From NCBI GenBank assembly GCA_021782205.1, contig JAJXVH010000008.1:1-64000 (forward strand): a stretch of 64,000 bases of DNA. Reading direction: 5' to 3'. A model generated the notes under the pieces. The model worked only from the letters and a program-made list of their open reading frames with translations. It searched no databases and was not told where the DNA came from. This DNA is from a bacterium (GTDB lineage Bacteria; Elusimicrobiota; Elusimicrobia; UBA1565; UBA9628). Below are positions 1 through 64,000 of the stretch, one piece after another. The position numbers were made by a program, and so were the translations under genes. Numbering within the stretch: the first letter of the stretch is position 1; every line of letters begins with the position of its first letter.

Positions 1-1
1 G

Positions 2-676
2 TCGGTCGTGGCCAAGACCGCGGAGCTGTTCGCGCACGACTGGGCGCTGGCGGGCGCGACGCGCGCGCCGACGCCGGACAACATCGACCCGCCGCTGTTC
101 GACCCCGCCTCGCGCTCCTCTCTGGTCGCCAGTCCGTGGCGCTTCAACCCGCCGGACATCGGGGATTCGCAGTCGGAGCTGGTCCGTCTCATCGGCGGCG
201 CGCGCCAGCGCCTGGATATTCAAGTCATGGAGTACGCCCCGCTCTCTTTCGGCGAACCCAAGCGCTTCTATCCGCCTATCGACAACGCCCTGCGCGCCGC
301 CGCGGTGCGCGGCGTGAAGGTGCGCCTGCTGGTCTCCGACTGGAGCCTGCGCGGCGCGGCCCTGGCGCACCTGCATAGCCTCGCCTTGATCCCGAACGTG
401 GAGATCCGCGTCATCACCATCCCGCCCGCCGCGTCCGGGCCCATCCCCTACGCGCGCGTCTGCCACTCCAAGTACATGGTCGTCGACGGACGCATCCTCT
501 GGCTGGGCACCAGCAACTGGACCGGCGGCTACCTGGACGACGCGCGCAACGTGGAGGTCGTGGTCCAGGACGCGGCGCTGGCCGCGCGCGCCGCGGCGGT
601 GCAGAGACACCTCTGGGACTCGGCCTATTCGTCGCCCCTTCCGGCCCCGAAGGCCTATTCCCAGCCGGCGCCGTGA
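2..676 (+). CDS. PLD3/PLD4-like phospholipase D family protein, C-terminal part
   Basis: The reading frame is open to the left edge, so this is the C-terminal part of a longer protein; the GTG at 8 is only the first in-window start. It contains one complete HKD motif (HSKYMVVD, about residue 155) followed by GTSNWTGGY, the second catalytic half of a phospholipase D fold. The segment IPYARVCHSKYMV and the GTSNW block resemble the second HKD domain of animal PLD3/PLD4 more than bacterial cardiolipin synthases. The first HKD motif should lie upstream of the window. The substrate (phosphodiester lipid or nucleic acid) cannot be told from sequence. The next gene starts 18 bases downstream on the same strand. 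Confidence 0.85.
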   Translation, partial: SVVAKTAELFAHDWALAGATRAPTPDNIDPPLFDPASRSSLVASPWRFNPPDIGDSQSELVRLIGGARQRLDIQVMEYAPLSFGEPKRFYPPIDNALRAAAVRGVKVRLLVSDWSLRGAALAHLHSLALIPNVEIRVITIPPAASGPIPYARVCHSKYMVVDGRILWLGTSNWTGGYLDDARNVEVVVQDAALAARAAAVQRHLWDSAYSSPLPAPKAYSQPAP

Positions 677-694
677 CGCGGTAGAATGTCCGCT

Positions 695-2029
695 ATGATC
701 GCCGTCGAAGACGAAGCCGCCCCCGCGTCCGCTCCGGGCCATGCCGCGTCCTTCCGCCGCCGCCGCTTCCTGAATTGGTTTCCGCTGGGCGTGACCTACG
801 CGACGTTCTACATGGGGCGCTACAACCTGAACGTCGCGTCCAGCACGATCATGAAGAACTTCGACCTGACCAAGGCGCAGTTCGGCACCATCGCCACGGC
901 CGGCTTCTGGACGTACGCGCTGGCCGTGATCTTCAACGGCCCGCTGGCCGACCGCTTCGGCGGACGCCGCGCCATCCTGCTGGCCGCGGCCGGCACCGCG
1001 ATCATGAACCTGGTCATCGGGCTTCTGTTCCTGTCCGGCTGGCAGACCAAGGTGCTGGTCGGCATGTCCCTGCTCTACGCGCTCAATCAATACTTCCAGT
1101 CCTTCGGCGCGTTGTCCATCGTCAAGGTCAACGCGCACTGGTTCCACGTGCGCGAGCGCGGCGTGTTCGGCGGCATCTTCGGCATCATGATCTCCTCGGG
1201 CTACTTCCTGGCGCTGACCGTCGGCGGCTGGCTTTTGGCGCGCTTCCCGTGGTATATCGTGTTCCTGGCGCCGTCGGCGGCGATCGCGGCCATGCTCGCC
1301 GTCGACTGGTTCATGGTCGCCGACACGCCCGACGACGCCGGCCACGCCGACATCGACACCGGCGACGCCACCAGCGCCGACGCCGACAAGGACGCGCCGA
1401 TCGACTTCGCCTACCTGGTCAGCCGGGTCTTTCGCAACCGCGTCATCCTGACTTTGGTCGCCGCTGAATTCTGCACCGGCTTCGTGCGCCAGGGCCTGAT
1501 GCTGTGGTTCGTGCCGTTCCTCAAGGAAGTCCACGGCGTCAATCCCGGCACCTGGCTTTTCTCCATCGCGACCGGCGGCATCACCGTCGGCGGCGTCGTC
1601 GGCGGCCTGCTGTGCGGCTGGATGTCCGACCGTCTCTTCCAGAGCCGCCGCGCGCCGGTGGCTTTCCTGTTCTACCTGGCCCAGATCGGCGCGCTGTTCG
1701 CCCTGGGCGTCGCGCGCGACCCCGCCGTCGCCTGCTTCCTGATCGGCTTCTGCTGCACGTGGATCTTCGGCGTGCACGGCATGCTCTCCGGCACCGCGTC
1801 GATGGACTTCGGCGGCACGAAGGCGGCGGGCACCGTCGCGGGCCTGCTCGACGGCGTGCAGTATCTGGCCTCGGGCTTGACCGGCGTCGTGCTGGGCGGA
1901 CTGCTCGACAAGCACGGCTGGGGCCTCTGGACCTACGCGATCATGCCCTTCTCGCTGATCGGCGCCATCCTTATGACCACGCTGTGGAACGCCACCCCGG
2001 CCAACACCAAGGTCACCCTCGACGCGTGA
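695..2029 (+). CDS. MFS transporter, organophosphate:phosphate antiporter (GlpT/UhpT) type
   Basis: A polytopic inner-membrane transporter of about 445 residues with twelve predicted hydrophobic segments. The N-terminal block ATFYMGRYNLNVAS matches the signature of the OPA family (GlpT, UhpT, UhpC), which exchange sugar or glycerol phosphates for phosphate. PLADRFGGRRA is the MFS loop 2-3 motif. A hydrophilic Asp-rich loop after about residue 210 is the usual central cytoplasmic loop. The ORF can start at 686, but that ATG overlaps a TAGAAT -10-like hexamer (682-687). The ATG at 695 sits 7 nt after it and is preferred as a leaderless start. The true substrate is unknown. It is translationally coupled to the HAD gene that follows. 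Confidence 0.85.
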   Translation: MIAVEDEAAPASAPGHAASFRRRRFLNWFPLGVTYATFYMGRYNLNVASSTIMKNFDLTKAQFGTIATAGFWTYALAVIFNGPLADRFGGRRAILLAAAGTAIMNLVIGLLFLSGWQTKVLVGMSLLYALNQYFQSFGALSIVKVNAHWFHVRERGVFGGIFGIMISSGYFLALTVGGWLLARFPWYIVFLAPSAAIAAMLAVDWFMVADTPDDAGHADIDTGDATSADADKDAPIDFAYLVSRVFRNRVILTLVAAEFCTGFVRQGLMLWFVPFLKEVHGVNPGTWLFSIATGGITVGGVVGGLLCGWMSDRLFQSRRAPVAFLFYLAQIGALFALGVARDPAVACFLIGFCCTWIFGVHGMLSGTASMDFGGTKAAGTVAGLLDGVQYLASGLTGVVLGGLLDKHGWGLWTYAIMPFSLIGAILMTTLWNATPANTKVTLDA

Positions 2030-2748
2030 GCGCCCCCGCGCCGACGCAGAAGACGCTGCTCGACGCCGTCCTGGACGATTTGTCCGCCGCACCCGGCCGC
2101 CTGGTCGTCTTCGACTTAGACGACACTTTATTCTCGACCAACGACCGCCACCTGCGCATCCTGCGCGAATACGCGCAACTGGTGGCCGCGCGCGCGCCGC
2201 ACGCGGCCGAGCGCCTGCGCGCCGTGGACCGCGCCGACCTGCGCTACCAGATCGTCGAGACCGCCCGGGCCGCGGGCGTGGATGACGAGCGTCTCATCAA
2301 GGACCTGCGCGACTTCTGGTTCGCGCGCTTTTTTCAGAATCCCTACCTTTTGGAGGACACCGTCACTCCGGGCGCGCCGGACTACTGCGCGGAGGCCCTC
2401 GCGCGGGGGGGGCTCATCGTCTACGCCACCGGCCGCGACGAGCGCATGCGCGAGGGCACCGAGCAGTCCTTGGCGCTCCGCGGCTTTCCCTCGCCCGACG
2501 GCCGCGCCGTGCGTCTCCACCTCAAGCCGCGCTTCGACACGCCGGACCTTCAGTTCAAGACCGAAGCCGTGGCGCACCTGAAGGAACTGGGCGCGGCCGC
2601 CGCCTCCTTCGAAAACGAACCTCTGCACGTCAATCTTTTTCGCGACGCGTTCCCGGAGGGCCGCCACTTTCTTCTGGAGACCAAGCACTCCGGCCGCCCT
2701 GTGACGCCCCACCCCGACGTCCTGCGCATCCGCGACTTCCGACGCTGA
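2026..2748 (+). CDS. HAD-superfamily hydrolase
   Basis: A cytoplasmic protein of about 240 residues with a HAD core. Motif I is FDLDDTLF (about residue 28), a Thr in YATGRD fits motif II, and ENEPLHVNLF provides an acidic motif IV-like block. The cap between motifs I and II is helical and short. HAD enzymes are mostly phosphatases with Asp nucleophile chemistry; the substrate here is not recognisable. The start is a GTG overlapping the TGA of the transporter gene (GTGA), so the two are coupled; a phosphorylated compound imported by the OPA-type transporter is a possible substrate, which is only inference. The ORF track shows a longer version from 1504 that reads through the transporter gene in another frame and is not real. 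Confidence 0.8.
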   Translation: MSAPAPTQKTLLDAVLDDLSAAPGRLVVFDLDDTLFSTNDRHLRILREYAQLVAARAPHAAERLRAVDRADLRYQIVETARAAGVDDERLIKDLRDFWFARFFQNPYLLEDTVTPGAPDYCAEALARGGLIVYATGRDERMREGTEQSLALRGFPSPDGRAVRLHLKPRFDTPDLQFKTEAVAHLKELGAAAASFENEPLHVNLFRDAFPEGRHFLLETKHSGRPVTPHPDVLRIRDFRR

Positions 2749-2828
2749 CGAAGCGTGAGATTTCCGGCGAAGACGCGCGGCGCGCGAGACGGAACTCCGG
2801 CGTGCGCGGGCGGAGACGGCCGCCGCGC

Positions 2829-3440
2829 TCAGCGGATCTTGGCGAGCAAGGCTTGCGCGGCGCTCAGCAAAGCCTGGGAACTCCGGTCGAGGTCGCGAGA
2901 ATCTTGGTCCAGGTCCATCTCCTGCTGGAAATAGCCCATACGTTCGAGATCGGCCGTATCGAAGCCCTCATCGAAGACAAACCAGTGCACGCCGGACTGG
3001 AAGGCGCTCGCCGCGTCGGCCAAGCGCTGGGCTGACGCCGCCAGAGCGGGGTCCTTGGCGCGGATCTGAACGGAGAGCGCGCTCAGGTCGTTCAGGCGAT
3101 AGCGGGAATTTTGCGCGGCGGTGTCCAGGTCCTGCGTGAACAGCTGGAGGTCCCAGCCCAGGTTCGGATCCTGCGGCCGGCCGGGCACGAAGGCGTCCAC
3201 GCGCGACATCAGCACGCGCAGATTACTGCGCCTCCGATCGAAGTTCTGCGCGGCGTCCTGCAAACCCCAAGTCAGGTCGTCCAACTGCGCGCCGAGACTC
3301 GCGGCGGCGGCCTTAGCATTGGACTCGCTCTGCGCTTGGACCTGCGCCCGCACGCCGTCGACGACGGACTCGAACGAGGCCGGGACCGAGGCGGACGCGG
3401 ACGCGGCAAGCAGAACGACGGCGGACAGGGCGCAGACCAT
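2829..3440 (-). CDS. exported alpha-helical protein of unknown function
   Basis: About 203 residues. The ATG at 3440 is chosen because GGAGGT lies 7 nt upstream and it begins directly with a signal peptide (MVCALSAVVLLAASASA). The ORF-track start at 3623 adds a basic shadow extension. The mature part is rich in Ala, Asp, Gln and Leu with long predicted helices (for example QVQAQSESNAKAAAASLGAQ), suggesting a periplasmic helical or coiled-coil protein. I recognise no family. It converges on the HAD gene from the right and is followed by an 80-base gap without an obvious terminator. Confidence 0.65.
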   Translation of the reverse strand: MVCALSAVVLLAASASASVPASFESVVDGVRAQVQAQSESNAKAAAASLGAQLDDLTWGLQDAAQNFDRRRSNLRVLMSRVDAFVPGRPQDPNLGWDLQLFTQDLDTAAQNSRYRLNDLSALSVQIRAKDPALAASAQRLADAASAFQSGVHWFVFDEGFDTADLERMGYFQQEMDLDQDSRDLDRSSQALLSAAQALLAKIR

Positions 3441-3532
3441 TGGGCCTACCTCCGATACGGGTTTAAAGTCCCGTCGTGAGATTCTAGCACACGCCGCGCC
3501 CGGCTTCGCGCGGCGGGGGGGACGTTCGTGGG

Positions 3533-3760
3533 TCAAGCCCGCGTCGCCTTGAGCAGATCGCGCAAAAACGCTTTCCGGTCCGGCACCGCATGATAGGCCG
3601 CCGCCTTCTCGGGCGTGGAGCACAGCGTCACCACCGTGCCCGGGTCGAAGTAGACGCCGTGGCGGCGCAGGACCTCCAGGACCTGGTCGCGGTCGCGCGC
3701 CAGCAGGTCGAACAGCCGCGGCTTTCGCCGCGCTACGCCGCCGCGCTTTCTTTTCGCCAC
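3533..3760 (-). CDS. small basic protein of unknown function at the end of the acyl-CoA operon
   Basis: A 75-residue protein starting with GTG at 3760, overlapping the last 28 bases of the dehydrogenase gene in another frame. It starts with a basic stretch (AKRKRGGVARRKPR) and continues with a compact part containing LFDLLARDRDQVLEVLRRHG and PDRKAFLRDLL, which looks like a real folded helical domain. It is hidden in the ORF track inside the ORF 3533..4744, most of which is a shadow of the dehydrogenase. No family is recognised. Its position makes it the last gene of the operon that begins with the aldehyde dehydrogenase. Confidence 0.55.
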   Translation of the reverse strand: MAKRKRGGVARRKPRLFDLLARDRDQVLEVLRRHGVYFDPGTVVTLCSTPEKAAAYHAVPDRKAFLRDLLKATRA

Positions 3761-4803
3761 TCGAAGGGACCCTTGGGGAAGTTCATCGCCAGCTTCACGG
3801 CCACGTCCACGTCCGCGGCGGAGGCCGTGCCCTCGGAGACGACGCTCTCGGCTTCCGCGACGAGGGCCGCGCGCAGCGCCTCCCAGGCCGCGTCCGCCGA
3901 GGCCGCGCCGCCGGCGGCGCACGCAGCGTCGGGATTGACGCCGGCCTGGCGTCCGCCCTCGTAGAGATAAAACCCGCGTCCGGCCTTGCGGCCCACGGCG
4001 CCGCGCGCGACCAGCGCCTGCTGGAGCGCCGGCGGCGCGAAGCGCTCCGGACGGCCCAGCGCCTCGTAGATGGACTTCGTGATCGCCAGGTTGACGTCCA
4101 GGCCGATCAGGTCCATCAACTCGAAGGGTCCCATCGGCACGCCGCCGCGCTCGCGGCAGGCGCGGTCGATATCGGCTATCGCCGCGCCGGGGCCGAGCAG
4201 ACGCTGGGCGCTCACATAGTAAGGGCGCATCACGCGGTTGACGATGAAGCCGGGCACGTCGCGGACGTCCACCGGGGTGCGGCGCAGGCCCGAAAGCGCG
4301 AACTCCCAGACGCCGGAAAACACCTCCGGGGAGGTGCGCGGCGCGCGTACGAGCTCCACCAGGCGCGTGGCGACCGGCGGATTGAAGAAATGCATGCCGA
4401 GCGCGCGCTCCGGCGCGGCCGCGCGGACGATCACGTCGCGCACCGCCAACGACGAGGTGTTCGTGGCCAGCACCGCGTCCGGCAGGGCGCGCGACAGGCG
4501 CTCGAAAAGGTCCTGCTTGAGCGCCAGGTCCTCCGGCGCCGCCTCGATGACTAGGTCCGCGCCCGCGAGATCTTCCAGCGCCGCCGCCGCGCTCACCGCG
4601 TGGAAGGCGCGCTCGGCCTGCTGGGTGGAAAGCTTGCCCTTGAGCACCGCCGCGTCCAGCGCCGCGCGCAGGCGTCCCGGCAATGCCTCCAGCGCCGCCG
4701 GCAAAGGATCGTGAACCTTCACGGAAAACCCCGACTGCGCGCACAACTGGGCGATGCCGGCGCCCATCGTGCCCGCGCCGATCACGGCGACGCGCGCGAT
4801 CAC
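3733..4803 (-). CDS. paaH: 3-hydroxyacyl-CoA dehydrogenase (PaaH/Hbd type)
   Basis: About 356 residues. It oxidises 3-hydroxyacyl-CoA to 3-ketoacyl-CoA with NAD in beta-oxidation or phenylacetate catabolism. The N-terminal Rossmann motif is VAVIGAGTMGAGIAQ. TNTSSLAV, HFFNPP, the VPGFIVNRVMRPYY hinge and GPFELMDLIGLDV are typical of the 3HCDH N- and C-terminal domains. After the first C-terminal domain (ending near GRGFYLYEGG) there is an extra half domain ending NFPKGPFEW, so it is longer than a 280-residue Hbd but shorter than the 500-residue PaaH. The start is GTG at 4803 overlapping the stop of the upstream gene (GTGA). The track's 528-residue ORF merges it with a shadow of that gene. The symbol is assigned by context. 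Confidence 0.85.
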   Translation of the reverse strand: MIARVAVIGAGTMGAGIAQLCAQSGFSVKVHDPLPAALEALPGRLRAALDAAVLKGKLSTQQAERAFHAVSAAAALEDLAGADLVIEAAPEDLALKQDLFERLSRALPDAVLATNTSSLAVRDVIVRAAAPERALGMHFFNPPVATRLVELVRAPRTSPEVFSGVWEFALSGLRRTPVDVRDVPGFIVNRVMRPYYVSAQRLLGPGAAIADIDRACRERGGVPMGPFELMDLIGLDVNLAITKSIYEALGRPERFAPPALQQALVARGAVGRKAGRGFYLYEGGRQAGVNPDAACAAGGAASADAAWEALRAALVAEAESVVSEGTASAADVDVAVKLAMNFPKGPFEWRKESAAA

Positions 4804-5531
4804 TCCGGTTCCATGAGCGCGCTCTGCAGGGGCAGCGCCACGCAGGCGGCCAGCGCGATGAAGGTCACCGCCGCGTCGACGACGAATCCGAGCACGCGAA
4901 AGGACGCCGTCGGAAAGCCGCCGGCGCCCGAGAGCGCGAACGCCAGTCCCGCGTTCAGCAGGCCGACCACGGCCTCCTGCAGGGCCCAGGAGCCCAGCAC
5001 CAGCGCGGTCCACAGTCCCGCCGACGCGTACGCGCGCCGCATGCCTTCGCGCAGCGCGGAGAAGAAACCTCTCTTCAGCCGCCGGCTGCCGAGCGCCAGG
5101 CTGGCGAGCACGGTGACCGCGCCCGAAGCGATCTTGCCCGACGCGAACGTCAGCAGGAGCAAGACCCGGGCCGGGGCTTGCGCCCCGGCGTGCAGGGCCA
5201 CGTAGAAAATTTGGAACGTGGCCAGCCCCACGACCGCGAGCGCGAACAGCGGCAAGGAGAAGAGCAGGCACGCCGCGCCGACGCGCGGCCAATCCCAGCC
5301 CGCGCCTTCGGCAAGCCATATCTCGGAGAACGCCGCGCAGGCCGCGACCGTCACCACGCCTCCGGCCACGGCGCCCAGCGCGGCGCCCGCCTGCCCCGAA
5401 AGCGCCGCCGAGAAATACGCGCGCGCCGCCACTCCCGCCAGCGGCGGAGCCAGCAGCCAGGGCCGAGACCGCGCGCGCTGGCGCGCGGCACGCAGGAGCG
5501 CGGCCGCGTCAGCCGGGGATGAAGGGCTCAT
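4800..5531 (-). CDS. polytopic membrane protein of unknown function
   Basis: About 243 residues, Ala/Leu-rich, with roughly five to six hydrophobic segments (for example VGAACLLFSLPLFALAVVGL and SAGLWTALVLGSWALQEAVV). It has no signal peptide and no recognisable family. The arrangement resembles membrane proteins whose middle helices carry a short amphipathic loop (LGSRRLKRGFFSALREGMRR). It overlaps the PaaA-like gene by 23 bases and the dehydrogenase by 4, so it is an integral member of the operon. A role in substrate uptake or electron delivery is possible but not supported by any motif. Confidence 0.6.
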   Translation of the reverse strand: MSPSSPADAAALLRAARQRARSRPWLLAPPLAGVAARAYFSAALSGQAGAALGAVAGGVVTVAACAAFSEIWLAEGAGWDWPRVGAACLLFSLPLFALAVVGLATFQIFYVALHAGAQAPARVLLLLTFASGKIASGAVTVLASLALGSRRLKRGFFSALREGMRRAYASAGLWTALVLGSWALQEAVVGLLNAGLAFALSGAGGFPTASFRVLGFVVDAAVTFIALAACVALPLQSALMEPE

Positions 5532-6336
5532 CGCTCATCCTGGCGGCGACCGGCGTCCAGTCCGGAACCCGAAGCCCGAACTTCGCCGCCTTCTCCTTGA
5601 TATCGGCGGCGAAAGCGCGGCGGACTTCATCGTTGTCGCGCTTCTTGAGGCCGTATTTTCGGTAGAGGGCGTTTTTAGGAGAATTCGCGCGGCCGAAGAT
5701 GTTCATGGTGCGCGGATACCACTTCTCGAAGGCGGCCTGCACGTCGTCGTGCGTCTTCTCGCCCTCGGAGAGCTTCTTGGTCCATTGGTCGCCGTGGGCC
5801 ATGTGCATCTCCTCCTCCTTGAAGATTCCCTCCATGCCGTCGCACCACGGCTTATAGGAGCAGTCCAGGCTGTCCTCCAGCTGATGTCCCGCGCCGCGGT
5901 CCATGCAGAAGTTGAACATGATGAAGTCCGACCATTCCTCGATCGGGTAGTAGAAGATGTTGACGCGCTTGTCGTCGGCGGCCCGAAGCGTGCCGATGTC
6001 GCCCGCGTCGACGCGCAGGTTGAAGTTGTGGCTCTTGTAGTAGGCGTCGACGTCCACTTCCAGGCCTTCCAAAAGGCGATACATCACGCGCGCGTGGCGG
6101 ACCTCGTCCTTGACGATCTGTGCCACCTGCAAAGTCTCCTTGATGTCCGGCGACTTCTGGATCCAGGGCACGTAGCCGAACGCGCCGGCCAGCTCCGAGT
6201 CGGCCTGCATCATCATCAGGTTGGTCAGATGCTCGCGGTACTCGTCGGACATCTCCGCGGTCTCCTCGATTTTTCCGCCCTTGGAGATCTTCTCCAGCAG
6301 TCTCTCCTCGCGCACGCGATTGGGTTCCAGAGTCAT
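5509..6336 (-). CDS. PaaA-like diiron oxygenase subunit (phenylacetyl-CoA epoxidase A family)
   Basis: 275 residues of the phenylacetic acid catabolic PaaA/PaaC family, a ferritin-like four-helix bundle holding a diiron centre. Metal ligands are visible as the Glu in ADSELAG, DEVRH in KDEVRHARVMY and EEEMH in FKEEEMHMAHG. The C-terminal FGRANSP..NALYRKYGLKKRDNDEVR follows the PaaA pattern (FGPNDDNSPNS..KIKRFTNDELR in the E. coli protein as I remember it). PaaA needs PaaC as structural partner and PaaE as reductase, and none of PaaB-E is in this operon. The protein is somewhat shorter than E. coli PaaA (about 309). It could be a stand-alone or redirected hydroxylase. The start ATG lies 1 nt after the upstream gene. 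Confidence 0.8.
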   Translation of the reverse strand: MTLEPNRVREERLLEKISKGGKIEETAEMSDEYREHLTNLMMMQADSELAGAFGYVPWIQKSPDIKETLQVAQIVKDEVRHARVMYRLLEGLEVDVDAYYKSHNFNLRVDAGDIGTLRAADDKRVNIFYYPIEEWSDFIMFNFCMDRGAGHQLEDSLDCSYKPWCDGMEGIFKEEEMHMAHGDQWTKKLSEGEKTHDDVQAAFEKWYPRTMNIFGRANSPKNALYRKYGLKKRDNDEVRRAFAADIKEKAAKFGLRVPDWTPVAARMSDEPFIPG

Positions 6337-6337
6337 G

Positions 6338-7144
6338 TCATTCTCCTGTGAACGTCGGGAGCCGCTTCTCCAGGAACGCGGCGATCCCTTCGGCGTGGTC
6401 CTTCGTGCGGCCCAGGTGGGACTGCAGTTGGGCCTCGTATTCGAGCTGATCTTCCAACGAGACGGCTTCGACGCCGCGGTTGAACGCGCGCTTGGTCAGC
6501 GCGACGGCCAGGGGCGGCACGGCGGCCAGAGCCGCGCAAAGCTCCGCGACGGCGGCGTCCAGTTCCTCGGGCGCCACGACCCGGTTCACCAGCCCCAGCC
6601 GCAAGGCTTTTTCCGCGTCGATGCTGCGCGACAGCCACGCGTGCTCGAGGGCCAGCGACAGGCCCAGCGCGCGCGGCAGAAACCACGACATGCCGGAGTC
6701 CGGCACCAGGCCGACCTTGGCGAAGGCATTGAGGAACTTCGCGTCCGCCGCGCAGACCTTCAGGTCGCAGGCGAGAGCCAGGCTTGCGCCCGCTCCGGCC
6801 GCGGCACCCCGCACCGCCGCGATCACCGGCTTCTCCACGCGGCGGATCGCGGCGATCAAAGGGTTGAACGTGCGCCGCAGCTCCGCGCCGTGCTCGAAGC
6901 GGCCCTGCGCCTGGCGGACCTTCACGTCGCCCAGGTCCGCGCCCGCGCAGAACGCCCGGCCGGCGCCCGCGATCACGATGGCGCGCACGGCCTGGTCGCG
7001 TCCGGCCTTGGTCACCGCCTCGGCCAGGCCCCGCAGCATGGTCGCGGTCAGAGCGTTGAGCGCATCGGGCCGGTGCAGCGTCAAGGTCAGGACGCCGCCG
7101 CGCGTCTCGGACAGGAATTCGGCGGGGGGGATCTCGGCGCTCAT
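6338..7144 (-). CDS. paaG: enoyl-CoA hydratase/isomerase family protein, PaaG-like
   Basis: 268 residues of the crotonase fold. FCAGADLGDV and GAAAGAGASLALACDL supply the CoA-ester oxyanion hole. The active-site region FAKVGLVPDSGMSW has an Asp at the position used by PaaG-type isomerases (VPD), where hydratases have Glu. In the phenylacetate pathway PaaG converts ring-1,2-epoxyphenylacetyl-CoA to the oxepin. Overlap of 4 bases (ATGA) with the upstream crotonase and a 1-base gap to the PaaA-like gene place both reactions together. The gene name is by similarity and context; a general enoyl-CoA isomerase cannot be excluded. Confidence 0.8.
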   Translation of the reverse strand: MSAEIPPAEFLSETRGGVLTLTLHRPDALNALTATMLRGLAEAVTKAGRDQAVRAIVIAGAGRAFCAGADLGDVKVRQAQGRFEHGAELRRTFNPLIAAIRRVEKPVIAAVRGAAAGAGASLALACDLKVCAADAKFLNAFAKVGLVPDSGMSWFLPRALGLSLALEHAWLSRSIDAEKALRLGLVNRVVAPEELDAAVAELCAALAAVPPLAVALTKRAFNRGVEAVSLEDQLEYEAQLQSHLGRTKDHAEGIAAFLEKRLPTFTGE

Positions 7145-7926
7145 CGGCCCTCGAACGCCGGCGCGCGCTTCTCGGCGAAGGCGCGCATGCCCTCGGCCTG
7201 ATCGTTCGTGTCGAACAGGGCGTAGAAGGCCTCGCGCTCGGCCTTGAGGCCCGCGTCGAGACCCCGGTCGGCCGCGGCGGCGACGGCCAGCTTGGCCGCG
7301 CGCGCGGCCAGGGGCGCGAGCTCCGCGATGCGGCGCGCCAGGCGCTTGGCCTCGTCGAGCAGGACTTCGGGCGCGACCACGCGGCTGACCAGGCCGCGCT
7401 CCAGCGCCTCGCGCGCGCCCAGGCGGCGTCCGGTCAGCGCCATGTCCATGGCCAGCGCCTTGCCCACGGCCTTGGTCAGGCGCTGCGTGCCGCCGGCGCC
7501 CGGGATCACGCCCAGCTGGATCTCCGGCTGGCCGAACACGGCGTTTTCCGCGGCCACGATCAGGTCGCAGGCCAGCGCCAGCTCGCAGCCGCCGCCCAGC
7601 GCGTAGCCCGCCACCGCCGCGATCGTCGGCTTCTTCAGACGACCCACCCGGTCCCAGCGCGCCAGGTGCTCGCCCAGCGCCGCGCGCGCGGCCTTGCCGG
7701 AGGCCAGGTCCTTCATCTCGGCGATGTCCGCGCCCGCCGCGAACGCGCGCGGCCCGCCGGTCACGATGACCGCGCGAATCTCCGGCGCGGCTTCGAACTC
7801 CGCCAGCGCGCCCTCCAGTTCCTTCATCATCGACAGCGACAGCGCGTTGAGCGCGTGCGGGCGGTGCAGCGTCGCCACACCCACGGGCCCGTCGCGTTCG
7901 ATCAGGACCTCGCGCTCGACGTTCAT
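7141..7926 (-). CDS. paaF: enoyl-CoA hydratase, PaaF/short-chain crotonase type
   Basis: 261 residues and a textbook crotonase. AAGADIAEM and AGYALGGGCELALACD form the oxyanion hole. The two catalytic Glu residues are visible in GGGCE and GQPEIQLGVIPGAGGTQRL. It hydrates 2-enoyl-CoA to 3-hydroxyacyl-CoA, feeding the 3-hydroxyacyl-CoA dehydrogenase further down the operon. The start ATG shares one base with the stop of the aldehyde dehydrogenase gene (TAATG), so translation is coupled. It could equally be a general beta-oxidation EchA; the PaaF label rests on neighbours. Confidence 0.85.
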   Translation of the reverse strand: MNVEREVLIERDGPVGVATLHRPHALNALSLSMMKELEGALAEFEAAPEIRAVIVTGGPRAFAAGADIAEMKDLASGKAARAALGEHLARWDRVGRLKKPTIAAVAGYALGGGCELALACDLIVAAENAVFGQPEIQLGVIPGAGGTQRLTKAVGKALAMDMALTGRRLGAREALERGLVSRVVAPEVLLDEAKRLARRIAELAPLAARAAKLAVAAAADRGLDAGLKAEREAFYALFDTNDQAEGMRAFAEKRAPAFEGR

Positions 7927-9431
7927 TAATTCAGGTCCACCCAGACCGACTTCAGCGCCGTGTAGTTCTCAAGAGCGTAGGCGCCCTTCTCGCGGCCGTA
8001 GCCGCTCTGCTTGACGCCGCCCCAGGGGGCGGCCGCGTCGACGAAGTGGTAGCAGTTGATCCAGACCGTGCCGGCCTTGATCTTCTGCGCCATCTGGTGG
8101 GCGCGCTTGACGTCCTTGGTCCACACCGCGGACACCAGGCCGTAGTCGGTGCCGTTGGCGCGGGCCACGACCTCGTCGACGGAGTCAAACGGCATCACCG
8201 CGACCACGGGCCCGAAGATCTCCTCGCGCGCGATCGTCATCTCGTCTTTCACCGCGCCGAACACGGTCGGAGAAACGAAGTAGCCGGGGCCCGGCGCCGC
8301 CGCGCCGCCGGACAGCAGTTGCGCGCCGTCCTTGCGGCCGCTCTCGATGTAGGAGAGCACGCGCTTTCTCTGCTCGTCCGAGACCACGGGCCCCATGTGG
8401 GTTTTTGGATCCAACGGGTTTCCCAATTTGACCGTCTTGGACCTGTCGGCAAGCGCCCCCAGCATTTTTTCATACACCGGCCGCTCGATGAACACGCGCG
8501 AGCCGGCCGAGCAGCACTGGCCCTGGTTGTAGAAGATGCCGGTGAAGATGCCCTTGGCCGCGGCGTCCAGGTCCGCGTCGGCGAAGACGATGTTGGGCGA
8601 CTTGCCGCCCAGCTCCATGGTCACGCGTTTCATGTTGCCGGCGGACGCCTTGAGCACCTCGCGGCCGACCTCGGTGGAGCCGGTGAAGGTCACCTTGTCG
8701 ATCCCCATATGCCGCGCGATCGCGGCGCCCGCCGTGGGCCCGTAGCCCGGCACGACGTTGACGACGCCCGCGGGGACTCCCGCTTCCAGCAGAAGTTCTC
8801 CCAGCCACAGGGCGCTCAAGGGCGTCTGCTCGGCCGGCTTGAGGATCACGGCGTTGCCGCAGGCCAGCGCCGGCGCCAGGCGCTCGATGGCCATCAGCAG
8901 GGGGAAGTTCCACGGGATGATCGCGCCGACCACGCCCACGGGCTCGCGCACCGTGTAGTGCAGGAACTTCGCGCCGGGGTAATAGGGCACGGACACCGGC
9001 GTCGTCTCGCCGTGGATCTTGGTGGGCCAGCCGGCGAAGTAGCGCAGGAGGCCGACGGCCAGCGGCAGGTCCGCGTTCTTCGACTCGCGGATGGGTTTGC
9101 CGTTGTCGAGCGACTCCAGCTGCGCGAAGGCCTCGGCGCGGGCTTCCAGAAGGTCGGCGGCCTTGTGCAGGACGCGCTCGCGCTCGGCCGGCGACAGCTT
9201 CGACCACGGGCCCTCCAACGCCCGGCGCGCGGCGGCGACCGCGCGATCCACGTCGGCGGCGTCGGCCTCGGCGACGACGGCCAGGGTCTCGCCGGTGGCC
9301 GGGTTGGGCGTCGCGAAGGTCTTGCCGCTCTGCGCGCCGACACTCTGGCCGTCGATGAGAAGCTGATGGACCCGGCGCGACAGAAAATCCCGAAGGAGGG
9401 GGTGGACGTCGGAGAGGGCGGCGGTGGTCAT
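7926..9431 (-). CDS. NAD(P)-dependent aldehyde dehydrogenase
   Basis: About 501 residues of the ALDH superfamily, first gene of the operon. GAIIPWNFPL, FTGSTEVGRE, the general-base Glu in MELGGKSPN and the catalytic Cys in GQCCSAGSR (about residue 310) are all intact. The C-terminal EEIFGPVVAVMPF and PWGGVKQSGYGREKG are family hallmarks. In this context phenylacetaldehyde or an aromatic or open-chain semialdehyde is a plausible substrate, which is inference. The ATG at 9431 is preferred over the track start at 9485 because it begins the conserved protein and has GAGG about 10 nt upstream. The next gene overlaps by one base. Confidence 0.9.
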   Translation of the reverse strand: MTTAALSDVHPLLRDFLSRRVHQLLIDGQSVGAQSGKTFATPNPATGETLAVVAEADAADVDRAVAAARRALEGPWSKLSPAERERVLHKAADLLEARAEAFAQLESLDNGKPIRESKNADLPLAVGLLRYFAGWPTKIHGETTPVSVPYYPGAKFLHYTVREPVGVVGAIIPWNFPLLMAIERLAPALACGNAVILKPAEQTPLSALWLGELLLEAGVPAGVVNVVPGYGPTAGAAIARHMGIDKVTFTGSTEVGREVLKASAGNMKRVTMELGGKSPNIVFADADLDAAAKGIFTGIFYNQGQCCSAGSRVFIERPVYEKMLGALADRSKTVKLGNPLDPKTHMGPVVSDEQRKRVLSYIESGRKDGAQLLSGGAAAPGPGYFVSPTVFGAVKDEMTIAREEIFGPVVAVMPFDSVDEVVARANGTDYGLVSAVWTKDVKRAHQMAQKIKAGTVWINCYHFVDAAAPWGGVKQSGYGREKGAYALENYTALKSVWVDLN

Positions 9432-9519
9432 GTCGGGAGCCTCGCTGAAAGCCGCTTGACGCGCGGCGACAGCCCTATTGAACAAAATTAGCGCGAAATT
9501 GGAAGGTCTGTTGCGCGCA

Positions 9520-9548
9520 TTGACAGCGGCGGCTCCGCATGCTAAGCT
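9520..9548 (+). promoter_or_regulatory. sigma70-like promoter of the di-heme peroxidase gene
   Basis: A perfect TTGACA (9520-9525) is followed after 17 nt by TAAGCT (9543-9548). The peroxidase ATG is 37 nt downstream with AGGAGA in between. The 9432-9585 gap is also the divergent control region for the aldehyde dehydrogenase operon. Its AT-rich patch near 9484-9505 (AATTAGCGCGAAATT, near-palindromic) could bind a regulator, but I could not assign a promoter for the minus strand. Confidence 0.5.
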
Positions 9549-9585
9549 TATTTATTGGATAATAGTTATTAAACAGGAGAATCCC

Positions 9586-10608
9586 ATGGTCCTTTATGTT
9601 CTGGCCCTCGCCTTGGCCGCGGCGCCCGCGCCGGTCCGCGCCGACGACTTCGGCGGCTCCGACTACCCGTACAAAGTTCCGCTCGGGCTCAAGTTCGCGC
9701 CCGACGTTCCGACGGACAACCCGATCACCGACGCGAAGGTCGCCTTGGGCAAACTCCTCTATTTCGACAAGCGCCTGTCGCGCGACGGCACGGTTTCTTG
9801 CGCGACTTGCCATGATCCGGCGAAGGGCTGGACGGACCGCGCGCCCGTTTCCACCGGCATCCGGGGACAGCACGGCACGCGCTCGGCGCCCACGGTGCTC
9901 AACGCGGCCTACATGGACGTCCAGTTCTGGGACGGCCGCGCGGCCAGCCTGGAGGAGCAGGCCAAGGGTCCCATCGAAAATCCCGTGGAGATGGGCTTTA
10001 CTCACGCGGAGGCCGCCGCGCGCATCGCCGGCCTCAAAGGCTACGCGCCCTACTTCAAGGCCGCCTTCGGCGACGACACGGTGGACATCGACCGCGTGGC
10101 CAAGGCGATCGCCAGCTTCGAGCGCACCGTTCTGACCGGCAACGCGCCCTACGACCGCTGGCAGGCCGGAGACAAGAACGCCATGAGCCCGGCCGCGATC
10201 CGGGGCCTGGCCCTGTTCAACGACCCGAAGAAGGCCGACTGCGCGTTCTGCCACAGCGGATTCAACTTCTCCGACTCATCCTTCCACAACCTGGGCGTGG
10301 GCCTGAAGGCCGCCCAGCCCGACCTGGGCCGCTTCGCCGTGACCAAGCAGGACAAGGACCGCGGCGCGTTCAAGACGCCGACCTTGCGCAACCTGGCCGA
10401 CACCGCGCCCTACATGCACGACGGCTCCGAGAAAACCCTCCAGCAGGTCGTGGAGTTCTACAACCGCGGCGGCGACAAAAATCCCCAACTGGACGGCCAC
10501 ATCCGCCCCCTGCACTTGACGCCCGGGGAGGTCGGGGACTTGGTCGCGTTCCTGGACGCGCTCAACGGCGACAAGGTGCTGATCGCGCCGCCGAAGCTTC
10601 CCGAGTAA
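9586..10608 (+). CDS. di-heme cytochrome c peroxidase (MauG/CcpA family)
   Basis: About 340 residues, exported: a signal peptide starts at the ATG at 9586, which has an ideal AGGAGA six bases upstream (the track start at 9478 is in the promoter). Two c-type heme sites are visible, CATCHDP (about residue 70) and CAFCHSG (about residue 222). The KTPTLRNLADTAPYMHDGS block is typical of bacterial cytochrome c peroxidases and MauG. It acts in the periplasm, reducing H2O2 or oxidising a protein or small substrate with electrons from cytochrome c. It is divergent from the aldehyde dehydrogenase operon. Maturation requires a cytochrome c assembly system not seen here. Confidence 0.9.
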   Translation: MVLYVLALALAAAPAPVRADDFGGSDYPYKVPLGLKFAPDVPTDNPITDAKVALGKLLYFDKRLSRDGTVSCATCHDPAKGWTDRAPVSTGIRGQHGTRSAPTVLNAAYMDVQFWDGRAASLEEQAKGPIENPVEMGFTHAEAAARIAGLKGYAPYFKAAFGDDTVDIDRVAKAIASFERTVLTGNAPYDRWQAGDKNAMSPAAIRGLALFNDPKKADCAFCHSGFNFSDSSFHNLGVGLKAAQPDLGRFAVTKQDKDRGAFKTPTLRNLADTAPYMHDGSEKTLQQVVEFYNRGGDKNPQLDGHIRPLHLTPGEVGDLVAFLDALNGDKVLIAPPKLPE

Positions 10609-10614
10609 CGGAAG

Positions 10615-11073
10615 CTACTCGCGCTCGAGGACTTCGTTCATCGCGGCGGCAAAGCGCGCGGCGATGAGGCGGAACTGCGCGATGCGCGGATCCCCGTCGC
10701 GAAAAGCCACGATCAGCGGCGGCTGGCGGCGCGTGGCCGGATCGGGCTCGTAGCTGGCGAAGAACATGTACCAGACCGACTCGTCGAGCGGTTCGTCGCC
10801 GCGCGCGGTGGAAGGCAGACTCGGATCCACGCGGGACAGCGCGGCGCGCGCGGACGCCGCGGCCGCGCCCGCGAAGGCCAGTTCGGAGGGCGCAAGCTTC
10901 AAAATCTCCGCGCAGAAGCGCGCCAGCTCCGCGTCGCTCCAGCCGTCCAGGTAGGCCAGCACGCCGCCGCGCGGCTGGGCCGTGCCGGCCCAGCTCGCCG
11001 CCTCTTGCGGCGCGGACAAGACGGCCAGCCACACCTCGCGCCCGTCCTGCACCGCGACTTTCTCCAAGCTCAC
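10615..11073 (-). CDS. conserved-looking protein of unknown function
   Basis: About 152 residues from a GTG at 11073 (VSLEKVAVQDGREVWLAVL), which begins the plausible folded part. The track start at 11190 would overlap the divergent thioesterase gene. No signal peptide, membrane segment or known motif is seen. The mixture of WLAVLSAPQEAASWAG and an acidic C-terminus ending in MNEVLERE suggests a small cytosolic domain. It lies tail to tail with the peroxidase gene (6-base gap) and head to head with the PaaI-like gene (19-base gap), so the two divergent starts share their control region. Confidence 0.5.
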   Translation of the reverse strand: MSLEKVAVQDGREVWLAVLSAPQEAASWAGTAQPRGGVLAYLDGWSDAELARFCAEILKLAPSELAFAGAAAASARAALSRVDPSLPSTARGDEPLDESVWYMFFASYEPDPATRRQPPLIVAFRDGDPRIAQFRLIAARFAAAMNEVLERE

Positions 11074-11092
11074 GGGAAAATTATAGCCGGAA

Positions 11093-11596
11093 ATGCTAGA
11101 AACGGGAATCGAAAACTGGCCCGAAGCCGATTGGACCCGGGTCCAGCCCTTCCCGTTCACGGAGGCCCGCGCGGCGTTCGCGGGGCTCACCGCCGACGAG
11201 GGACGGCTGGAGCTGGCCTACTACCGCCGGCCGCGCGACGGCGCGCTGGTGGCGGTCGCGGACTTCGGCCCGCGCGCGCAGGGCGCGCCGGGGCTGGTGC
11301 ACGGCGGCATGATCCTGACCGTTCTTGATGAAGCGCTGGGCGCGGCCTGCTGGGTGGCGGGACACCCGTCCTTGACCGTGCGCCTGACCACGGACTTCCG
11401 CCGCAGCGTGCCGCTGGGCGCGCGCGCGCTCGTGGAGACGCGCGTGGAGCCCGCGCGCCACCGCCTGGCTTCGGCGTCCGGAACCTTGCGCGGCCCGGAC
11501 GGCACCGTCTACGCCGCGGCCGAGGGCCGCTTCATGCGCCTGGACGACGCCGCGTACGCGCGCCTGTTCGGGCGGCCGGCGCCGGGAAACTGCTAA
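11093..11596 (+). CDS. PaaI/4HBT-family hotdog thioesterase
   Basis: 167 residues with a C-terminal hotdog domain. GLVHGGMILTVLDEALG carries the HGG and Asp/Glu active-site pattern of PaaI-type acyl-CoA thioesterases, and TVRLTTDFRRSVPLGARALVETRV is the characteristic central strand region. These enzymes hydrolyse acyl-CoA esters; PaaI removes stalled phenylacetate-pathway CoA intermediates. The nearby acyl-CoA operon makes a similar role attractive, though it is transcribed separately. About 40 N-terminal residues precede the domain. Confidence 0.8.
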   Translation: MLETGIENWPEADWTRVQPFPFTEARAAFAGLTADEGRLELAYYRRPRDGALVAVADFGPRAQGAPGLVHGGMILTVLDEALGAACWVAGHPSLTVRLTTDFRRSVPLGARALVETRVEPARHRLASASGTLRGPDGTVYAAAEGRFMRLDDAAYARLFGRPAPGNC

Positions 11597-11613
11597 AATT
11601 CTCGGCATCGCCA

Positions 11614-14340
11614 ATGTCGCTTCACCCTGAATTTCCGTCTTCCGCCTACGCCCCGCTCATCCCGGAGCAGCGCTGGTTTCCGGCCGACGAGGCGCTGCGC
11701 GAGAGCGCCTACGACAAGCTCCTGCCGCCGCTGGTGGCTAAAATCCGGCGCGAGGTCCACGCCTGGCGCACGGGCGGATACGCGGGCGCGTCGGCGACTT
11801 CCGCCGCGCTGCTGCGGTGGTGGTTTGAGACCGAGCACATGACCGAGGGCAGGGACGGCGCCTTGACGCCGTTTCGCTACTACTTCGCCCAGCGCGAGGC
11901 GGTCGAGACCGTGATCTGGCTGCACGACGTCAAGAAGGTCAAGGACAAGTTCGACCTGCTGCGGTTCGACGCGTCGAACGCGATTTCGCCCGGCATGTTC
12001 GCCGAGGAGTGGCCGCGCTACGTCCTGAAGCTGGCCACGGGCGCCGGCAAGACCAAGGTCATGTCTTTGCTGATCGCCTGGAGCTTCTATCACAAGCTCT
12101 ACGAGAAAGACTCCGGTCTGTCGCGCAACTTCCTGGTGATCGCGCCGAACATCATCGTCCTCGACCGCTTGCGGGCCGACTTCGACGGCCTCAGGATTTT
12201 CTTCAACGATCCGATCATCCCCGATAACGGACACGAAGGCCGCGGCTGGCGAGACGATTTCCAGGTCACGCTGCACGTTCAAGACGACGTGCGCGTCGTG
12301 CGCGAGACCGGCAACATCTTCCTGACCAACGTCCACCGCGTCCACCTGGGCTCGGTGCCCGAGCCGTCGCTGGAGGACGGGGATCTTCGCGACTACTTCC
12401 TTGAACCGTTCGGCTCCAAGCCCGCGGGCAAGACGACGGACAGCCGGACCGACCTGGGCGAGATCGTGCGCGACGTGGGCGAGCTTGCCGTCTTCAACGA
12501 CGAGGCCCACCACATTCACGACGAGCGCATGGCCTGGTTCAAGTCGATCCAGGACATCCACCACAAGCTGCTCCAGAAGGATCGGCGGCTCGCGCTGCAG
12601 CTCGACGTGACGGCCACGCCCCGGCACGACAACGGCAGCATCTTCGTGCAGACGGTCTCAGACTATCCGCTCGTCGAGGCGATCCACCAGAACGTGGTCA
12701 AGCACCCGATCCTGCCCGACGCGGCCAGCCGATCCAAGCTTATCGAGAAGAAGAGCGCGATCTTCAGCGAGCGCTACGGCGACTACCTCGCGTTGGGCGT
12801 CGAGGAGTGGAAGAAGAGCTTCGCCGAGCACGAGAAGCTGGGCAAGAAGGCGGTGCTCTTCGTCATGGTCGACGACACGAAGAACTGCGACGAGGTCGGC
12901 GAGCACCTCCAGAAAATCTGCCCCGAGCTCAAGGACGGCGTGCTGGTCATTCACACGAAAAGAAACGGCGAAATCTCCGAGTCCGCGACGGGCAAGAGCG
13001 ACGAGGAGCTGGACCGGCTGCGCGAGGCCGCGAACTCGATCGACGGCTTGAAGAGCCCCTATAAGGCGATCGTCTCCGTCCTGGTCCTCAAGGAAGGCTG
13101 GGACGTTCGCAACGTGACCACGATCGTGGGCCTGCGCGCCTACGCCGCGAAAAGCAACATCCTTCCCGAGCAGACGCTCGGCCGCGGTCTGCGGCGCATG
13201 TATTTCGGAACCGACATCCCGGAGACGGTCTCGGTCATGGGCACGCCCGCGTTCATGGAGTTCGTCGAGTCGATCCAGTCCGAGGGCGTGACCTTCGAGC
13301 GCGTCCCGATGGGCGCCGGGACCGCGCGCAAGGACTCTCTGGTCGTCGAGGTCGACGCCCAGAACCCGGACAAGGACTTGGACAAGCTCGACATCGCGCT
13401 GCCGAGGCTCACGCGCCGCTACAGCCGCGACTTCAAGGGCCTCGACTCGCTCGATGCGTCCGCCCTGGGCAACCCGAAGCTGCCGTTGAAGCCCTTCACG
13501 CCCGAGGAGACGCGCGAGATCGTGTTCAAGACGATGCTCGACGGCGAGGTTCATCACGCCGTCGTGCTTGACGGCGCGGGCGGCGGCGATTACCGTTCCG
13601 TGGTCGCGTTCTTCGCGCGGCAGTTGCTCCAGGATTTAAGACTGGTGGGCGGCTACGACGCGCTCTACGGCAAGGTCAAGTCCTTCGTTCGCGAGCACCT
13701 GTTCGAGAACTCGCCGGTGGACCTTGAGGACGCCGTGGTGCTGCGCAATCTTTCGGAGTATGAAGCGGGCAAGGTGCTCTACGACTCGTTTAAGACGGCG
13801 ATCAACGCGCTGACCATCCGCGAGTCGGGCGCGGCCGTGATTGAAGACGTGATCCGGCTGCGGCAGACGCGGCCCTTCCGCACCGAATTGCGGTCGTTTA
13901 TGATCGCGAAGAAGTCGATCTTCACGAGGATCGTGGGCGAGCCCAACGCCGGAGAGTTCGAGCTGTCGTTTGCCGCGTTCCTGGAGTCCGCACCCGACGT
14001 CGCGGCCTTCGCCAAGAACTATTTCGCGGTCGGCTTCAAGCTCGACTACGTCCGCGAGAACGGCGATCTCTCCACCTACACGCCCGACTTCATCGCCCGC
14101 ACCGTCGACGGCGTTGTCTGGATCATCGAGACGAAGGGCCGCGAGGAACTGGACCTGCCGCAGAAGATGGCGCGGCTCCAGCAGTGGTGCGCCGACGCCA
14201 CGGCCGCCGGCGTCGCGGCCGGGGGGGCCGTCTACAAGTTCGTCTACGTCGACCAGGAAGGCTTCACGAAGCACCCGCCGCAGACCTTCGCCTCGCTTGC
14301 CGCGGGCTTCACCCGGTACCAGGCCTTTGCGTCATGCTAG
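11614..14340 (+). CDS. res: type III restriction enzyme, Res subunit (helicase-nuclease)
   Basis: 908 residues. SF2 helicase motifs appear in order: TGAGKTKVMSLL (Walker A, about residue 145), NDEAHHIHDE (DEAH-type motif II, about residue 293), VTATPR (motif III) and QTLGRGLRRMYF (motif VI, about residue 525). Near the C-terminus YTPDFIARTVDG and IIETKGREE form the PD-(D/E)XK nuclease core. With Mod it cleaves DNA carrying unmethylated, inversely oriented type III sites after ATP-dependent movement. A TAAAAT -10-like element at 11594-11599 precedes it. The usual order is mod-res adjacent; here mod lies 5.7 kb downstream after an inserted segment. The protein itself looks intact. Confidence 0.92.
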   Translation: MSLHPEFPSSAYAPLIPEQRWFPADEALRESAYDKLLPPLVAKIRREVHAWRTGGYAGASATSAALLRWWFETEHMTEGRDGALTPFRYYFAQREAVETVIWLHDVKKVKDKFDLLRFDASNAISPGMFAEEWPRYVLKLATGAGKTKVMSLLIAWSFYHKLYEKDSGLSRNFLVIAPNIIVLDRLRADFDGLRIFFNDPIIPDNGHEGRGWRDDFQVTLHVQDDVRVVRETGNIFLTNVHRVHLGSVPEPSLEDGDLRDYFLEPFGSKPAGKTTDSRTDLGEIVRDVGELAVFNDEAHHIHDERMAWFKSIQDIHHKLLQKDRRLALQLDVTATPRHDNGSIFVQTVSDYPLVEAIHQNVVKHPILPDAASRSKLIEKKSAIFSERYGDYLALGVEEWKKSFAEHEKLGKKAVLFVMVDDTKNCDEVGEHLQKICPELKDGVLVIHTKRNGEISESATGKSDEELDRLREAANSIDGLKSPYKAIVSVLVLKEGWDVRNVTTIVGLRAYAAKSNILPEQTLGRGLRRMYFGTDIPETVSVMGTPAFMEFVESIQSEGVTFERVPMGAGTARKDSLVVEVDAQNPDKDLDKLDIALPRLTRRYSRDFKGLDSLDASALGNPKLPLKPFTPEETREIVFKTMLDGEVHHAVVLDGAGGGDYRSVVAFFARQLLQDLRLVGGYDALYGKVKSFVREHLFENSPVDLEDAVVLRNLSEYEAGKVLYDSFKTAINALTIRESGAAVIEDVIRLRQTRPFRTELRSFMIAKKSIFTRIVGEPNAGEFELSFAAFLESAPDVAAFAKNYFAVGFKLDYVRENGDLSTYTPDFIARTVDGVVWIIETKGREELDLPQKMARLQQWCADATAAGVAAGGAVYKFVYVDQEGFTKHPPQTFASLAAGFTRYQAFASC

Positions 14341-14483
14341 TTTATGTCGATGAATCCGGCGACGCCGGACTTAACATGGCGCAAGGCTCATCGGCCTATT
14401 TCGTGGTGAACCTGAGTCCTAGCCCTCGCGGGCACGCGCACCAAGGGTGGCAGTTCGGATTTTCAGGTACGGTTGCAGGTTAG
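14334..14483 (+). pseudogene. DUF3800 gene, N-terminal fragment
   Basis: The ATG at 14334 overlaps the end of res by 7 bases and reads MLVYVDESGDAGLNMAQGSSAYFVV, the hallmark start of DUF3800 proteins (YVDESG, RNase H-like fold, often in defence islands). After about 26 residues the frame enters direct repeat A (14407 on) and ends at 14483 with repeat-derived residues. The matching C-terminal end of a DUF3800 protein is found 5.2 kb away at about 19665-19847, so this gene was split and its centre lost. Confidence 0.75.
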
Positions 14484-14506
14484 CAGAATATGGGTATAAA
14501 TTCCAG
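14407..14506 (+). repeat. direct repeat copy A flanking the inserted segment
   Basis: About 100 bases starting TGAACCTGAGTCCTAGCCCT and ending at ATGGGTATAAATTCCAG are repeated at 19832-19930 with a few substitutions and indels. The first about 60 bases are nearly identical; the last about 24 (CAGAATATGGGTATAAATTCCAG) are identical. Copy A interrupts the DUF3800 N-terminal fragment and runs into the start codon of the DUF1016 gene. Confidence 0.85.
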
Positions 14507-14838
14507 AGACACGCCTGACGGCAAGAAGGTCCCGGCGTTGCGGCGCAACAGCGCGGCGCGCGTCGGCGGGGCGTCCGGTTTGAACGGCTTGCTGGGGCGC
14601 TTGCGCGGCCTGATCGCCTCGGCGCGCGGGGCGGCCGCGCGCTCCGTCGATTGCATCCAGGTGGAGACGTGCTGGCAGGTGGGGCGGCACATCGTCGAGT
14701 TCGAGCAGGCGGGAAACGCCCGGGCGAGCTATGGGACGCGGCTGCTGTCTCGTCTGGCGGACAAGCTCAGCGCGGAATTCGGAAAAGGTTTCGATGAGCG
14801 CAATCTCAGGCATATGCGGGCTTTCTACGCAGGATTCC

Positions 14839-14867
14839 CAATTCGGAACGCGCTGCGTTCCGAATTG
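14839..14867. repeat. perfect 13-bp inverted repeat inside the DUF1016 gene
   Basis: CAATTCGGAACGC, a GCT loop and GCGTTCCGAATTG form a perfect 13-bp palindrome within the coding sequence (protein FPIRNALRSELSW). The second, eroded copy at 19990-20018 keeps the palindrome with a single mismatch. Confidence 0.8.
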
Positions 14868-15191
14868 AGCTGGACGCACTATCGCGCGCTTCTCAGGGTC
14901 GACGACGCGGCGGCTCGCAATTGGTATATGAAAGAAGCGGCCTTGCAGAATTGGAGTTCTCGCGCCCTGGAGCGGCAGATCGGGACTCTTTATTATGAGC
15001 GGCTCCTCGCCAGCAAGGATCGTAAATCCGTCCGCCTTGAAGCGAAAGCCCAGGCGGCGAAGCTGGGCCTGGAGCCGCGTGAATTCGTGCGTGACCCAGT
15101 GATGCTCGAGTTCCTCGGTCTTCCGGAAACGGGGCGGCTGCTCGAATCGGACCTGGAAAAATGGCAAGCACGGCGACGAGGTTCTGAAGGC

Positions 15192-15260
15192 TATAAAAAT
15201 ATGAGGCGGCTTATGGGCAACAATAGTCCCTTGTGGACGCTCCGAGGAGCATGTCACAAG
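15192..15260 (+). promoter_or_regulatory. possible control region of the ParB-Dam operon
   Basis: Just after the composition break there is an AT-rich TATAAA (15192-15197) that could be a -10. Further down is an interrupted inverted repeat: CTTGTG and GCTCC pair with GGAGC and CACAAG across 15230-15260. This lies about 90 bases before the first ParB-like start and could be an operator. No convincing -35 is visible. Confidence 0.3.
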
Positions 15261-15352
15261 GAGTGTGCTGGCTTCGCAGGACGTGACGCGACATCGCTCC
15301 ATCAGGATTTTATTCCGTTGGACCGAATGGGGATTCCCCAGGGGGAAGTACG

Positions 15353-16708
15353 GTGAGTGCTGTCAATTTGAAGATCGACCAACTCCTGATGGATTCGGCA
15401 AATCCGCGGATCGGAAGCACATTAAACCAACGTGATGCTCTACAGAAGATTCTCGATGATCAAGGGAGCAAACTCGCTGAACTTGCTGAAGACATAGCCA
15501 ACGAAGGAATGAGCCCCATCGAGCGACTCCTCGTGTTGCGCGAAAAGAAACATGGCGGCCAATTTATAGCCGTAGAAGGAAACCGACGTGTTGCTGCGCT
15601 GAAAATCTTGTCCAACCCATCCGTCCTTGTGAGCCTATCTCTCGGCGGTGCGCTTCAAAAGCGTTTCGAGCGTCTTTCTAAGAACTTTAGCCGCACGTCT
15701 ATTGAGCCCATTGCCTGCTATGAAGTTGTCAATAGAGATGAGGCGAAGAAGTGGATTTACCTGCGACACACCGGGGAAAATGATGGGCGCGGCGTGGTTG
15801 GGTGGTCCGGTCTCGCGGCAGCCCGCTTTCGTGGCACCGATCCCGCACTACAGGCCCTTGAGTTTGTGCGAGTTCACGGCAACTTGCATGAACACCATAG
15901 GAGGGTGCTTGATACCGCTTTCCCAATCACGACTTTAGACCGATTGCTCTCAACCAGGGAAGTTCGCGACCTCATCGGTATTGAGGTAAAAGATGGCAAG
16001 CTTCGGTCCGGATTGCCTGGCGAGGAGCTCATCAAGCCGCTTCGCCGCATAGTGCTCGACTTGGCAGAAAAAAAGGTCAACGTAAGTAATCTGAAGAATC
16101 GAGCCGCTCAAGTCGAGTATGTAAAATCGCTGGAGAAAGACGATAAGCCAAACCTCTCAAACGCAGGATCAGTTCGCGCGGTCAGGGACTTTAAGGTGGG
16201 AGACTTCGAGGTAAAGGCGGCGCCGGCGTCGTCATTAAAGAAGCGGGGCTATGACCCATCTGAGCGAAAAACACTTATTCCTCGTGCCTTAAAGCTAAAC
16301 ATTTCTGTTTCTAAGATTGCAGAGATATATAAGGAACTTCGCACGCTCAAGATGGATGACTATCCCCATTCTTGCGCTGTGCTGCTTCGCGTCTTTCTGG
16401 AGCTGTCAGTCGACTTTTACATGGACGCCAATAAAATAGATACACAGTTTACGGCTAACGGCGGCAAGGTAATGGAGAAACCTCTGAAGAACAAGGTAGC
16501 CGAGGTCATCGACAATTTCGTGAAGGTGAAAGGTTTCCGACGCAATGACTTTTCAGGGGTGGCACGTTCCGTTGGCGATAGCAGCAGCCCCCTACACATT
16601 AATCTCTTGCATGCTTATGTGCACAGTCGATTCCAAAAGCCGAAAACCAGAGACCTTCGATCCGCCTGGGATGAGGCGGAACCATTCTTCACTCGTATAT
16701 GGGCGTGA
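15353..16708 (+). CDS. ParB-like protein 1 of the methylase-containing operon
   Basis: 451 residues. The N-terminal ParB/sulfiredoxin-type domain is visible: LKIDQLLMDSANPR at the start and IAVEGNRRVAALKIL (about residue 75), equivalent to the ParB GERR box. The remaining 300 residues are a lysine-rich middle and a helical C-terminal domain (VLLRVFLELSVDFYMD, then LHAYVHSRFQKP) that I cannot assign; it recalls small helical domains such as HEPN without a clear RX4-6H motif. It lacks the genome-partition context (no ParA), so a defence or DNA-modification role is more likely. The start GTG overlaps the truncated DUF1016 stop and has GGGGGAAG upstream. It overlaps the methylase gene by 10 bases. 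GC content is visibly lower than outside the island. Confidence 0.75.
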   Translation: MSAVNLKIDQLLMDSANPRIGSTLNQRDALQKILDDQGSKLAELAEDIANEGMSPIERLLVLREKKHGGQFIAVEGNRRVAALKILSNPSVLVSLSLGGALQKRFERLSKNFSRTSIEPIACYEVVNRDEAKKWIYLRHTGENDGRGVVGWSGLAAARFRGTDPALQALEFVRVHGNLHEHHRRVLDTAFPITTLDRLLSTREVRDLIGIEVKDGKLRSGLPGEELIKPLRRIVLDLAEKKVNVSNLKNRAAQVEYVKSLEKDDKPNLSNAGSVRAVRDFKVGDFEVKAAPASSLKKRGYDPSERKTLIPRALKLNISVSKIAEIYKELRTLKMDDYPHSCAVLLRVFLELSVDFYMDANKIDTQFTANGGKVMEKPLKNKVAEVIDNFVKVKGFRRNDFSGVARSVGDSSSPLHINLLHAYVHSRFQKPKTRDLRSAWDEAEPFFTRIWA

Positions 16709-17634
16709 AGAAACCTGCTGAGGCATCGCCTACAGCGCCACGGCGGCTAGTCCACTACACGCCGCTTCGCTACCCGGGAGGCAAAGCGAAGCTCGCTGCT
16801 TTCGTAAAAAAAATTATTGAACTAAACGATCTCACTGACGGTCACTACGTTGAGCCCTATGCTGGCGGCGCGGGGATCGCGCTCGAACTTCTTTTTCACG
16901 AGTATGTATCACATATCCATATCAATGACGTCAGCAAACATGTTCACGCCTTCTGGAAGAGTGCCCTTGATCACACCGAACGTCTCACGAAGCTAATTCG
17001 CGACACTCCGCTCACGGTGGCCGCATGGGACAGACAGAAACATATAGTCGCACACCCACACGACAACAGTATTGTTGCGCTTGGCTTTGCGACTTTTTTC
17101 CTTAATCGAACCAATCGATCCGGGATTCTAAATGGCGGAATAATCGGTGGTCGCGATCAATCCGGCCCGTGGAAGATTGATGCGCGTTATAATGCTGTAG
17201 AACTTATTTTCCGTATTGAGTCGATTGCGAAACTTCGAGGCCGGATCAGCTTATCCCGTGAAGATGCAGTTGATTTTCTGAGGTCGCGCATGAGGACCCT
17301 GCCCTCAAAGACCCTGATTTATCTCGATCCGCCATATTATGTAAAGGGCAAGGATTTATATCCCGACTATTATACGCACGATGATCACGTCAGGATTGCA
17401 AAGTTCGTGAGCCAGAAAATCTGCCGTCAGAAATGGATTGTCTCCTACGATAACGTTGATCCTATCCACGCGCTCTATAGTGGTCATGCTAATATTGTTT
17501 ACGAGTTGGGGTATAGTGCTCGGGATGCCCGCACGGGGTCTGAGGCGATGTTTTTCTGTGATGATCTAATGATCCCCGCACTCATGGGAGCAATGAACGC
17601 GTTGCCGGCTATGGAAGGGAGGATTTTGCAATGA
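16699..17634 (+). CDS. Dam-like DNA adenine N6-methyltransferase (D12 class)
   Basis: 311 residues of the alpha-class D12 family. LRYPGGKAKL (about residue 18) is the N-terminal SAM-binding motif, YVEPYAGGAGIALELL supplies the FxGxG-like motif I and YLDPPYY (about residue 212) is the catalytic DPPY. It methylates adenine in DNA; the target sequence cannot be predicted. The gene overlaps ParB-like 1 by 10 bases and ParB-like 2 by 4 (ATGA), so the three must be co-translated. Codon use and GC content are unlike the flanking genome, indicating transfer. In this arrangement methylation most likely marks self DNA, which is inference. Confidence 0.9.
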   Translation: MGVKKPAEASPTAPRRLVHYTPLRYPGGKAKLAAFVKKIIELNDLTDGHYVEPYAGGAGIALELLFHEYVSHIHINDVSKHVHAFWKSALDHTERLTKLIRDTPLTVAAWDRQKHIVAHPHDNSIVALGFATFFLNRTNRSGILNGGIIGGRDQSGPWKIDARYNAVELIFRIESIAKLRGRISLSREDAVDFLRSRMRTLPSKTLIYLDPPYYVKGKDLYPDYYTHDDHVRIAKFVSQKICRQKWIVSYDNVDPIHALYSGHANIVYELGYSARDARTGSEAMFFCDDLMIPALMGAMNALPAMEGRILQ

Positions 17635-18749
17635 AAGCAAAAGCAAATGGGGGGGGTCCCTTGGCCCAAACGATCTCGGACTTACCTACGGACCAGCTAC
17701 TGCTGGACTCCCGGAATCCTCGCCTCGCCTCTGGTGCCGCCGTAAAAACACAGGATGATCTCTTGAAAGTCCTTTGGGAGGAGATGGCCGTGGATGAGGT
17801 TGCGCTGTCCATCGCAGCCAATGGATTCTTCCGCGAGGAACCTCTGTTCGCTGTTCCCGATGGCAAGGGAAAATACATCGTTGTGGAGGGCAATCGACGC
17901 CTGGCATCGGTTATTCTGCTGAGAGACGAGACCAAAAGGAAGAAGATTTTGGCGACCGAGCTTCCTGCACTCTCTGCTGAAGCTAGAGCGAAACTTGATA
18001 CCTTGCCCGTGTCCGTATACAAGGAGCGAGAAGACCTTTGGCAGTACTTCGGATTTAGACACATAAACGGCCCAAAGCCGTGGGACGCCTTCAGTAAAGC
18101 ACAGTACGTAGCGGAGGTTAATGAGAGATACGGAATTGCTCTTGACGAGATTGCGAATAGCATCGGCGACCGGCATACCACCGTAAAGCGTCTCTTTCGT
18201 GGATTCAAGATTCTAGAACAGGCTGAATCTGTGGCTGGTTTCAACAGAGAAGATCGAGTCAGGAATCGCTTTTACTTTTCGCACCTATATACGGCGGCCG
18301 ATCAGCCCGAGTTCCAGAAGTTTCTAGGGATCGATTCGGATAAGTCCCTAAAAAGAAATCCCGTGACCAAGGGCAAGCTCCCTGAACTTAAGGAGCTGAT
18401 GGTCTGGTTGTATGGCAGCAAGACCGAGAGCAAAGAGCCTGTTGTTCGGTCTCAAAATCCAGATCTAAACTTGCTTCGCGAAGTGGTCAGCAAGAAGAAT
18501 GCTCTTGCGGGACTCCGTTCCGGACTCTCGCTAGAGCGAGCAGCTGAAATCGGCATTGGTGACCAGCGCCGCTTTAGAGAGGCCTTGACTCGCTCGAAGG
18601 AAGACCTTCAGCAGGCGAAGGGAACAGTAACAACCGGTTATTCCGGCGAACAGGACCTTTATGACACGGTCAAGGATATCTTGGCCTACGCTGAAACTAT
18701 CAAGTCCGAAATGGACGCCAAGGATGGAAAGAAAGCGCGTGCCAACTAA
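17631..18749 (+). CDS. ParB-like protein 2 of the methylase-containing operon
   Basis: 372 residues. It again has an N-terminal ParB-type domain (LPTDQLLLDSRNPRL, then YIVVEGNRRLASVIL at about residue 85). A predicted helix-turn-helix-like segment follows (AQYVAEVNERYGIALDEIANSIGDRHTTVKRLFRGFK), the usual ParB order. The domain order therefore matches ParB/Spo0J regulators, and the C-terminal 180 residues are of unknown type. It differs strongly from ParB-like 1 outside the GNRR box, so the two are paralogues with different roles. It starts with ATGA coupling after the methylase and overlaps the next gene by 26 bases. Confidence 0.75.
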   Translation: MKAKANGGGPLAQTISDLPTDQLLLDSRNPRLASGAAVKTQDDLLKVLWEEMAVDEVALSIAANGFFREEPLFAVPDGKGKYIVVEGNRRLASVILLRDETKRKKILATELPALSAEARAKLDTLPVSVYKEREDLWQYFGFRHINGPKPWDAFSKAQYVAEVNERYGIALDEIANSIGDRHTTVKRLFRGFKILEQAESVAGFNREDRVRNRFYFSHLYTAADQPEFQKFLGIDSDKSLKRNPVTKGKLPELKELMVWLYGSKTESKEPVVRSQNPDLNLLREVVSKKNALAGLRSGLSLERAAEIGIGDQRRFREALTRSKEDLQQAKGTVTTGYSGEQDLYDTVKDILAYAETIKSEMDAKDGKKARAN

Positions 18750-19671
18750 GCGATCAAAATCGTTCCCGCTTCCGGGCAATCCAATGGATGTCATTAAACT
18801 CGCCGACTGGCTTGAGATTTACGCTCTTATCTCAGCGGATGGGAATTCTAGCCGTGGTGACTTGGAACGTGCCTTAAAACGCGCGTCAGTATTCCAAACG
18901 GCGCAAGGAGATGAGGCCAATGACATCGAGGAGGTCGGCGCCCAGGTCTTTTTAGAATTGGAAGAGCGCGCGAAAGCCGCTGGCGACGCCTACCCCTTTG
19001 AACTATCTTGCGGATTAGTGCGACTTCGGGGGAAGCCCAACAAATTCCCCGCCTATATTTTCTGTCTCATTCTTTCCTACTTCAAGTGGAAGGCTGCGAA
19101 AGGAGCTGCGGTTGATCCGTGGAAACTATTCGAGGAACTATCGTGCAGTGCGGCTGGGCGTTATATGCAAGGCGACGTCTTTTGGCTCGCTTCTCGTTCG
19201 GGTATATCGAAATCACGTCGCAAGGGGCAGCCCACGGCGTTCCAAAAGGGCGTGGATGCTCTGTGCTCCGCTTTAGGTGAAGGGCAGGGCTTCAAGAAAC
19301 AACCGACTCTTAACCGTCAGGATGATAAAGTGGATTTGGTCGCTTGGCGAGGATTCGCAGATAACCGCCCAAGCAAGCTCGTGATGTTTGGTCAGTGCGC
19401 CGCAGGAGAAAACTGGGACGGAAAAACCGCCGAGCTACAGCCCGACAGATTTTGGGACCAGTGGATGCAGAACGGGAAAGTCAGCCCGCTTCTTCGTTCC
19501 TTCTACATTCCATATCGAATACCGCGAAGCGAATGGGAATTTAGGGCACGCAGCACAGGCATTCTTTTTGACAGATGCCGCATCGCATACTGGACGAGCA
19601 GCGCGTCCGAGGTGGCGCGCGATCTTCGCTACATGCGTTGGTGTGGCTCGATCCTTGCTCGACAAACCTGA
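18724..19671 (+). CDS. nuclease-like protein of unknown family, last gene of the ParB-Dam operon
   Basis: About 315 residues. I recognise no named family, but the layout fits a PD-(D/E)XK-type fold: a helix with a Glu (KLFEELSC), then DDKVDLVAW (acidic residue on a strand) and LVMFGQCAAGENW (strand ending in Gln, as in Mrr-like QxK). The expected Lys is not obvious in GQCAAG, so activity is uncertain. The ATG at 18724 overlaps ParB-like 2 by 26 bases; a GTG at 18739 preceded by GGAAAG is an alternative. As the last gene of a tightly overlapping operon it is the natural effector candidate. Confidence 0.6.
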   Translation: MERKRVPTKRSKSFPLPGNPMDVIKLADWLEIYALISADGNSSRGDLERALKRASVFQTAQGDEANDIEEVGAQVFLELEERAKAAGDAYPFELSCGLVRLRGKPNKFPAYIFCLILSYFKWKAAKGAAVDPWKLFEELSCSAAGRYMQGDVFWLASRSGISKSRRKGQPTAFQKGVDALCSALGEGQGFKKQPTLNRQDDKVDLVAWRGFADNRPSKLVMFGQCAAGENWDGKTAELQPDRFWDQWMQNGKVSPLLRSFYIPYRIPRSEWEFRARSTGILFDRCRIAYWTSSASEVARDLRYMRWCGSILARQT

Positions 19672-19847
19672 ACTTTTTAAACTCGGCTAAAAACGATTTG
19701 ATCCAACTGGCGGATATGGTGTCGGGAGCGATTCACGGAAGCCGCGGCGAAAAAGCGGACGCGAAAGACTACATCCAGCTTATCCGGCTGAGGGAGGCGG
19801 GGGTGCAGATTTGGCCGAACCTGAAAAACAATGAACCTGAGTCCTAG
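19665..19847 (+). pseudogene. DUF3800 gene, C-terminal fragment
   Basis: In frame from about 19665 the sequence reads NFLNSAKNDLIQLADMVSGA and ends VQIWPNLKNNEPES, the conserved end of DUF3800 proteins (DLIQLADMV and the final charged tail). It begins where the nuclease-like gene ends and its stop codon lies inside direct repeat B. Together with 14334-14408 it represents one DUF3800 gene whose middle (about 130 or more residues) has been lost. Confidence 0.7.
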
Positions 19848-19930
19848 CCCTCGCAGGCACGCGCACCAAAGGTGGCAGTTCGGATTTCAGGTTCGCCTCT
19901 AGCATAACAGAATATGGGTATAAATTCCAG
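19832..19930 (+). repeat. direct repeat copy B flanking the inserted segment
   Basis: The second copy of the about 100-base repeat seen at 14407-14506, with a single-base indel in the GGATTTCAGGT part and a divergent stretch of about 12 bases before the identical CAGAATATGGGTATAAATTCCAG end. It contains the stop codon of the DUF3800 C-terminal fragment. Confidence 0.85.
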
Positions 19931-20087
19931 CGACGCGCCTGCCGACAAGACAGCCGCGCGTTCCGCCGACTCCATCTATCAGGCTTTCCCAATTCGCGAC
20001 GCGCTGCGTCCCGAATTGAGCAGGACGCGCTATCGCGCGCTCGCCCTGAAGCGGCAGACGGGACTCTTTACTTATGAGCAGAAATAA
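19914..20087 (+). pseudogene. miniature in-frame remnant of the DUF1016 gene
   Basis: A 57-codon ORF starting MGINSSDAPADK aligns piecewise to the DUF1016 gene at 14490: its first 12 residues, AARSADSI (AARSVDCI in the long copy), FPIRDALRPELSRTRYRAL, and LKRQTGLFTYEQ (LERQIGTLYYER). At least three internal deletions removed over 100 codons but the frame stayed open. It is too short to fold as DUF1016. Its end overlaps the first 14 bases of mod, so it could serve as a translated leader for mod. Confidence 0.65.
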
Positions 20088-22263
20088 CGACTCCGAACGC
20101 TACGAATTGTCCGACGCCGAGAAGCGCGACCTGGTCAAGCTCATCAACGAGGGCAAGCCTCTTCCGGAAAAATACCGCTTTCTTTTATTCGAGGACAAGC
20201 GCGAGGTCGAGCTGGTCTGGAACGGCAAGTCCCGCGAGGTCACCAACGTCATCCTGCCCTTCCAGACCCTGGAGCACATCGACGAACCCCGCAAGGAGAA
20301 GCACGAGGAGGAAGAGCTTGCGCTGGACATGGGCGGCCGCCAGGCCGGCGGCTGGACGAACAAGCTGATCTGGGGCGACAACAAGCTCATCTTGTCCTCT
20401 CTGAAGTCCGGCGCTCTGCGCCAGCAGATCGAGGACGCGGGCGGCCTGAAGCTGATCTACATCGACCCTCCCTTCGACGTGGGCGCCGACTTCTCCATGG
20501 ACATCGAGATCGGTGGCGAGACGTTCCACAAAGAACCGAACCTGTTGGAGCAGATCGCCTATCGGGACACTTGGGGGCGGGGGGCGGATTCGTTCATCTC
20601 GATGATCTACGAGCGGTTGATTTTGATGCGCGATCTACTTTCCAACGACGGGAGCATCTATGTTCACTGCGATTGGCGAGTAAACTCGTACATTAGAAAT
20701 CTCCTTGATGAAGTGTTCGGTGCTGATAAATTTCTTAATGACATAGTCTGGTCCTACTTCGCTTTCAAACGCAAGACTGCCAAGAAATTCCCTCAGAAAC
20801 ACGACACGATAATCTCATTTCGGAAAGGCGAACAACACATCTGGCACACACAGTTTAAGCCCCACTCCGAAGAATATCTAAAGCGTTGGAAGAAGGATGC
20901 GAATGGCCGCCTTTATCGTGACGATGTAAATCCAACTGCGGGTGGAAAGCGGATCATTTATCTTGATGAGGTCGAGGGCGACATCGTTGATTCAACATGG
21001 ATCGACATACCCCCAGTAAATCCAATGGGTGCCGAACGTGCGGACTATCCGACCCAAAAGCCGGAGACATTACTCCATAGAATTATCCAGGCCGGGACCA
21101 ATCCTGGCGATATGGTTGCTGATTTCTTCTGCGGTTCCGGAACCACTGCGGCGGTCGCAGAAAAGCTTGGACGCAAGTGGATCGCCACTGACCTCGGCAA
21201 GTTCGGCATCCACACCACACGAAAGCGTTTGATCGGCGTGCAGCGCGAACTCAAGGCCGCGGGGAAGTCTTTCCGGGCGTTCGAGGTTTTGAACCTCGGC
21301 CGATATGAGCGCCAGGCTTATCTGAACGTTTCCAACCGGCTGTCGGCCAAGAAGAAGGCGGACGCGCTGGCCAAAAAGGAACGGGACTTCCGCGAACTTA
21401 TTCTGCGCGCCTATCGCGCCGAGCCGCTGGACAATGGGGGCTTCTTCCACGGCAAGAACGCAGGAAGGCTTGTGGTGGTGGGGCCGATCAATCTGCCGGT
21501 GGGACGGCTATTCGTGGAGGAAGTCATCACCGAGTGCCGAAAGCGGCGCGCCTCGCGGGCGGACATACTGGCGTTTGAGTTTGAGATGGGGTTGTTTCCG
21601 GCGGTTTTGGAGGAGGCCAAGCAGAAGGGCATCGACATCGCGCCCAAGATGATCCCGCCGGAGGTCTTCGACAAGCGCGCGGTGGAGAAAGGCCAGGTGC
21701 GCTTCCATGACGTGAGCTACATCGAGGCCGCGCCGCGCTACGACAAGAAGGACAAGCGCCGGGTCACCATAGAGTTGACCGACTTCTCCGTCTACTACAC
21801 GCAGGGACTCGTGGACTCGGTGGCCGCCGAGCTGAAGGAGGGAAAAAGCGAGGTCGTCTGCGAGGCGGGCAAGCTCATCAAGATCGCCAAGGACAAGAAG
21901 GGCGTGGTCACCCGCGAGGTCCTGACCAAGAAGTGGACCGACTGGGTGGACTACTGGGCCGTGGACTTCGACTACGAAAGCCGCAAGGAGATCGTGAAGA
22001 TGCCCAAGACCATGGGCGTGGAAGGCGAGCTTCCCGGAACCGTGGTCGCGGGCGAGGAGTTCATCGAGTTCGAGGAGCGCTGGACCGGCGCCTACATCTT
22101 CGAAAACGAGTGGCAAAGCTTCCGCACCCGTCAGGACCGCGACCTGGAGTTGACCTCCGCCGCGCACGCCTACCCCAAGCCGGGCCGTTATACGGTGGCC
22201 GTCAAGGTCATCGACATCTTCGGCAACGACACCATGACGCTGGTCCCGGTCACCGTATCGTAG
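20074..22263 (+). CDS. mod: type III restriction-modification system, Mod methyltransferase
   Basis: 729 residues. A beta-class adenine N6-methyltransferase: the catalytic motif IV DPPF (IYIDPPFDVG, about residue 131) precedes the SAM motif FFCGSGTTA (about residue 351), with the target-recognition domain between. Mod gives site specificity to both methylation and cleavage by the Res subunit encoded at 11614. The DNA of the recognition region (about 20600-21170) is clearly less GC-rich than the two ends of the gene, suggesting that the domain was exchanged by recombination, a known way type III systems change specificity. The C-terminal third (ending TMTLVPVTVS) is typical of Mod proteins. 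The ATG is inside the end of the mini-DUF1016 frame. Confidence 0.93.
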   Translation: MSRNNDSERYELSDAEKRDLVKLINEGKPLPEKYRFLLFEDKREVELVWNGKSREVTNVILPFQTLEHIDEPRKEKHEEEELALDMGGRQAGGWTNKLIWGDNKLILSSLKSGALRQQIEDAGGLKLIYIDPPFDVGADFSMDIEIGGETFHKEPNLLEQIAYRDTWGRGADSFISMIYERLILMRDLLSNDGSIYVHCDWRVNSYIRNLLDEVFGADKFLNDIVWSYFAFKRKTAKKFPQKHDTIISFRKGEQHIWHTQFKPHSEEYLKRWKKDANGRLYRDDVNPTAGGKRIIYLDEVEGDIVDSTWIDIPPVNPMGAERADYPTQKPETLLHRIIQAGTNPGDMVADFFCGSGTTAAVAEKLGRKWIATDLGKFGIHTTRKRLIGVQRELKAAGKSFRAFEVLNLGRYERQAYLNVSNRLSAKKKADALAKKERDFRELILRAYRAEPLDNGGFFHGKNAGRLVVVGPINLPVGRLFVEEVITECRKRRASRADILAFEFEMGLFPAVLEEAKQKGIDIAPKMIPPEVFDKRAVEKGQVRFHDVSYIEAAPRYDKKDKRRVTIELTDFSVYYTQGLVDSVAAELKEGKSEVVCEAGKLIKIAKDKKGVVTREVLTKKWTDWVDYWAVDFDYESRKEIVKMPKTMGVEGELPGTVVAGEEFIEFEERWTGAYIFENEWQSFRTRQDRDLELTSAAHAYPKPGRYTVAVKVIDIFGNDTMTLVPVTVS

Positions 22264-22307
22264 AGAGCGTTTCACCGCATGATTGAGCGCCCGGAAACAG
22301 GAAAAGC

Positions 22308-22313
22308 TAAGAT
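22308..22313 (+). promoter_or_regulatory. -10 element for a leaderless aminotransferase transcript
   Basis: TAAGAT ends 6 nt before the ATG at 22320, so transcription would start at or next to the start codon. A weak TTGAGC lies upstream at 22283-22288 (19-nt spacing). No Shine-Dalgarno is present. Confidence 0.4.
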
Positions 22314-22319
22314 CAACCC

Positions 22320-23507
22320 ATGAAACTCGCCCACAGCTACACGCGCCTCGGCACCGAAACCGCCTTCGAGGTTCTCGTGCGCGCCCGCGCCCTGGAGGCG
22401 CAGGGCCGCAAGATCGTGCATCTGGAGATCGGCGAGCCCGACTTCGACACGCCCAAGAACATCCGCGACGCCGCCAAGAAGGCGCTCGACGACGGCTTCA
22501 CGCACTACGGACCTTCCGCCGGCCTGCCGCAGACGCGCGCGGCCGTGGCCGCCTACGTCTCGCGCACGCGCGGCGTGGCCGTGGCGCCCGAGGAGACCAT
22601 TATCGTGCCCGGCGGCAAGCCGGTGATCTTCTTCGCCATACTCGCGCTGATCGACCCGGGCGACGAGGTGATCTACCCCAACCCGGGCTTCCCGATCTAC
22701 GAGTCCATGATCAACTACGTGGGCGGCAAGGCGGTGCCGCTGCCCATCCACGAGAGCCGCGGCTGGGACTTCGATCCGGCGGAGCTGGAGCGCCTGCTCT
22801 CGCCCAAGACGAAGCTGGTGATTTTAAACTCGCCGGCCAACCCCACCGGGGGCGTGACCGGCGCCGAGGGCATGGAACGCGTGGCGCGCGCCCTGCACGA
22901 CAAGGCGCCCGGCGCGCTGATCCTGTCCGACGAGATCTACTCGCGCCTGGTCTACGAGGGCGAGCACCGGTCGATCCTGTCCCTGCCCGGCATGAAGGAG
23001 CGCACGCTCCTGCTCGACGGCTTCTCGAAGACCTGGGCGATGACCGGCTGGCGGCTGGGCTACGGCGTGGGGCCGAAGTGGCTCATCGACGCGATGGCCA
23101 AGCTCGCCACCAACGACCACTCCTGCGTGGCGTCCTTCGCGCAGATCGCGGCCATCGAGGCGCTGGAGGGCCCGCAGGAGTCCGTGACGGCGATGGCGCG
23201 CGAGTTCGTGCGCCGGCGCGACGTCATCGTCGCGGGGCTCAATCAATTGCCCGGCTTCAAGTGCGCCACGCCCAAGGCATCGTTCTACGTGTTTCCGAAC
23301 ATCAAGGCCACGGGCCTGAGCTCCAAGGTCTTGGCCGACGCCCTGCTGAGCGAGGCGGGCGTGGCCTGCCTGTCCGGCACCGCCTTCGGCGCGCAGGGCG
23401 AGGGCTACCTGCGCTTCTCCTACGCCAACTCCGTGGAGAACATCCAGACCGCGCTCGCGGCGATCCGGCAGGCCCTGCCCAAGCTCGCCGCAGCACCCGC
23501 GCGGTGA
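22320..23507 (+). CDS. class I/II PLP-dependent aminotransferase
   Basis: 395 residues, fold type I. LNSPANPTGGV, the PLP-contacting ILSDEIYSRLVYEG and the Schiff-base Lys in GFSKTWAMTGWRLGYG (about residue 240) are intact, and YLRFSYANS has the substrate carboxylate-binding Arg. It transfers amino groups between an amino acid and a 2-oxo acid in the cytoplasm, probably aspartate/alanine/aromatic type; exact specificity is not readable. The ABC exporter gene starts with a GTG overlapping its stop. The 994-residue ORF in the track is an out-of-frame read-through of this gene into the exporter. Confidence 0.9.
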   Translation: MKLAHSYTRLGTETAFEVLVRARALEAQGRKIVHLEIGEPDFDTPKNIRDAAKKALDDGFTHYGPSAGLPQTRAAVAAYVSRTRGVAVAPEETIIVPGGKPVIFFAILALIDPGDEVIYPNPGFPIYESMINYVGGKAVPLPIHESRGWDFDPAELERLLSPKTKLVILNSPANPTGGVTGAEGMERVARALHDKAPGALILSDEIYSRLVYEGEHRSILSLPGMKERTLLLDGFSKTWAMTGWRLGYGVGPKWLIDAMAKLATNDHSCVASFAQIAAIEALEGPQESVTAMAREFVRRRDVIVAGLNQLPGFKCATPKASFYVFPNIKATGLSSKVLADALLSEAGVACLSGTAFGAQGEGYLRFSYANSVENIQTALAAIRQALPKLAAAPAR

Positions 23508-25267
23508 GCGCGCTGAGCGCGGACCGCGCCTCCATCCGCCGCATACTGGGCTACATCCGCCCTCACAAAGCGCGCCTGATCCAGGCCTGCCTGGTCATGA
23601 TCGTGGTCGCGGCCCTCAACGGGGCGATGGTCAAGGTGCTGGACCCGGTGACCAGCAGCCTGTTCGGCTCCGCCCACGCGGACCCCGCGACCTTGATGCG
23701 CGTGGCGCTGATGATCCCGGGGCTTTTCTTCGCGATGCTGGTCTTCAAGTACACGCTGGCCTACCTGATGAGCTGGCTGGGCCAGAAGATCACGCAGGAG
23801 ATCCGCGAGGACCTCTTCACCCACCTGCACGCGCTGTCCATGGATTTTTTCTGGAAGAGCAAGGGCGGCGAGGTGATGGCCAAGCTCACCAACGACATGA
23901 CGGCACTGCAGTCCGCGCTGCAGTTCGTGCCGCTGTACGCGGTGCGCGACTCCCTGACGGTCGTGGTGATGCTGGCCGTGATGTTCTGGACCAACCCGAA
24001 GTTCGCGCTGATCGCGCTGATCGCCATCCCCATGGCAGGGGGCGTGCTGGGCGTTTTGGGGCGCAAGCTGCGCGCGGCGGGACGGCGCGGCCAGGAAGTG
24101 ATGGGGGAAATCTACCACCGCTTTCAAGAAAGCCTGCAAGGCATGCTGGTGGTGAAGTCCTTCAACTTCGAGGAAGGCTCCATCGCCAAGTTCCGCACGG
24201 AGAACGACGAGTTCTTCCACCAGATGATGCGCTACTTCCGCGCCACCGCTCTCTCCGGACCGTTGATGGAGTTCCTGGGCTCGCTGATCATCGCCGCGAT
24301 CGTCTATCTGGGCGGCCGCCAGATCGGGGCCGGAACGATGACGCCGGGGCAGTTCTCCGTCTTCCTGGGCTGTTTTTTCATGGCCTACGGCCCGATCAAG
24401 AACCTGGCGCAGATGAACGCGACCTTGCAGCTGGGCCTCGCCTCGGCGGAGCGCATCTTCTCGGTCCTGGACGAGGCACCGACCGTCGTGGAGCCAAGCC
24501 AGCCGTCGCCGTTTCCCGCGCTGAAGCAAGGCATTCGCTTCGAACACGTCTCTTTCCGCTATCCCAGCCGCGAGACGTGGGCGTTGCAGGACGTTTCATT
24601 AGAAATCAAGCCGGGCGAGGTCGTGGCTCTCGCGGGTCCGTCGGGTTCCGGAAAAACCACGTTCGTGCATTTGATGCTGAGGCTGTTCGATCCCACCGAG
24701 GGCCGCATCACCATCGACGGCGTGGACCTGCGCGAGATGTCGTCTCATGACTTGAGAGCTCACTTGGGGTTAGTTTCACAAGAAACCATCCTGTTCAACG
24801 ACACGGTGCTGGGCAACGTGGCCGTGGGCCGCCCCGGAGCGACGCGCGCCGAGGTGGAGAGCGCGCTGAAGGTGGCCGACGCGTATGATTTCGTGGCGCA
24901 GTTCTCCAAGGGCCTGGACACGCCGCTGGGCGACCGCGGCGCGCGCCTGTCCGGGGGACAGCGCCAGCGCCTGGCCATCGCGCGCGCGGTGCTCAAGGAC
25001 CCCAAACTGCTGATTCTCGACGAGGCGACCTCGAACCTGGACACCGCCAGCGAGCACGCGGTGCAGACCGCCATGGAGCGCCTGTATCCGGGCCGCACGG
25101 TGACGATGATCGCGCACCGCCTCTCCACCGTGCAGAAGGCCGACCGCATCGTGGTGATGCGCACCGGCAAGATCGAGGAGGTGGGCACGCACGCCGAGCT
25201 TCTGGCCCAGAACGGCGTCTACGCCACGCTCCATCGCTACCAGCAGCTCGAAGCGCCGACCTTGTGA
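23504..25267 (+). CDS. MsbA-like ABC exporter (fused membrane and ATPase domains)
   Basis: About 587 residues. An N-terminal six-helix transmembrane domain (residues about 1-320) is followed by a nucleotide-binding domain with Walker A GPSGSGKTT, signature LSGGQRQRLAIARA, Walker B LLILDEATSNLD and the switch His in IAHRLSTV. This is a half-size exporter that dimerises in the inner membrane. MsbA-type lipid A flipping or general lipid or drug export are both possible. The GTG start at 23504 overlaps the aminotransferase stop (GTGA), and the track's longer start is not real. The next gene also starts with GTGA. Confidence 0.9.
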   Translation: MSALSADRASIRRILGYIRPHKARLIQACLVMIVVAALNGAMVKVLDPVTSSLFGSAHADPATLMRVALMIPGLFFAMLVFKYTLAYLMSWLGQKITQEIREDLFTHLHALSMDFFWKSKGGEVMAKLTNDMTALQSALQFVPLYAVRDSLTVVVMLAVMFWTNPKFALIALIAIPMAGGVLGVLGRKLRAAGRRGQEVMGEIYHRFQESLQGMLVVKSFNFEEGSIAKFRTENDEFFHQMMRYFRATALSGPLMEFLGSLIIAAIVYLGGRQIGAGTMTPGQFSVFLGCFFMAYGPIKNLAQMNATLQLGLASAERIFSVLDEAPTVVEPSQPSPFPALKQGIRFEHVSFRYPSRETWALQDVSLEIKPGEVVALAGPSGSGKTTFVHLMLRLFDPTEGRITIDGVDLREMSSHDLRAHLGLVSQETILFNDTVLGNVAVGRPGATRAEVESALKVADAYDFVAQFSKGLDTPLGDRGARLSGGQRQRLAIARAVLKDPKLLILDEATSNLDTASEHAVQTAMERLYPGRTVTMIAHRLSTVQKADRIVVMRTGKIEEVGTHAELLAQNGVYATLHRYQQLEAPTL

Positions 25268-25929
25268 TCCGCGCCGTCGTCTTCGACATGGACGGGGTCA
25301 TCGTGGACTCCGAGGCGCAGTGGAAGGCGCAGGAGGAGAGCTTCTTTCGCGCCGCCGTGCCCGCCTGGCGCGCGGAGCACCACCGACGCATCGTCGGCCT
25401 GGGCGTGGAGGACGTTTATCATTTTATGGTCCGCGAATTCGGCCTCCAGATGCCGCTGGACGACTACCTGGCGCGCTGCGAGGAGGTGGCACGCGAGGTT
25501 TACCTTCATAAAGTCGTCGTCGCCGACGGCTTGCGGGAGCTGCTGGTCGATCTGCGCCGCCGCCGTATTCCCACCGCCATCGCCTCCTCGTCGCCGCGGC
25601 GGTGGATCAACCTGGTCCTGGATCGTTTCGCGCTCGCGCCCTCTTTCGACGCCGTCGTCTCCGCCGACGACGTGGGCGGCCGCACCAAGCCCGCTCCCGA
25701 CATCTACCTGGAAGCCGTTCGGCGGCTCGCGCTCGCCCCGGCCGACTGCCTCGCCGTCGAAGATTCAACCGTGGGCGTGCGCGCCGCGAAGGCCGCGGGC
25801 CTGGCCTGCGCGGCCCTGCGCACGCCCCACAACGCCGATCAGGACCTCGCGCTCGCCGACTTCGAGCTGACCGCGTTTACGGGCCTCGACGGCGCAAGCC
25901 TCGCTCACCGCGGATTAGGCGACGCTTAA
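25264..25929 (+). CDS. HAD-family phosphatase, beta-phosphoglucomutase/phosphatase-like
   Basis: 221 residues. Motif I FDMDGVIVDSE, motif II Ser in IASSSPRRW, motif III Lys in GRTKPAPDIYLEA and motif IV in CLAVEDSTVGVRAAKAAG define the C1-cap HAD group that includes beta-phosphoglucomutase, phosphoglycolate phosphatase and sugar-phosphate phosphatases. It is cytoplasmic. Translational coupling to the exporter by GTGA suggests co-expression rather than a shared pathway. Confidence 0.85.
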   Translation: MIRAVVFDMDGVIVDSEAQWKAQEESFFRAAVPAWRAEHHRRIVGLGVEDVYHFMVREFGLQMPLDDYLARCEEVAREVYLHKVVVADGLRELLVDLRRRRIPTAIASSSPRRWINLVLDRFALAPSFDAVVSADDVGGRTKPAPDIYLEAVRRLALAPADCLAVEDSTVGVRAAKAAGLACAALRTPHNADQDLALADFELTAFTGLDGASLAHRGLGDA

Positions 25930-25995
25930 GCGTCCGCTCAGCGCGAGGCGCTATGCTGTACACGTGAGACCGAGCCGTGAACGGGAGGCGCGCGC

Positions 25996-26430
25996 ATGGC
26001 CATGAAATGGGTGCTGATCGTCGATGACGACCCGTCGATCCTGATGCTTCTGTCCGCCGCGCTGGAGCATCCAGGATTGAGAATCACGACGGCCGAGGAC
26101 GCGCTGCAGGCCTTCATCCAGGCGCGCGACCTAAAACCACTGCTGATCATCTCCGACATCATGATGCCCGGCTACGGCAACGGGACCACCACGCTCAAGC
26201 GCCTGCGCGAGGATCCGCGCGTGCCCATCTGCCCGATTCTCTTCATCACCGCCATGGACCCGGCGCAAGCGCGCCCGCTTCTGCCGGCCAACGACCCGAC
26301 CATCGGGCTGCTTCAGAAGCCCGTCGATCTGCGTCGGCTGCGCGATTACGTCTGGAAGCTAGCGGGACTCTCGGCGCCCGCGGCGGATGCCTCCGGCACG
26401 ACGGCCGCGGCCGCGGCCGCGGCGGCTTAA
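25996..26430 (+). CDS. stand-alone response-regulator receiver protein
   Basis: 144 residues, a single CheY-like receiver domain. The acidic pair is in LIVDDDPS, the phospho-acceptor Asp in IISDIMMPGYG (about residue 54), the Thr/Ser switch in LFITAM and the Lys in LLQKPVD. There is no output domain; after residue 126 it ends in a linker and a run of eight Ala encoded by GCGGCC repeats. GGGAGG lies 9 nt upstream of the ATG. No cognate kinase is adjacent; the soluble histidine kinase at 31846 is a possible partner. Confidence 0.85.
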   Translation: MAMKWVLIVDDDPSILMLLSAALEHPGLRITTAEDALQAFIQARDLKPLLIISDIMMPGYGNGTTTLKRLREDPRVPICPILFITAMDPAQARPLLPANDPTIGLLQKPVDLRRLRDYVWKLAGLSAPAADASGTTAAAAAAAA

Positions 26431-27911
26431 TCGAGGCGGATCACTCGGCTGAGGCTTTGAGTCGATTCGACGAAGGCGGTCCAGTCGGCGCGAAGGCGTG
26501 ACCGCGCCGGATCGCCGAGGCGGGGGGAAAAGGATTTTTCGATGGGGGCGGCGGTCATTTTTTCGGCGTCGGGAATGCCGGCGGCCGAGGCGGCCAGGAC
26601 GGCGGCGCCCAGGGCGGTGGCCTCCACTTCCTTGCGCCGCTCCAGGAGCGCGCCCAGGACGTCGGCTTGGCAGGACATCATCGCGTCGGAGCGCGCCAGT
26701 CCGCCGGCGACGCGGGCGCGGGTCACGGGCGCGCCCGCGGCGGACATGACGTCGGCGGCGTCGGTCACGAGCATGCACAGTCCCTCGGCGGTCGCCTTCA
26801 CCAGGTCGGCTGATTTCGTCTGCGAGTCCAGGCCGAAGAAGGCCGACTTCGTTTTATAGTCCCAGCGCGGCGCGCCCAGGCCGCCGATGGCGGGGAGCAT
26901 CAAGACGCGGCGCCGGGACGCCTTGAAGGCCGCGTCGACGGCCTTGGCGTCCTTCATCAGGCCCAGGCTGTCGCGCAGCCACTCGAAAGACGTGCCGGCG
27001 GCATGGACGGTGCCTTCCAAGAAGAAGCCCTTGGCGTCGCCCACGGCCGCGGCGGGGGAGACCAGCAGGCCGGGCGCGCGTCGCGGCGCCGCCCCGGTGT
27101 GACGCAGGAGAAAGGCCCCGGTGCCGTAGTTGGCCACGGCGTCGCCCTCGCGCGCAGCCCCCAGGCCCACGGCGGCGGCCTGCTGGTCGCCCACGGCGGC
27201 GCGAAACGGGATCACGCGGCCTTTGCGCTCGATCACGCCCCAATCGCCGCCGGACGGCCGGATGGACGGCAGAATCTCGGCGGACAGGCCGAACAGCGCC
27301 AGAAGTTCCGGGTCCCAGGCGGACGTCTCCAGGTTCATCAGCAGCGTACGCTGGGCGCACGTCGGGTCGGCGGCCACGACCGCGCCCCGGGTCAGGCGCG
27401 CGGCCAGGAACGTGGACACGGGAGCGCAGAGCAAGCGGCCGGCGTCGGCCAGCGCGCGGACTTTTTTGTCGTGATCCAGAAACCAGCGGATTTTAGGGGC
27501 CGAATAATATGGAGTGGCGTAGAGGCCGGACAGCGCGTGCACCGCGTCCTGCCGCTCTTGAAGACCGGCGACGAACTCCCCGGCGCGTCCGTCCATCCAA
27601 CTGGGAGCGGGGGCGACGGGCTTGAAGCTGCCGCGCTCGCAGAAGACGACGGTGGAGCGCTGGACGGCCAGGCCGGCGGCCAGCACGCGGTCCTTGGAGC
27701 CCAGCTTGGAGAGAACGGCATCGAGGGAACTTTCGAGGGAAGACGCCAATTCCCGGGGATCATGCTGGGCCCAGCCCGCCTGGGGACGGCGCGTGCGCAC
27801 CGGGCGCGCGGCTTGGGCCACGACGCGGCCTTTCAAATCGAACAGCAGCGCGCGCGAGGAGGAGGAGCCTTGATCCAACGCCAGGATCAGGTCGCGCGCG
27901 CGCGGGCTCAT
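26427..27911 (-). CDS. FGGY-family carbohydrate kinase, glycerol kinase-like
   Basis: 494 residues. LALDQGSSSSRALLFD is the N-terminal phosphate-binding motif of glycerol kinase, GDQQAAAVG is the second ATPase-core motif, and ARVAGGLARSDAMMSCQADVLG matches the C-terminal FGGY signature region. The catalytic Asp is expected in PSWMDGRA. ATP-dependent phosphorylation of glycerol or a related polyol in the cytoplasm is the likely reaction. Several positions differ from standard GlpK, so another polyol is possible. Its start overlaps the stop of the RecB-like gene (ATGA), and its stop overlaps that of the convergent response-regulator gene by 4 bases. Confidence 0.8.
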   Translation of the reverse strand: MSPRARDLILALDQGSSSSRALLFDLKGRVVAQAARPVRTRRPQAGWAQHDPRELASSLESSLDAVLSKLGSKDRVLAAGLAVQRSTVVFCERGSFKPVAPAPSWMDGRAGEFVAGLQERQDAVHALSGLYATPYYSAPKIRWFLDHDKKVRALADAGRLLCAPVSTFLAARLTRGAVVAADPTCAQRTLLMNLETSAWDPELLALFGLSAEILPSIRPSGGDWGVIERKGRVIPFRAAVGDQQAAAVGLGAAREGDAVANYGTGAFLLRHTGAAPRRAPGLLVSPAAAVGDAKGFFLEGTVHAAGTSFEWLRDSLGLMKDAKAVDAAFKASRRRVLMLPAIGGLGAPRWDYKTKSAFFGLDSQTKSADLVKATAEGLCMLVTDAADVMSAAGAPVTRARVAGGLARSDAMMSCQADVLGALLERRKEVEATALGAAVLAASAAGIPDAEKMTAAPIEKSFSPRLGDPARSRLRADWTAFVESTQSLSRVIRLD

Positions 27912-29047
27912 AACGGCGTGATCTTCAGCTCCGGCGACTCCACGCGCTCGCCCAGCTCCGTCAGCCGCGCGCGCAGGTTCGCGTCCGTGCCCGCGTCCTC
28001 GATCAACTTATGGACCAATGGGGCCGACGGCGCCAGGACTTTTTCATAGGCGCCCGCGGATTTGATGATCTCCAGCACCTTCTTCTTGTCCAGAAACTCC
28101 CACTTCACGGACGGCGCCATCACGGCCTCGTAGGACGCGCCGAACGCCCTTACGTAGCCCTTCTTTTTGAGGACCGCAGACAATTCCTTGCCGGCTTTCT
28201 CGGCGTCGCGCTTCGCGGCCTCGACGGCGGCCAGCGCGGCGCCGTATTGGTCCACCAGCGCGGCCAGCTCCGGCTCGCCCGCCGCGCGCGCCGGCGCGGA
28301 GGTCATGCCCGCGGACTGGTCCTTGAAGATGGGGCAGATCGGCTTGTAGTCGCACCAGCGGCAGACGGACTCGGCGGGCTTGGGGTCGAATTTCTCCCGC
28401 GTGATCGACTCCGCCGTGGTCACGATGCGCGCCGTCAATTCTTCCACCAGCGCGGCCGGGCGGCGCGCGGCGCGGTGCTGCTTGAGCGTGGGCAGGTGGT
28501 AGAACACCAGCTCTCCCACCTCCGCGCCCAGCATCCGCTCGCAGGCCAGCTGATACATCGTGAGCTGGGCGTCGATCTCCAGCCGGCCCGTGGCCAGCTT
28601 CTTGCCCGTCTTGTAGTCCAACACGGACAATTTGCCGTCCGGCAGCTTGTCCACGCGGTCGATACGGCCCGTCACCGGCACGCCGTCGACCTCGAAATTG
28701 AACGCGTACTCCACGGAAAAGGGCACATGATAGTCCTTCGCGTGCTTGGCGTGGAACTCCGTGAGGATACGCCGGCCTTCCGCGAAATACTCCTCTTCCT
28801 GAAACTTGTCTTTATAGCCGGCGGAGACCCAAATCTCTTTATAGTTCTTGAGCAGGTCGGCGAGCGCGGGCGGCTCGGGCACCTTCACGCCGTAGAAATA
28901 TTCCAGCGCCAGGTGGACGCTCTGGCCGAAGGAGAAGAAGTGCCGCGGCTTCTCGGGAATTTTGTCGACGTACTTGAACTTGTACTTCTGCGGGCACTCT
29001 TGATACAGAGAGATGGAGGAATGCGACAGGGGGCGCGGAAGCTTCAC
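27908..29047 (-). CDS. PD-(D/E)XK nuclease with Cas4/AddB-like Fe-S cluster
   Basis: 379 residues. The N-terminal SHSSISLYQECPQKYKFKY has the first cluster Cys. The nuclease core is GRIDRVD (Asp), LSVLDYKTGK (D-x-K), then the Q-(x)3-Y motif in DAQLTMYQLA. Three further Cys appear as CRWCDYKPIC. One N-terminal plus three C-terminal cysteines is the 4Fe-4S arrangement of Cas4 and AddB. After the Fe-S region an extra about 130-residue Ala/Lys-rich helical tail is present. A RecB-family exonuclease role in recombination or repair is likely; no helicase partner or CRISPR array is in the window. Confidence 0.85.
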   Translation of the reverse strand: MKLPRPLSHSSISLYQECPQKYKFKYVDKIPEKPRHFFSFGQSVHLALEYFYGVKVPEPPALADLLKNYKEIWVSAGYKDKFQEEEYFAEGRRILTEFHAKHAKDYHVPFSVEYAFNFEVDGVPVTGRIDRVDKLPDGKLSVLDYKTGKKLATGRLEIDAQLTMYQLACERMLGAEVGELVFYHLPTLKQHRAARRPAALVEELTARIVTTAESITREKFDPKPAESVCRWCDYKPICPIFKDQSAGMTSAPARAAGEPELAALVDQYGAALAAVEAAKRDAEKAGKELSAVLKKKGYVRAFGASYEAVMAPSVKWEFLDKKKVLEIIKSAGAYEKVLAPSAPLVHKLIEDAGTDANLRARLTELGERVESPELKITPL

Positions 29048-29094
29048 CGGCGTATTTTACCAAACCCGGCCCCGTGTAAGGCGGACGACAGACT

Positions 29095-29748
29095 TTAGAG
29101 CAGGCCGCGCTCGCGAAAGCTGAAGTAGCCGCCCTCGGCCACCACCACGTGGTCGGCCAGAGGTATGCCCAGCAGTTCTCCGCAGCGCTGCAGGCGGCGC
29201 GTGACGTCGCGGTCCTCGGCCGACGGGGCGGGATCGCCGGACGGGTGATTGTGGACCGCCACCACCGCGGCGGCGCTGTGGGCGATCGCCGGGGAGAACA
29301 CCTCGCGCGGGTGCACCAGGCTTGCCGACAGCGTGCCGACGGAGACCGTCTCCAGGTGCACGAGCTGGCGGCGCGCGTTCAGGCAGAGCACCAGGAAATG
29401 CTCCTTGCGCGCGGCGCGCACGGCCGCCGCCACCTGGCCGGCCGCCGCGCCCGCGCAGTCCACCACCGGCCGCGGGTCCGGCCGGCGTCTTCGCGAGAGC
29501 TCCGCGGCCGCGGCCAGCGCGGCCGCGCGCACCGGTCCTACGCCGCGTACGCGGCGTAGTTTTTCAAAGCCCGCGTCCGCGCCTTCCGGCAGGTCGCGCA
29601 GGAGGCCTTCGGCCACCTCCAGCGCGGAGCGCCCCGCGCTGCCCGTGCGCAGAAGCAAGGCGACCAACTCCGCGTCGCTCAGGGCCTCCGGGCCGCGCCG
29701 CGCCAGCTTCTCGCGCGGGCGGTCGGCGACCACGCTCCAATCGCTCAC
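29095..29748 (-). CDS. radC: RadC-family JAMM-domain protein
   Basis: 217 residues. An N-terminal helix-hairpin-helix region (VRGVGPVRAAALAAAAELS) is followed by the JAB/MPN metal site HNHPSGDPAPSAED (HxHx7SxxD, about residue 167). RadC proteins are widespread; their biochemical role is unsettled and the historical link to DNA repair is disputed. The zinc ligands are all present. The start overlaps the RseB-like gene by ATGA, placing it in the operon initiated by the ECF sigma gene. Confidence 0.9.
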   Translation of the reverse strand: MSDWSVVADRPREKLARRGPEALSDAELVALLLRTGSAGRSALEVAEGLLRDLPEGADAGFEKLRRVRGVGPVRAAALAAAAELSRRRRPDPRPVVDCAGAAAGQVAAAVRAARKEHFLVLCLNARRQLVHLETVSVGTLSASLVHPREVFSPAIAHSAAAVVAVHNHPSGDPAPSAEDRDVTRRLQRCGELLGIPLADHVVVAEGGYFSFRERGLL

Positions 29749-30737
29749 CGCGCCTCCTCCAGGGACTCGGCCACGCGCGCCAACTCCTCGTCGGCCAAGT
29801 CGCCGGACACCACCAGAAGACCGGCGCCGGTGCGCCGTACCAGCGCCGCCCCGTCGCCCGCCGGCAGCAGCCGCGCCGTCATGCCGTCCGGCAGGCGGAC
29901 CTCGCGTCCCAGACGTTCATCCAGGCCCGAACTCGCTCCCGCCGGACCCTCGAAGACGGTGAAGCGCGCCTCGCCGTCGCCGTAGGCGATCAGCGCCCCG
30001 CCGTCCCGCGCCCGCGCCTCCAGCGGCAGAAAGCCCAGCGGCGCCCAACGCGGAAAGCGCGCCGCGATTCCCGCGACCGGCGGGTCCGGCGGGATGAGCG
30101 GCCGCGCCGCGGTCCCGGACGGAGCGGCGCGGGCGAACAGCGCGGGATCGACCTGCGCCGGAATTTCAAGCTTCACCAGCCGCTCGCGCCGCGACAGCGT
30201 GCCGTCGTAGCGGTACGTCTCCGTCTTGAGCAGAAGCCCGGTCTTGCGGTCCACCCAGAACGAACGCCGCAGCGGCCCGCCCGGGGCGAAGAAATTGAGC
30301 CGCCACGTCGCGAGTTTGGCGACATGGCCGCCGGTGGAAACCGCGACCGTGTAGATGGACTTAAGCCGCGAAAGCGTGCGCGCGGAAGGCTCCCGGGCCA
30401 CCGCGCCGGACCAGAGCAGGCTCGCCTTGGCCAGATAGACGCTCTGAGTGCCCCCGTCATCGACGATGACCTGCGCGGCCGGTTTGCGCGGGCCTTTGTC
30501 GCGCACTTCCCGGCGCAGGCGCCCGTCCGGCAAGGTGTAGACCGTCGTGCCCAGACCCTTGGGCTTGAGGCCGGGACGGAAGAACTGCACGCGCCCGCGC
30601 GCGGCACACGGCTGCGCCGGAAAGGAGGTGATCGTCGCCAGCGCGGCGTCCGCGTCCGGAAGGTGTTTCGGCGCGCGCGAGCGCGCGAGCGCCGGGACTG
30701 CGCCCAGCAGGAGCAGGACGGCCAGTTCAGCCTTCAT
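29745..30737 (-). CDS. RseB/MucB-like periplasmic sigma-factor regulator
   Basis: 330 residues with a signal peptide (MKAELAVLLLLGAVPALA). The LolA-like half-barrel of the N-terminal part (TVYTLPDGRLRREVRD, SFWVDRKTGLLLKTETYRYDG) and a smaller C-terminal domain follow the two-domain plan of RseB/MucB. RseB binds the periplasmic side of the anti-sigma factor and senses envelope lipids. Support comes from context: it follows an ECF sigma and a one-pass anti-sigma gene, overlapping the latter by 11 bases. Sequence similarity alone is modest. Confidence 0.7.
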   Translation of the reverse strand: MKAELAVLLLLGAVPALARSRAPKHLPDADAALATITSFPAQPCAARGRVQFFRPGLKPKGLGTTVYTLPDGRLRREVRDKGPRKPAAQVIVDDGGTQSVYLAKASLLWSGAVAREPSARTLSRLKSIYTVAVSTGGHVAKLATWRLNFFAPGGPLRRSFWVDRKTGLLLKTETYRYDGTLSRRERLVKLEIPAQVDPALFARAAPSGTAARPLIPPDPPVAGIAARFPRWAPLGFLPLEARARDGGALIAYGDGEARFTVFEGPAGASSGLDERLGREVRLPDGMTARLLPAGDGAALVRRTGAGLLVVSGDLADEELARVAESLEEAR

Positions 30738-31185
30738 CGCCGTCGCCTCCGTTGTCCGCGCGCCACAGGCTCTTCAAGCCTTCCGCGGCGGCGGGATCGT
30801 TGAACGCCGCGGCCGGGGCGGGGGAGAAGCGCGCCTCGGGCGCCGTCCCTGACGGATGATGCAGCAGCACCACCGTCAGCGCGGCCGCGGCGAAGGCCGC
30901 AGCGCCCGCGCCATAAGCCCACGGCGCCGACAGGGCCGAGCGCAGGTCCTCAAGCCACGACGACCCGCGCCGCGGCGCACGCGCCCGCGCCCGGCGCTTG
31001 AGCTCGGCCTTCAGGTCCGCCGGCATGGCCGGCGCCGAGCCCGACAGCGCGGACTTCATCGCCTTCAACACCCGCGCGCGGCGCGCCAACGCGGGCTGCG
31101 CGGCCAGCCGCGCCTCCAAAGCCGCGCGCGCCCCCGCCGCAAGCCGCCCGTCCACGTAGTCCGACAGCAGTTCCTCGTCCTTCAT
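30727..31185 (-). CDS. single-pass anti-sigma factor, no zinc motif
   Basis: 152 residues. The N-terminal cytoplasmic part (MKDEELLSDYVDGRLAAGAR) resembles RseA/anti-sigma domains. It has none of the His/Cys residues of zinc-type (ZAS) anti-sigma factors. One membrane segment follows (AWAYGAGAAAFAAAALTVVLL, about residue 90), then a short periplasmic tail. It should hold the ECF sigma factor encoded just upstream (ATGA overlap) and be controlled by the RseB-like protein encoded just downstream. Confidence 0.75.
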   Translation of the reverse strand: MKDEELLSDYVDGRLAAGARAALEARLAAQPALARRARVLKAMKSALSGSAPAMPADLKAELKRRARARAPRRGSSWLEDLRSALSAPWAYGAGAAAFAAAALTVVLLHHPSGTAPEARFSPAPAAAFNDPAAAEGLKSLWRADNGGDGDEG

Positions 31186-31724
31186 GGCTTCCCCTCCATC
31201 TCCAGCAGACGCCGCCGCAAGTTCTCCCGCGCGCGGTTGATGCGCGAGCGCACCGTGCCCAGCGGCAGGTCCAGCGCCTGAGCCGCCTCTTCGTAGCCCA
31301 GGCCCTCCATGTCGATCAGCGCGATGATCGCACGCGAAAGCGGCGCCAAACTCTCCAGCGCCCGGTGCAAGCGCGCGGCGTCTTCCTGCCGCTCCAGCCG
31401 GTCAAGCAGGGCCTCCTCGCGCTCGTCGCCCAGCGCGTCGGCCACCGTCATCCCGTCGTCGCCGATCGGCGCGTCGAGAGCGACCTTGCCGCGCCGGTCC
31501 CAGCGCCGCAGGCTGTCGCGGAACACGTTTTTGAGCACCGTCAAGAACCAGGTTTCCAAGGAGCGCGTCTCGTCGTATTGGTCGGCCCGCTCGAAGATCT
31601 TGACGAAGGCCTCCTGGGTCAGCTCGCGCGCCTCCGGCTCGCTGCCGCACAGGCCGTAGGCGAAGCCGTACGCGCGGTCGCCGTAGTCCTCGACGAATCG
31701 TTCCAGCTCCTCGGTTTTCAGCAT
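31182..31724 (-). CDS. ECF-type RNA polymerase sigma factor
   Basis: About 180 residues. Region 2 (AYGLCGSEPEARELTQEAFVKIFERADQYDE, TWFLTVLKNVFRDSLRR) and region 4 (YEEAAQALDLPLGTVRSRINRARENLRRRL) are complete, with the usual variable linker between. It directs RNA polymerase to stress or envelope genes. The ATG at 31724 is preferred over the track start at 31766, because the longer version would lie across a GGAAC-N17-CGTA promoter that looks like an ECF autoregulatory site. The gene heads an operon with anti-sigma, RseB-like and radC. Confidence 0.88.
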   Translation of the reverse strand: MLKTEELERFVEDYGDRAYGFAYGLCGSEPEARELTQEAFVKIFERADQYDETRSLETWFLTVLKNVFRDSLRRWDRRGKVALDAPIGDDGMTVADALGDEREEALLDRLERQEDAARLHRALESLAPLSRAIIALIDMEGLGYEEAAQALDLPLGTVRSRINRARENLRRRLLEMEGKP

Positions 31725-31738
31725 GGCCTCTAGGAGTA

Positions 31739-31764
31739 TACGCGCCGGGGGGGTAAAAAGTTCC
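31739..31764 (-). promoter_or_regulatory. probable ECF-sigma autoregulatory promoter
   Basis: On the minus strand GGAAC (31764-31760), 17 nt, then CGTA (31742-31739), the classic ECF -35/-10 combination. The predicted transcript would begin only about 8 nt before the ATG at 31724. Confidence 0.5.
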
Positions 31765-31833
31765 ATTCCCCAAGACCGGATTGTAGCACGCGCCGCCCCG
31801 ACCCGTCGTAATACGGCCGTAACAGCCCGCCGC

Positions 31834-31839
31834 TAAACT
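31834..31839 (+). promoter_or_regulatory. -10 element for a leaderless histidine kinase transcript
   Basis: TAAACT ends 6 nt before the ATG at 31846 and no Shine-Dalgarno is present. No good -35 hexamer is visible. Confidence 0.35.
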
Positions 31840-31845
31840 CAGGAC

Positions 31846-32763
31846 ATGGACGCCGAGCAGACGACGTGGGAGGACCTGGTCATCCGGCCGGCGCCGGACG
31901 CGCCGGTCGCGGCGACCCCGCCCGTCCGCCCGGCCGTCGCCGTCCCCGCCGCCCTGCGCCCGCGCCAGCACCGCGTCCAGGCCGCCTACCTGGCCCACGA
32001 ACTGCGCGCTCCGGTCACCTCCATCCGGCTGGGCCTGGAGGGCCTGTCCGAGGGCGCCGTCGACCGACTGACCGACGACGAGCGCCAGATGCTGAACATC
32101 GCCATCCGCAACACTTTGCGCCTGGAAGGCCTGGTCAACGACATCATGGACTACTCGAAGCTGGCCGCGGGGCGCATGGAGGTGGCCAAGGCGCCCTGCG
32201 ACGCACGCGCGCTGGTCGACGAGGCCGTCGACGCCATGCGCGCCGCCGCCACCGCGCGCGGCGTGAAGTTGGTCCGCGACGCGGCTCCCGGACTGCCGCG
32301 CTGCTCGGCGGAGTCGCGCCGCGTGGTCCAGGTCCTCGTCAATCTGCTCTCCAACGCCATCAAGCACTCGCCGCAGCGCGGCGTCGTGACCGTCTCCGTG
32401 CGCGAGGGAGAGCGCGAGCACGCCGGCACCTTGCTGTTCCGCGTCAAGGACACCGGACCGGGCCTTGACCCCGCGGACCTGGAGCGCGTGTTCGGGCTCT
32501 TCGAGCAGGCCGGCGGCACGGTCAAGAAGTCCGAGGGCACCGGCCTGGGCCTGACCTTGTCGCGCGCCATGGTGGAGCTGCACGGGGGCCGCATCTGGGC
32601 CGAGTCTTGGAAGGGCTGCGGCGCGACCTTCTGCTTCACCATTCCCGTCGCCTCGGCAGATCTGAGCCGCCCGGTCGACGTCTACGCCGAGCCTCTCCAG
32701 GTCCACGGCCTGGTCGCCGAGTTCGCCCGCCGCTTCAACGCGGTCCTGGCGCTGTTCGTTTAA
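31846..32763 (+). CDS. soluble sensor histidine kinase
   Basis: 305 residues with no membrane segment. A Pro/Ala-rich N-terminus of about 45 residues precedes the HisKA dimerisation helix with the phospho-accepting His in AYLAHELRAPVTSIR (about residue 50). The ATPase domain has N-box NLLSNAIKHSP, G1 DTGPGLD and G2 GTGLGLTLSR. It has no PAS or other known sensor domain, and a C-terminal 35-residue extension follows. No response regulator is adjacent; the lone receiver at 25996 is a candidate partner. The gene is divergent from the ECF sigma operon. Confidence 0.85.
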   Translation: MDAEQTTWEDLVIRPAPDAPVAATPPVRPAVAVPAALRPRQHRVQAAYLAHELRAPVTSIRLGLEGLSEGAVDRLTDDERQMLNIAIRNTLRLEGLVNDIMDYSKLAAGRMEVAKAPCDARALVDEAVDAMRAAATARGVKLVRDAAPGLPRCSAESRRVVQVLVNLLSNAIKHSPQRGVVTVSVREGEREHAGTLLFRVKDTGPGLDPADLERVFGLFEQAGGTVKKSEGTGLGLTLSRAMVELHGGRIWAESWKGCGATFCFTIPVASADLSRPVDVYAEPLQVHGLVAEFARRFNAVLALFV

Positions 32764-33197
32764 GCCAGCGGCAGAACCGCCGTCATCCAACCCGCGCCGA
32801 TCTCAAGCGCCCCGCCGTGCTCGGCGAACACCGCCTGCACGTGCGCCAAGCGCGCGTGAAGAAGACCGCATTTCTCGGTCTGCACGGCGGCCTCTCCTTC
32901 CGCGAAGACCAAAGACACCGTCGCCATCTTGTCGCCGTAGATCACTCCGGCTCTGGGGCGTATGTCGGGCGTGGCGAAGTCGCGCGCCGCGTCCAACATC
33001 CGATCGAAGGCGGCGGAGATGCGGTCGATGTCGGCCGCCGTCTGGCGGGGCTTGCCTGACACGGACCAGGCCCAACCGGCGCCGGGCTCGTCGCCGCGCG
33101 CCAGGATGTGCGCGCGCATCAGCACGGAAGGCAGGACATACCCGGAGCAAGGCCGGGGCATCGTCGCGGCGGGAGACTTCGTGGCGTTGATATCCAT
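32760..33197 (-). CDS. protein of unknown function
   Basis: 145 residues, cytosolic by appearance. It contains VLMRAHILARGDEPGAGWAW and RPRAGVIYGDKMATVSLVF, suggesting an alternating strand/helix domain, but no known family. GGAGG sits close to the ATG (about 2 nt spacing). Its stop overlaps the end of the histidine kinase gene by 4 bases on the other strand. Confidence 0.55.
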   Translation of the reverse strand: MDINATKSPAATMPRPCSGYVLPSVLMRAHILARGDEPGAGWAWSVSGKPRQTAADIDRISAAFDRMLDAARDFATPDIRPRAGVIYGDKMATVSLVFAEGEAAVQTEKCGLLHARLAHVQAVFAEHGGALEIGAGWMTAVLPLA

Positions 33198-33253
33198 GCC
33201 TCCAGCTTAACCGGAGGCGGCCAGTTCCCGCCGAAGCGACGCCGAATTTTTTC

Positions 33254-35347
33254 TTAAGGTGCCGGCCGAGGGCCGTCGCCGCGCACGCCGCTCATGAACG
33301 CCTCGGCGCTGGGCTCGCGGCCCAGGAAGGCGCGCAGGGAGTCCGCCTCCGGCCGCTCCGAGCCCCAGGCGAGTATCTGCGCGCGGTAGCGCGCGCCGAC
33401 CTCGGGCGAGATCACCCCGGCCGCTTTGAAGAAGGAGTAGATGTCCTGGGCGAACACCTTCGACCACAGGTAGCCGTAATAGCCCGCGCCGTAGCCGCCC
33501 ATGAGGTGGCCGAAGGAGCCGACGAAGTTGTTGCCCGGCGTCTGCGGCACGCCGGTGTACTCCTCCATGATCCGGTTGAACGCGCCGGAGACGTCGTCGG
33601 GCACGGTCGTGTGCAGGATCATGTCGCCCATCGCCAGGCCGATCTGGCCGGCGTACATCATGCCGCTCTGGAAGTCGCGCGCGGCCAGCATCTTGGCGAA
33701 CAGCGCGTCGGGAAGCCGCGAGCCGTCGTCCCAACGGCCGGAGAGTTCGTCCAGCACGGCGCGCTCCCAGACGAAGTTCTCGAGCATCTGCGAGGGGGCT
33801 TCGACGAAGTCGCGCGCCACGCTGGTGCCCGCGTAGGAGGCGTAGCGCGCCTGGGTCAGCGTGCCGTGCATCAGGTGGCCGAACTCGTGGAAGAAAGTCT
33901 CCACGTCGCCGTGGGAGAGCAAGGACGGCTTGCCGGGCTCAGGCTGGGGGAAATCGGCGATCATCGCGGAGACCGGCGTCTGGTAGCTGCCGTCGTCTCT
34001 CACGCGGCCGGAGACGATGGGAAAGGCGGCCGGATGGTCGTGCTTGCCCGGGCGCGGCGTCAGGTCCAGATAAAAATGGCCGATAAGCCGGCCGCTCTTG
34101 GCGTCGGAGATCTCGAAGAGGCGCACGCCCGGAGCCCAGGCGCGCGGGTCGGGAACCTCGCGGAAGCTCACGCCCAGCACGCGCTGGTAGACCTTCATCG
34201 TGCCCTCCACGACGCGGTCCACGGGGAAATACTGCTTGACCGTCTCCTGATCCAGCGCGTAGCGCTCCTCGCGCAGGCGGCGGGAATAATACTGGCGGTC
34301 CCAGGCGTAGACCTGGGTCGCGCCCGGCTCCACGCGGCGCTTGAATTCCAGCACGTCGGCCGAATCGCGGCGCGCGCGCTCCAGCACCGCGTCCTTGAGC
34401 CGGGTCAGGAAGGCGATCACCGCCTGGGGCGAGCCGGCCATGCGGTCCTTGAGCACCATCTCCGGATAGCCCGCAAAGCCCAGCAGGCGCGCCAATTCGC
34501 GGCGCAGGCCCAGCGCCTCGTGCAGGAGAGCCAGGTTGCGCTCGCCGCCGCGGTTGTTGAACTTCAGCATCATCGCCCGGCGCGCGTCGGCGCTGTCGGC
34601 GTAGCGCAGGAACATGGCCGAGTTCGGCTCGTCGACCGGGATGCGGTAGCGGCCGTCCGCGCCGCGCGTCAAGCTCGCGCGGTAGCCCGCGGGCAAGCCC
34701 GAGACGCCGTCCTCGCCCACCACGAGCTCGTCTTTCTTGTCCGTGATGTTGCGGGCGAAATCGCCGGACAGCGTGTTCAGCTTCTGCTGGACGGCCTTCA
34801 GGCGCTCGCGTTGCTCGGCGCTCAGCGCGAAGCCGCCCTCGCGGAAATTCTTGAGCGTGTCCGCCATCAGCCTCGCATCGGCCGGCTCCAAAGCCTCGCC
34901 GCGCGCCGCCGCGTCCTCGATCTTGCGGTAGAGCGCCTCGTTCATCGCCGTTTCCACCGACTTGCGGTCGGCGACCTTGCCGATGGCCTGCGCCGTGCGG
35001 CGCACCGCGGGGTCCGGGGAGACCTCGCCGAGAAAGACCAGCGGGTTGACGGCGCGCGAGTATTCGGCCGACGCGGCCTCGTAGGCCTTGACCGTGGACG
35101 CGAAGCTCGCCGGGGCGGCCAGTATGCCCGCGACCGCCGCGTTCAGGTTCGCCTGCGCGCCGCGGTAGGCGTCGCGCATCTGGGGCTGGGTCAGCGTGAA
35201 GTTCAGGCTCGGCAGGGAAGCGGCCGCACCCACGGCCGGGGCGGCGGCGACGGCGGCCTCGCCCGCGGGCCCGAGAACCTGGGCCGAGGCGGCAAGGGGG
35301 GACAGCGCCAGCGCGATAACGGCGGCGAGAGCTGAAATCTTCTTCAT
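33254..35347 (-). CDS. exported M3-family zinc metallopeptidase (oligopeptidase-like)
   Basis: About 697 residues. The ATG at 35347 starts a clear signal peptide (MKKISALAAVIALALSPLAASAQ); the track start at 35413 is upstream of a TAACAT -10 element. The zinc site HEFGHLMHG (HExxH, about residue 495) and the surrounding VETFFHEFGHLMHGTL define the M3 thimet oligopeptidase/oligopeptidase A clan, with the third ligand Glu expected in DFVEAPSQMLENF. Most bacterial M3 enzymes are cytosolic, so export is notable. It would degrade peptides in the periplasm. Confidence 0.9.
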   Translation of the reverse strand: MKKISALAAVIALALSPLAASAQVLGPAGEAAVAAAPAVGAAASLPSLNFTLTQPQMRDAYRGAQANLNAAVAGILAAPASFASTVKAYEAASAEYSRAVNPLVFLGEVSPDPAVRRTAQAIGKVADRKSVETAMNEALYRKIEDAAARGEALEPADARLMADTLKNFREGGFALSAEQRERLKAVQQKLNTLSGDFARNITDKKDELVVGEDGVSGLPAGYRASLTRGADGRYRIPVDEPNSAMFLRYADSADARRAMMLKFNNRGGERNLALLHEALGLRRELARLLGFAGYPEMVLKDRMAGSPQAVIAFLTRLKDAVLERARRDSADVLEFKRRVEPGATQVYAWDRQYYSRRLREERYALDQETVKQYFPVDRVVEGTMKVYQRVLGVSFREVPDPRAWAPGVRLFEISDAKSGRLIGHFYLDLTPRPGKHDHPAAFPIVSGRVRDDGSYQTPVSAMIADFPQPEPGKPSLLSHGDVETFFHEFGHLMHGTLTQARYASYAGTSVARDFVEAPSQMLENFVWERAVLDELSGRWDDGSRLPDALFAKMLAARDFQSGMMYAGQIGLAMGDMILHTTVPDDVSGAFNRIMEEYTGVPQTPGNNFVGSFGHLMGGYGAGYYGYLWSKVFAQDIYSFFKAAGVISPEVGARYRAQILAWGSERPEADSLRAFLGREPSAEAFMSGVRGDGPRPAP

Positions 35348-35441
35348 GACTGGAATGTTATCCCGTACCGGAAGGGCTCGTATGAGCCGAAAGTCCCGGC
35401 GCGGCGCGGTCAAGAGTCCTAGTCCCGCGCGCGGCGCGCGC

Positions 35442-36662
35442 TCAGAACAGGCGGTGCTTGAGCACGTCCATGAGCGCGGTCAAGGTCAGCAGGCTCTGGG
35501 CCGACGGCTGGGACAAGCGGTTCATCGCGCTCATCATCTCTTGCCAGCGCTCCAGCGCGGCCGTGTAGTCCGCGCGCTGGGCGTCCAGTTTCTCGTCCCA
35601 CTGCCGGCGCATCTCCTGGGTCCAGTCATCGTAGCGGTGGCGATACTCCGCGCGCGCCAAGACGTAAGACGCGTGCGCCTCCTGCAGACGCACGGAGCCC
35701 GCGTCAAGCCGCGCCTGAATTCTCGCCCACAGGCGCTCGGAGGCGTTCGCCTGCCGGGCGCGCAGCGCGACCAGTTCCTTGTCCACCTCCAGGCGCGCCT
35801 TCAGGATCAAGGTCTCCGGCGTGCGCTTGAGCCGCCACGCCTGGCCCGTCCAGTTCAGCAGGTTGATCCACCACTTCGTCGCGTCGAACTGCCACCAGCG
35901 CAGGCCGTTGCGGTAATCGGCCTGGAACTTGTGATGGAAGTTATGATACCCCTCGCCGAAGGTGAGGGGGGCCAGCCACCAGGAATCGCGCGCGGTGTCC
36001 TTGAGCGAATACGGCTTCTCGCCGTAGAGATGCGCCAGCGAATTGATGAAGAACGTGGTGTGGTGGACCAGCACCACGCGCAGGAAGCCGCCCCACAGCA
36101 GGCCACCGACCGGACGCCCGCCCATCAGGCCGATCAAGGTCGGCAGCAGGAAAGTGAAGCCGATCACCAACGGCAGATACCAGCGGTGCTGCCACATCAC
36201 CAGCGGGTCCTTCATCAGGTCGGGCACGTTCTCGAATCTCCGGTCCTGGTCGCGCGTGTCCTTGAAGAAAATCCAGCCCATGTGCGCGTAGAGGCCGCCC
36301 TTGAGGATGTTGTAGGGATCCTCCGGGCTGTCGACGTAGCGATGGTGGTAGCGATGGTCGCTGGCCCAGCTCAGCAGGGAATTCTCCACCGCCGCCGCGC
36401 CGAACACCAGATAGAAAAGCTTCACCGCCTTCGAGCACTCGTAGGAACGATGCGAAAAAAAACGGTGATATCCGGCCGTCACGCTCAGGCTGGTCAGCAC
36501 GAACATCACGGCCACGTTGGCGATCTCCAGCCACGTGACGCCGTAATTCCTTACATACCAGGCGGTCCCCAAGACGGCGACCAGCGGCGTGACGATCAGG
36601 AAGGCGGCGTTGACCCAGTCGATCGGGCGCCTCTCGGACTGCGTGGGGGTGTAGAAATCCAT
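35442..36662 (-). CDS. acyl-CoA/acyl-lipid delta-9-type desaturase with helical C-terminal extension
   Basis: 406 residues. The three histidine boxes of membrane desaturases are present: HRFFSH (about residue 66), DHRYHH (about residue 105) and EGYHNFHH (about residue 242). They bind the diiron centre that introduces a cis double bond into acyl chains, as in SCD/OLE1. Four hydrophobic helices surround the boxes. After about residue 300, where bacterial family members usually end, there are 100 more residues of charged, Gln/Arg-rich helix (LVALRARQANASERLWARIQ) that look like a coiled coil. No cytochrome b5 domain is present, so an external electron donor is needed. Confidence 0.88.
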   Translation of the reverse strand: MDFYTPTQSERRPIDWVNAAFLIVTPLVAVLGTAWYVRNYGVTWLEIANVAVMFVLTSLSVTAGYHRFFSHRSYECSKAVKLFYLVFGAAAVENSLLSWASDHRYHHRYVDSPEDPYNILKGGLYAHMGWIFFKDTRDQDRRFENVPDLMKDPLVMWQHRWYLPLVIGFTFLLPTLIGLMGGRPVGGLLWGGFLRVVLVHHTTFFINSLAHLYGEKPYSLKDTARDSWWLAPLTFGEGYHNFHHKFQADYRNGLRWWQFDATKWWINLLNWTGQAWRLKRTPETLILKARLEVDKELVALRARQANASERLWARIQARLDAGSVRLQEAHASYVLARAEYRHRYDDWTQEMRRQWDEKLDAQRADYTAALERWQEMMSAMNRLSQPSAQSLLTLTALMDVLKHRLF

Positions 36663-36706
36663 ATCACGCTGAGTTTAGCCCTTACGCCTCTGATTCTCAA
36701 GACCCA

Positions 36707-36735
36707 TTGACGCAGCAGGAAATCAGGGGCATAAT
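36707..36735 (+). promoter_or_regulatory. strong sigma70-like promoter of the YIP1/AI-2E pair
   Basis: TTGACG (36707-36712), 17 nt, CATAAT (36730-36735). The track's TTG start lies on the -35, which supports the downstream GTG at 36779 (GGGAGG 8 nt upstream). Confidence 0.6.
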
Positions 36736-36778
36736 CCCCGGAGCCGCCGCCGAAAAGACGCATTGGGAGGTCCCTCGC

Positions 36779-37609
36779 GTGGAACAGAGCCAAACGCCCG
36801 CCGCCGCAAAAAGCTTGGTCGACACCACCTTCTCCGTCATTCGTTCGCCCAAGGGCTTTTACGCGGAAATGCCTAAGTCGGGCGGCTTCGGCGAACCTCT
36901 CGTCTTCCTGGCCGCAATGGGAGTCGCGACTGGACTGGTGCAGGCCGTTCTGGGCCTGGCGGGACTGCATCCCGGCATCGGACTTATCGCGGCGGTGGCC
37001 TCCGTGATCATAACCCCCATCCTGGTCGCCGTCTTCAGCTTCATCGGCGCGGCCGCACTGTTCGGAATCTGGAAGTTGATGGGGTCCCAGGAAACCTATG
37101 AAACGGCCTATCGCTGCGCCGCCTTCTCGACGGCGATCGCTCCGATCAACGCCGTCCTGTCGGCGGTCCCTTACGCCGGCATCGCGATCGGCACGATCTG
37201 GGGCGCGTTCCTGATGATCGAGGCGAGCGTTGAGACCCACAAGATTCGCGTTGAAAAAGCCCGACTCGTCTTCGGAGCGCTTGCCGCCGCGCTGATCGCC
37301 GCGTCGCTGTCCGCGCAGTGGGCCTCGCGGACTTTGCTGTCGCGACAGGCCGCCGTGATGCGGGCGGAAAGCGCCCAAATGGCGGCCGCATCCGCGCAGA
37401 TGCAGGCCGGCGCCGCGCAAATGCAGGCGCAAATGCAGGCGCAGATGCAGGCGCTACAGCAGGCGCAGGCGGCGGCTCCAGGAGGGCTCCCCGCGCAGCA
37501 ACAGGCCCAGTTCCAGCAGATGCAGCAAGCCATGCAGGCTGCAGCTCAGCGCATGGAGGCGCAACGCAAGGCCACGCCTGCAGCCTCGCCTGCTCCGAGC
37601 GGGAATTGA
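36779..37609 (+). CDS. YIP1-family membrane protein with Met/Gln-rich tail
   Basis: About 276 residues from a GTG at 36779. Residues about 10-45 (FSVIRSPKGFYAEMPKSGGFGEPL) and the following four to five membrane helices match bacterial YIP1 domain proteins. The last 70 residues are a repetitive helix of Ala, Gln and Met (AQMQAQMQAQMQALQQAQ), probably a coiled coil outside the membrane. Function of bacterial YIP1 proteins is unknown. The downstream AI-2E family gene begins with TTG overlapping its stop (TTGA). Confidence 0.75.
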   Translation: MEQSQTPAAAKSLVDTTFSVIRSPKGFYAEMPKSGGFGEPLVFLAAMGVATGLVQAVLGLAGLHPGIGLIAAVASVIITPILVAVFSFIGAAALFGIWKLMGSQETYETAYRCAAFSTAIAPINAVLSAVPYAGIAIGTIWGAFLMIEASVETHKIRVEKARLVFGALAAALIAASLSAQWASRTLLSRQAAVMRAESAQMAAASAQMQAGAAQMQAQMQAQMQALQQAQAAAPGGLPAQQQAQFQQMQQAMQAAAQRMEAQRKATPAASPAPSGN

Positions 37610-38607
37610 GCGGCGCCGCGAGGCCGCTTAGCCTCCCCTTCGCCCGGCGCGCCTCCTACGCGCTCGTCGCTGCGGCTCTGCTCGCGGTGGTCGCCTGCGG
37701 CCTGGCGCCCAGCCTGATCGCGGGGCTGACCGCGCTGATGATTCTCAACAACGCCGAAAGGTTCCTGCGCGGGTTCGGCGCGGGACCGCGCACGGCGCGC
37801 GTCGGCGCGCTTGGACTTCTTCTCGTCCTGACCGGGATCCTCATCGGCGTCACGATCGCGTTCGCCCACATCGGGATGGCGCGGCTGCCCCAGTTTCTTG
37901 ACCGCATACTGCCCGGACTGGAAAGCGCGGCCGCGCGTTTCGGCGTCGCCCTGCCGATCGAAAACGCGGTCGAGTTCAAGACGTATCTCCTGGACGCAGC
38001 CCGCGCCAACGCGCGCCTGCTGACCGCCGAGGGCGGCTTGCTCACGCGCGGATTTTTTCGCTTCCTGCTGGCCGCCGTCGCCGCCGTGCTGGCCTTCCTG
38101 GCGCCGTCGCGCGCCGTCGCGGGCGCCGCCGGCGACCTCGACGCCGCCGTGCGCCAGGAATGCACCGCGCGCGCCGCGACTTTCCGCGCCTGTTTTGAAC
38201 GCGTGATGGGCGCGCAGTTCGTCATCGCCGCGATCAACGCCGGCGCGACCGCCGTCTTTCTCTTCGCGCTGCACCTTCCCTTCCGCACCATGCTGCTGCT
38301 GGCGACGTTCTTCCTGGGCGTCATCCCGATCGCGGGCAACATCGCCAGCAACGTCCTCATCGTCGCCACCGCGCTGACCGTCTCCGACTCGACGGCGGTC
38401 GCGGCGCTGGTCTTTCTGCTCGTCTCGCACAAGGCCCAGTATTTCCTCAACGGCCGGCTTGTCGGCGACCGCATCGACACGCCGACGTGGGCGATCCTGG
38501 TCAGCCTCGTGCTCGGCGAGGCGCTGATGGGGCTGCCGGGAGCGATCTTGGCGCCCACCCTGCTCCATTACGCGCGCGAGGAGCTGCGCGCGCGCCCCGC
38601 GGCCTGA
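37606..38607 (+). CDS. AI-2E transporter (PerM) family membrane protein
   Basis: About 333 residues with about eight hydrophobic segments. The C-terminal half (TFFLGVIPIAGNIASNVLIV, GRLVGDRIDTPTWAILVSLVLGEAL, GAILAPTLLHY) matches the PerM/AI-2E exporter family. Members transport autoinducer-2, sodium or unknown solutes. The start is inferred as TTG at 37606 overlapping the YIP1 stop; the track start at 37318 is an out-of-frame reading of the YIP1 tail. It converges on the GH57 gene with a 4-base gap. Confidence 0.8.
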   Translation: MSGAARPLSLPFARRASYALVAAALLAVVACGLAPSLIAGLTALMILNNAERFLRGFGAGPRTARVGALGLLLVLTGILIGVTIAFAHIGMARLPQFLDRILPGLESAAARFGVALPIENAVEFKTYLLDAARANARLLTAEGGLLTRGFFRFLLAAVAAVLAFLAPSRAVAGAAGDLDAAVRQECTARAATFRACFERVMGAQFVIAAINAGATAVFLFALHLPFRTMLLLATFFLGVIPIAGNIASNVLIVATALTVSDSTAVAALVFLLVSHKAQYFLNGRLVGDRIDTPTWAILVSLVLGEALMGLPGAILAPTLLHYAREELRARPAA

Positions 38608-38611
38608 CGCG

Positions 38612-40987
38612 CTACGCCGCCAGGCCCAGCGCCGCGGCCGCGGCCTGAGCGGGCGCGGACTCCGGGCGGGACTTCAGCAGGCGGAAGAAGCGCGTCTGCG
38701 CGGCCGGGCGCCAGTCGGAAAGGCCCGCGGCCTCGGCCAGCTCGGCGGCCTCGCGAAGGGCGCGCAGGCCGGCCTCGGAGGCATCGCGCTCCAAAGCGTC
38801 CAGCAGGCGCGCGACTCCGCGGTCCCAGGGTCCCTCCACGACCGCGCGCAGGACCGGCACGCCGGCGGCGCGGCCGCGGGTGAGGCACGCGCGGAACTCG
38901 GTCAGAGCGTCGAAGGAGCCCGCGGCGAAAGCCTCGGCCAGGCGGCCCAGCTCGTGAGTGAGCGCCAGCCGCGCCTCCTCGTCAAGACCGGCCGGCGGCT
39001 CGATGCCCAGGCCGCGGAACTGTTCGACCAGCGGCAGCGTCTCCTCAAAGGCGTCGCGCGCGATCGTCGCCCAGCGCGACAGGCGCCGGTCCAGGACCAA
39101 ACCCAGCACGCGCTCGCGCTCGTCCGGGCGCAGGTCGCGCAGGCGGAACTGGCGGCCGGGCGGCAGGGGGCAGGAGTCGCCGCCCTGCGCGGCGTCGGCC
39201 AGCAGCGCCTCGAAGCGGTCCTCGGGCAGGTCGCCGCAGACGAAGGCCTGCACGCGGCCGCGCGGCAGGATCGCGGCAAAGAAGCTGCGCGACCAGCGCT
39301 CGGACGTGGCCGCCTCGATGAATTCGGCGCGACCGGCGGCGACCGACACGCCCTTCTCGGCTCGCCGCGCCAGGCGCGTGCAGCTGGCGCGCCGGCCATG
39401 GACCGTCTTGGGCGGATGGTCTTCGAATAAGAGCGACACGGCGTAGTGCGCGGCGACGTGGTCGTGCGTGAGCGCGTGAGGCAGGACCAGTTCCGCCCAG
39501 ACGCGCGCGCCGTCGCCCCAGCGCTCGTTGCTGGGCGCTTCCTTAAGCCCCGCAACCAGCTCCGGCTCGAAATCCGCGCCGAATGCGCGCGCCAGTTCCA
39601 GCGCGCGCGCCGCGTACAGGAGCACCTGCACCGGCTCCAGCCGCGAGATCTCGTCGAAGAACCAGCCGCAGCTGGTGAACATCATCAGCGCGTGGCGCTG
39701 AAGCTCCAGCAGGCGCAGGGCCTTGACGCGCAGCGCCTCGTCGGCCGCCGCGGCGGGCGCGTGCGCGGCCAGGAAGCGGGCGACCGATTCCTCCGAACGG
39801 TCCAGAACGACGGCGATGTAGGCGTCGCGCGCGCCCCATGGGTCCAGGATCAAGCCGCGCGACTCACGCTCGTAAAGTTCGGCCAGCCGCGCGCGCAGGC
39901 GCTCCAAAGACTCGCGCAGGGGCTTGCGCCAGCGCTGCTGGCGGCCGGGCGCGCCGCCGCAACCGCAGTCGTCGCGCCAGCGCTCGACACCGTGCGCGCA
40001 GCTCCACGAAGTGCCGCCGGGCTTGAGCCGAACCTCCGAGCGCGGCGGATTTTTTTCCAAATACCAGCCCGGGTTGACCGGCGCTACGCCCTTCTCGGGA
40101 AGGGCGTAGCGTAGTAAATGGGCCAGGCCCATCTCCGCGAACGCCTCGTGGTGGCCGTAGCTCTCGCCGTCGGTGGCGACCAAGCTCAGGCCCTCGCCGG
40201 CCAAGCGCGCGGCGTAGGCGCGGCTGTCGGTCATCGCGCGCTCGAAGGCGACGGCGCGCGACAGCCCTCCATCGTAGAAAAACAAAGCCAGCCGCGCGCC
40301 CGCGGCCCCGCGCCAGAGATACGGCTCGCCCGGGATCAAGGCGCCGTCGGCCGGAGCCCAAGCGCCGCCGGCCAACGGGCGAACCGCGTCGGCCTGGTGC
40401 GGCTCCAGCAAAACGAACTTGACGCCGGCGTCGGCCAGGTCGGCGAGCGTGGCCTCATCGACGGCGCACTCCGGCAGCCACATCCCCTCGGACTTGCGTC
40501 CGAAGCGCTTCTCGAAATCGGCCAAACCCCAAAGGATCTCGGTCTTGCGGTCGCGCGGGTGGGCGAGGGGGAGGATGGCGTGATGGAAAGCCTGGGCGAT
40601 CGCGTTGCCGTGGCCGTCCAGCCGCGTGGCGCTCAGCGCGTCGGCTTCCTTCAGCCGCGCGTAGGCGTGCGGATGGGCCGCCTCGAACCAGGCCAGCAAG
40701 GTGGGCCCGAAGTTGAACGACATCCACTCATAGTTGTCGACCAGGTCGACGATGCGGCCCGCGCCGTCCAGCACGCGCGCCTCGCCGTTGGGCACGTAGC
40801 ACTCGCGCGCCACGCGCGCGTTCCAGTCGTGGTCGCGGCCGGCCGACGGCTGGCGCTCGACGGCGCCCGTCCACGGGTTGTCGCGTGGAGGCTGATAAAA
40901 GTGACCGTGCACGCACGCGTAGCGCTTCACGCGGCTATGAAAGCACATCGCCCGGCGGGGGGCCAAGCGCGCGACGTGGCGGCCCAT
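38612..40987 (-). CDS. GH57/DUF3536 family glycoside hydrolase-like protein
   Basis: About 791 residues, cytosolic. YACVHGHFYQPPRDNPW opens the GH57 (beta/alpha)7 domain; GMWLPECAVD (about residue 175) holds the Glu at the family's nucleophile position and ATDGESYGHH (about residue 285) the Asp/Glu of the other conserved motif. The C-terminal half is the DUF3536 region found fused to such domains. GH57 enzymes act on alpha-glucans, but DUF3536 members are uncharacterised. The ATG at 40987 is preferred because GGAGGTGA lies 7 nt upstream; the track start at 41179 overlaps the divergent promoter. Confidence 0.85.
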   Translation of the reverse strand: MGRHVARLAPRRAMCFHSRVKRYACVHGHFYQPPRDNPWTGAVERQPSAGRDHDWNARVARECYVPNGEARVLDGAGRIVDLVDNYEWMSFNFGPTLLAWFEAAHPHAYARLKEADALSATRLDGHGNAIAQAFHHAILPLAHPRDRKTEILWGLADFEKRFGRKSEGMWLPECAVDEATLADLADAGVKFVLLEPHQADAVRPLAGGAWAPADGALIPGEPYLWRGAAGARLALFFYDGGLSRAVAFERAMTDSRAYAARLAGEGLSLVATDGESYGHHEAFAEMGLAHLLRYALPEKGVAPVNPGWYLEKNPPRSEVRLKPGGTSWSCAHGVERWRDDCGCGGAPGRQQRWRKPLRESLERLRARLAELYERESRGLILDPWGARDAYIAVVLDRSEESVARFLAAHAPAAAADEALRVKALRLLELQRHALMMFTSCGWFFDEISRLEPVQVLLYAARALELARAFGADFEPELVAGLKEAPSNERWGDGARVWAELVLPHALTHDHVAAHYAVSLLFEDHPPKTVHGRRASCTRLARRAEKGVSVAAGRAEFIEAATSERWSRSFFAAILPRGRVQAFVCGDLPEDRFEALLADAAQGGDSCPLPPGRQFRLRDLRPDERERVLGLVLDRRLSRWATIARDAFEETLPLVEQFRGLGIEPPAGLDEEARLALTHELGRLAEAFAAGSFDALTEFRACLTRGRAAGVPVLRAVVEGPWDRGVARLLDALERDASEAGLRALREAAELAEAAGLSDWRPAAQTRFFRLLKSRPESAPAQAAAAALGLAA

Positions 40988-41039
40988 CGGCTCACCTCCG
41001 GCGCGAAGACGCCAAGGCACGACACGCTCATATCGACAA

Positions 41040-41068
41040 TTGATTCTTATTCGATCTTCCGGTATACT
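41040..41068 (+). promoter_or_regulatory. sigma70-like promoter of the radical SAM operon
   Basis: TTGATT (41040-41045), 17 nt, TATACT (41063-41068), in an AT-rich island between the divergent GH57 and radical SAM genes. It is about 67 bases upstream of the radical SAM ATG. Confidence 0.55.
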
Positions 41069-41135
41069 GAGGTTTGGTCGTTGGAATATTTGTTGCCGTA
41101 GCGCCGCGCGCGGAAATGAAGTCTCGAGGTGCCTG

Positions 41136-42761
41136 ATGAAGGTCCTATTTCTGAACCCCCAGCAGGAAATGGGCGGCATCCAATGCCTCTCCGCCTTCCT
41201 GAAGCAGGCGGGTCACCGGACTGCGCTGGTCAACGACCCGAATCTGCTCGACAACGCGTACGTCCACTTCCCGGCGGTCTCCGCGTTCTTCGAGGACGTC
41301 GCCTTCATCCTCGATCAGATCGAGTCCCACGCCCCGGACTTGATCGCGATGCCCGTCGTGACCGACGACTACAAATGGGCGTTGAAGTGGGCCCGGCGCA
41401 TCAAGGAGCGCATGGACGTTCCGATCGTCTTCGGCAACGCCCACCCCACCTATCACGCGGAGGAAGTCCTGCGCCAGCCCTGCGTCGACTACGTGGTCCG
41501 CGGCGAGGGCGAGTTCACTCTGCTGGAGCTCGTCGAGACGCTGGAAGGCAAGCGCCTGGCGCAGGACGTCCTGGGCCTTGGCTACCGTGAGCGCGGCGAG
41601 ATCCACGTCAACCCGATGCGTCCGCTGATCGAGGACATGGACATCCTCCCGTTCCCGGACAAGGACCTCTACTACGACGTGATGCCGTATCTCAACTTCG
41701 GCTACACGACGATGACGGGGCGCGGTTGCCCATACCGCTGCACATTCTGCGACAACAACACCTCGATGCAACTGTATAAGAGCGGCGTCGCCAAGCGTCA
41801 GAAGTGGACGCGCCGCCACAGCCCGGAGTACGTCGTCAAAGAAATTCTTTGGGCTCAGGAGCGCTACGGCATCGAGCACGTGCGCTTCAACGACGAGGAC
41901 TTCAGCTACGACAAGCAGTGGACCCGTGAGTTCTGCGCTCTCTACAAACGTGAAGTCGGCATCCCGTACTCCGCGTGGGTCTATCCGAATACAATCGACT
42001 ACGAAATCGCGACGCTGATGGCGGAGAGCGGCTGCGACACGGTGGAGATGGGGATTCAGTCCGGCTCCGAGACGCTGCGCTCGAATCTCCTGCACCGGAA
42101 AACCAAGGATGCGCAGATCGTTGGGGCGATGCGGGCGCTGTACGATGCCGGCATCCACGCAAAGGTCGACATCATCCTCGGTCTGCCCACCGAGACCAAG
42201 ACGGATCTGGACGCGACGGTACGCCTCTTGAACCAGGGTCGGCCCTGGAATATCTTCGTGTTCTGGCTACGCTACTATCCGGCGACAGAGATTCTCACCA
42301 TCGCCAAGGAGCGGCGCCTCCTGGAGCCGGAGCATATCCGCGAACTCGAGGAGGAAGCGCGCGCCAGAACCGCCGCCGGCCCCGACGCGCCCGCCGCCGG
42401 CTTCTGGGTGCCCAACCTGAAGCAGGGCAGCCTCCCGCACCGATACCTGTGCTTCATCGTGCTGATGCCAGCGCTGCCCAAGGCCGTTGTCGACTTCTTC
42501 CTGCGCCACGACCTGATCCGCTTCTTTCCGGGCTTTCTGAACGCGTTTCTGATGTCGAACCTCACGCAGATACTCAAGCCCGACCCCACCGGCGAGTTCC
42601 GCGTGCGCGGGCGGCGGCTGATCCTCGTAGAAGGCTGCCGCCTGCTGAAGAGAAAGCTCCTCCGCGCGTTTTTTCCGCCCGCCAAAAGGACTGCGAAGAG
42701 AGTCACCCCGTCCTTCCCTCCGGCGGGGCGGTCCGCCGCGGAGATCGGAAGCGGCGCATGA
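41136..42761 (+). CDS. B12-binding-domain radical SAM protein
   Basis: About 541 residues. The N-terminal about 170 residues have the cobalamin-binding-like Rossmann layout (MKVLFLNPQQEMGG, DLIAMPVVTDDY, VDYVVRGEGEFTLLEL). The radical SAM core starts with GCPYRCTFCDNN (CxxxCxxC, about residue 199) and continues through VEMGIQSGSETL and ILGLPTET. Such enzymes often methylate unreactive carbons or modify lipids and glycoconjugates. The C-terminal 130 residues contain a hydrophobic part (HRYLCFIVLMPALPKAVVDFF), suggesting membrane association. The ATG at 41136 has GAGG upstream. Confidence 0.88.
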   Translation: MKVLFLNPQQEMGGIQCLSAFLKQAGHRTALVNDPNLLDNAYVHFPAVSAFFEDVAFILDQIESHAPDLIAMPVVTDDYKWALKWARRIKERMDVPIVFGNAHPTYHAEEVLRQPCVDYVVRGEGEFTLLELVETLEGKRLAQDVLGLGYRERGEIHVNPMRPLIEDMDILPFPDKDLYYDVMPYLNFGYTTMTGRGCPYRCTFCDNNTSMQLYKSGVAKRQKWTRRHSPEYVVKEILWAQERYGIEHVRFNDEDFSYDKQWTREFCALYKREVGIPYSAWVYPNTIDYEIATLMAESGCDTVEMGIQSGSETLRSNLLHRKTKDAQIVGAMRALYDAGIHAKVDIILGLPTETKTDLDATVRLLNQGRPWNIFVFWLRYYPATEILTIAKERRLLEPEHIRELEEEARARTAAGPDAPAAGFWVPNLKQGSLPHRYLCFIVLMPALPKAVVDFFLRHDLIRFFPGFLNAFLMSNLTQILKPDPTGEFRVRGRRLILVEGCRLLKRKLLRAFFPPAKRTAKRVTPSFPPAGRSAAEIGSGA

Positions 42762-42865
42762 TCACCGCGCGCCGGCTGCGGATCCTGTTCGTCAAGCCCG
42801 GGACGCGGCTGGTCGACTCCCGCCTCGCCGCCGCCTCCGTCCGGGCCGACAGTTTCGCGCGGTAG
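42758..42865 (+). pseudogene. 35-codon remnant resembling the start of another B12-type radical SAM gene
   Basis: ATG at 42758 overlaps the previous stop (ATGA) and reads MITARRLRILFVKPGTRLVD before stopping at 42865. RILFVKPGTR is the usual first strand of cobalamin-dependent radical SAM proteins, so this may be the stub of a deleted paralogue. It is too short for certainty. Confidence 0.35.
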
Positions 42866-42886
42866 GAATGCTTTAATCCAAGAGTC

Positions 42887-43750
42887 ATGCCGAAGGCCCG
42901 CAATCCGATGAGTTCGCTGCGGCGGACCGCTGACGCGATGAATCGCGGGAACTGCGGCGCGCCAAGACAGCCGGACTGCGTGGCCGACGATTGGGGTCTG
43001 TCTCCCGGCGTCAACGAAGGGATTCTCGACCTATGCGAGGCGGGCGTCGTCGGCGGCGTCTCCCTTCTCGCGACGGAGCCTCACGTCGAGAGCGGCTTGG
43101 ACCGGCTGCTGCGCCGCAAGGACTTGCGCCTCAGTCTGCACCTAAATCTCACCCACGGCCCGCCACTCAGTCGCCCGCACGAGGTTCCGTCGCTGTGCGG
43201 CAGGGACGGACTTTTCGCCTCCTTGCCGACGCTGGCGCGTCGGGCCGTGAGCGGGCGGTTGTCGTCCGCCGAGGCGGCCATGGAGACCAGGCGTCAAGTC
43301 CGACGCTTGAAGGCGCTCGGCGCGACCCCGACCGGGATTGAAGGGCATCATCATGTCCACCTATTCCCGCGCGTGTTCTCCGCCGCGGCCGCGATCATGA
43401 AGGAGGAAGGCATCTCCTGGGTTCGAGTTCCCGTTGACGCGAGCCATCGGCCCAGCACGCTGGCCGGGGCGGTCTTCCGCGCTTGGCTGCGCCTGGCGGC
43501 GCCGCCCGCGGCACGCGACTTCCAACTCGCCCCCACGCTGTACCTGAATGCGGAGGACACACGCTCGCCAGGAGCCATGGACCGAAAGCTTCTCAACGCA
43601 GGGGGCCTTCCGGTCATCATCCATCCCGCCCGGCGCAACGACCTTCCGGCGATGGATCATCCCGATGCGCTGCAGTCCGAGCGCGTCGCCGAGTTCCGCG
43701 CCCTGCTCGAATGGTCGCGACGCCTCCAAGGAGGGATCGCCCGTGCCTGA
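42887..43750 (+). CDS. YdjC/ChbG-family carbohydrate deacetylase-like protein
   Basis: 287 residues. VADDWGLSPGVNEGI (about residue 32), LHLNLTHGPPLS and GIEGHHHVHLFP carry the metal-binding Asp and His residues of YdjC/ChbG deacetylases, which remove acetyl groups from N-acetylated sugars; HpnK, linked to hopanoid synthesis, is in the same family. About 30 residues precede the usual start, so the true start may be an internal ATG. A TTTAAT element lies 9 nt before the ATG. The next gene overlaps by 8 bases. Confidence 0.8.
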   Translation: MPKARNPMSSLRRTADAMNRGNCGAPRQPDCVADDWGLSPGVNEGILDLCEAGVVGGVSLLATEPHVESGLDRLLRRKDLRLSLHLNLTHGPPLSRPHEVPSLCGRDGLFASLPTLARRAVSGRLSSAEAAMETRRQVRRLKALGATPTGIEGHHHVHLFPRVFSAAAAIMKEEGISWVRVPVDASHRPSTLAGAVFRAWLRLAAPPAARDFQLAPTLYLNAEDTRSPGAMDRKLLNAGGLPVIIHPARRNDLPAMDHPDALQSERVAEFRALLEWSRRLQGGIARA

Positions 43751-44423
43751 GCCCTACCCAGCCGTCCGCGGCTCCGACTCTTCCCTTGAAGCGAAATCCG
43801 CTTTCTGGGATGAGCGCATCCTGGCCTGGGAGATGCGCCGATACTCGATGCTCGCCCGCTTCAACCCGTTTGCTTGGACGGTCCGCCGAAGGATGCGGAC
43901 GGCTCAGGCATTGGTGCGCGGCGAGTTCGCCGGACACGCCGACATCCTGGACCTCGGCTGCGGCAGCGGCCTGCTCGCAAACGCCGTCGTCGACGCGCCC
44001 TCCCGCCGCTATCTCGGCATCGATTTCTCGCGGGTCGCCGTCGCCGCGGCGCGCACGCGCTTCGCGCGCCACGCGGACCGGATCCGCTTCGAGCAACGCG
44101 ACGTGCTGGAGAGTCCGGGACGAAAGGCGTCGTTGATCGTCGCCCTCGGCCTCCTCGATTGGCTCGAGACGGGAGAGGTCGCACGCTGGTTCGGCGGCCT
44201 GGACGCGCGCAGCTTATGCTTCTCCTTCACCGAGGCCGACGGCGGCGGCGCCGGCTTCCTGTACCGACAATACCGGCGCGTTTCGGATAAAATATACCGT
44301 GCGCGGAGCTTCCGGCAGGAGGAGATCGTCACGGCGGCCCGGTCGGCCGGATACCGCGTGGATCAGATCATCGTCCCTTCCCGCCTGGACCCGGGACGCC
44401 TAGTGCTGGCCGCGCGCCTATGA
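43743..44423 (+). CDS. class I SAM-dependent methyltransferase
   Basis: About 226 residues. Motif I ILDLGCGSGLLANAV (about residue 69) is followed by YLGIDFSRVAV and a post-motif Asp in FEQRDVLE. Late residues (YRQYRRVSDKIYRARSFRQEEIV) suit a small-molecule or lipid methyltransferase. The GTG at 43743 overlaps the deacetylase end; the longer track ORF is a shadow of that gene. It is coupled by ATGA to the second methyltransferase. Confidence 0.8.
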   Translation: MPEPYPAVRGSDSSLEAKSAFWDERILAWEMRRYSMLARFNPFAWTVRRRMRTAQALVRGEFAGHADILDLGCGSGLLANAVVDAPSRRYLGIDFSRVAVAAARTRFARHADRIRFEQRDVLESPGRKASLIVALGLLDWLETGEVARWFGGLDARSLCFSFTEADGGGAGFLYRQYRRVSDKIYRARSFRQEEIVTAARSAGYRVDQIIVPSRLDPGRLVLAARL

Positions 44424-45106
44424 GCGCCTCCCGGGTGCCGTATTTTGAGCGCCGCGCCGCCGCGTATTTGGACGACAGCGGCAAGGGCCTGTGGCGCCTC
44501 GCGCGCGCAGCCGAGTGGCGCGCGCTCCGCCCGCTCCTGAGCTTGTCGACGGGGCTCAAGATCCTGGACGCGGGCTGCGGGGCGGGCTTCTATTCGCGCC
44601 TGATGCGGGGCGCGGCGGACGTCCGAGTGCGCGGCCTAGACTCCTCGCCGGCGATGATCGCGGCCTACCGGGCGCAGGGATTTGAAGGGGAGATCGGCAC
44701 GATCGAATCGCACCGGACCGTGCGCCGCTACGACCGGGTGCTGCTCGCGGGAGTACTCGAGTTCGTCCCGCGGCCGGAGGACGCCGTGCGCAACCTCGCG
44801 GCCTTGCTGGCCCCGGGCGGACGGATCGTCTGCCTCGTGCCGAAGACGGGCTTGGCCGGGGCGGGATACCGGTTGGTCCACCGGCTGTGGGGATGTCCGG
44901 CCTTCGTCCGAGAACCGGAGCGGTACTTCCAACTGGCCCGGGGCCACGGCCTCGAGCCGTCCGAATTCGCCTCGGCGACTGCGATGAGTTGCGTCTTCGT
45001 CCTCCGACCCACCGGCCGGCGGCGAGACGAGAGCCGCCGCAAACTGATTCCCCGCCGGGGACTACCCGGGAGGGCACCCGAACGCGAAGCAAGAAGACCC
45101 TACTGA
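44420..45106 (+). CDS. second class I SAM-dependent methyltransferase
   Basis: 228 residues. Motif I is ILDAGCGAGFYSRLM (about residue 49), then VRGLDSSPAMIAAY and the motif IV-like YDRVLLAGVLEFV; LAPGGRIVCLVPK follows the UbiE/type-11 pattern. The C-terminal 30 residues are very Arg/Pro-rich and may be partly non-functional. With the neighbouring methyltransferase, deacetylase and transferase it probably decorates a glycan or lipid. Confidence 0.8.
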   Translation: MSASRVPYFERRAAAYLDDSGKGLWRLARAAEWRALRPLLSLSTGLKILDAGCGAGFYSRLMRGAADVRVRGLDSSPAMIAAYRAQGFEGEIGTIESHRTVRRYDRVLLAGVLEFVPRPEDAVRNLAALLAPGGRIVCLVPKTGLAGAGYRLVHRLWGCPAFVREPERYFQLARGHGLEPSEFASATAMSCVFVLRPTGRRRDESRRKLIPRRGLPGRAPEREARRPY

Positions 45107-46170
45107 TTCTCTGCTCGAGCCTCGGGTTGGGGAACTCCACGCGTCTGACGGGCGTGGTCCAGGCACTTCGTCGACGCGCCTCCCGGGAGGCCTTGCGCGT
45201 CGTCGTCGGCACGGGAGGGCGCGCGGCGCGCTACTGGGCCACCCACGCACCGGCGCTCCAAGCGGAGATTCTCGCGCTCGAGTCCTATCGCTTCGCCGAG
45301 AGGCAGGAGCAGAGCTTGAGCCTCGGCTGGGGGGGATTCCTGAGGCCACGCAATGCACGGCTCTATGCGCGGAACAGCCGACTCCTGAACGCGTTCCTCG
45401 GTGAGAACTCTGTAGATGCCGCGCTGATCGATTCCGACTATCACGTCCTCCCTCTGCTATCCTCCGGCGTCCCGATCACGGCCCTGGGGCAAGCCAGCGA
45501 CGTCGTGCGGCGCTGCGCGGCTGATCGCGGGGTGCCGAGCGTCTCGACCGGAGCCCTGCTCATCGAGCGTCTCGACGCGGCTTTCCAGCGCGCGGTAAGC
45601 CTGCGGACGCTGGTCCCCGCCTTCGAGCCCATCGATTTCGGCATCGCGCGTGCGACGGCCGTTCCGCTGATCGTGCGCGAGGAGTTCACGGTCCCCGTCG
45701 CCGCGCCCATCGGCGGTCCCGAAGCCGTCCGTGTCGTACTGAGCGGGTCGGGCATCGGGTCCGCCCCGCTGCTTGCGTGGGCGCGCAGACACTCCCTGAC
45801 CGTCCTCGATTCGCTCGGCGGGGACTCGTGGGCTGTCGACGCGCAGGGACGACCCGTCGTCGACCGGGCGTCCGCCGTCGTGATCCAAGGAGGCCTCAGT
45901 TCCATCTCCGAGTGCATCGCGCGGCGCCGAAAAATGATCGTGGTCCCGATCCCGGGGCACGCGGAACAGCGGGCAAACGCTTTCGAGGTGGAGCGGCGGG
46001 GGTTGGGCCTGAGCGTCGCCGAGCTCTCGGAGCCGCCGGGGGCGCTGCTGGAGCGATTGGCTCGGTCGACAATCGCCACGCAGGACATCCACTGGCCTCG
46101 GGTCGACGGAGCGAAGGTCGTCGCCGGAATCCTGCTTGAGTCGCTCGGCCTGGCCGACGCCCGCGCATGA
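45082..46170 (+). CDS. GT28/MurG-like glycosyltransferase family protein
   Basis: About 360 residues in a GT-B layout. The first strand KKTLLILCSSLGLGNSTRL and the C-terminal donor-binding region (VVIQGGLSSISECIARRRKMIVVPIPGHAEQRANAFEVERRGLG) match UDP-sugar transferases of the MurG/GT28 type. No ATG, GTG or TTG precedes KKTLLIL at a sensible distance. An ACG at 45082 lies 7 nt after GGGAGGG and is used here. Alternatives are CTG 45103 or TTG 45127, which would remove the first strand, or ATG 44887, which would overlap the methyltransferase by 220 bases. Confidence 0.65.
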   Translation, partial: TRSKKTLLILCSSLGLGNSTRLTGVVQALRRRASREALRVVVGTGGRAARYWATHAPALQAEILALESYRFAERQEQSLSLGWGGFLRPRNARLYARNSRLLNAFLGENSVDAALIDSDYHVLPLLSSGVPITALGQASDVVRRCAADRGVPSVSTGALLIERLDAAFQRAVSLRTLVPAFEPIDFGIARATAVPLIVREEFTVPVAAPIGGPEAVRVVLSGSGIGSAPLLAWARRHSLTVLDSLGGDSWAVDAQGRPVVDRASAVVIQGGLSSISECIARRRKMIVVPIPGHAEQRANAFEVERRGLGLSVAELSEPPGALLERLARSTIATQDIHWPRVDGAKVVAGILLESLGLADARA

Positions 46171-46210
46171 AAAGAAGGCCTCCGCATTTTGGGATTGACG
46201 CGAAGACCCC

Positions 46211-46238
46211 TTGACGGGAGCGTCAAGCGGGTTACACT
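46211..46238 (+). promoter_or_regulatory. promoter of the serpin gene, leaderless type
   Basis: TTGACG (46211-46216), 16 nt, TACACT (46233-46238). The ATG at 46245 follows after 6 nt, so the mRNA should begin at the start codon. No Shine-Dalgarno is seen. Confidence 0.5.
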
Positions 46239-46244
46239 TCGGCA

Positions 46245-47450
46245 ATGAACCCACTCGTGCTCGCCGCCCTGCTCGCGCGCTCCGCCTCGGCCCAACCTGC
46301 GTTGATTCCGCAATTGGACGACCCGGCGGGTTTCGCGCTGACGCTGTACCAGCAAGTGGCCGCGGACGCGGACGGCGGCAACGTGCTGGTCTCGCCGCTC
46401 AGCGCGCGGGAGGCGGTGGGGCTGGCGTATATCGGCGCGCGCGGCGCGACGGCCGACGGACTATCCCGCGCGCTGCGCGCCGGACGCCGCGACGATTTCG
46501 CGGCGGCGGCCGAGCGGACGCGCGCGGACTTGCGCGACGCCGACCCGCGCGTGGAGGTGCGGACGGCGACTTCCCTGTGGCTGCGTTCGGATTGGAAGTT
46601 CCTGCCCGATTACGTTCACCGCGCCCAGGACGGATTCGGCGCGGAGGTGTTTCGCCGCGACTTTTCTGCAAAAACGGTCCACGAGGTCAATGGTTGGGTC
46701 ACGAAGCAGACGCACGGCCGCATCTCCACCATCCTGGACTCGCTCGATCCCAAAAATGACGCGGCCGTCCTGCTCAACGCGATCTATTTCAGAGGAGACT
46801 GGCGGCGCGCCTTCGACGAAAAGCGAACGAAAGACCGAGATTTCCATCTTGCCTCCGGAAAAATCGTGCAAAGCCCGCGCATGGCCTTCGGTCGAACTTA
46901 TGACGACGCCCGCTTCGACTACGCCGAGGACGAAAACCTTCAGGCCGTCAGCCTGCCCTACGGATCGGGCCGGCTGAAGATGATTCTGGTCCTGCCGGCG
47001 AAGCCATCGACGTTGGCCGCGCTGAACGCGAGGCTGAGCGGTGTCTGGTGGCGGACACTGCGTTCGCATATGCGCCCGCGCACGGGGGTCGTGGAGATTC
47101 CGCGCTTTAAATTCAAAAGGGAAATGAGCCTCAATGCTTCGCTGATCGCCATGGGGGCGTCGGCGGCCTTCGACCGCCGCAGCGCCGACTTCCGCGACAT
47201 GGCCGAAGCGAAGCGTCCGGCGGACATGCTTTACATCAGCCGGGTCTTTCAAAAGGCGGAGATCGAGGTCAACGAGACGGGTACCATCGCCTCCGCGGCG
47301 ACCTCGGCGCTGATAGCGGTGAGAGGCAGCGCCATGCGTCAGGGGCCGCCGCCGTTCGTCTTCGTCGCCGACCGCCCGTTCCTCTTCGCCATCGAGGACG
47401 GCGGCACCGGCGCGCTCCTGTTCGTCGGCGCGGTCCAAGACCCGCGCTAG
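46245..47450 (+). CDS. exported serpin (serine/cysteine protease inhibitor)
   Basis: 401 residues. A short signal peptide (MNPLVLAALLARSASAQ) precedes a complete serpin: NVLVSPLSAREAVGLAYIGARG, LLNAIYFRGDW, LPYGSGRLKMILVLP and the C-terminal FVFVADRPFLFAIED block. The hinge VNETGTIASAAT has the small residues needed for loop insertion, so it should be inhibitory. Counting from the hinge Gly as P15, the scissile bond is predicted at Arg-Gly (VRG), i.e. a trypsin-like protease target. It probably protects the envelope from host or self proteases. Confidence 0.92.
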   Translation: MNPLVLAALLARSASAQPALIPQLDDPAGFALTLYQQVAADADGGNVLVSPLSAREAVGLAYIGARGATADGLSRALRAGRRDDFAAAAERTRADLRDADPRVEVRTATSLWLRSDWKFLPDYVHRAQDGFGAEVFRRDFSAKTVHEVNGWVTKQTHGRISTILDSLDPKNDAAVLLNAIYFRGDWRRAFDEKRTKDRDFHLASGKIVQSPRMAFGRTYDDARFDYAEDENLQAVSLPYGSGRLKMILVLPAKPSTLAALNARLSGVWWRTLRSHMRPRTGVVEIPRFKFKREMSLNASLIAMGASAAFDRRSADFRDMAEAKRPADMLYISRVFQKAEIEVNETGTIASAATSALIAVRGSAMRQGPPPFVFVADRPFLFAIEDGGTGALLFVGAVQDPR

Positions 47451-47461
47451 ACGGAGTTTGG

Positions 47462-47467
47462 TAGTAT
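47462..47467 (+). promoter_or_regulatory. -10 element for a leaderless LolA-like gene transcript
   Basis: TAGTAT ends 6 nt before the GTG start at 47474 and no Shine-Dalgarno is present. The -35 region is not convincing. Confidence 0.35.
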
Positions 47468-47473
47468 GTCGGC

Positions 47474-48235
47474 GTGAAAATGGCCCTGGCCGCCGCATTG
47501 CTCTTGTCTGCCGCCTTCGCGCGCGCCGCGGACCCGGACGTCAAGGACCTGGTGGACCGCGCCAACAAGGCCCTGCGCGGCGACTCCAGCCACTGCAAGC
47601 TCTCGATGACCATCGAGACGCCGGACTGGAAACGCACGCTCGACCTTGAGGACTGGAACAAGGCGCGCACGCACGCTCTGATCGTCATCCGCGCGCCCGC
47701 CAAGGAGCGCGGCGAGACGACCTTGCGCCGCCTCGGCGAGATGTGGCTGTGGATGCCCAAGGTCGAGCGCGTCATCAAGATCCCGCCCACGATGATGCAC
47801 TCCGCCTGGCAGGGCTCGGACTTCACCTACGAGGACATCGTCAAGGCCGACTCCATCGTCAAGGACTACACGCACTCCTTGCTCTCCAAGAGGAAGGAAG
47901 ACGGCCGCACCGTCTACCGCATTCAGGCGATCCCGAAGCCCGACGCGCCCGTGGTCTGGGGCAAGGTCATTACCGAGGTGGGTCTTTACGCCGCCGACGG
48001 GGCCGTGGTACCGCTTCTGGAGGAAGATTATTCGGAACGCGGCGAGCTGATCCGCACCATCCGCCTCTCCGACGTCAAGGTCATGGACGGCCGCCGCGTG
48101 CCCACGCGCCTGGAGTGCGACCCGGCGGGCAAGAAGAACCAGAAGACGGTCCTGGTCTACCACGAGCTCCAGTTCGACGTGCCGCTCAAGGATGATTTCT
48201 TCAACTACCAGCGTCTGCAGAAGGCGGGCGGCTGA
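47474..48235 (+). CDS. outer-membrane lipoprotein-sorting (LolA/TP0789-like) protein
   Basis: 253 residues with a signal peptide (MKMALAAALLLSAAFARA) and a LolA-like half-barrel. GEMWLWMPKVERVIKIPP and AWQGSDFTYEDIVKAD are characteristic of the TP0789-type outer-membrane lipoprotein-sorting family. It likely carries lipid or lipoprotein across the periplasm from the ABC complex encoded by the next two genes. It starts at GTG 47474; the permease gene follows with a one-base overlap (TGATG). Confidence 0.85.
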   Translation: MKMALAAALLLSAAFARAADPDVKDLVDRANKALRGDSSHCKLSMTIETPDWKRTLDLEDWNKARTHALIVIRAPAKERGETTLRRLGEMWLWMPKVERVIKIPPTMMHSAWQGSDFTYEDIVKADSIVKDYTHSLLSKRKEDGRTVYRIQAIPKPDAPVVWGKVITEVGLYAADGAVVPLLEEDYSERGELIRTIRLSDVKVMDGRRVPTRLECDPAGKKNQKTVLVYHELQFDVPLKDDFFNYQRLQKAGG

Positions 48236-49449
48236 TGCTGCGCCTGGCCTGGCGCAACGTCTGGCGCAACGGACGGCGCAGCCTGATCAACGTGGCCTCC
48301 ATGGGTTTCGGCCTGGCCGCGATCATGTTCGGCCAGAGCATGATGCGTTCCCTGCAATACCAGCTGATCGAGAAGGCCACCGGCTCCTTCACCGGCCACG
48401 TGCGCATCCAGCGCCGCGACGTCGACGAGCCGAAGTTTCCCGACAAGTTCATGGAAAATCCCGAACCCGCGGCCAAGCTCCTGGACGCCGACCCGCGCGT
48501 GGACGTGTGGGGCCGCCGCATCCAGCTCACCGGCCTGATCTCCGCGCCGAAGATGTCGCTGGGCGCTTTGATCTGCGCGGTGGAGCCGGACAAGGAACGC
48601 CGCATCACCAACATGTCGACGTACATCAAAGAGGGGACCTACCTGGGCGACAACCCCAAGGGCCTGGTCCTCGGCCGCAAGATCGCCAACCGCCTGGACG
48701 TGCGCCTGGGCGAGAAGGTGGTGCTGATGGCCCAGGCCGCCGACGGCTCCATGGGCGCCGACGTGTTCCGCGTCGTGGGCATCCACGAGACGGGCTCGGA
48801 ATCCTTCGACGGGCAGATGGTGTGGATACCGCTTGCGGCCATGCAGAACCTGCTGGGCCGGCCCGGCCAGGCCAACCAACTGGCCGCCCGGCTCAAGGAC
48901 ATCGACCAGGCCTCGGCGGTGGCGGCCGATCTCAACGCGAAGCTGGGCCCGGGAAACGTCGGCGCGCTGTCCTGGAACCAGATCGACAAGGAGATCATCG
49001 GCATCGAGGCCTTTCAAGACGGCCTGCTGACCATCGTGCTGGGCGTGGTGTTCGCGATCGTCGCGTTGGGCATACTCAACACCCAGCTGATGAGCCTCTT
49101 CGAGCGCGTGCGCGAGTTCGGCGTGCTGATGGCCATCGGCGCGCGTCCGCGCTGGATCGTGCGCCTGCTGATCGTGGAGTCGGCTTTGCTCGGATTGGTC
49201 GGAACCGCGCTGGGTCTGGCGCTGGGCGCGGCACTCATCGCCCACTACGGCCGCTCCGGGCTCTACTTGCCCGTCGGCGACGCGTTCAAGTATTTCCTGC
49301 CCTTCCCCTCGGTGATTTATTTGCGCCCCTCCTGGGGCATGCACGCCTTCGCCTGCGCGACGGTCTTCGCCGTGACCTTGCTCGCGACCTTGCCTCCGGC
49401 TCTGCGCGCCGGGCGGCTCAAGCCCGCCGAGGCCCTGCGCCATGTCTAA
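48235..49449 (+). CDS. FtsX/LolE-type ABC transporter permease
   Basis: 404 residues. One N-terminal membrane helix, a large periplasmic domain (about residues 45-260) and three C-terminal helices form the MacB/LolC/LolE topology. LFERVREFGVLMAIGARPRWIVRLL is the typical FtsX coupling region. Together with the downstream ATPase it uses ATP to extract or push substrates from the inner membrane toward the LolA-like protein. It overlaps the ATPase gene by 8 bases. Confidence 0.9.
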   Translation: MLRLAWRNVWRNGRRSLINVASMGFGLAAIMFGQSMMRSLQYQLIEKATGSFTGHVRIQRRDVDEPKFPDKFMENPEPAAKLLDADPRVDVWGRRIQLTGLISAPKMSLGALICAVEPDKERRITNMSTYIKEGTYLGDNPKGLVLGRKIANRLDVRLGEKVVLMAQAADGSMGADVFRVVGIHETGSESFDGQMVWIPLAAMQNLLGRPGQANQLAARLKDIDQASAVAADLNAKLGPGNVGALSWNQIDKEIIGIEAFQDGLLTIVLGVVFAIVALGILNTQLMSLFERVREFGVLMAIGARPRWIVRLLIVESALLGLVGTALGLALGAALIAHYGRSGLYLPVGDAFKYFLPFPSVIYLRPSWGMHAFACATVFAVTLLATLPPALRAGRLKPAEALRHV

Positions 49450-50164
49450 GCCCGCCCATCCGCTCGCGCCGCACGCCGTAGCACTCGTCGAAGTCCGCGG
49501 CCTGGAAAAAACCTATCCCGGCGGCGCCAAGGTCGCGGCGGTGCGCGGCGTGGACCTGAAAGTCGAGCGCGGGGAATTTACCGCGCTGGCCGGCCCGTCC
49601 GGCTCCGGCAAGTCCACCTTGCTCAACATGATCGGCACGCTCGACCGCCCCACGAAAGGCGACATCCTGCACGACGGGCGCAACGTCACGCGGCTGGACG
49701 CCGACGCGCTGGCCGACTTCCGCCTGGGCGCGCTCGGCTTCGTGTTCCAGGCCTACAACCTGATCCCGGTGCTGACCGCCTTGGAGAACGTCGAATACCC
49801 GCTGGTCCTGCGCGGCGTCGGCGTTTCCGAACGCCGCGCGGCCGCGCACGACGCGCTCAAGCGCGTGGGACTGGAGGCGCAGGCCCACCGCCGCCCGGAC
49901 CTGCTCTCCGGCGGCCAGCAGCAGCGCGTAGCCGTGGCGCGCGCCATCGTGCACCGTCCGGCGCTGGTGCTGGCCGACGAGCCGACGGCGAACCTGGACT
50001 CCAAGACCGGCGCGGCCCTGCTCGACCTCATGGAAGAGCTCAACGCCGAGCACGGCGTCACCTTTCTTTTTTCAAGCCACGACCCCGCCGTCCTCTCCCG
50101 CGCGCGCCGCGTGGTGCATCTGCAGGACGGGGAACTGCGCGGTGAAGACGTACGCGCTCGTTAG
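49442..50164 (+). CDS. LolD/MacB-type ABC transporter ATPase
   Basis: 240 residues. Walker A GPSGSGKSTLLNMIG, Q-loop region FVFQAYNLIPVLTALENV, signature LSGGQQQRVAVARAI, Walker B LVLADEPTANLD and switch His in FSSHDP are complete. The LIPVLTALENV segment is typical of the LolD/MacB/FtsE subgroup. It powers the FtsX-type permease encoded just upstream and overlaps the beta-barrel gene by 23 bases. Confidence 0.92.
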   Translation: MSKPAHPLAPHAVALVEVRGLEKTYPGGAKVAAVRGVDLKVERGEFTALAGPSGSGKSTLLNMIGTLDRPTKGDILHDGRNVTRLDADALADFRLGALGFVFQAYNLIPVLTALENVEYPLVLRGVGVSERRAAAHDALKRVGLEAQAHRRPDLLSGGQQQRVAVARAIVHRPALVLADEPTANLDSKTGAALLDLMEELNAEHGVTFLFSSHDPAVLSRARRVVHLQDGELRGEDVRAR

Positions 50165-51299
50165 CCTGCTGGCGCTCGGGGCGCTGACGCCGCGCGCGCG
50201 CGCGCAGGTGGATTTTTCCGGCTACGCCAAAGATTTTTCCCAGTTCACGAGAGACCCGTTCACCGGCCAACCCTACCAACTCAACACCGCGCGCCTGCGC
50301 CTGAGCGCCAACGTCGACGAAGGCTGGTTTGAAAGCCACGTGGACCTGGACAATCAGGTGGGCAGCGGCTCATACTTCCAAAGCGAGACCTACAAGCTCT
50401 ACGGCTACACCCAGCCCCACCCGTGGCTGGGCCTCCAGCGCACCATCTCCACGGGCCAGTCCAACGCCTACGGCATCGGCGCCTACCGCGCGTGGGCCGG
50501 CTGGAAGGACGACGACTCGGTCGTCCGCTTCGGCCGACAGCGCGTGGCCTGGGGCACCGGCAAGCTGTGGAACCCCACCGACGTGCTCAACCCCTATCAG
50601 CCCACCAGCGTGGAGCCCGACGAGCGCCGCGGCGTGGACGCGCTCTACGCGCGCACGAGCCTGGGCGACGTCGGCCAGGCCGAATACGTCTGGGCGCCCA
50701 ACGACACCTGGCCCAACCACGCCATGCTGGCCCGCGTCCACGGCGACGCCGCGGGCTGGGACTGGTCGCTGATGGGCGGCAAGACCGCGGTGTCCACCGC
50801 CTCGGTGATGGGCGGGGGGGACTTCGCCGGCACTTTCCTCGACGGCACCTTGCATGGCGAGTGGGCCTACCTGGCGCCGCAGGTGCGCACGCCGTACTGG
50901 AAAGCCGACCTGGGCTACGACTACACGTTTTCCCACGATTCGTATTGGAGAGTTCTCAAGGACGCCGCGCTCGTCGTGGAGTATTTCCACGCGGGCAACG
51001 GCCAGACCAGCCCCGCGCGCTACAATTTCGCGCCCGAGATCACCGGCACCGAGGTCACCGTCGCGCAGAACTACTTCGGCGCCACGTTCACCAAGGACCT
51101 CAACGCCCTGCTCAAGTTCCAGGCCGTCGTCGTGGCCAACGCCGACGACGGCTCCACCTTCGCCGCTCCCAGCCTGATCTGGAACGCCCTGGAGAACCTC
51201 TATCTGTCGGCGTCGCTCCAGCGCTTCGGCGGCGGCCTGTCCACCGAGTTCGGCCGCCAGCCCAACCAGAGCGTGCTGATGGCGCAGTATTATTTTTGA
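50142..51299 (+). CDS. outer-membrane beta-barrel protein of the Lol-like cassette
   Basis: 385 residues from a GTG, with a signal peptide ending RARAQ. The mature chain alternates polar and aromatic residues in strand-like pattern (VDEGWFESHVDLDNQV, GRQRVAWGTGKLWNPTDVLNP) and ends in YYF, the C-terminal aromatic residue used for BAM insertion. RQRVAWGTGKLWNPTDVLNP recalls DUF1302-type and alginate-porin-like barrels. Overlap with the ATPase gene suggests a dedicated outer-membrane partner or substrate of the exporter. Confidence 0.75.
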   Translation: MKTYALVSLLALGALTPRARAQVDFSGYAKDFSQFTRDPFTGQPYQLNTARLRLSANVDEGWFESHVDLDNQVGSGSYFQSETYKLYGYTQPHPWLGLQRTISTGQSNAYGIGAYRAWAGWKDDDSVVRFGRQRVAWGTGKLWNPTDVLNPYQPTSVEPDERRGVDALYARTSLGDVGQAEYVWAPNDTWPNHAMLARVHGDAAGWDWSLMGGKTAVSTASVMGGGDFAGTFLDGTLHGEWAYLAPQVRTPYWKADLGYDYTFSHDSYWRVLKDAALVVEYFHAGNGQTSPARYNFAPEITGTEVTVAQNYFGATFTKDLNALLKFQAVVVANADDGSTFAAPSLIWNALENLYLSASLQRFGGGLSTEFGRQPNQSVLMAQYYF

Positions 51300-51366
51300 A
51301 GCGCCGTGAAATCCTGAACCCGGCGCGAACACTCACCCAGGCGGCGGGCGTTGGGCCGGTATTGAT

Positions 51367-53208
51367 ATGATGAAGGCGATGACGACCACGCTCGGACTTC
51401 TGCTGGCTCTCGCCGTGGCGCCCGCGCGCGCCGGGATGGTCGACGCGTCGCTGGTGAGCGCGCGCGCGGCCGCGCGGCCCGGGGAGACGTTCGACGCGGG
51501 TTTGAAGCTCGTGATGCGCGGCGGCTGGCACGTCTACTGGAAAAATCCGGGCGACGCGGGCCTGGCGCCGAAGATCAAGTGGGCGCTGCCGCCGGGCTGG
51601 AGCGCGGGAACTTTCGAGTGGCCGGCGCCCGTGCGCCTGGTCGCGGGGCCGCTGACCAGCTTCGGCTACGAGCGCGAGGTGATCCTGCCCCTGCGCCTGA
51701 GCGTGCCGCCGGGCGCCAAGCCGGGCACGCGCGCGCGCCTGGCCGCGAAGGCGGACTGGCTGGAGTGCAAGGACGCCTGCGTGCCCGGCAAAGCCCGCTT
51801 GACGCTGGACGTGACCGTGGCCGCGGACTCCAAGATGGACGCGGCCGGGGCCGACGCCGTGGAGCAGGCGCGCGCACGCGTGCCGCGCCCCGACCCGGCG
51901 GCCGCCTCCGGCGCGCTGTGGGACGGCGCGCGCGTGCGCCTGAGGCTGAGCGGACGCGAGCCGCTGGCGGAGTTTTTCCCCGAGGAGCCCGGCGTGTTCG
52001 CCAACGAGCGCGCGCCCGCGTCGGTCGCGCCGGACTCGACCGAACTCCTGCTGGCGCCCGACTCCGGCGCGGGCACGCCCGCGCGCGTGCGCGGCGTGCT
52101 GGTCGTGCCCGAACGACCGGCCGTGGAAATCGACCTGCCCGTGCGCCTGGGCGCGGCGCTGACGCGCTTTCTCCTGCTCGCCTTCGGCGGGGGGCTTCTG
52201 CTCAACTTGATGCCCTGCGTGTTCCCGGTTCTGGCGGTCAAGGCGCTGGGGCTGCTCGCGCGCGGCGGCGAAAGCCCCGCCTCGGCCCGCCGCCACGCCG
52301 CGGCCTACGCCGCGGGCGTGGTGCTCAGCTGCGAGGCGCTGGCCGGGGTCCTGCTCGCCGCGCGCGCGGCGGGCACGGCGCTCGGCTGGGGATTTCCCTT
52401 GCAGTCGCCGTGGACCGTGGCCGCGCTGACCGCTTTATTTTTCGCCGCGGGTCTGAACCTGATGGGCGTCTTCGAGGTGGGCGGGGGACTCATGGGCGTG
52501 GGCTCGGGCTTGTCCGCGCGCCAGGGCATGGGCGGCTCCTTCTTCTCCGGCGTGTTCGCCATGGTGGCGGCCGCGCCCTGCACCGCGCCGTTCATGGGCG
52601 CGGCGCTGGGCTGGGCGCTCACGCGTCCGGCCGTGGAGGCTCTGGCCACCTTCGGCGCGCTGGGCGCGGGTGCGGCCGCTCCCTACGCCTTGCTCACCTC
52701 CTGGCCCGCCCTGCTCAAGCGCCTGCCGCGCCCCGGCGCGTGGATGGAGACGCTCAAGAAGTTCTTCGCCCTGCCCATGTTCGCGACGTCGGCGTGGCTG
52801 GCCTGGGTGCTGTGGCGTCTGGTGGCCGCCCCCGTGCCCGCCGCGACCGGGCTGTGGAAGCCGTGGACGCCGCAGGCCGTCGACAGCGCGCGCGCCGCGG
52901 GCCTGACCACCTTCGTGGATTACTCCGCCGCCTGGTGCCTGACCTGCCAGGTCAACGAGCGCGGCGTCCTGGCCTCGCGCGCGGTGCGCGCGGCTTTATC
53001 GCGCCCCGACGTGGCCGCCTTCCGCGCCGACTGGACCGCCCGCGACCCGCTCATCGCCGCGGAGCTGGCGCGCTACGGCCGCGACGGCGTGCCGCTCTAC
53101 GTCGTGCGCCCCCGCGGCGGCGAGCCCGTGCTTCTGCCCGAGATCCTGACCCCGCGCGAGGTCCTCGACGCGCTGGGGTCCGCGCCGCCGGCCGCCGAGC
53201 GTCGTTAG
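51367..53208 (+). CDS. dsbD: DsbD-family thiol:disulfide interchange protein
   Basis: 613 residues. The order is signal peptide, N-terminal DsbD domain with a Cys pair (LECKDACVPG, about residue 137), a hydrophobic domain with the paired membrane cysteines LMPCVFP and AAPCTAPF (about residues 284 and 402), then a C-terminal thioredoxin domain with WCLTC (about residue 520). It moves electrons from cytoplasmic thioredoxin to periplasmic partners. The first ATG is used; an internal ATG at 51379 lies 7 nt after TATGAT and is an alternative leaderless start. Its stop overlaps that of the convergent gene. Confidence 0.92.
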   Translation: MMKAMTTTLGLLLALAVAPARAGMVDASLVSARAAARPGETFDAGLKLVMRGGWHVYWKNPGDAGLAPKIKWALPPGWSAGTFEWPAPVRLVAGPLTSFGYEREVILPLRLSVPPGAKPGTRARLAAKADWLECKDACVPGKARLTLDVTVAADSKMDAAGADAVEQARARVPRPDPAAASGALWDGARVRLRLSGREPLAEFFPEEPGVFANERAPASVAPDSTELLLAPDSGAGTPARVRGVLVVPERPAVEIDLPVRLGAALTRFLLLAFGGGLLLNLMPCVFPVLAVKALGLLARGGESPASARRHAAAYAAGVVLSCEALAGVLLAARAAGTALGWGFPLQSPWTVAALTALFFAAGLNLMGVFEVGGGLMGVGSGLSARQGMGGSFFSGVFAMVAAAPCTAPFMGAALGWALTRPAVEALATFGALGAGAAAPYALLTSWPALLKRLPRPGAWMETLKKFFALPMFATSAWLAWVLWRLVAAPVPAATGLWKPWTPQAVDSARAAGLTTFVDYSAAWCLTCQVNERGVLASRAVRAALSRPDVAAFRADWTARDPLIAAELARYGRDGVPLYVVRPRGGEPVLLPEILTPREVLDALGSAPPAAERR

Positions 53209-55073
53209 AACGCGCCGAAACGGTAAACCGTGAGCGGGTGGCAGTACTCGCGGCCGTCGTCGACGCGGCCCACCTCGGTCAGCGGCACGGTCAAGGTCTG
53301 CGCCAAGGCGCGGTGCTTCAGGAAGATGTCCGGGAAGCGGCAGTCGGTGATCAGGTAGTCGGGCCGCCAGCGCCGGGCGTAGCGCGTCACGTCGCCGTCG
53401 CCGGTGAGCCATTTGGCGTAGGACAGTCCGTCGAAGTCGCGGTAGGGCCGGTCTTGGAAGGCGAACCACATCAACTGCGGACCGATCACGCGCGCGCCGG
53501 GCGGGACCAAGGCGCGCACGCGGGCGGCGATGGTGTCGTAGTCCACGGTGCGGCGCGCGGCGCGCGCGATCATCGCCGCGTCGACCGCGGCCGAGGAGGC
53601 AAGCGCCAGCGTCAGGCCGGCCGCCGCCCAACCGGCAACGGCGCGAGGCCTTTCGCGCGCGGGCGTGCGCCGGATCAGCGCGGCGGCGGCGGCGGCGCCC
53701 GCGAGGGCTATTAGTCCGGCCGGGCCGCTCAAAGCGTGAACGGCGGCGTCCGCCACGGCGTCGAACGTCCACGGCGCGTAGACGCGCACGCAGAAAATGG
53801 GAACCAGCGCCGCCAGCAGCGGCAGGAGCAAGGCCTCCACGCGTCGCGCGGGTTTGGCGGCGGGAAGAAGCAAAAGCAGGGCCGCGAAAAGGCCCGCGCC
53901 CGCCGCGGCACCCGCGCCCAAGATGGCCAGGCCCGACAGACCGGCCCAGAGCAGGCGGGGGATGGACCAGAGACTGAGCTGCTCGCGCGCGGCGCGCGCC
54001 AGCACCACCGCCGCCAGCAGGAGGGCGAACGGCTCGAAGACCGAGGCGTAATTCGGGTTCTTGTTGGCCACGAAAATCGAATAAAAGAGCCCCTGCAGCC
54101 CCACCCAGACCGCCAGGCTCAGCACGCGCCGATCCTTCTCTCGCGCATACAGCTTCAACGCCGCGATCCACAGGCCGGCCAGCGCCGCCCATTTCAGGCG
54201 CAGGCTCCAGGCCAGCGTCGGCCCCACCGGGATATAGCCCAGGAAAGGCGGATTCCAATAGCGCCCGCACTCCGCCGCGATCATGGCGGGTAGATTGGCT
54301 CCCAAATTGTGAAACGGCGGATAGTAGGAAAAAAATCCCTGGAACACGATCCAGCTGGGCAGGAAGCGCTCGGGATGAACGAAACTCAAGGTCGCGCAAA
54401 GGCCCAACGCCGCACCGAAGAAGAAATACGGCCACGCGCGCGGGCGGCGCAGGAAGAGCACCGCCGTGGACGCGACGGCGACCGCGCCGCCGTTGGTGTG
54501 GATTCCCGGCGCCAGCGCCGCCAGCAGGCCCACGCCGATCAGCGCTTCAGGCCTGGTTTCGGCCCATTCGAAGCCCGCCAAGCACAGGCTTGAAAAAAGC
54601 AGGAGCATGGCCTCGGGACGGATCTCGTGCGCGCTGAACGTAAACACCACGTCCAGGCCCAGCGCCGCCGCGAAGGCCAGCGCCGCCGCGTGCGACCGCG
54701 TCCAGCGCCGCGCCAGCCAAGTCAGCAGGGCCAGCGCGGCCAGGGCGCAGAAAAGCGAATACGCGCGTCCCGACCACGGGCTGACGCCGCCCAGACGGAA
54801 CGCCGCGGCCAGGCCCATGTTGAAGAACGGGCGCAAGGTGTTGGGCAGGCCGTGCTCCATGAAGGCGAAGCGGCGCGGAAAAAGTCCCTCATAGAGCGAG
54901 TAGACGTTTTGACCGCGCGCCAGCACGTTGAAGGAATGGTTCGCCTCCATCGCCTCGTCCATGTCCACCATGGGGAAGGTGCGCAGGGTCGCGGCGTGGA
55001 ACGCGCCCAGCCCCAGCGCCAGCAGGCCCCAGGCCCAAGACGTCGCGGCACGGCGGGGCGCGCGCGTCTTCAT
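53205..55073 (-). CDS. polytopic membrane protein, GT39/PMT-like glycosyltransferase
   Basis: 622 residues with about ten to twelve hydrophobic helices and a C-terminal soluble domain. The first loop has the acidic FPMVDMDEAMEANHS, the position of the catalytic Asp in ArnT/PMT-type polyprenyl-phosphate glycosyltransferases. These move a sugar from a lipid carrier onto an acceptor at the outer face of the inner membrane. The closing part (VTRYARRWRPDYLITDC) is the small periplasmic domain of such proteins. It is translationally coupled to the next family member by ATGA. The sugar and acceptor are unknown. Confidence 0.75.
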   Translation of the reverse strand: MKTRAPRRAATSWAWGLLALGLGAFHAATLRTFPMVDMDEAMEANHSFNVLARGQNVYSLYEGLFPRRFAFMEHGLPNTLRPFFNMGLAAAFRLGGVSPWSGRAYSLFCALAALALLTWLARRWTRSHAAALAFAAALGLDVVFTFSAHEIRPEAMLLLFSSLCLAGFEWAETRPEALIGVGLLAALAPGIHTNGGAVAVASTAVLFLRRPRAWPYFFFGAALGLCATLSFVHPERFLPSWIVFQGFFSYYPPFHNLGANLPAMIAAECGRYWNPPFLGYIPVGPTLAWSLRLKWAALAGLWIAALKLYAREKDRRVLSLAVWVGLQGLFYSIFVANKNPNYASVFEPFALLLAAVVLARAAREQLSLWSIPRLLWAGLSGLAILGAGAAAGAGLFAALLLLLPAAKPARRVEALLLPLLAALVPIFCVRVYAPWTFDAVADAAVHALSGPAGLIALAGAAAAAALIRRTPARERPRAVAGWAAAGLTLALASSAAVDAAMIARAARRTVDYDTIAARVRALVPPGARVIGPQLMWFAFQDRPYRDFDGLSYAKWLTGDGDVTRYARRWRPDYLITDCRFPDIFLKHRALAQTLTVPLTEVGRVDDGREYCHPLTVYRFGAF

Positions 55074-56566
55074 GGCGCCACGAGCAACAACACGCGCTGT
55101 CCGTCCACGTCACGGGCGGCGTAGTCGCCGGGATGCTCCACGCGGACATAATAGTCGATCGCCCGCAGGTATTGCCGCCCGGCGAAGACGGGGTCCGTCA
55201 GGATCAAGGCGGGCGGACGACGTTCGAGTTCTTCCAAATAGCCCGCGAACCGGAACTTCGCCCCGTCCGCGGAGGTTTGGCGCAGGAGCTCCGTGTCGGG
55301 CCCCGCCGGGATCACGCTGTAGTTGAAGAAGAACGTGGAGTTCTCGCGGAAGACCGGGTGATTCGGCGGCTGGGCGGAGACGAAGCTTCCCGGCGGCGCC
55401 AACGTCAGCAACTCATCGCCGAACGCGCATTGCGCGGCCAAGCCGCCGTGGTCGCGCTCGTAGTCCAACAGCCCTGGCAGGGCGTCGTAAACGCCCCACA
55501 AAAACAGCAGGCCGACCGCGGCCTGCGCGACCTGGGAGCGCCGCTCCAAACGACCGAAGAACAGCGCCAAGGGAGCGCTCCAGAACAACAGCACCGTGTA
55601 CAAATATTGGTTCCAGAGATACTTCACCCACAGCGGCTGGACCAGAACGAAGAGCATCAGCGCGGTCAGCAGCTTGGCGCGCCGCCAGCCGCGCTGGCGC
55701 AATTCCAAGGCGAACGCCGCGCCGCCGCCCACGAAGATCAAAAGCCACAGCGGCGCGCGCGCCGTCGTCAGCAGGACGCCGCGCGCCAGGCCGAAGCGGT
55801 AGCCGTAGCTCGAAAGCGCGCGCAAGTGCGCGGCCAGCACGCCGAAAAAATAGGGCCTTGGATCGACGCCGGCCAGAAGCGACGCGCCGTTGACGGCCAA
55901 AAACGCCGCGGCAGCGCCCGCGGCCAGGCCCAGCAGGGCGCGCCGTGCCTGCGCCCGAGGCAGGTCCGCGGCATGGAGCGCCGCCGCGGCCGCGGCCAGC
56001 ACGATCAGCTTCGGCGTGAGCAGAAGCCCCGCCGTCAGCAAGGCGCCCGCCGCGGCCCAGCGCCGCGGCCGCGCGGCCGGCGGTCCGTCCGCGTCCAGAA
56101 TCAACAGCGCGGCCAGGGTCAACGCCAAAACCAGCTGATCCGAACGGAATTGCGCGAAGGTAAACACGATTGGCACCTGCAGGGCGACAAGCGCGAACGC
56201 GCCCAGCGCCCCCGTCGCCGTGACGCGCCCGCGCGCGATGCGGGCCAGGACTTCCAGATACAGCGCCGCCGCGACCAAGGACCAGAGCAGGTTCAGGCGC
56301 CGCAGGAGGACCAGGGACGCGAAATTTTCCGGTAGGCGGCGCAGGACGGGAGCATAGAGCTGCCAGAAGTAAGGCGCGTGGTCGTAGTCGAAATCCACGT
56401 ACGGCTTATGGCCGCGCGCCACCTGCCAGACCGCGTGGAACTCCGCGACCTCGTCGTAATCGAAACGCTGCCGGGAGGCCAGCCAGAATAAAAGAACACC
56501 GAATAACGCCGCGACCGCGGCGCGCCACAGCCGCTCCTTGCGCGCGGCTAAGGCGGACGCGGTCAT
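55070..56566 (-). CDS. second polytopic membrane protein, GT39-like glycosyltransferase
   Basis: About 498 residues. The ATG at 56566 overlaps the upstream stop (ATGA); the longer track ORF is a shadow of the peptidase gene. RFDYDEVAEFHAVWQVARGHKPYVDFDYDH provides the acidic first-loop motif, followed by about ten helices and a C-terminal soluble domain (PALILTDPVFAGRQYLRAIDYYVRVE). Similar in plan to its neighbour but clearly diverged, so the pair probably adds different sugars or works in sequence. Confidence 0.75.
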   Translation of the reverse strand: MTASALAARKERLWRAAVAALFGVLLFWLASRQRFDYDEVAEFHAVWQVARGHKPYVDFDYDHAPYFWQLYAPVLRRLPENFASLVLLRRLNLLWSLVAAALYLEVLARIARGRVTATGALGAFALVALQVPIVFTFAQFRSDQLVLALTLAALLILDADGPPAARPRRWAAAGALLTAGLLLTPKLIVLAAAAAALHAADLPRAQARRALLGLAAGAAAAFLAVNGASLLAGVDPRPYFFGVLAAHLRALSSYGYRFGLARGVLLTTARAPLWLLIFVGGGAAFALELRQRGWRRAKLLTALMLFVLVQPLWVKYLWNQYLYTVLLFWSAPLALFFGRLERRSQVAQAAVGLLFLWGVYDALPGLLDYERDHGGLAAQCAFGDELLTLAPPGSFVSAQPPNHPVFRENSTFFFNYSVIPAGPDTELLRQTSADGAKFRFAGYLEELERRPPALILTDPVFAGRQYLRAIDYYVRVEHPGDYAARDVDGQRVLLLVAP

Positions 56567-57562
56567 CGCGCCGGGACCGCCGCGCGCAGGGCCGCCATCG
56601 GGTCGCGCCGGTTCAGGGCCTTGAGCGCGACGATGGTGCGCGCCCAGTCGCCGCCCGAGGCCGCGAACAAGGCGTCGAAGGGTGCTGGATCGGGGGCGTA
56701 GAGGTCGTGGGCGAGCACCACCGCGTTGTTGAGCGCGGGGGGAACGTCCAGTCCCCGCGCCTTCGCCTGGGCGCGGCCCCAGGCGAACACCGCCTCGCGG
56801 CGCGAGAGCTTGTCGGCGTCGGAAGACGGGCCGTCGTAGAGCGCGTTCAGGCGCGCGCGCAGTTGCGCGTAGAAGGCGTCGTATTTCGCGTCCAACGCCT
56901 TGCCGTCCTTCCATTCCTTCATCTCAAGCGAGCCCGCGCCGTAGCGCCGCGTCAGGAATTGCTCCGCGCCGCGCGCGCCCGCCCAGACCGCCACGGCCTC
57001 GTCGAAATCCGTCTGGCCGCGGAAGTAGACGGTGCCGTGCATCAGCTCGTGGATCAAGGTCTCGGCCAGCTCGCCGTCGTTTTCGCGGAGCAAGGTTTCC
57101 GGCAGGGGATCGGCGATGGGCAGGGGCGTGCGGTAGGCCGAGGCGCCGAACACCGCGGCGTCCAGGCCGCGCGCCTCCAAGCGCGCCGCCTCGGCGCGCG
57201 CGCGTTTTTTGCGGAAGTAGCCCTTATACGGAAACGAGCCGATGAGCGGGAAATGAAACAAGTGCGGCTCCAGCTTCGTGCGCGCGCTGGCCGAGGCCAG
57301 CCACGTCACCGCCGGGCCGGGCACCGGCGTCCAAGTTTCGTAGACCGACGAGCGCGTGAAATGCAGGTTCTCGAAGGCGAAGCGGCGCGCGTCCAGCGCG
57401 AGCTGGAGCTTGCGCCTCAGCTCCGGCGGGGTGGCCGGGTCGGCGACGGTCTTGGCGATGGAGCGCCGCCGCCAGAGCAGCCCGGCGTGGCCCGCCGCCG
57501 CCTGCGCGACGTAGGCCGGCGAGCACGCGCAGAGTAAAGCGAGAAGGAGGAGCGGGCCGGCC

Positions 57563-57573
<11 letters not shown>
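56563..57573 (-). CDS. putative zinc aminopeptidase lipoprotein (COG4324/PF10023 type)
   Basis: 336 residues. The signal peptide LLLLALLCACSP has lipobox-like cysteines, so it is probably a lipoprotein. LAETLIHELMHGTVYFRGQTDFDEA holds the HExxH zinc site (about residue 174) with the downstream acidic residues typical of the predicted aminopeptidase family. PYKGYFRKKRARAEA is also characteristic. No member's substrate is firmly known. It overlaps ispG by 11 bases and the glycosyltransferase-like gene by 4. Confidence 0.8.
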
Positions 57574-59563
<1,990 letters not shown>

Positions 59564-59571
59564 GCGCTGAA

Positions 59572-59577
59572 ATTATA
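59572..59577 (-). promoter_or_regulatory. -10 element of ispG, near-leaderless
   Basis: A perfect TATAAT on the minus strand ends 8 nt before the ispG ATG at 59563. The divergent VOC gene starts at 59589, so both starts share this 25-base AT-rich gap. Confidence 0.5.
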
Positions 59578-59588
59578 TCATTTGAAAC

Positions 59589-59981
59589 ATGGCACTACCG
59601 TCGACGCTCGGCATACGGCACGTGGCGCTGTCGGTCTCGGACCTGAAGGCGGCCGAGGGGTTCTACTGCGGCGTTCTGGGCTACCAGGTGGAGTGGCGGC
59701 CGGACGCCGACAACCTCTACGTGACCATGAACGGTCACGACAACCTGGCCTTGCACAAGGCAACGAAGGCGCTGGGCGAGACGCGGCTGGATCATTTCGG
59801 GATCGTCGTGAAGGCGGCCGCGGACGTGGACGCGTGGTGCGCGCATTTGAAAGCGCACGGCGCGCGCATCCTCAAGGAACCGAAGACGCATCGCGACGGC
59901 GCGCGCTCGTTCTACTGCGCGGACCCGGACGGCAACGTCCTGCAGTTCCTCCACCACCCGCCCATTTCAGAACGCGCGTGA
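59589..59981 (+). CDS. VOC (glyoxalase/bleomycin resistance) superfamily protein
   Basis: 130 residues with the paired beta-alpha-beta-beta-beta modules of the VOC fold: IRHVALSVSDLKAAEGFYCGVLGY at the start and CADPDGNVLQFLH at the end. Candidate metal ligands are His in RHVAL and DHFGIVV and Glu in YQVEWR, but there is no clear Glu in the last strand. Function may be lyase, dioxygenase or resistance type. The MFS gene follows by GTGA overlap. Confidence 0.8.
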   Translation: MALPSTLGIRHVALSVSDLKAAEGFYCGVLGYQVEWRPDADNLYVTMNGHDNLALHKATKALGETRLDHFGIVVKAAADVDAWCAHLKAHGARILKEPKTHRDGARSFYCADPDGNVLQFLHHPPISERA

Positions 59982-61237
59982 GCGCGCCCAGCGCCGCGCT
60001 GCGCCGCCGCACCTATCTGATCTGCCTGGCCGGCTGGCTGTTCGACTTCTACGACCTGATGCTGTTCGCCTACGTGGCCGCGGCCGTGGCCGCGGATTTT
60101 CACTGGGGGGCGGACGCGGCGCGCTATAAGGCGCTGGCCGTGGGCCTGGCGCTGGGAACGTCGGGGCTGGGCGGCATCGCCTTCGGCGGCCTGGCCGATA
60201 AATACGGCCGCAAGGCCGTGATGACCTGGACCATCCTGCTCTACTCCGTCGGGACCGGCCTATGCGGTTTGTCCTGGGGACTGACCAGCCTGCTGGCGTT
60301 TCGCGCGTTGACCGGTTTGGGCGTGGGCGGGGAATGGGCGACGGGCCACGCGCTGATGGCGGAGATATATCCCAAGGAAGAGCGCGGCCGAGCGTCGGCG
60401 CTCCTGCAGGCGGGGGAGCCTCTGGGCGTGGCGTTGGCGGTCGTCATGGGCCTGTGGGTCTGTCCGCGCATCGGCTGGCGCGCGGTGTTCCTGCTGTCGG
60501 CTCTGCCCGCGTTCACGGCCCTGCTGGTGCGCCGCCACGTGGCGGAGTCGCCGCTCTGGCTTCAACGGCGCGACGCTCCGGCGCGACCGTTCCTGGCGCC
60601 CTACCGCGAACTGTGGCGCGGACACCGCGGACGCGCGGCGCAGGCGTGGGCGCTGGGCACGGCGAAGCTCGCCACGTACTGGCTGACCTACGTCTGGCTG
60701 CCGGAATACTTCGCAGAACTGCTGGCGCGCGCGCACGCCGCGGGCCGCCCCGTTCCGGCGGGCTTCTCCGACATTCGGCTGAAGTTCATTCTTGTCGCTC
60801 AAGCCGCCCAATTCCTGGGGATGATGGTCTTCGGCGCCGCGGCCGACCGCTTCGGGCGCCGGCCCGCGTTCTGCGCCTACTCGCTGCTCACCGCCGCGGG
60901 GCTGTGGGCCATGGCCGCGCACGGCGACGCCTTGCTGACCCATCCGGAATTGTTCTGGCCCGCGCTGGGCGCCGTGGGCCTGGGCTCCGGCTGCACCGCC
61001 GGCTTCGGCGCGCTGCTGGCGGAGCTGTTTCCCACGTCGGTGCGCAACACCGCCATGGGCACGGTCTACAACCTGTCGCGCGGCGCGCAGTTCTTCACGC
61101 AGGCGGCCATGGGCGCGCTGGCCGCCGGCGTGGGCGTGGCGCACGGCCTGTGGCTGGCCTTCGCGTTCGCGATCTTCACCGCGACGTGGATCTGGACCTT
61201 TCCGGAGACGCGCGGCGTGACGCTGGCCGACGCCTGA
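59978..61237 (+). CDS. MFS transporter, metabolite:H+ symporter type
   Basis: About 419 residues with twelve helices. GGLADKYGRKAV is the loop 2-3 MFS motif, repeated in the second half as GAAADRFGRRPA. FDFYDLMLFAY and GVGGEWATGHALMAEIYPKEERGRASA match the AAHS/MHS groups that import aromatic or organic acids with protons. An import role for acids used by the acyl-CoA operon is possible but speculative. It starts from GTG at 59978; the 804-residue track ORF is an artefact reading through ispG antisense. Confidence 0.85.
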   Translation: MSAPSAALRRRTYLICLAGWLFDFYDLMLFAYVAAAVAADFHWGADAARYKALAVGLALGTSGLGGIAFGGLADKYGRKAVMTWTILLYSVGTGLCGLSWGLTSLLAFRALTGLGVGGEWATGHALMAEIYPKEERGRASALLQAGEPLGVALAVVMGLWVCPRIGWRAVFLLSALPAFTALLVRRHVAESPLWLQRRDAPARPFLAPYRELWRGHRGRAAQAWALGTAKLATYWLTYVWLPEYFAELLARAHAAGRPVPAGFSDIRLKFILVAQAAQFLGMMVFGAAADRFGRRPAFCAYSLLTAAGLWAMAAHGDALLTHPELFWPALGAVGLGSGCTAGFGALLAELFPTSVRNTAMGTVYNLSRGAQFFTQAAMGALAAGVGVAHGLWLAFAFAIFTATWIWTFPETRGVTLADA

Positions 61238-61257
61238 CGGAAAGCGCGCGGACCTGC

Positions 61258-61263
61258 TATACT
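61258..61263 (+). promoter_or_regulatory. -10 element of the RDD gene
   Basis: TATACT lies 31 nt before the RDD-protein ATG, which has AAGGAG in between. A CTGACG with 18-nt spacing could be the -35. Confidence 0.4.
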
Positions 61264-61294
61264 GCGCGCGGGCCGCACCAAAGGAGCCGACATC

Positions 61295-61726
61295 ATGGAA
61301 CTTGCCTCGCGCTGGAAACGTTTGGGAGCGGCCGTCATCGACGCCGCCCTGTTGTCCATCCCGCTGGGCATGAGCATGCTCCAGTCGCAGATTCCCGAGG
61401 CCGTCCTCCTGGTCTTCGCGGTCGCCGGATTCCTGTTCGCGATCGCGCAGATCATCCTCCTGGCCCAGCGCGGACAGACCGTCGGCAAGATCCTGCTGGG
61501 CATCAAGATCGTGCGCCGCGACACCGGGGAGAACGGCGGCTTCGTCACCAACGTGCTCCTGCGCGGCCTGCTCAACGGCCTGCTGAACCTGATCCCGGTC
61601 TACTTCCTCGTCGACTCCTGCCTGATCTTCCGCGAGGACCGGCGTTGCGTGCACGACATGATCGCGGGCACCGTGGTCGTGAACGTGGACCCGGCCTCCG
61701 AAGCACCGGCCGCGCCCGCCGCTTAA
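61295..61726 (+). CDS. RDD-family membrane protein
   Basis: 143 residues with three hydrophobic segments. The name-giving pattern is present: ASRWKRLGAAVIDA at the N-terminus and CVHDMIAGTVVV near the end, with QTVGKILLGIKIVRRDTGE in the middle. RDD proteins may be small transporters; one is a proposed Na+/H+ antiporter. AAGGAG precedes the ATG. After the stop a short AGGGC/GCCCT hairpin (61740-61753) without a clear T-run may act as a weak terminator. Confidence 0.85.
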   Translation: MELASRWKRLGAAVIDAALLSIPLGMSMLQSQIPEAVLLVFAVAGFLFAIAQIILLAQRGQTVGKILLGIKIVRRDTGENGGFVTNVLLRGLLNGLLNLIPVYFLVDSCLIFREDRRCVHDMIAGTVVVNVDPASEAPAAPAA

Positions 61727-61754
61727 AAAGAAGCCCCAAAGGGCGTTTGCCCTC

Positions 61755-61783
61755 TTGACGCGTCCACGCGTCGGCTCCATACT
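61755..61783 (+). promoter_or_regulatory. sigma70-like promoter of the toxin-like gene, with internal palindrome
   Basis: TTGACG (61755-61760), 17 nt, CATACT (61778-61783). The -35 and spacer contain GACGCGT-CC-ACGCGTC (61757-61772), a perfect 7-bp inverted repeat that could be an operator. Confidence 0.55.
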
Positions 61784-61804
61784 GCAAGGGAAGACCCTCT
61801 TCCC

Positions 61805-63631
61805 ATGAAACGACGACGCCTGTGGTCGTTGGCTTTTGTCGCTTTGGCCGCGCGGGCCCGCGCCCAGGCCCCGGTCGACGTTGCACACAACGCGCTGACC
61901 CGCCTGGGGGGGACGTGCGCGTCGTTGACGCGCGGCGACTACGCCGCGGAGGCGCGCCGTCCCGTGGCTGGCTATCTTGATGCCTTGAGCGCCGCCGCCG
62001 ATCAAATGCGCCAAGACGAAATCCGGAACGCCTCATCGGCGCGCGCGAAAGCACTTGAACGCTTCGACAACAATGCGCGTCACGATGTCGAGACAGAGAG
62101 AGAATTCTGGAGCAATTCCAGCGCCGCGGCACCGGTCCTGCCTCCTGCGACCGCCGAGTCCTTATGCCGCGACGTCACCGATCTTTCTCGGCTGTTAGCC
62201 GAACTCAACCCGCGCACCGGCTTCAACGGCGGCTCTCCTGCCAGCCTCCTTGGCGCAGCCGCTTCGCCTGTTGCCGTGACGGCGGTCTCTCACGCCGCCG
62301 CAACGGCCGCGCTCGCCATAACCTCTCCCTTGGCCGCTTTCGACGGTGCCGGCAGCTCGCGTACGTCGTCACCATCGGTCACGACGTTCGTAGGGGCTCT
62401 GTCGGCCAGACCTGGGCGGTTTACGTCCATCACCCCAGTGTCCGATCTTCACGGCCCGATCGTGCCCGCTCCGCTTCTCGCGACGGCCTCCGCGAAGTCC
62501 GGCCCAGGGGCTCTCGATCAACTGGGGATGTGGACTTATCAAACCGGCCGAGGATACGTGACGGGAGCCGCGAACATGATCCTGGGTACGGCGGACTTGG
62601 TCAACCGAGGCACGAACCTCGTTCTCGATCTGACCCCGATCAAGTTCCGCTTCCAGACGGACATGGACATTCCCGCGCAATCACGGAGCGAGCGCTACGC
62701 CCAGAACGCGGTCAACGACGTCTCTTTGCTCTACTCAGGAGTCGGGCTCGCCCGAAGCGTTCCCGCGTTCATCGAAGCGGGTGATGCCGCGGTCGCCGAC
62801 ATCTCGCAATGGGGCGACCCCTATTTCAGGGGCAGAGCCGCGGCGCTCGCGCCGAATACCGCGCGAGTGTTCTCAGAGCAATCGATTCTTCGCAACGCCG
62901 CGATCACGGGCCGGGAAACCCGGATCGACGCGGCGATAAAGCAACTCGGTGTTGATCGGACGTTCGCGGAAAAAATTGCCGACGCCCACGATCAAGTGCC
63001 TTGCCCAGTATGGGGGTGCACGCGCGCGCAGTTGCTCCAGAAGATGCGGATTATGGGCAATTCCCCCGCAAGCGGCGCCGCGATCCGCAGCGGCCTGGCC
63101 GGCGATCCGCCCAATAATTTCGCGCTGGACGTCGGCAACGCTTCCGCGCCGTATGCCGACACGACGGGAGCCTTCGGCGGAGCGCACGGCGCCGCCTCGC
63201 CAAAAATCGCGTTGGCGCCGGCTCGCTTCTTCAAAAACGTTGAGATTCTGAACCGAGGCGGGGGACCCATCGGAGAGTTCGACGGTGTGAATCTTGACGA
63301 AATGAAATTCGTCGAAGACAAGTCGGCCGTCGGTTTAAAAAGGGTCAACCCACGTACGGGTATGCCCGCGCAAACTGCGTCCGACTGGGCCCGCAGGCAG
63401 ATTTTCGATAAGACAAACGCCCGCATCGCCAATCTCCAGGAAGCCGTCCGCACAAGGCCGTCCGGTGGCGCGACTGCTGCGCCCGACATGGCGACGATGA
63501 GATCCATCCATCACTTGGAATTCGATATCACCGATGACTCTCCGGAAGTACGCACGGCAGTCGATGCGGCGCTCAAATCCTTACGAGAAACGCATCCAAA
63601 CTGGAACTTCACGGCTGTCTTCGGACACTGA
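61805..63631 (+). CDS. exported protein with toxin-like nuclease C-terminus
   Basis: 608 residues. It has a basic signal peptide (MKRRRLWSLAFVALAARARAQ) and then a long Ala/Ser-rich region. From about residue 490 there is a compact domain: GEFDGVNLDEMKFVEDKSAVGL, then NPRTGMPAQTASDWARRQIFDKT and IHHLEFDI. The EFD...EDKSA...NPRTG pattern recalls C-terminal nuclease domains of CdiA-type polymorphic toxins, with (E/D)xK as the likely catalytic core. The preceding CPVWGCTRAQLL and GNSPASG region may be a pretoxin or linker. A small gene follows after 18 bases and would be its immunity protein. The toxin role is inferred from family resemblance and gene order. Confidence 0.6.
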   Translation: MKRRRLWSLAFVALAARARAQAPVDVAHNALTRLGGTCASLTRGDYAAEARRPVAGYLDALSAAADQMRQDEIRNASSARAKALERFDNNARHDVETEREFWSNSSAAAPVLPPATAESLCRDVTDLSRLLAELNPRTGFNGGSPASLLGAAASPVAVTAVSHAAATAALAITSPLAAFDGAGSSRTSSPSVTTFVGALSARPGRFTSITPVSDLHGPIVPAPLLATASAKSGPGALDQLGMWTYQTGRGYVTGAANMILGTADLVNRGTNLVLDLTPIKFRFQTDMDIPAQSRSERYAQNAVNDVSLLYSGVGLARSVPAFIEAGDAAVADISQWGDPYFRGRAAALAPNTARVFSEQSILRNAAITGRETRIDAAIKQLGVDRTFAEKIADAHDQVPCPVWGCTRAQLLQKMRIMGNSPASGAAIRSGLAGDPPNNFALDVGNASAPYADTTGAFGGAHGAASPKIALAPARFFKNVEILNRGGGPIGEFDGVNLDEMKFVEDKSAVGLKRVNPRTGMPAQTASDWARRQIFDKTNARIANLQEAVRTRPSGGATAAPDMATMRSIHHLEFDITDDSPEVRTAVDAALKSLRETHPNWNFTAVFGH

Positions 63632-63649
63632 TCTGGCAAGACTAAGATA

Positions 63650-63976
63650 ATGTCCATCGCACTTTTGATCGCGAACCCGGACGGCCATCAAGTCAACCGA
63701 TATCTTCCCATTGCCACCGAATCCGACTTCAAGGAATATTGGCTGCCCGGATGCGTGGCTCTGAATTTAACCCGAGTCGCGTCATTTTCGATGGGATTCA
63801 CTCTTCGCCCAGACGATGTATCAGAAATCAATGGCGAATTGTTGCGGCTCGACCTGTGGGCGAAGGATTCGCTCGATCCACCGATTTATCGAAAAATCCA
63901 CAATCGAATACAGCTCCTGAGCAAAAGTCTCCGGAACCTTCAGCGCCGGCCAGGAATCGAAGCCTCCATCGGCTGA
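63650..63976 (+). CDS. small protein, probable immunity partner of the upstream toxin-like protein
   Basis: 108 residues, cytosolic, no known family. It begins MSIALLIANPDGHQVNRYLP and ends in a charged helix (NRIQLLSKSLRNLQRR). It lies 18 bases after the toxin-like gene and has the lower-GC, less biased codon use seen at the end of that gene, as expected for an exchanged toxin-immunity module. No motif proves the function. The last 24 bases of the window after its stop hold nothing recognisable. Confidence 0.5.
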   Translation: MSIALLIANPDGHQVNRYLPIATESDFKEYWLPGCVALNLTRVASFSMGFTLRPDDVSEINGELLRLDLWAKDSLDPPIYRKIHNRIQLLSKSLRNLQRRPGIEASIG

Positions 63977-64000
63977 TATCAACGCATCTGGCTCAATGCT

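Follow-up and report, generated by a model that had tools for sequence, protein, structure and literature searches.

Phenylacetyl-CoA epoxidase has been described as an obligate complex of several subunits. The catalytic PaaA subunit of this 1,2-phenylacetyl-CoA epoxidase, PaaABCE (PDB 3PVR, 3PW8, 4IIT), carries in E. coli the diiron ligands E42, E72, H75, D126, E155 and H158, and the E. coli protein is insoluble by itself and requires PaaC (PMC4498308). BoxB, the benzoyl-CoA 2,3-epoxidase (PDB 3PM5), is an oxygenase of the same fold that has no structural subunit, contacts its reductase only transiently and epoxidises an aromatic CoA ester; BoxC co-purifies with BoxB (PMC4498308). A survey published in 2026 and covering 6,536 genomes took the PaaA-PaaC pair as the marker of the pathway and found both proteins together in all 825 ligase-bearing genomes; it makes no mention of Elusimicrobiota (PMC13186573).

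Here, we analyzed a stretch of 64,000 nucleotides from an uncultured aerobic bacterium of the Elusimicrobiota (contig JAJXVH010000008.1 of assembly GCA_021782205.1), referred to below as the window. An earlier note on this DNA had reported a PaaA-like gene with intact diiron ligands, lying among aldehyde dehydrogenase (ALDH), PaaF-, PaaG- and PaaH-like genes and lacking PaaB, PaaC, PaaD, PaaE and the ligase PaaK. The gene corresponds to an exact open reading frame at 5509-6336 on the minus strand (ATG start, TGA stop, 1 base off the end of the PaaG-like gene) that encodes a protein of 275 aa. This protein matches the Pfam family PF05138 (PaaA_PaaC) with 132 bits (cut-off 28.5) and thus belongs to the superfamily. 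It scored 116.9 bits against the NCBIfam PaaA equivalog TIGR02156, under the cut-off of 280, and the PaaC and BoxB models fit poorer still: the BoxB equivalog TIGR03225 gave 27.6 bits, under its cut-off of 499, and the protein falls short of the length of ~470 aa. Filing it as PaaA or BoxB was dropped because several of the defining features are missing.

The alignment with E. coli PaaA bore out the claim on the active site, since all six diiron ligands are matched by the same residue types: E48 (E42 in E. coli; 6193-6195), E78 and H81 (E72 and H75; 6094-6105), D146 (D126; 5899-5901), and E175 and H178 (E155 and H158; 5803-5814), all encoded on the minus strand. These six residues are invariant across an alignment of 21 sequences of the clade described below. 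F128, which corresponds to the substrate-orienting F108 of PaaA, is also invariant, and K123, the equivalent of the substrate-contact residue K103, is conserved. The lysine bridge of PaaA (K68 and E49), suggested to aid electron transfer from PaaE, is replaced by I74 and Y55 in the window protein and is missing throughout the clade. This loss fits a different electron route, although the bridge is also missing from Thermus PaaA as well as from BoxB. The single-chain AlphaFold2 model of the protein (pLDDT 88, pTM 0.85) found its best PDB fold match in E. coli PaaA (TM 0.80-0.82), followed by SSO1313 (4MUD), PaaC and BoxB. The protein is 27% identical to PaaA and differs from it by a loop insert of ~14 residues near positions 100-120. 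In each of the 25 loci measured, the PaaA-like protein exceeded PaaF, PaaG and PaaH in conservation, with a median identity of 84% to its window counterpart vs 59-67% for the other three.

The neighbours listed in the note were all recovered on the minus strand: the operon comprises the genes for the ALDH, the PaaF-like, PaaG-like, PaaA-like and PaaH-like proteins and a small protein, separated by gaps or overlaps of few bases. The ALDH (7926-9431; 501 aa; PF00171, 613 bits) is of the StyD/BADH class and not of the PaaZ class; its sequence is 46% identical to its counterpart from the Haloferax paa cluster vs 27% to E. coli PaaZ, and we propose that it may stand in for the ALDH domain of PaaZ. 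The paa clusters of haloarchaea (Haloferax, Haloarcula) possess a stand-alone ALDH of this same type (46% identity), but they differ in encoding PaaA, PaaB or PacF, PaaC, PaaD, PaaE and PaaK. The PaaF-like enoyl-CoA hydratase (7141-7926; 261 aa; 46% identity to E. coli PaaF) retains both catalytic glutamates, as in E. coli PaaF. For the PaaG-like isomerase (6338-7144; 268 aa; 42% identity to E. coli PaaG), the best model was NCBIfam PaaG with 255.7 bits, below the cut-off of 345; it lacks both hydratase glutamates and presents the PaaG-type aspartate (VPDSG), as does E. coli PaaG. The PaaH-like 3-hydroxyacyl-CoA dehydrogenase (3733-4803; 356 aa; GTG start; PF02737 and PF00725) is 43% identical to E. 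coli PaaH and was assigned by homology only. The operon showed no ring hydrolase of the PaaZ type (MaoC domain).

Two genes of the minus strand had been overlooked in the note. One, at 4800-5531 between the PaaA-like and PaaH-like genes, encodes a lineage-restricted membrane protein of 243 aa with no match in Pfam or NCBIfam, and it is present in only some of the loci of the same genus. The other, at 3533-3760, encodes a conserved operon member of ~75 aa whose start is uncertain. In most loci its homologues lie either after PaaH or next to PaaA, and in most complete loci the gene follows PaaH. The small protein of the window itself yielded no match to TIGR03980 or DUF1858, and its relatives yielded weak ones (22.9 bits vs a cut-off of 44.95); it is related to this hybrid-cluster-associated redox disulfide domain. 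Most other lineages present a CxxC motif in this protein, where the window and its genus present DPGT. Small proteins with an EthD domain were observed upstream of PaaF/PaaG in L035, L115, L116, L117 and L120, and a GYD-like protein at L033:2217-2507; these could be PaaB-like helpers. Near the operon, a hotdog thioesterase gene on the plus strand (11093-11596; PF03061, 43.8 bits) was kept in ~10 loci of the same genus and possibly encodes a PaaI analogue. A gene for a MauG/MbnH-like di-haem peroxidase (9478-10608, plus strand) is divergent from the operon and kept in some relatives of the same genus; its divergent transcription and partial retention led us to exclude it from the operon.

About 30 loci share the order ALDH, PaaF-like, PaaG-like, PaaA-like, a variable insert, PaaH-like and small protein. 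In the early-branching loci (L119, L121 and L122), the order is ALDH, PaaA-like, PaaH-like, small protein and PaaJ-like thiolase, then PaaF and PaaG. The PaaG and PaaA-like genes are neighbours in nearly all loci. A PaaJ/PcaF-type thiolase is linked to the locus in other lineages and is unlinked in the genome of the window (529 bits).

We then considered the absent partner subunits. The genome of the window is a metagenome-assembled genome (MAG) of 3.09 Mb in 177 contigs (95.64% complete), in which profile searches identified exactly one PF05138 gene and no match to PaaB (PF06243). The best scores for PaaK and PaaE were 85 bits (cut-off 646) and 53.5 bits (cut-off 420.8), respectively, and the sole PaaE-like match is a flavin/NAD domain of 243 aa on another contig. 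The absence reported by the note for PaaB, PaaC, PaaE and PaaK thus extends to the whole genome, and a complete paaABCDE locus, which would have refuted the note, was not found. PaaD is a generic MIP18 domain, and the genome-wide absence results cover the PaaB, PaaC and PaaE families. Because MAGs are incomplete, the genomes of relatives provide the key result on this point. The closed 3.8-Mb chromosome CP096137.1, from the genus of the window and from an organism described as an aerobic heterotroph (PMC9476967), possesses exactly one PF05138 gene. Across the phylum, a PF05138 gene was found in 45 of 341 Elusimicrobiota genomes; 44 of these 45 carry one copy, the remaining genome carries two of the same type (L004 and L006), and none of the 341 genomes contains a PaaA and PaaC pair. 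A PaaK-type ligase above the cut-off was absent from all 38 Elusimicrobiota genomes searched, and no electron donor near the operon was conserved across loci.

The phylogeny, also proposed in the note, places the window protein outside canonical PaaA. In two maximum-likelihood trees, the PaaA-like proteins form one side of a branch that is distinct from both canonical PaaA and PaaC (support 98/98 in the 39-row tree and 97/98 in the 56-row tree), and the canonical PaaA group (100/99) excludes them. In the 56-row tree, the clade groups with BoxB, SSO1313, single proteins of Alphaproteobacteria and some Chloroflexota proteins (97/93), but BoxB forms a long branch, and by an AU test on the 39-row tree a position beside PaaA is not rejected either (P = 0.096). 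Members of the clade were found in three phyla: in Elusimicrobiota and, rarely, in genomes of the Cyanobacteriota lineage (Tanganyikabacteria, Vampirovibrionales and others) and in Chloroflexota. Only 3 of 400 Chloroflexota genomes scored above 420 bits, with one match each, and the next match of any kind reached 144 bits; this gap indicates that the boundary of the family is sharp. Chloroflexota also contain two further groups of short PF05138-type proteins, likewise uncharacterised (L098, L099-L102, L104 and L105), which the tree places close to SSO1313/4MUD and BoxB. A haem-copper oxidase was present in all 30 positive relatives, as expected for an O2-using enzyme, vs 5 of 8 negatives (P = 0.007; Fisher test, uncorrected for kinship).

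Other members of the superfamily share part of these features. BoxB and the window protein have in common a DR.G..QL motif at the fourth ligand helix, but BoxB is longer (~475 aa, with extra regions) and 23% identical to the window protein; no BoxA was found in the eight flanks searched. The nearest solved relative outside PaaA is SSO1313 of Sulfolobus (PDB 4MUD), an uncharacterised PaaA-like protein (TM 0.72 by query length and 0.88 by target length) that is shorter, ~25% identical and located on a separate branch. The single PF05138 proteins of Alphaproteobacteria (Ruegeria, Rhizobium, Bartonella) possess a similar loop insert and are likewise single gene products, but their diiron ligands are altered; they are possibly a regulatory or scaffold paralogue. 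These proteins were observed at L055:5971-6732, at L057:5959-6759 and in L060 near 5914-6751, and the gene of Ruegeria directly follows a complete paaABCDE.

The locus of one Chloroflexota genome (G1020, L115) contains, in order, a PaaX-like N-terminal domain, PaaK, an EthD-domain protein, PaaG, the PaaA-like gene and PaaJ. Its PaaK aligns with E. coli PaaK at 51% identity over 439 aa and scores 563 bits (under the cut-off of 646), its PaaJ is 58% identical to E. coli PaaJ (604 bits) and its PaaA-like member is 58% identical to the window protein. This locus is the strongest evidence tying the clade to PHENYLACETATE, and it suggests phenylacetyl-CoA or a close relative as the substrate. The substrate is less certain in the genome of the window because no PaaK was found there and the matching thiolase is unlinked. 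An aryl-pyruvate ferredoxin oxidoreductase was considered as a ligase-free source of aryl-acetyl-CoA and rejected, as no genome passed the IOR_alpha cut-off.

On this comparative evidence, our main reading, which we judge somewhat better than an even bet, is that the gene codes for a PaaA/BoxB-superfamily diiron oxygenase with a single type of catalytic subunit, acting in aerobic CoA-ester ring degradation without PaaB, PaaC, PaaD or a dedicated PaaE. A bolder reading, with a probability of about 0.5, is more specific: the clade would be a self-sufficient, single-subunit epoxidase family of phenylacetyl-CoA, or of a close aryl-acyl-CoA, that serves a Paa route in three phyla without PaaB, PaaC, PaaD or PaaE. 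On the main reading, the enzyme would work like BoxB but supply a Paa-type ring-opening route, and it is by analogy with BoxB that we propose an epoxidase whose oligomeric state would involve one type of subunit, served by a general reductase. The most likely substrate of the PaaA-like protein would be phenylacetyl-CoA or a closely related aryl-acyl-CoA, which it would epoxidise with O2 and with electrons supplied by an unlinked ferredoxin or flavin reductase. Conversion of the epoxide to an oxepin-type ester would then fall to the PaaG-like isomerase, a step proposed because the PaaG and PaaA-like genes are adjacent and because BoxC co-purifies with BoxB. The ring would be hydrolysed, the ALDH would take over from PaaZ in oxidising the aldehyde, and the PaaF-like hydratase, the PaaH-like dehydrogenase and a PaaJ/PcaF-type thiolase would finish beta-oxidation. 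Several observations count against this explanation: the insolubility of E. coli PaaA without PaaC, the lack of a linked electron donor, the lack of a PaaK-type ligase above the cut-off in Elusimicrobiota, the lack of a MaoC-type ring hydrolase in the operon and the replaced lysine bridge, although Thermus PaaA and BoxB lack that bridge too.

The earlier note had allowed that the remaining subunits lie elsewhere or that the protein works by itself or together with a reductase that is not linked to it, possibly on another CoA ester. The former finds some room in the fragmented assembly (177 contigs, 95.6% complete), but the genome of the window lacks PaaB, the closed chromosome of the same genus carries one PF05138 gene and none of the 341 genomes of the phylum has the PaaA and PaaC pair. 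Partner genes hidden in assembly gaps are ruled out by this closed chromosome, the presence of PaaB, PaaC and PaaE elsewhere in the genome is excluded as far as the known families are concerned, and for PaaC it is refuted by that chromosome together with the survey of the phylum; we give this possibility almost no credence. Action alone or with an unlinked reductase remains as the candidate alternative left from that note. It is conceivable, if doubtful, that the same single-subunit oxygenase acts on another CoA ester (such as a different aromatic, a heteroaromatic or an alicyclic one) in Elusimicrobiota and that phenylacetyl-CoA is a substrate of the distant Chloroflexota members alone. The missing PaaK-type ligases (0 of 38 Elusimicrobiota genomes), the StyD/BADH class of the ALDH and the distance of the PaaK-linked member from the window protein would agree with this, but the PaaG-, PaaF-, PaaH- and PaaJ-type companions are all retained and F128 and K123 are conserved.

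An unrecognised, non-homologous partner could also replace PaaB or PaaC, for example the DUF1858-like protein in Elusimicrobiota and EthD/GYD-type proteins elsewhere. A small protein is linked to the gene in nearly every lineage (EthD in five non-Elusimicrobiota loci, the GYD-like protein in L033 and the DUF1858-like protein in Elusimicrobiota) and in E. coli PaaA by itself is insoluble (PMC4498308). No one candidate, however, is common to all lineages, the DUF1858-like protein lacks the CxxC motif in the genus of the window and it was not seen beside the L115 member, so that we regard such a partner as unlikely. It is very improbable that the gene is a degenerating copy of PaaA or a ferritin-like protein that has ceased to act on CoA esters: the alphaproteobacterial single-copy relatives with lost ligands indicate that non-catalytic relatives exist, but all the ligands are invariant in the clade and the PaaA-like gene is the best conserved of the operon genes measured.

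The superfamily and the logic of the pathway were already known, and the partnerless architecture in a Paa-type operon is new as far as we searched: our literature search found nothing on this gene in Elusimicrobiota or Sericytochromatia, nor on SSO1313. If the single-subunit epoxidase reading is correct, the chemistry runs on one type of polypeptide, the clade offers a minimal system in which to ask what makes PaaB and PaaC necessary in other organisms, and PF05138 matches alone are not markers of the pathway. Elusimicrobiota is a phylum named after an anaerobic gut isolate, and the operon suggests a capacity for aerobic use of aromatic acids in this phylum. Two other loci presented unusual contexts. 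On an Alteromonas plasmid (L058:4941-7296), a PF05138 protein is encoded beside a radical SAM protein and a MaoC dehydratase with no other paa genes nearby. Finally, the catabolic cluster of L025 contains, between the thiolase and PaaF (L025:13117-14756), genes for a DNA methylase and for a BglII-like endonuclease.

Follow-up and report, generated by a model that had tools for sequence, protein, structure and literature searches.

Our analysis indicates that a 608-aa protein encoded in the window (the whole 64,000-nucleotide stretch analysed, bases 1-64000 of a 72.5-kb contig from a 3.1-Mb, 96%-complete genome) is very probably a Sec-exported polymorphic nuclease toxin, and that the 108-aa protein encoded directly behind it is its cognate immunity protein, the two genes forming a cassette between two conserved chromosomal genes. 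The toxin gene (61805..63631, plus strand) and the immunity gene (63650..63976, plus strand), whose start lies 18 bases past the toxin stop codon, are both real, and the motifs EFD...VEDKSA...NPRTG of the original prediction lie where it had placed them. Its reading of a toxin with a cognate immunity gene is strongly supported by the swapping of the toxin C-terminus at this locus, by a constant pairing of the two families and by the delivery backbones on which the same domain is found; from these sequence comparisons we infer toxicity and its neutralisation.

The toxin protein begins with MKRRRLWSLAFVALAARARA followed by QAP, which by eye is an n/h/c-type Sec signal peptide (residues 1-20; 61805..61864, plus strand) made up of KRRR, a hydrophobic core and an AxA site, with probable cleavage between ARA and QAP; also read by eye, the start (...AARARAQAP) has no lipobox cysteine. 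The signal is conserved in the orthologue of a same-genus genome, G010 (MERRRLWSLLILLFAVGARA followed by QAP), and similar in G007. A conserved N-terminal backbone domain follows (residues 21-190; 61865..62374, plus strand), 53-57% identical in G010 and 31-33% in G007, whose distant relative lies at another place and is cut by a contig end; no further clear match was found among the 235 genomes of the class, a patchy distribution of 2-3 genomes in 235. The middle region (residues 191-350; 62375..62854, plus strand) is variable and poorly alignable with that of G010, which is longer and hydrophobic by comparison.

Close to the swap junction ends a pre-toxin module of about 85 aa (62864..63112, plus strand; AHDxVPCxVxxCTxAQL...IRSGLAGDPP), which carries two cysteines and is 71% identical in G010. 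In two further genomes of the order the module recurs, at about 40% identity, within proteins of 2,100-2,400 aa; it is not specific to toxins and could serve in trafficking or processing. In these long proteins (2,371 aa in G044, L130:889-8004; at least 2,163 aa in G055, L131) it lies in the middle and there are Gly/Ser-rich stretches; the G044 protein has a visible signal peptide and a C-terminal membrane segment.

Neither the toxin nor the small protein matched any Pfam or NCBIfam family, so that VgrG, PAAR, LXG and TPS domains were not found, bearing out what had been said of the first three; Pfam shows no TPS, LXG/WXG, PAAR or Rhs domain in the toxin protein. A PDB search matched neither protein at E below 0.2.

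Upstream of the pair a consensus scan located TTGACG-17-CATACT (61755..61783, plus strand), probably a sigma-70-type promoter of the cassette: both hexamers are identical in G010 and nearly the whole spacer is kept, while the DNA just upstream is more diverged, leaving the promoter-like element as a conserved patch in a diverged intergenic stretch. Codon composition sets the end of the cassette apart, in agreement with the less GC-biased codons first noticed there. Over the window the median GC3 is 0.875, and the upstream gene reaches 0.916; the toxin gene stands at 0.71-0.76 outside the C-terminal domain and at 0.649 within it, and the small gene at 0.593. In G010, as in the window, the lowest GC3 falls on the C-terminus and the small gene. 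The long minus-strand ORF at 60260-62014, which lies across conserved genes, is most likely a by-product of composition.

Among 97 relatives a full orthologue of the toxin gene was found in G010 only, at the same locus, between the same RDD-like gene (before) and the same SDR-like gene (after). The two alleles share promoter, signal peptide, N-terminus and module; the last ~110 residues of the G010 protein, however, are unrelated to the window's C-terminus, and its small gene is a different, Cys-rich ORF, about 70 aa long. At the DNA level the flanks agree at 81% and 91% identity, and inside the cassette, beyond the first few hundred bases, the module alone can be aligned (258 bp, 77%). Eight further same-genus genomes (G003, G005, G006, G007, G011, G012, G013 and G014) lack the pair at this locus and have the RDD-like gene directly beside the SDR-like one; this is the empty site. 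Sequence comparison thus shows the borders of the domains, the swapping of the C-terminus, its constant pairing with the small gene and the insertion of the cassette at a defined locus. Swapped C-termini in relatives, which the original prediction had proposed to look for, thus do occur: the same-genus G010 has one with its own small gene, and is the one complete swapped relative of the window's own backbone. The G010 allele (L061:3575-5823; G010:C170) ends in KHGAERIRGQG...WEWRPR; neither this C-terminus nor the Cys-rich putative immunity ORF matches Pfam, and the allele is possibly a second unnamed toxin/immunity pair.

The C-terminal toxin domain of the window (residues 471-608; 63215..63628, plus strand) has relatives in distant bacteria. 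The window has a single copy of the domain's degenerate motif pattern, against none in 100 shuffles. A scan of GTDB genomes with EFD...EDK[S/N/T]A...WA returned 26 stretches; nine loci proved to be true homologues, four in Hymenobacter, three in Corallococcus, and one each in Chitinophaga and Chryseobacterium, and the remaining stretches are chance matches. All nine lie at or near a C-terminus and are 40-46% identical to the last 138 residues of the window protein; the resulting alignment of 10 sequences (A1) has invariant GEFD, F.EDK.A, W-A and K-T..R. The Chitinophaga homologue is carried on an Rhs backbone (RHS_repeat, E=9e-48), that of Corallococcus exercitus on a 3257-aa Rhs protein, and a Hymenobacter homologue is fused to Hcp/TssD (TssD, E=7.5e-12). 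Further Corallococcus homologues are 500-650-aa proteins with an apparent lipobox, whose backbones are 48-58% identical to same-genus backbones ending in Tox-REase-5 (PF15648); since one backbone bears either ending, the window-type domain and Tox-REase-5 use the same exchangeable slot. The domain is thus common to Rhs, Hcp/TssD, lipoprotein-type and window backbones, and conservation in housekeeping proteins, which would speak against a toxin, is not what was found. The earlier description of a CdiA-type nuclease toxin was only loosely right, with no named CdiA or Pfam toxin family matched.

Exact 8-mer searches with the single C-terminal sequence gave nothing in plasmids, phages, IMG/VR or GTDB, and no relative came up when viral contigs were scanned with a profile. 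A phage match at E=0.8 was disregarded, weak class-wide matches (E at or above 0.003) were treated as noise, and an NSUN5_fdxn-like Pfam match of some A1 members covers 27 residues only, below cut-off. Two observations concern these backbones more generally: the Hymenobacter negativus fusion (L032:1-1233) is an evolved-Hcp effector in a Bacteroidota genome, and three Corallococcus genomes (L115-L129) have seven to nine Tox-REase-5 matches each, several of which share a 390-aa SitA-like backbone, a large swap family.

The small gene keeps company with the toxin domain wherever the latter was found. In seven genomes (4-11 Mb) behind the homologue loci, surveyed with the toxin profile A1 and the immunity profile A2, 12 of 12 toxin matches, one of them a 26-residue remnant, are followed 18-59 nt downstream by a match of the small-gene family (P0002, profile A2); because the genomes are 4-11 Mb, this pairing is not chance. 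There were 13 immunity matches, the thirteenth in tandem behind another immunity gene. Relatives therefore keep the downstream gene, whose loss had been named as grounds for rejecting the pair. Identity between the small protein of the window and its A2 homologues is 17-32%, with M1, P20, YW.P, E63 and L67 invariant, and the AlphaFold2 model of the small protein has a pLDDT of 92.0. The term ‘orphan’ first applied to it holds within the class, where 235 genomes gave no convincing homologue, but not beyond, where homologues are clear; such a class-wide absence is as expected for a pair that, on this distribution, would have been acquired horizontally. A match in G043 (E=0.007) was treated as noise, and a match of the A2 profile to C-type-lectin neck helices as coiled-coil-like similarity; a fold search with the immunity protein gave no match, nor did comparison with Imm52. 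In Hymenobacter terrenus (L049 and L045) the same toxin cassettes and immunity genes form tandem arrays, in which one toxin frame is fused to the immunity gene behind it, a toxin remnant of 26 residues stands before an immunity gene, and one tandem immunity gene is an orphan.

What the toxin domain may do is suggested by its motif and by its AlphaFold2 model (pLDDT 92.8). The predicted metal-site residues D493 (63281-63283), E504 (63314-63316) and K506 (63320-63322, all plus strand) correspond to D23, E34 and K36 of A1 and are invariant. The model contains a three-stranded meander in which strand 2 holds the D and strand 3 the ExK; next come a long helix that bears the invariant K-T..R and then further strands (its elements include strands 18-26 and 31-36 and helix 55-76). 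The model thus has the PD-(D/E)xK layout of D...(D/E)xK on two neighbouring strands, then a helix. Foldseek matches to the PDB are weak, the best (E=0.026) being to unrelated transporters and ABC ATPases, with the PA3907-PA3908 effector-immunity entry at rank 17 (E=0.16, TM 0.39); in BFVD, restriction endonucleases, DUF559 and PD-(D/E)XK proteins are among the best matches, which are also weak (E at or above 0.026). No A1 member matched the Tox-REase-5 Pfam model, and hhalign of A1 against it was non-significant (probability 4%, E=0.0095), aligning the FDG...ExK hairpin only. This layout, the fold matches and the non-significant profile together lead us to regard the domain as most likely a metal-dependent nuclease of the PD-(D/E)xK class, lying, by profile comparison, outside Tox-REase-5.

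Its substrate is more likely DNA than RNA. That the same cassette carries instead an RNase (tRNase or rRNase) or another phosphodiesterase is possible, if on the unlikely side: the fold does not reveal the substrate, no named nuclease family was matched, and PD-(D/E)xK toxins are mostly, not exclusively, DNases. In favour of a DNase, the D-ExK site is a classical REase metal site, and DNA is the substrate of most PD-(D/E)xK members that have been characterised (PMC3482391).

We propose that the 608-aa protein would be exported by Sec, its N-terminal backbone and pre-toxin module carrying the exchangeable C-terminal domain, which would cleave nucleic acid in the cytoplasm of a competing cell through D493, E504 and K506, while the 108-aa protein would stay in the producer cytoplasm, bind the toxin domain and shield producer and kin. 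Of this scheme we infer the nuclease activity from motif and fold, and likewise the neutralisation, the antibacterial target, the crossing of the producer's own outer membrane and the entry into the target cell.

These features place the window pair very likely among the bacterial polymorphic toxins, a system of a known kind, in which the toxin and immunity families and the short backbone are new. MafB/MafI of Neisseria (PMC4287609, PMC7738311) are alike in the Sec signal, the short genus-restricted N-terminal domain with no stalk, the variable C-terminal toxin and the immunity gene just downstream; in contrast, the window protein has no Pfam match to DUF1020, no MafA-like gene lies beside the cassette (the upstream RDD-like gene is also present in cassette-free relatives), and the toxin and immunity families are others. 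SitA/SitI of myxobacteria (PMC5562445, PMC8546572) share the short exported backbone, the swappable nuclease C-terminus and the adjacent immunity gene, and SitA-like Corallococcus proteins with a lipoprotein-like start bear the window's very toxin and immunity families. However, SitA is delivered by TraAB-dependent outer-membrane exchange (PMC5562445, PMC8546572), whereas the window protein has no lipobox and does not show a type II signal, and its backbone showed no relation to the Corallococcus backbone beyond the toxin domain. Tox-REase-5 with Imm52 (PMC3482391) resembles the pair in FDG...ExK spacing, predicted fold class and the slot taken on the Corallococcus backbone, but differs by the absent Pfam match, the non-significant profile match and a small protein that is not Imm52. 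In CdiA-CT/CdiI, too, an exported protein ends in a toxin and the immunity gene follows directly, the two being swapped as a unit; the window protein, however, is several times shorter, without TPS domain, haemagglutinin repeats or VENN junction, and no CdiB accompanies it, the upstream gene being RDD-like and conserved without the toxin.

As for delivery, VipB/TssC, the T6SS marker sought, had no match in the 96%-complete genome, and the toxin has a Sec signal; three secretins are present, and no secretion apparatus is linked to the cassette. The original claim that the delivery route would be new was overstated: export by a signal peptide alone (T2SS/Sec) is the default polymorphic-toxin route (Zhang 2012; PMC3482391, Table 1), and both MafB (PMC4287609; MafA-dependent, PMC7738311) and SitA (PMC5562445) are short exported toxins without a stalk, making the combination of Sec signal, short backbone and variable C-terminus an established one. 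The window protein has neither DUF1020, a MafA-like neighbour nor a lipobox, so neither the MafB nor the SitA route is assigned to it, and novelty is not thereby established. We consider it unlikely, yet worth stating, that the genus-restricted N-terminal domain and the Cys-containing module form an undescribed device, which would carry a nuclease from the periplasm out into a competitor, perhaps by way of one of the three secretins, and would need no stalk, T6SS or lipoprotein exchange.

Sec export and the lack of a dedicated interbacterial secretion system among the findings (no TssC in the genome) would also suit a toxin directed against eukaryotic cells or predators, with a small gene that serves merely to prevent self-damage before export, and some REase toxins do act on eukaryotic hosts (PMC3482391). 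We hold this to be very unlikely: dedicated immunity genes, co-inherited and co-swapped, point to conflict with producer-like cells, host-aimed REase effectors are without immunity genes (PMC3482391), and homologues of the domain sit on Rhs, Hcp and SitA-like backbones. The gene order, toxin directly upstream of a neutraliser-like gene, is equally that of an intracellular toxin-antitoxin or defence module, but the conserved Sec signal, the long exported backbone and the homologous domains on Rhs and Hcp delivery proteins make such a module, rather than an exported weapon, extremely improbable. A secreted housekeeping or degradative nuclease beside an unrelated small gene, for which the signal peptide and the failure of HMMs to match a known toxin family might speak, is scarcely credible, being already contradicted by the G010 swap together with the pairing conserved across phyla, and facing also the eight empty sites and the patchy backbone.

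With the probable polymorphic toxin of the window and its partner come two matched families, one of toxins and one of immunity proteins, which Pfam and NCBIfam lack although both are found, with at least four backbones, in Bacteroidota, in Myxococcota and in the lineage of the window. The locus, seen empty, occupied, and occupied with a swapped warhead, offers a clean natural comparison for a short Sec-exported backbone. Elsewhere in the window, the minus-strand gene at 57563-59563 encodes an IspG-like protein of 666 aa, longer than the ~370-aa IspG of E. coli and, recognised by eye, probably the large insert-containing form of that enzyme.
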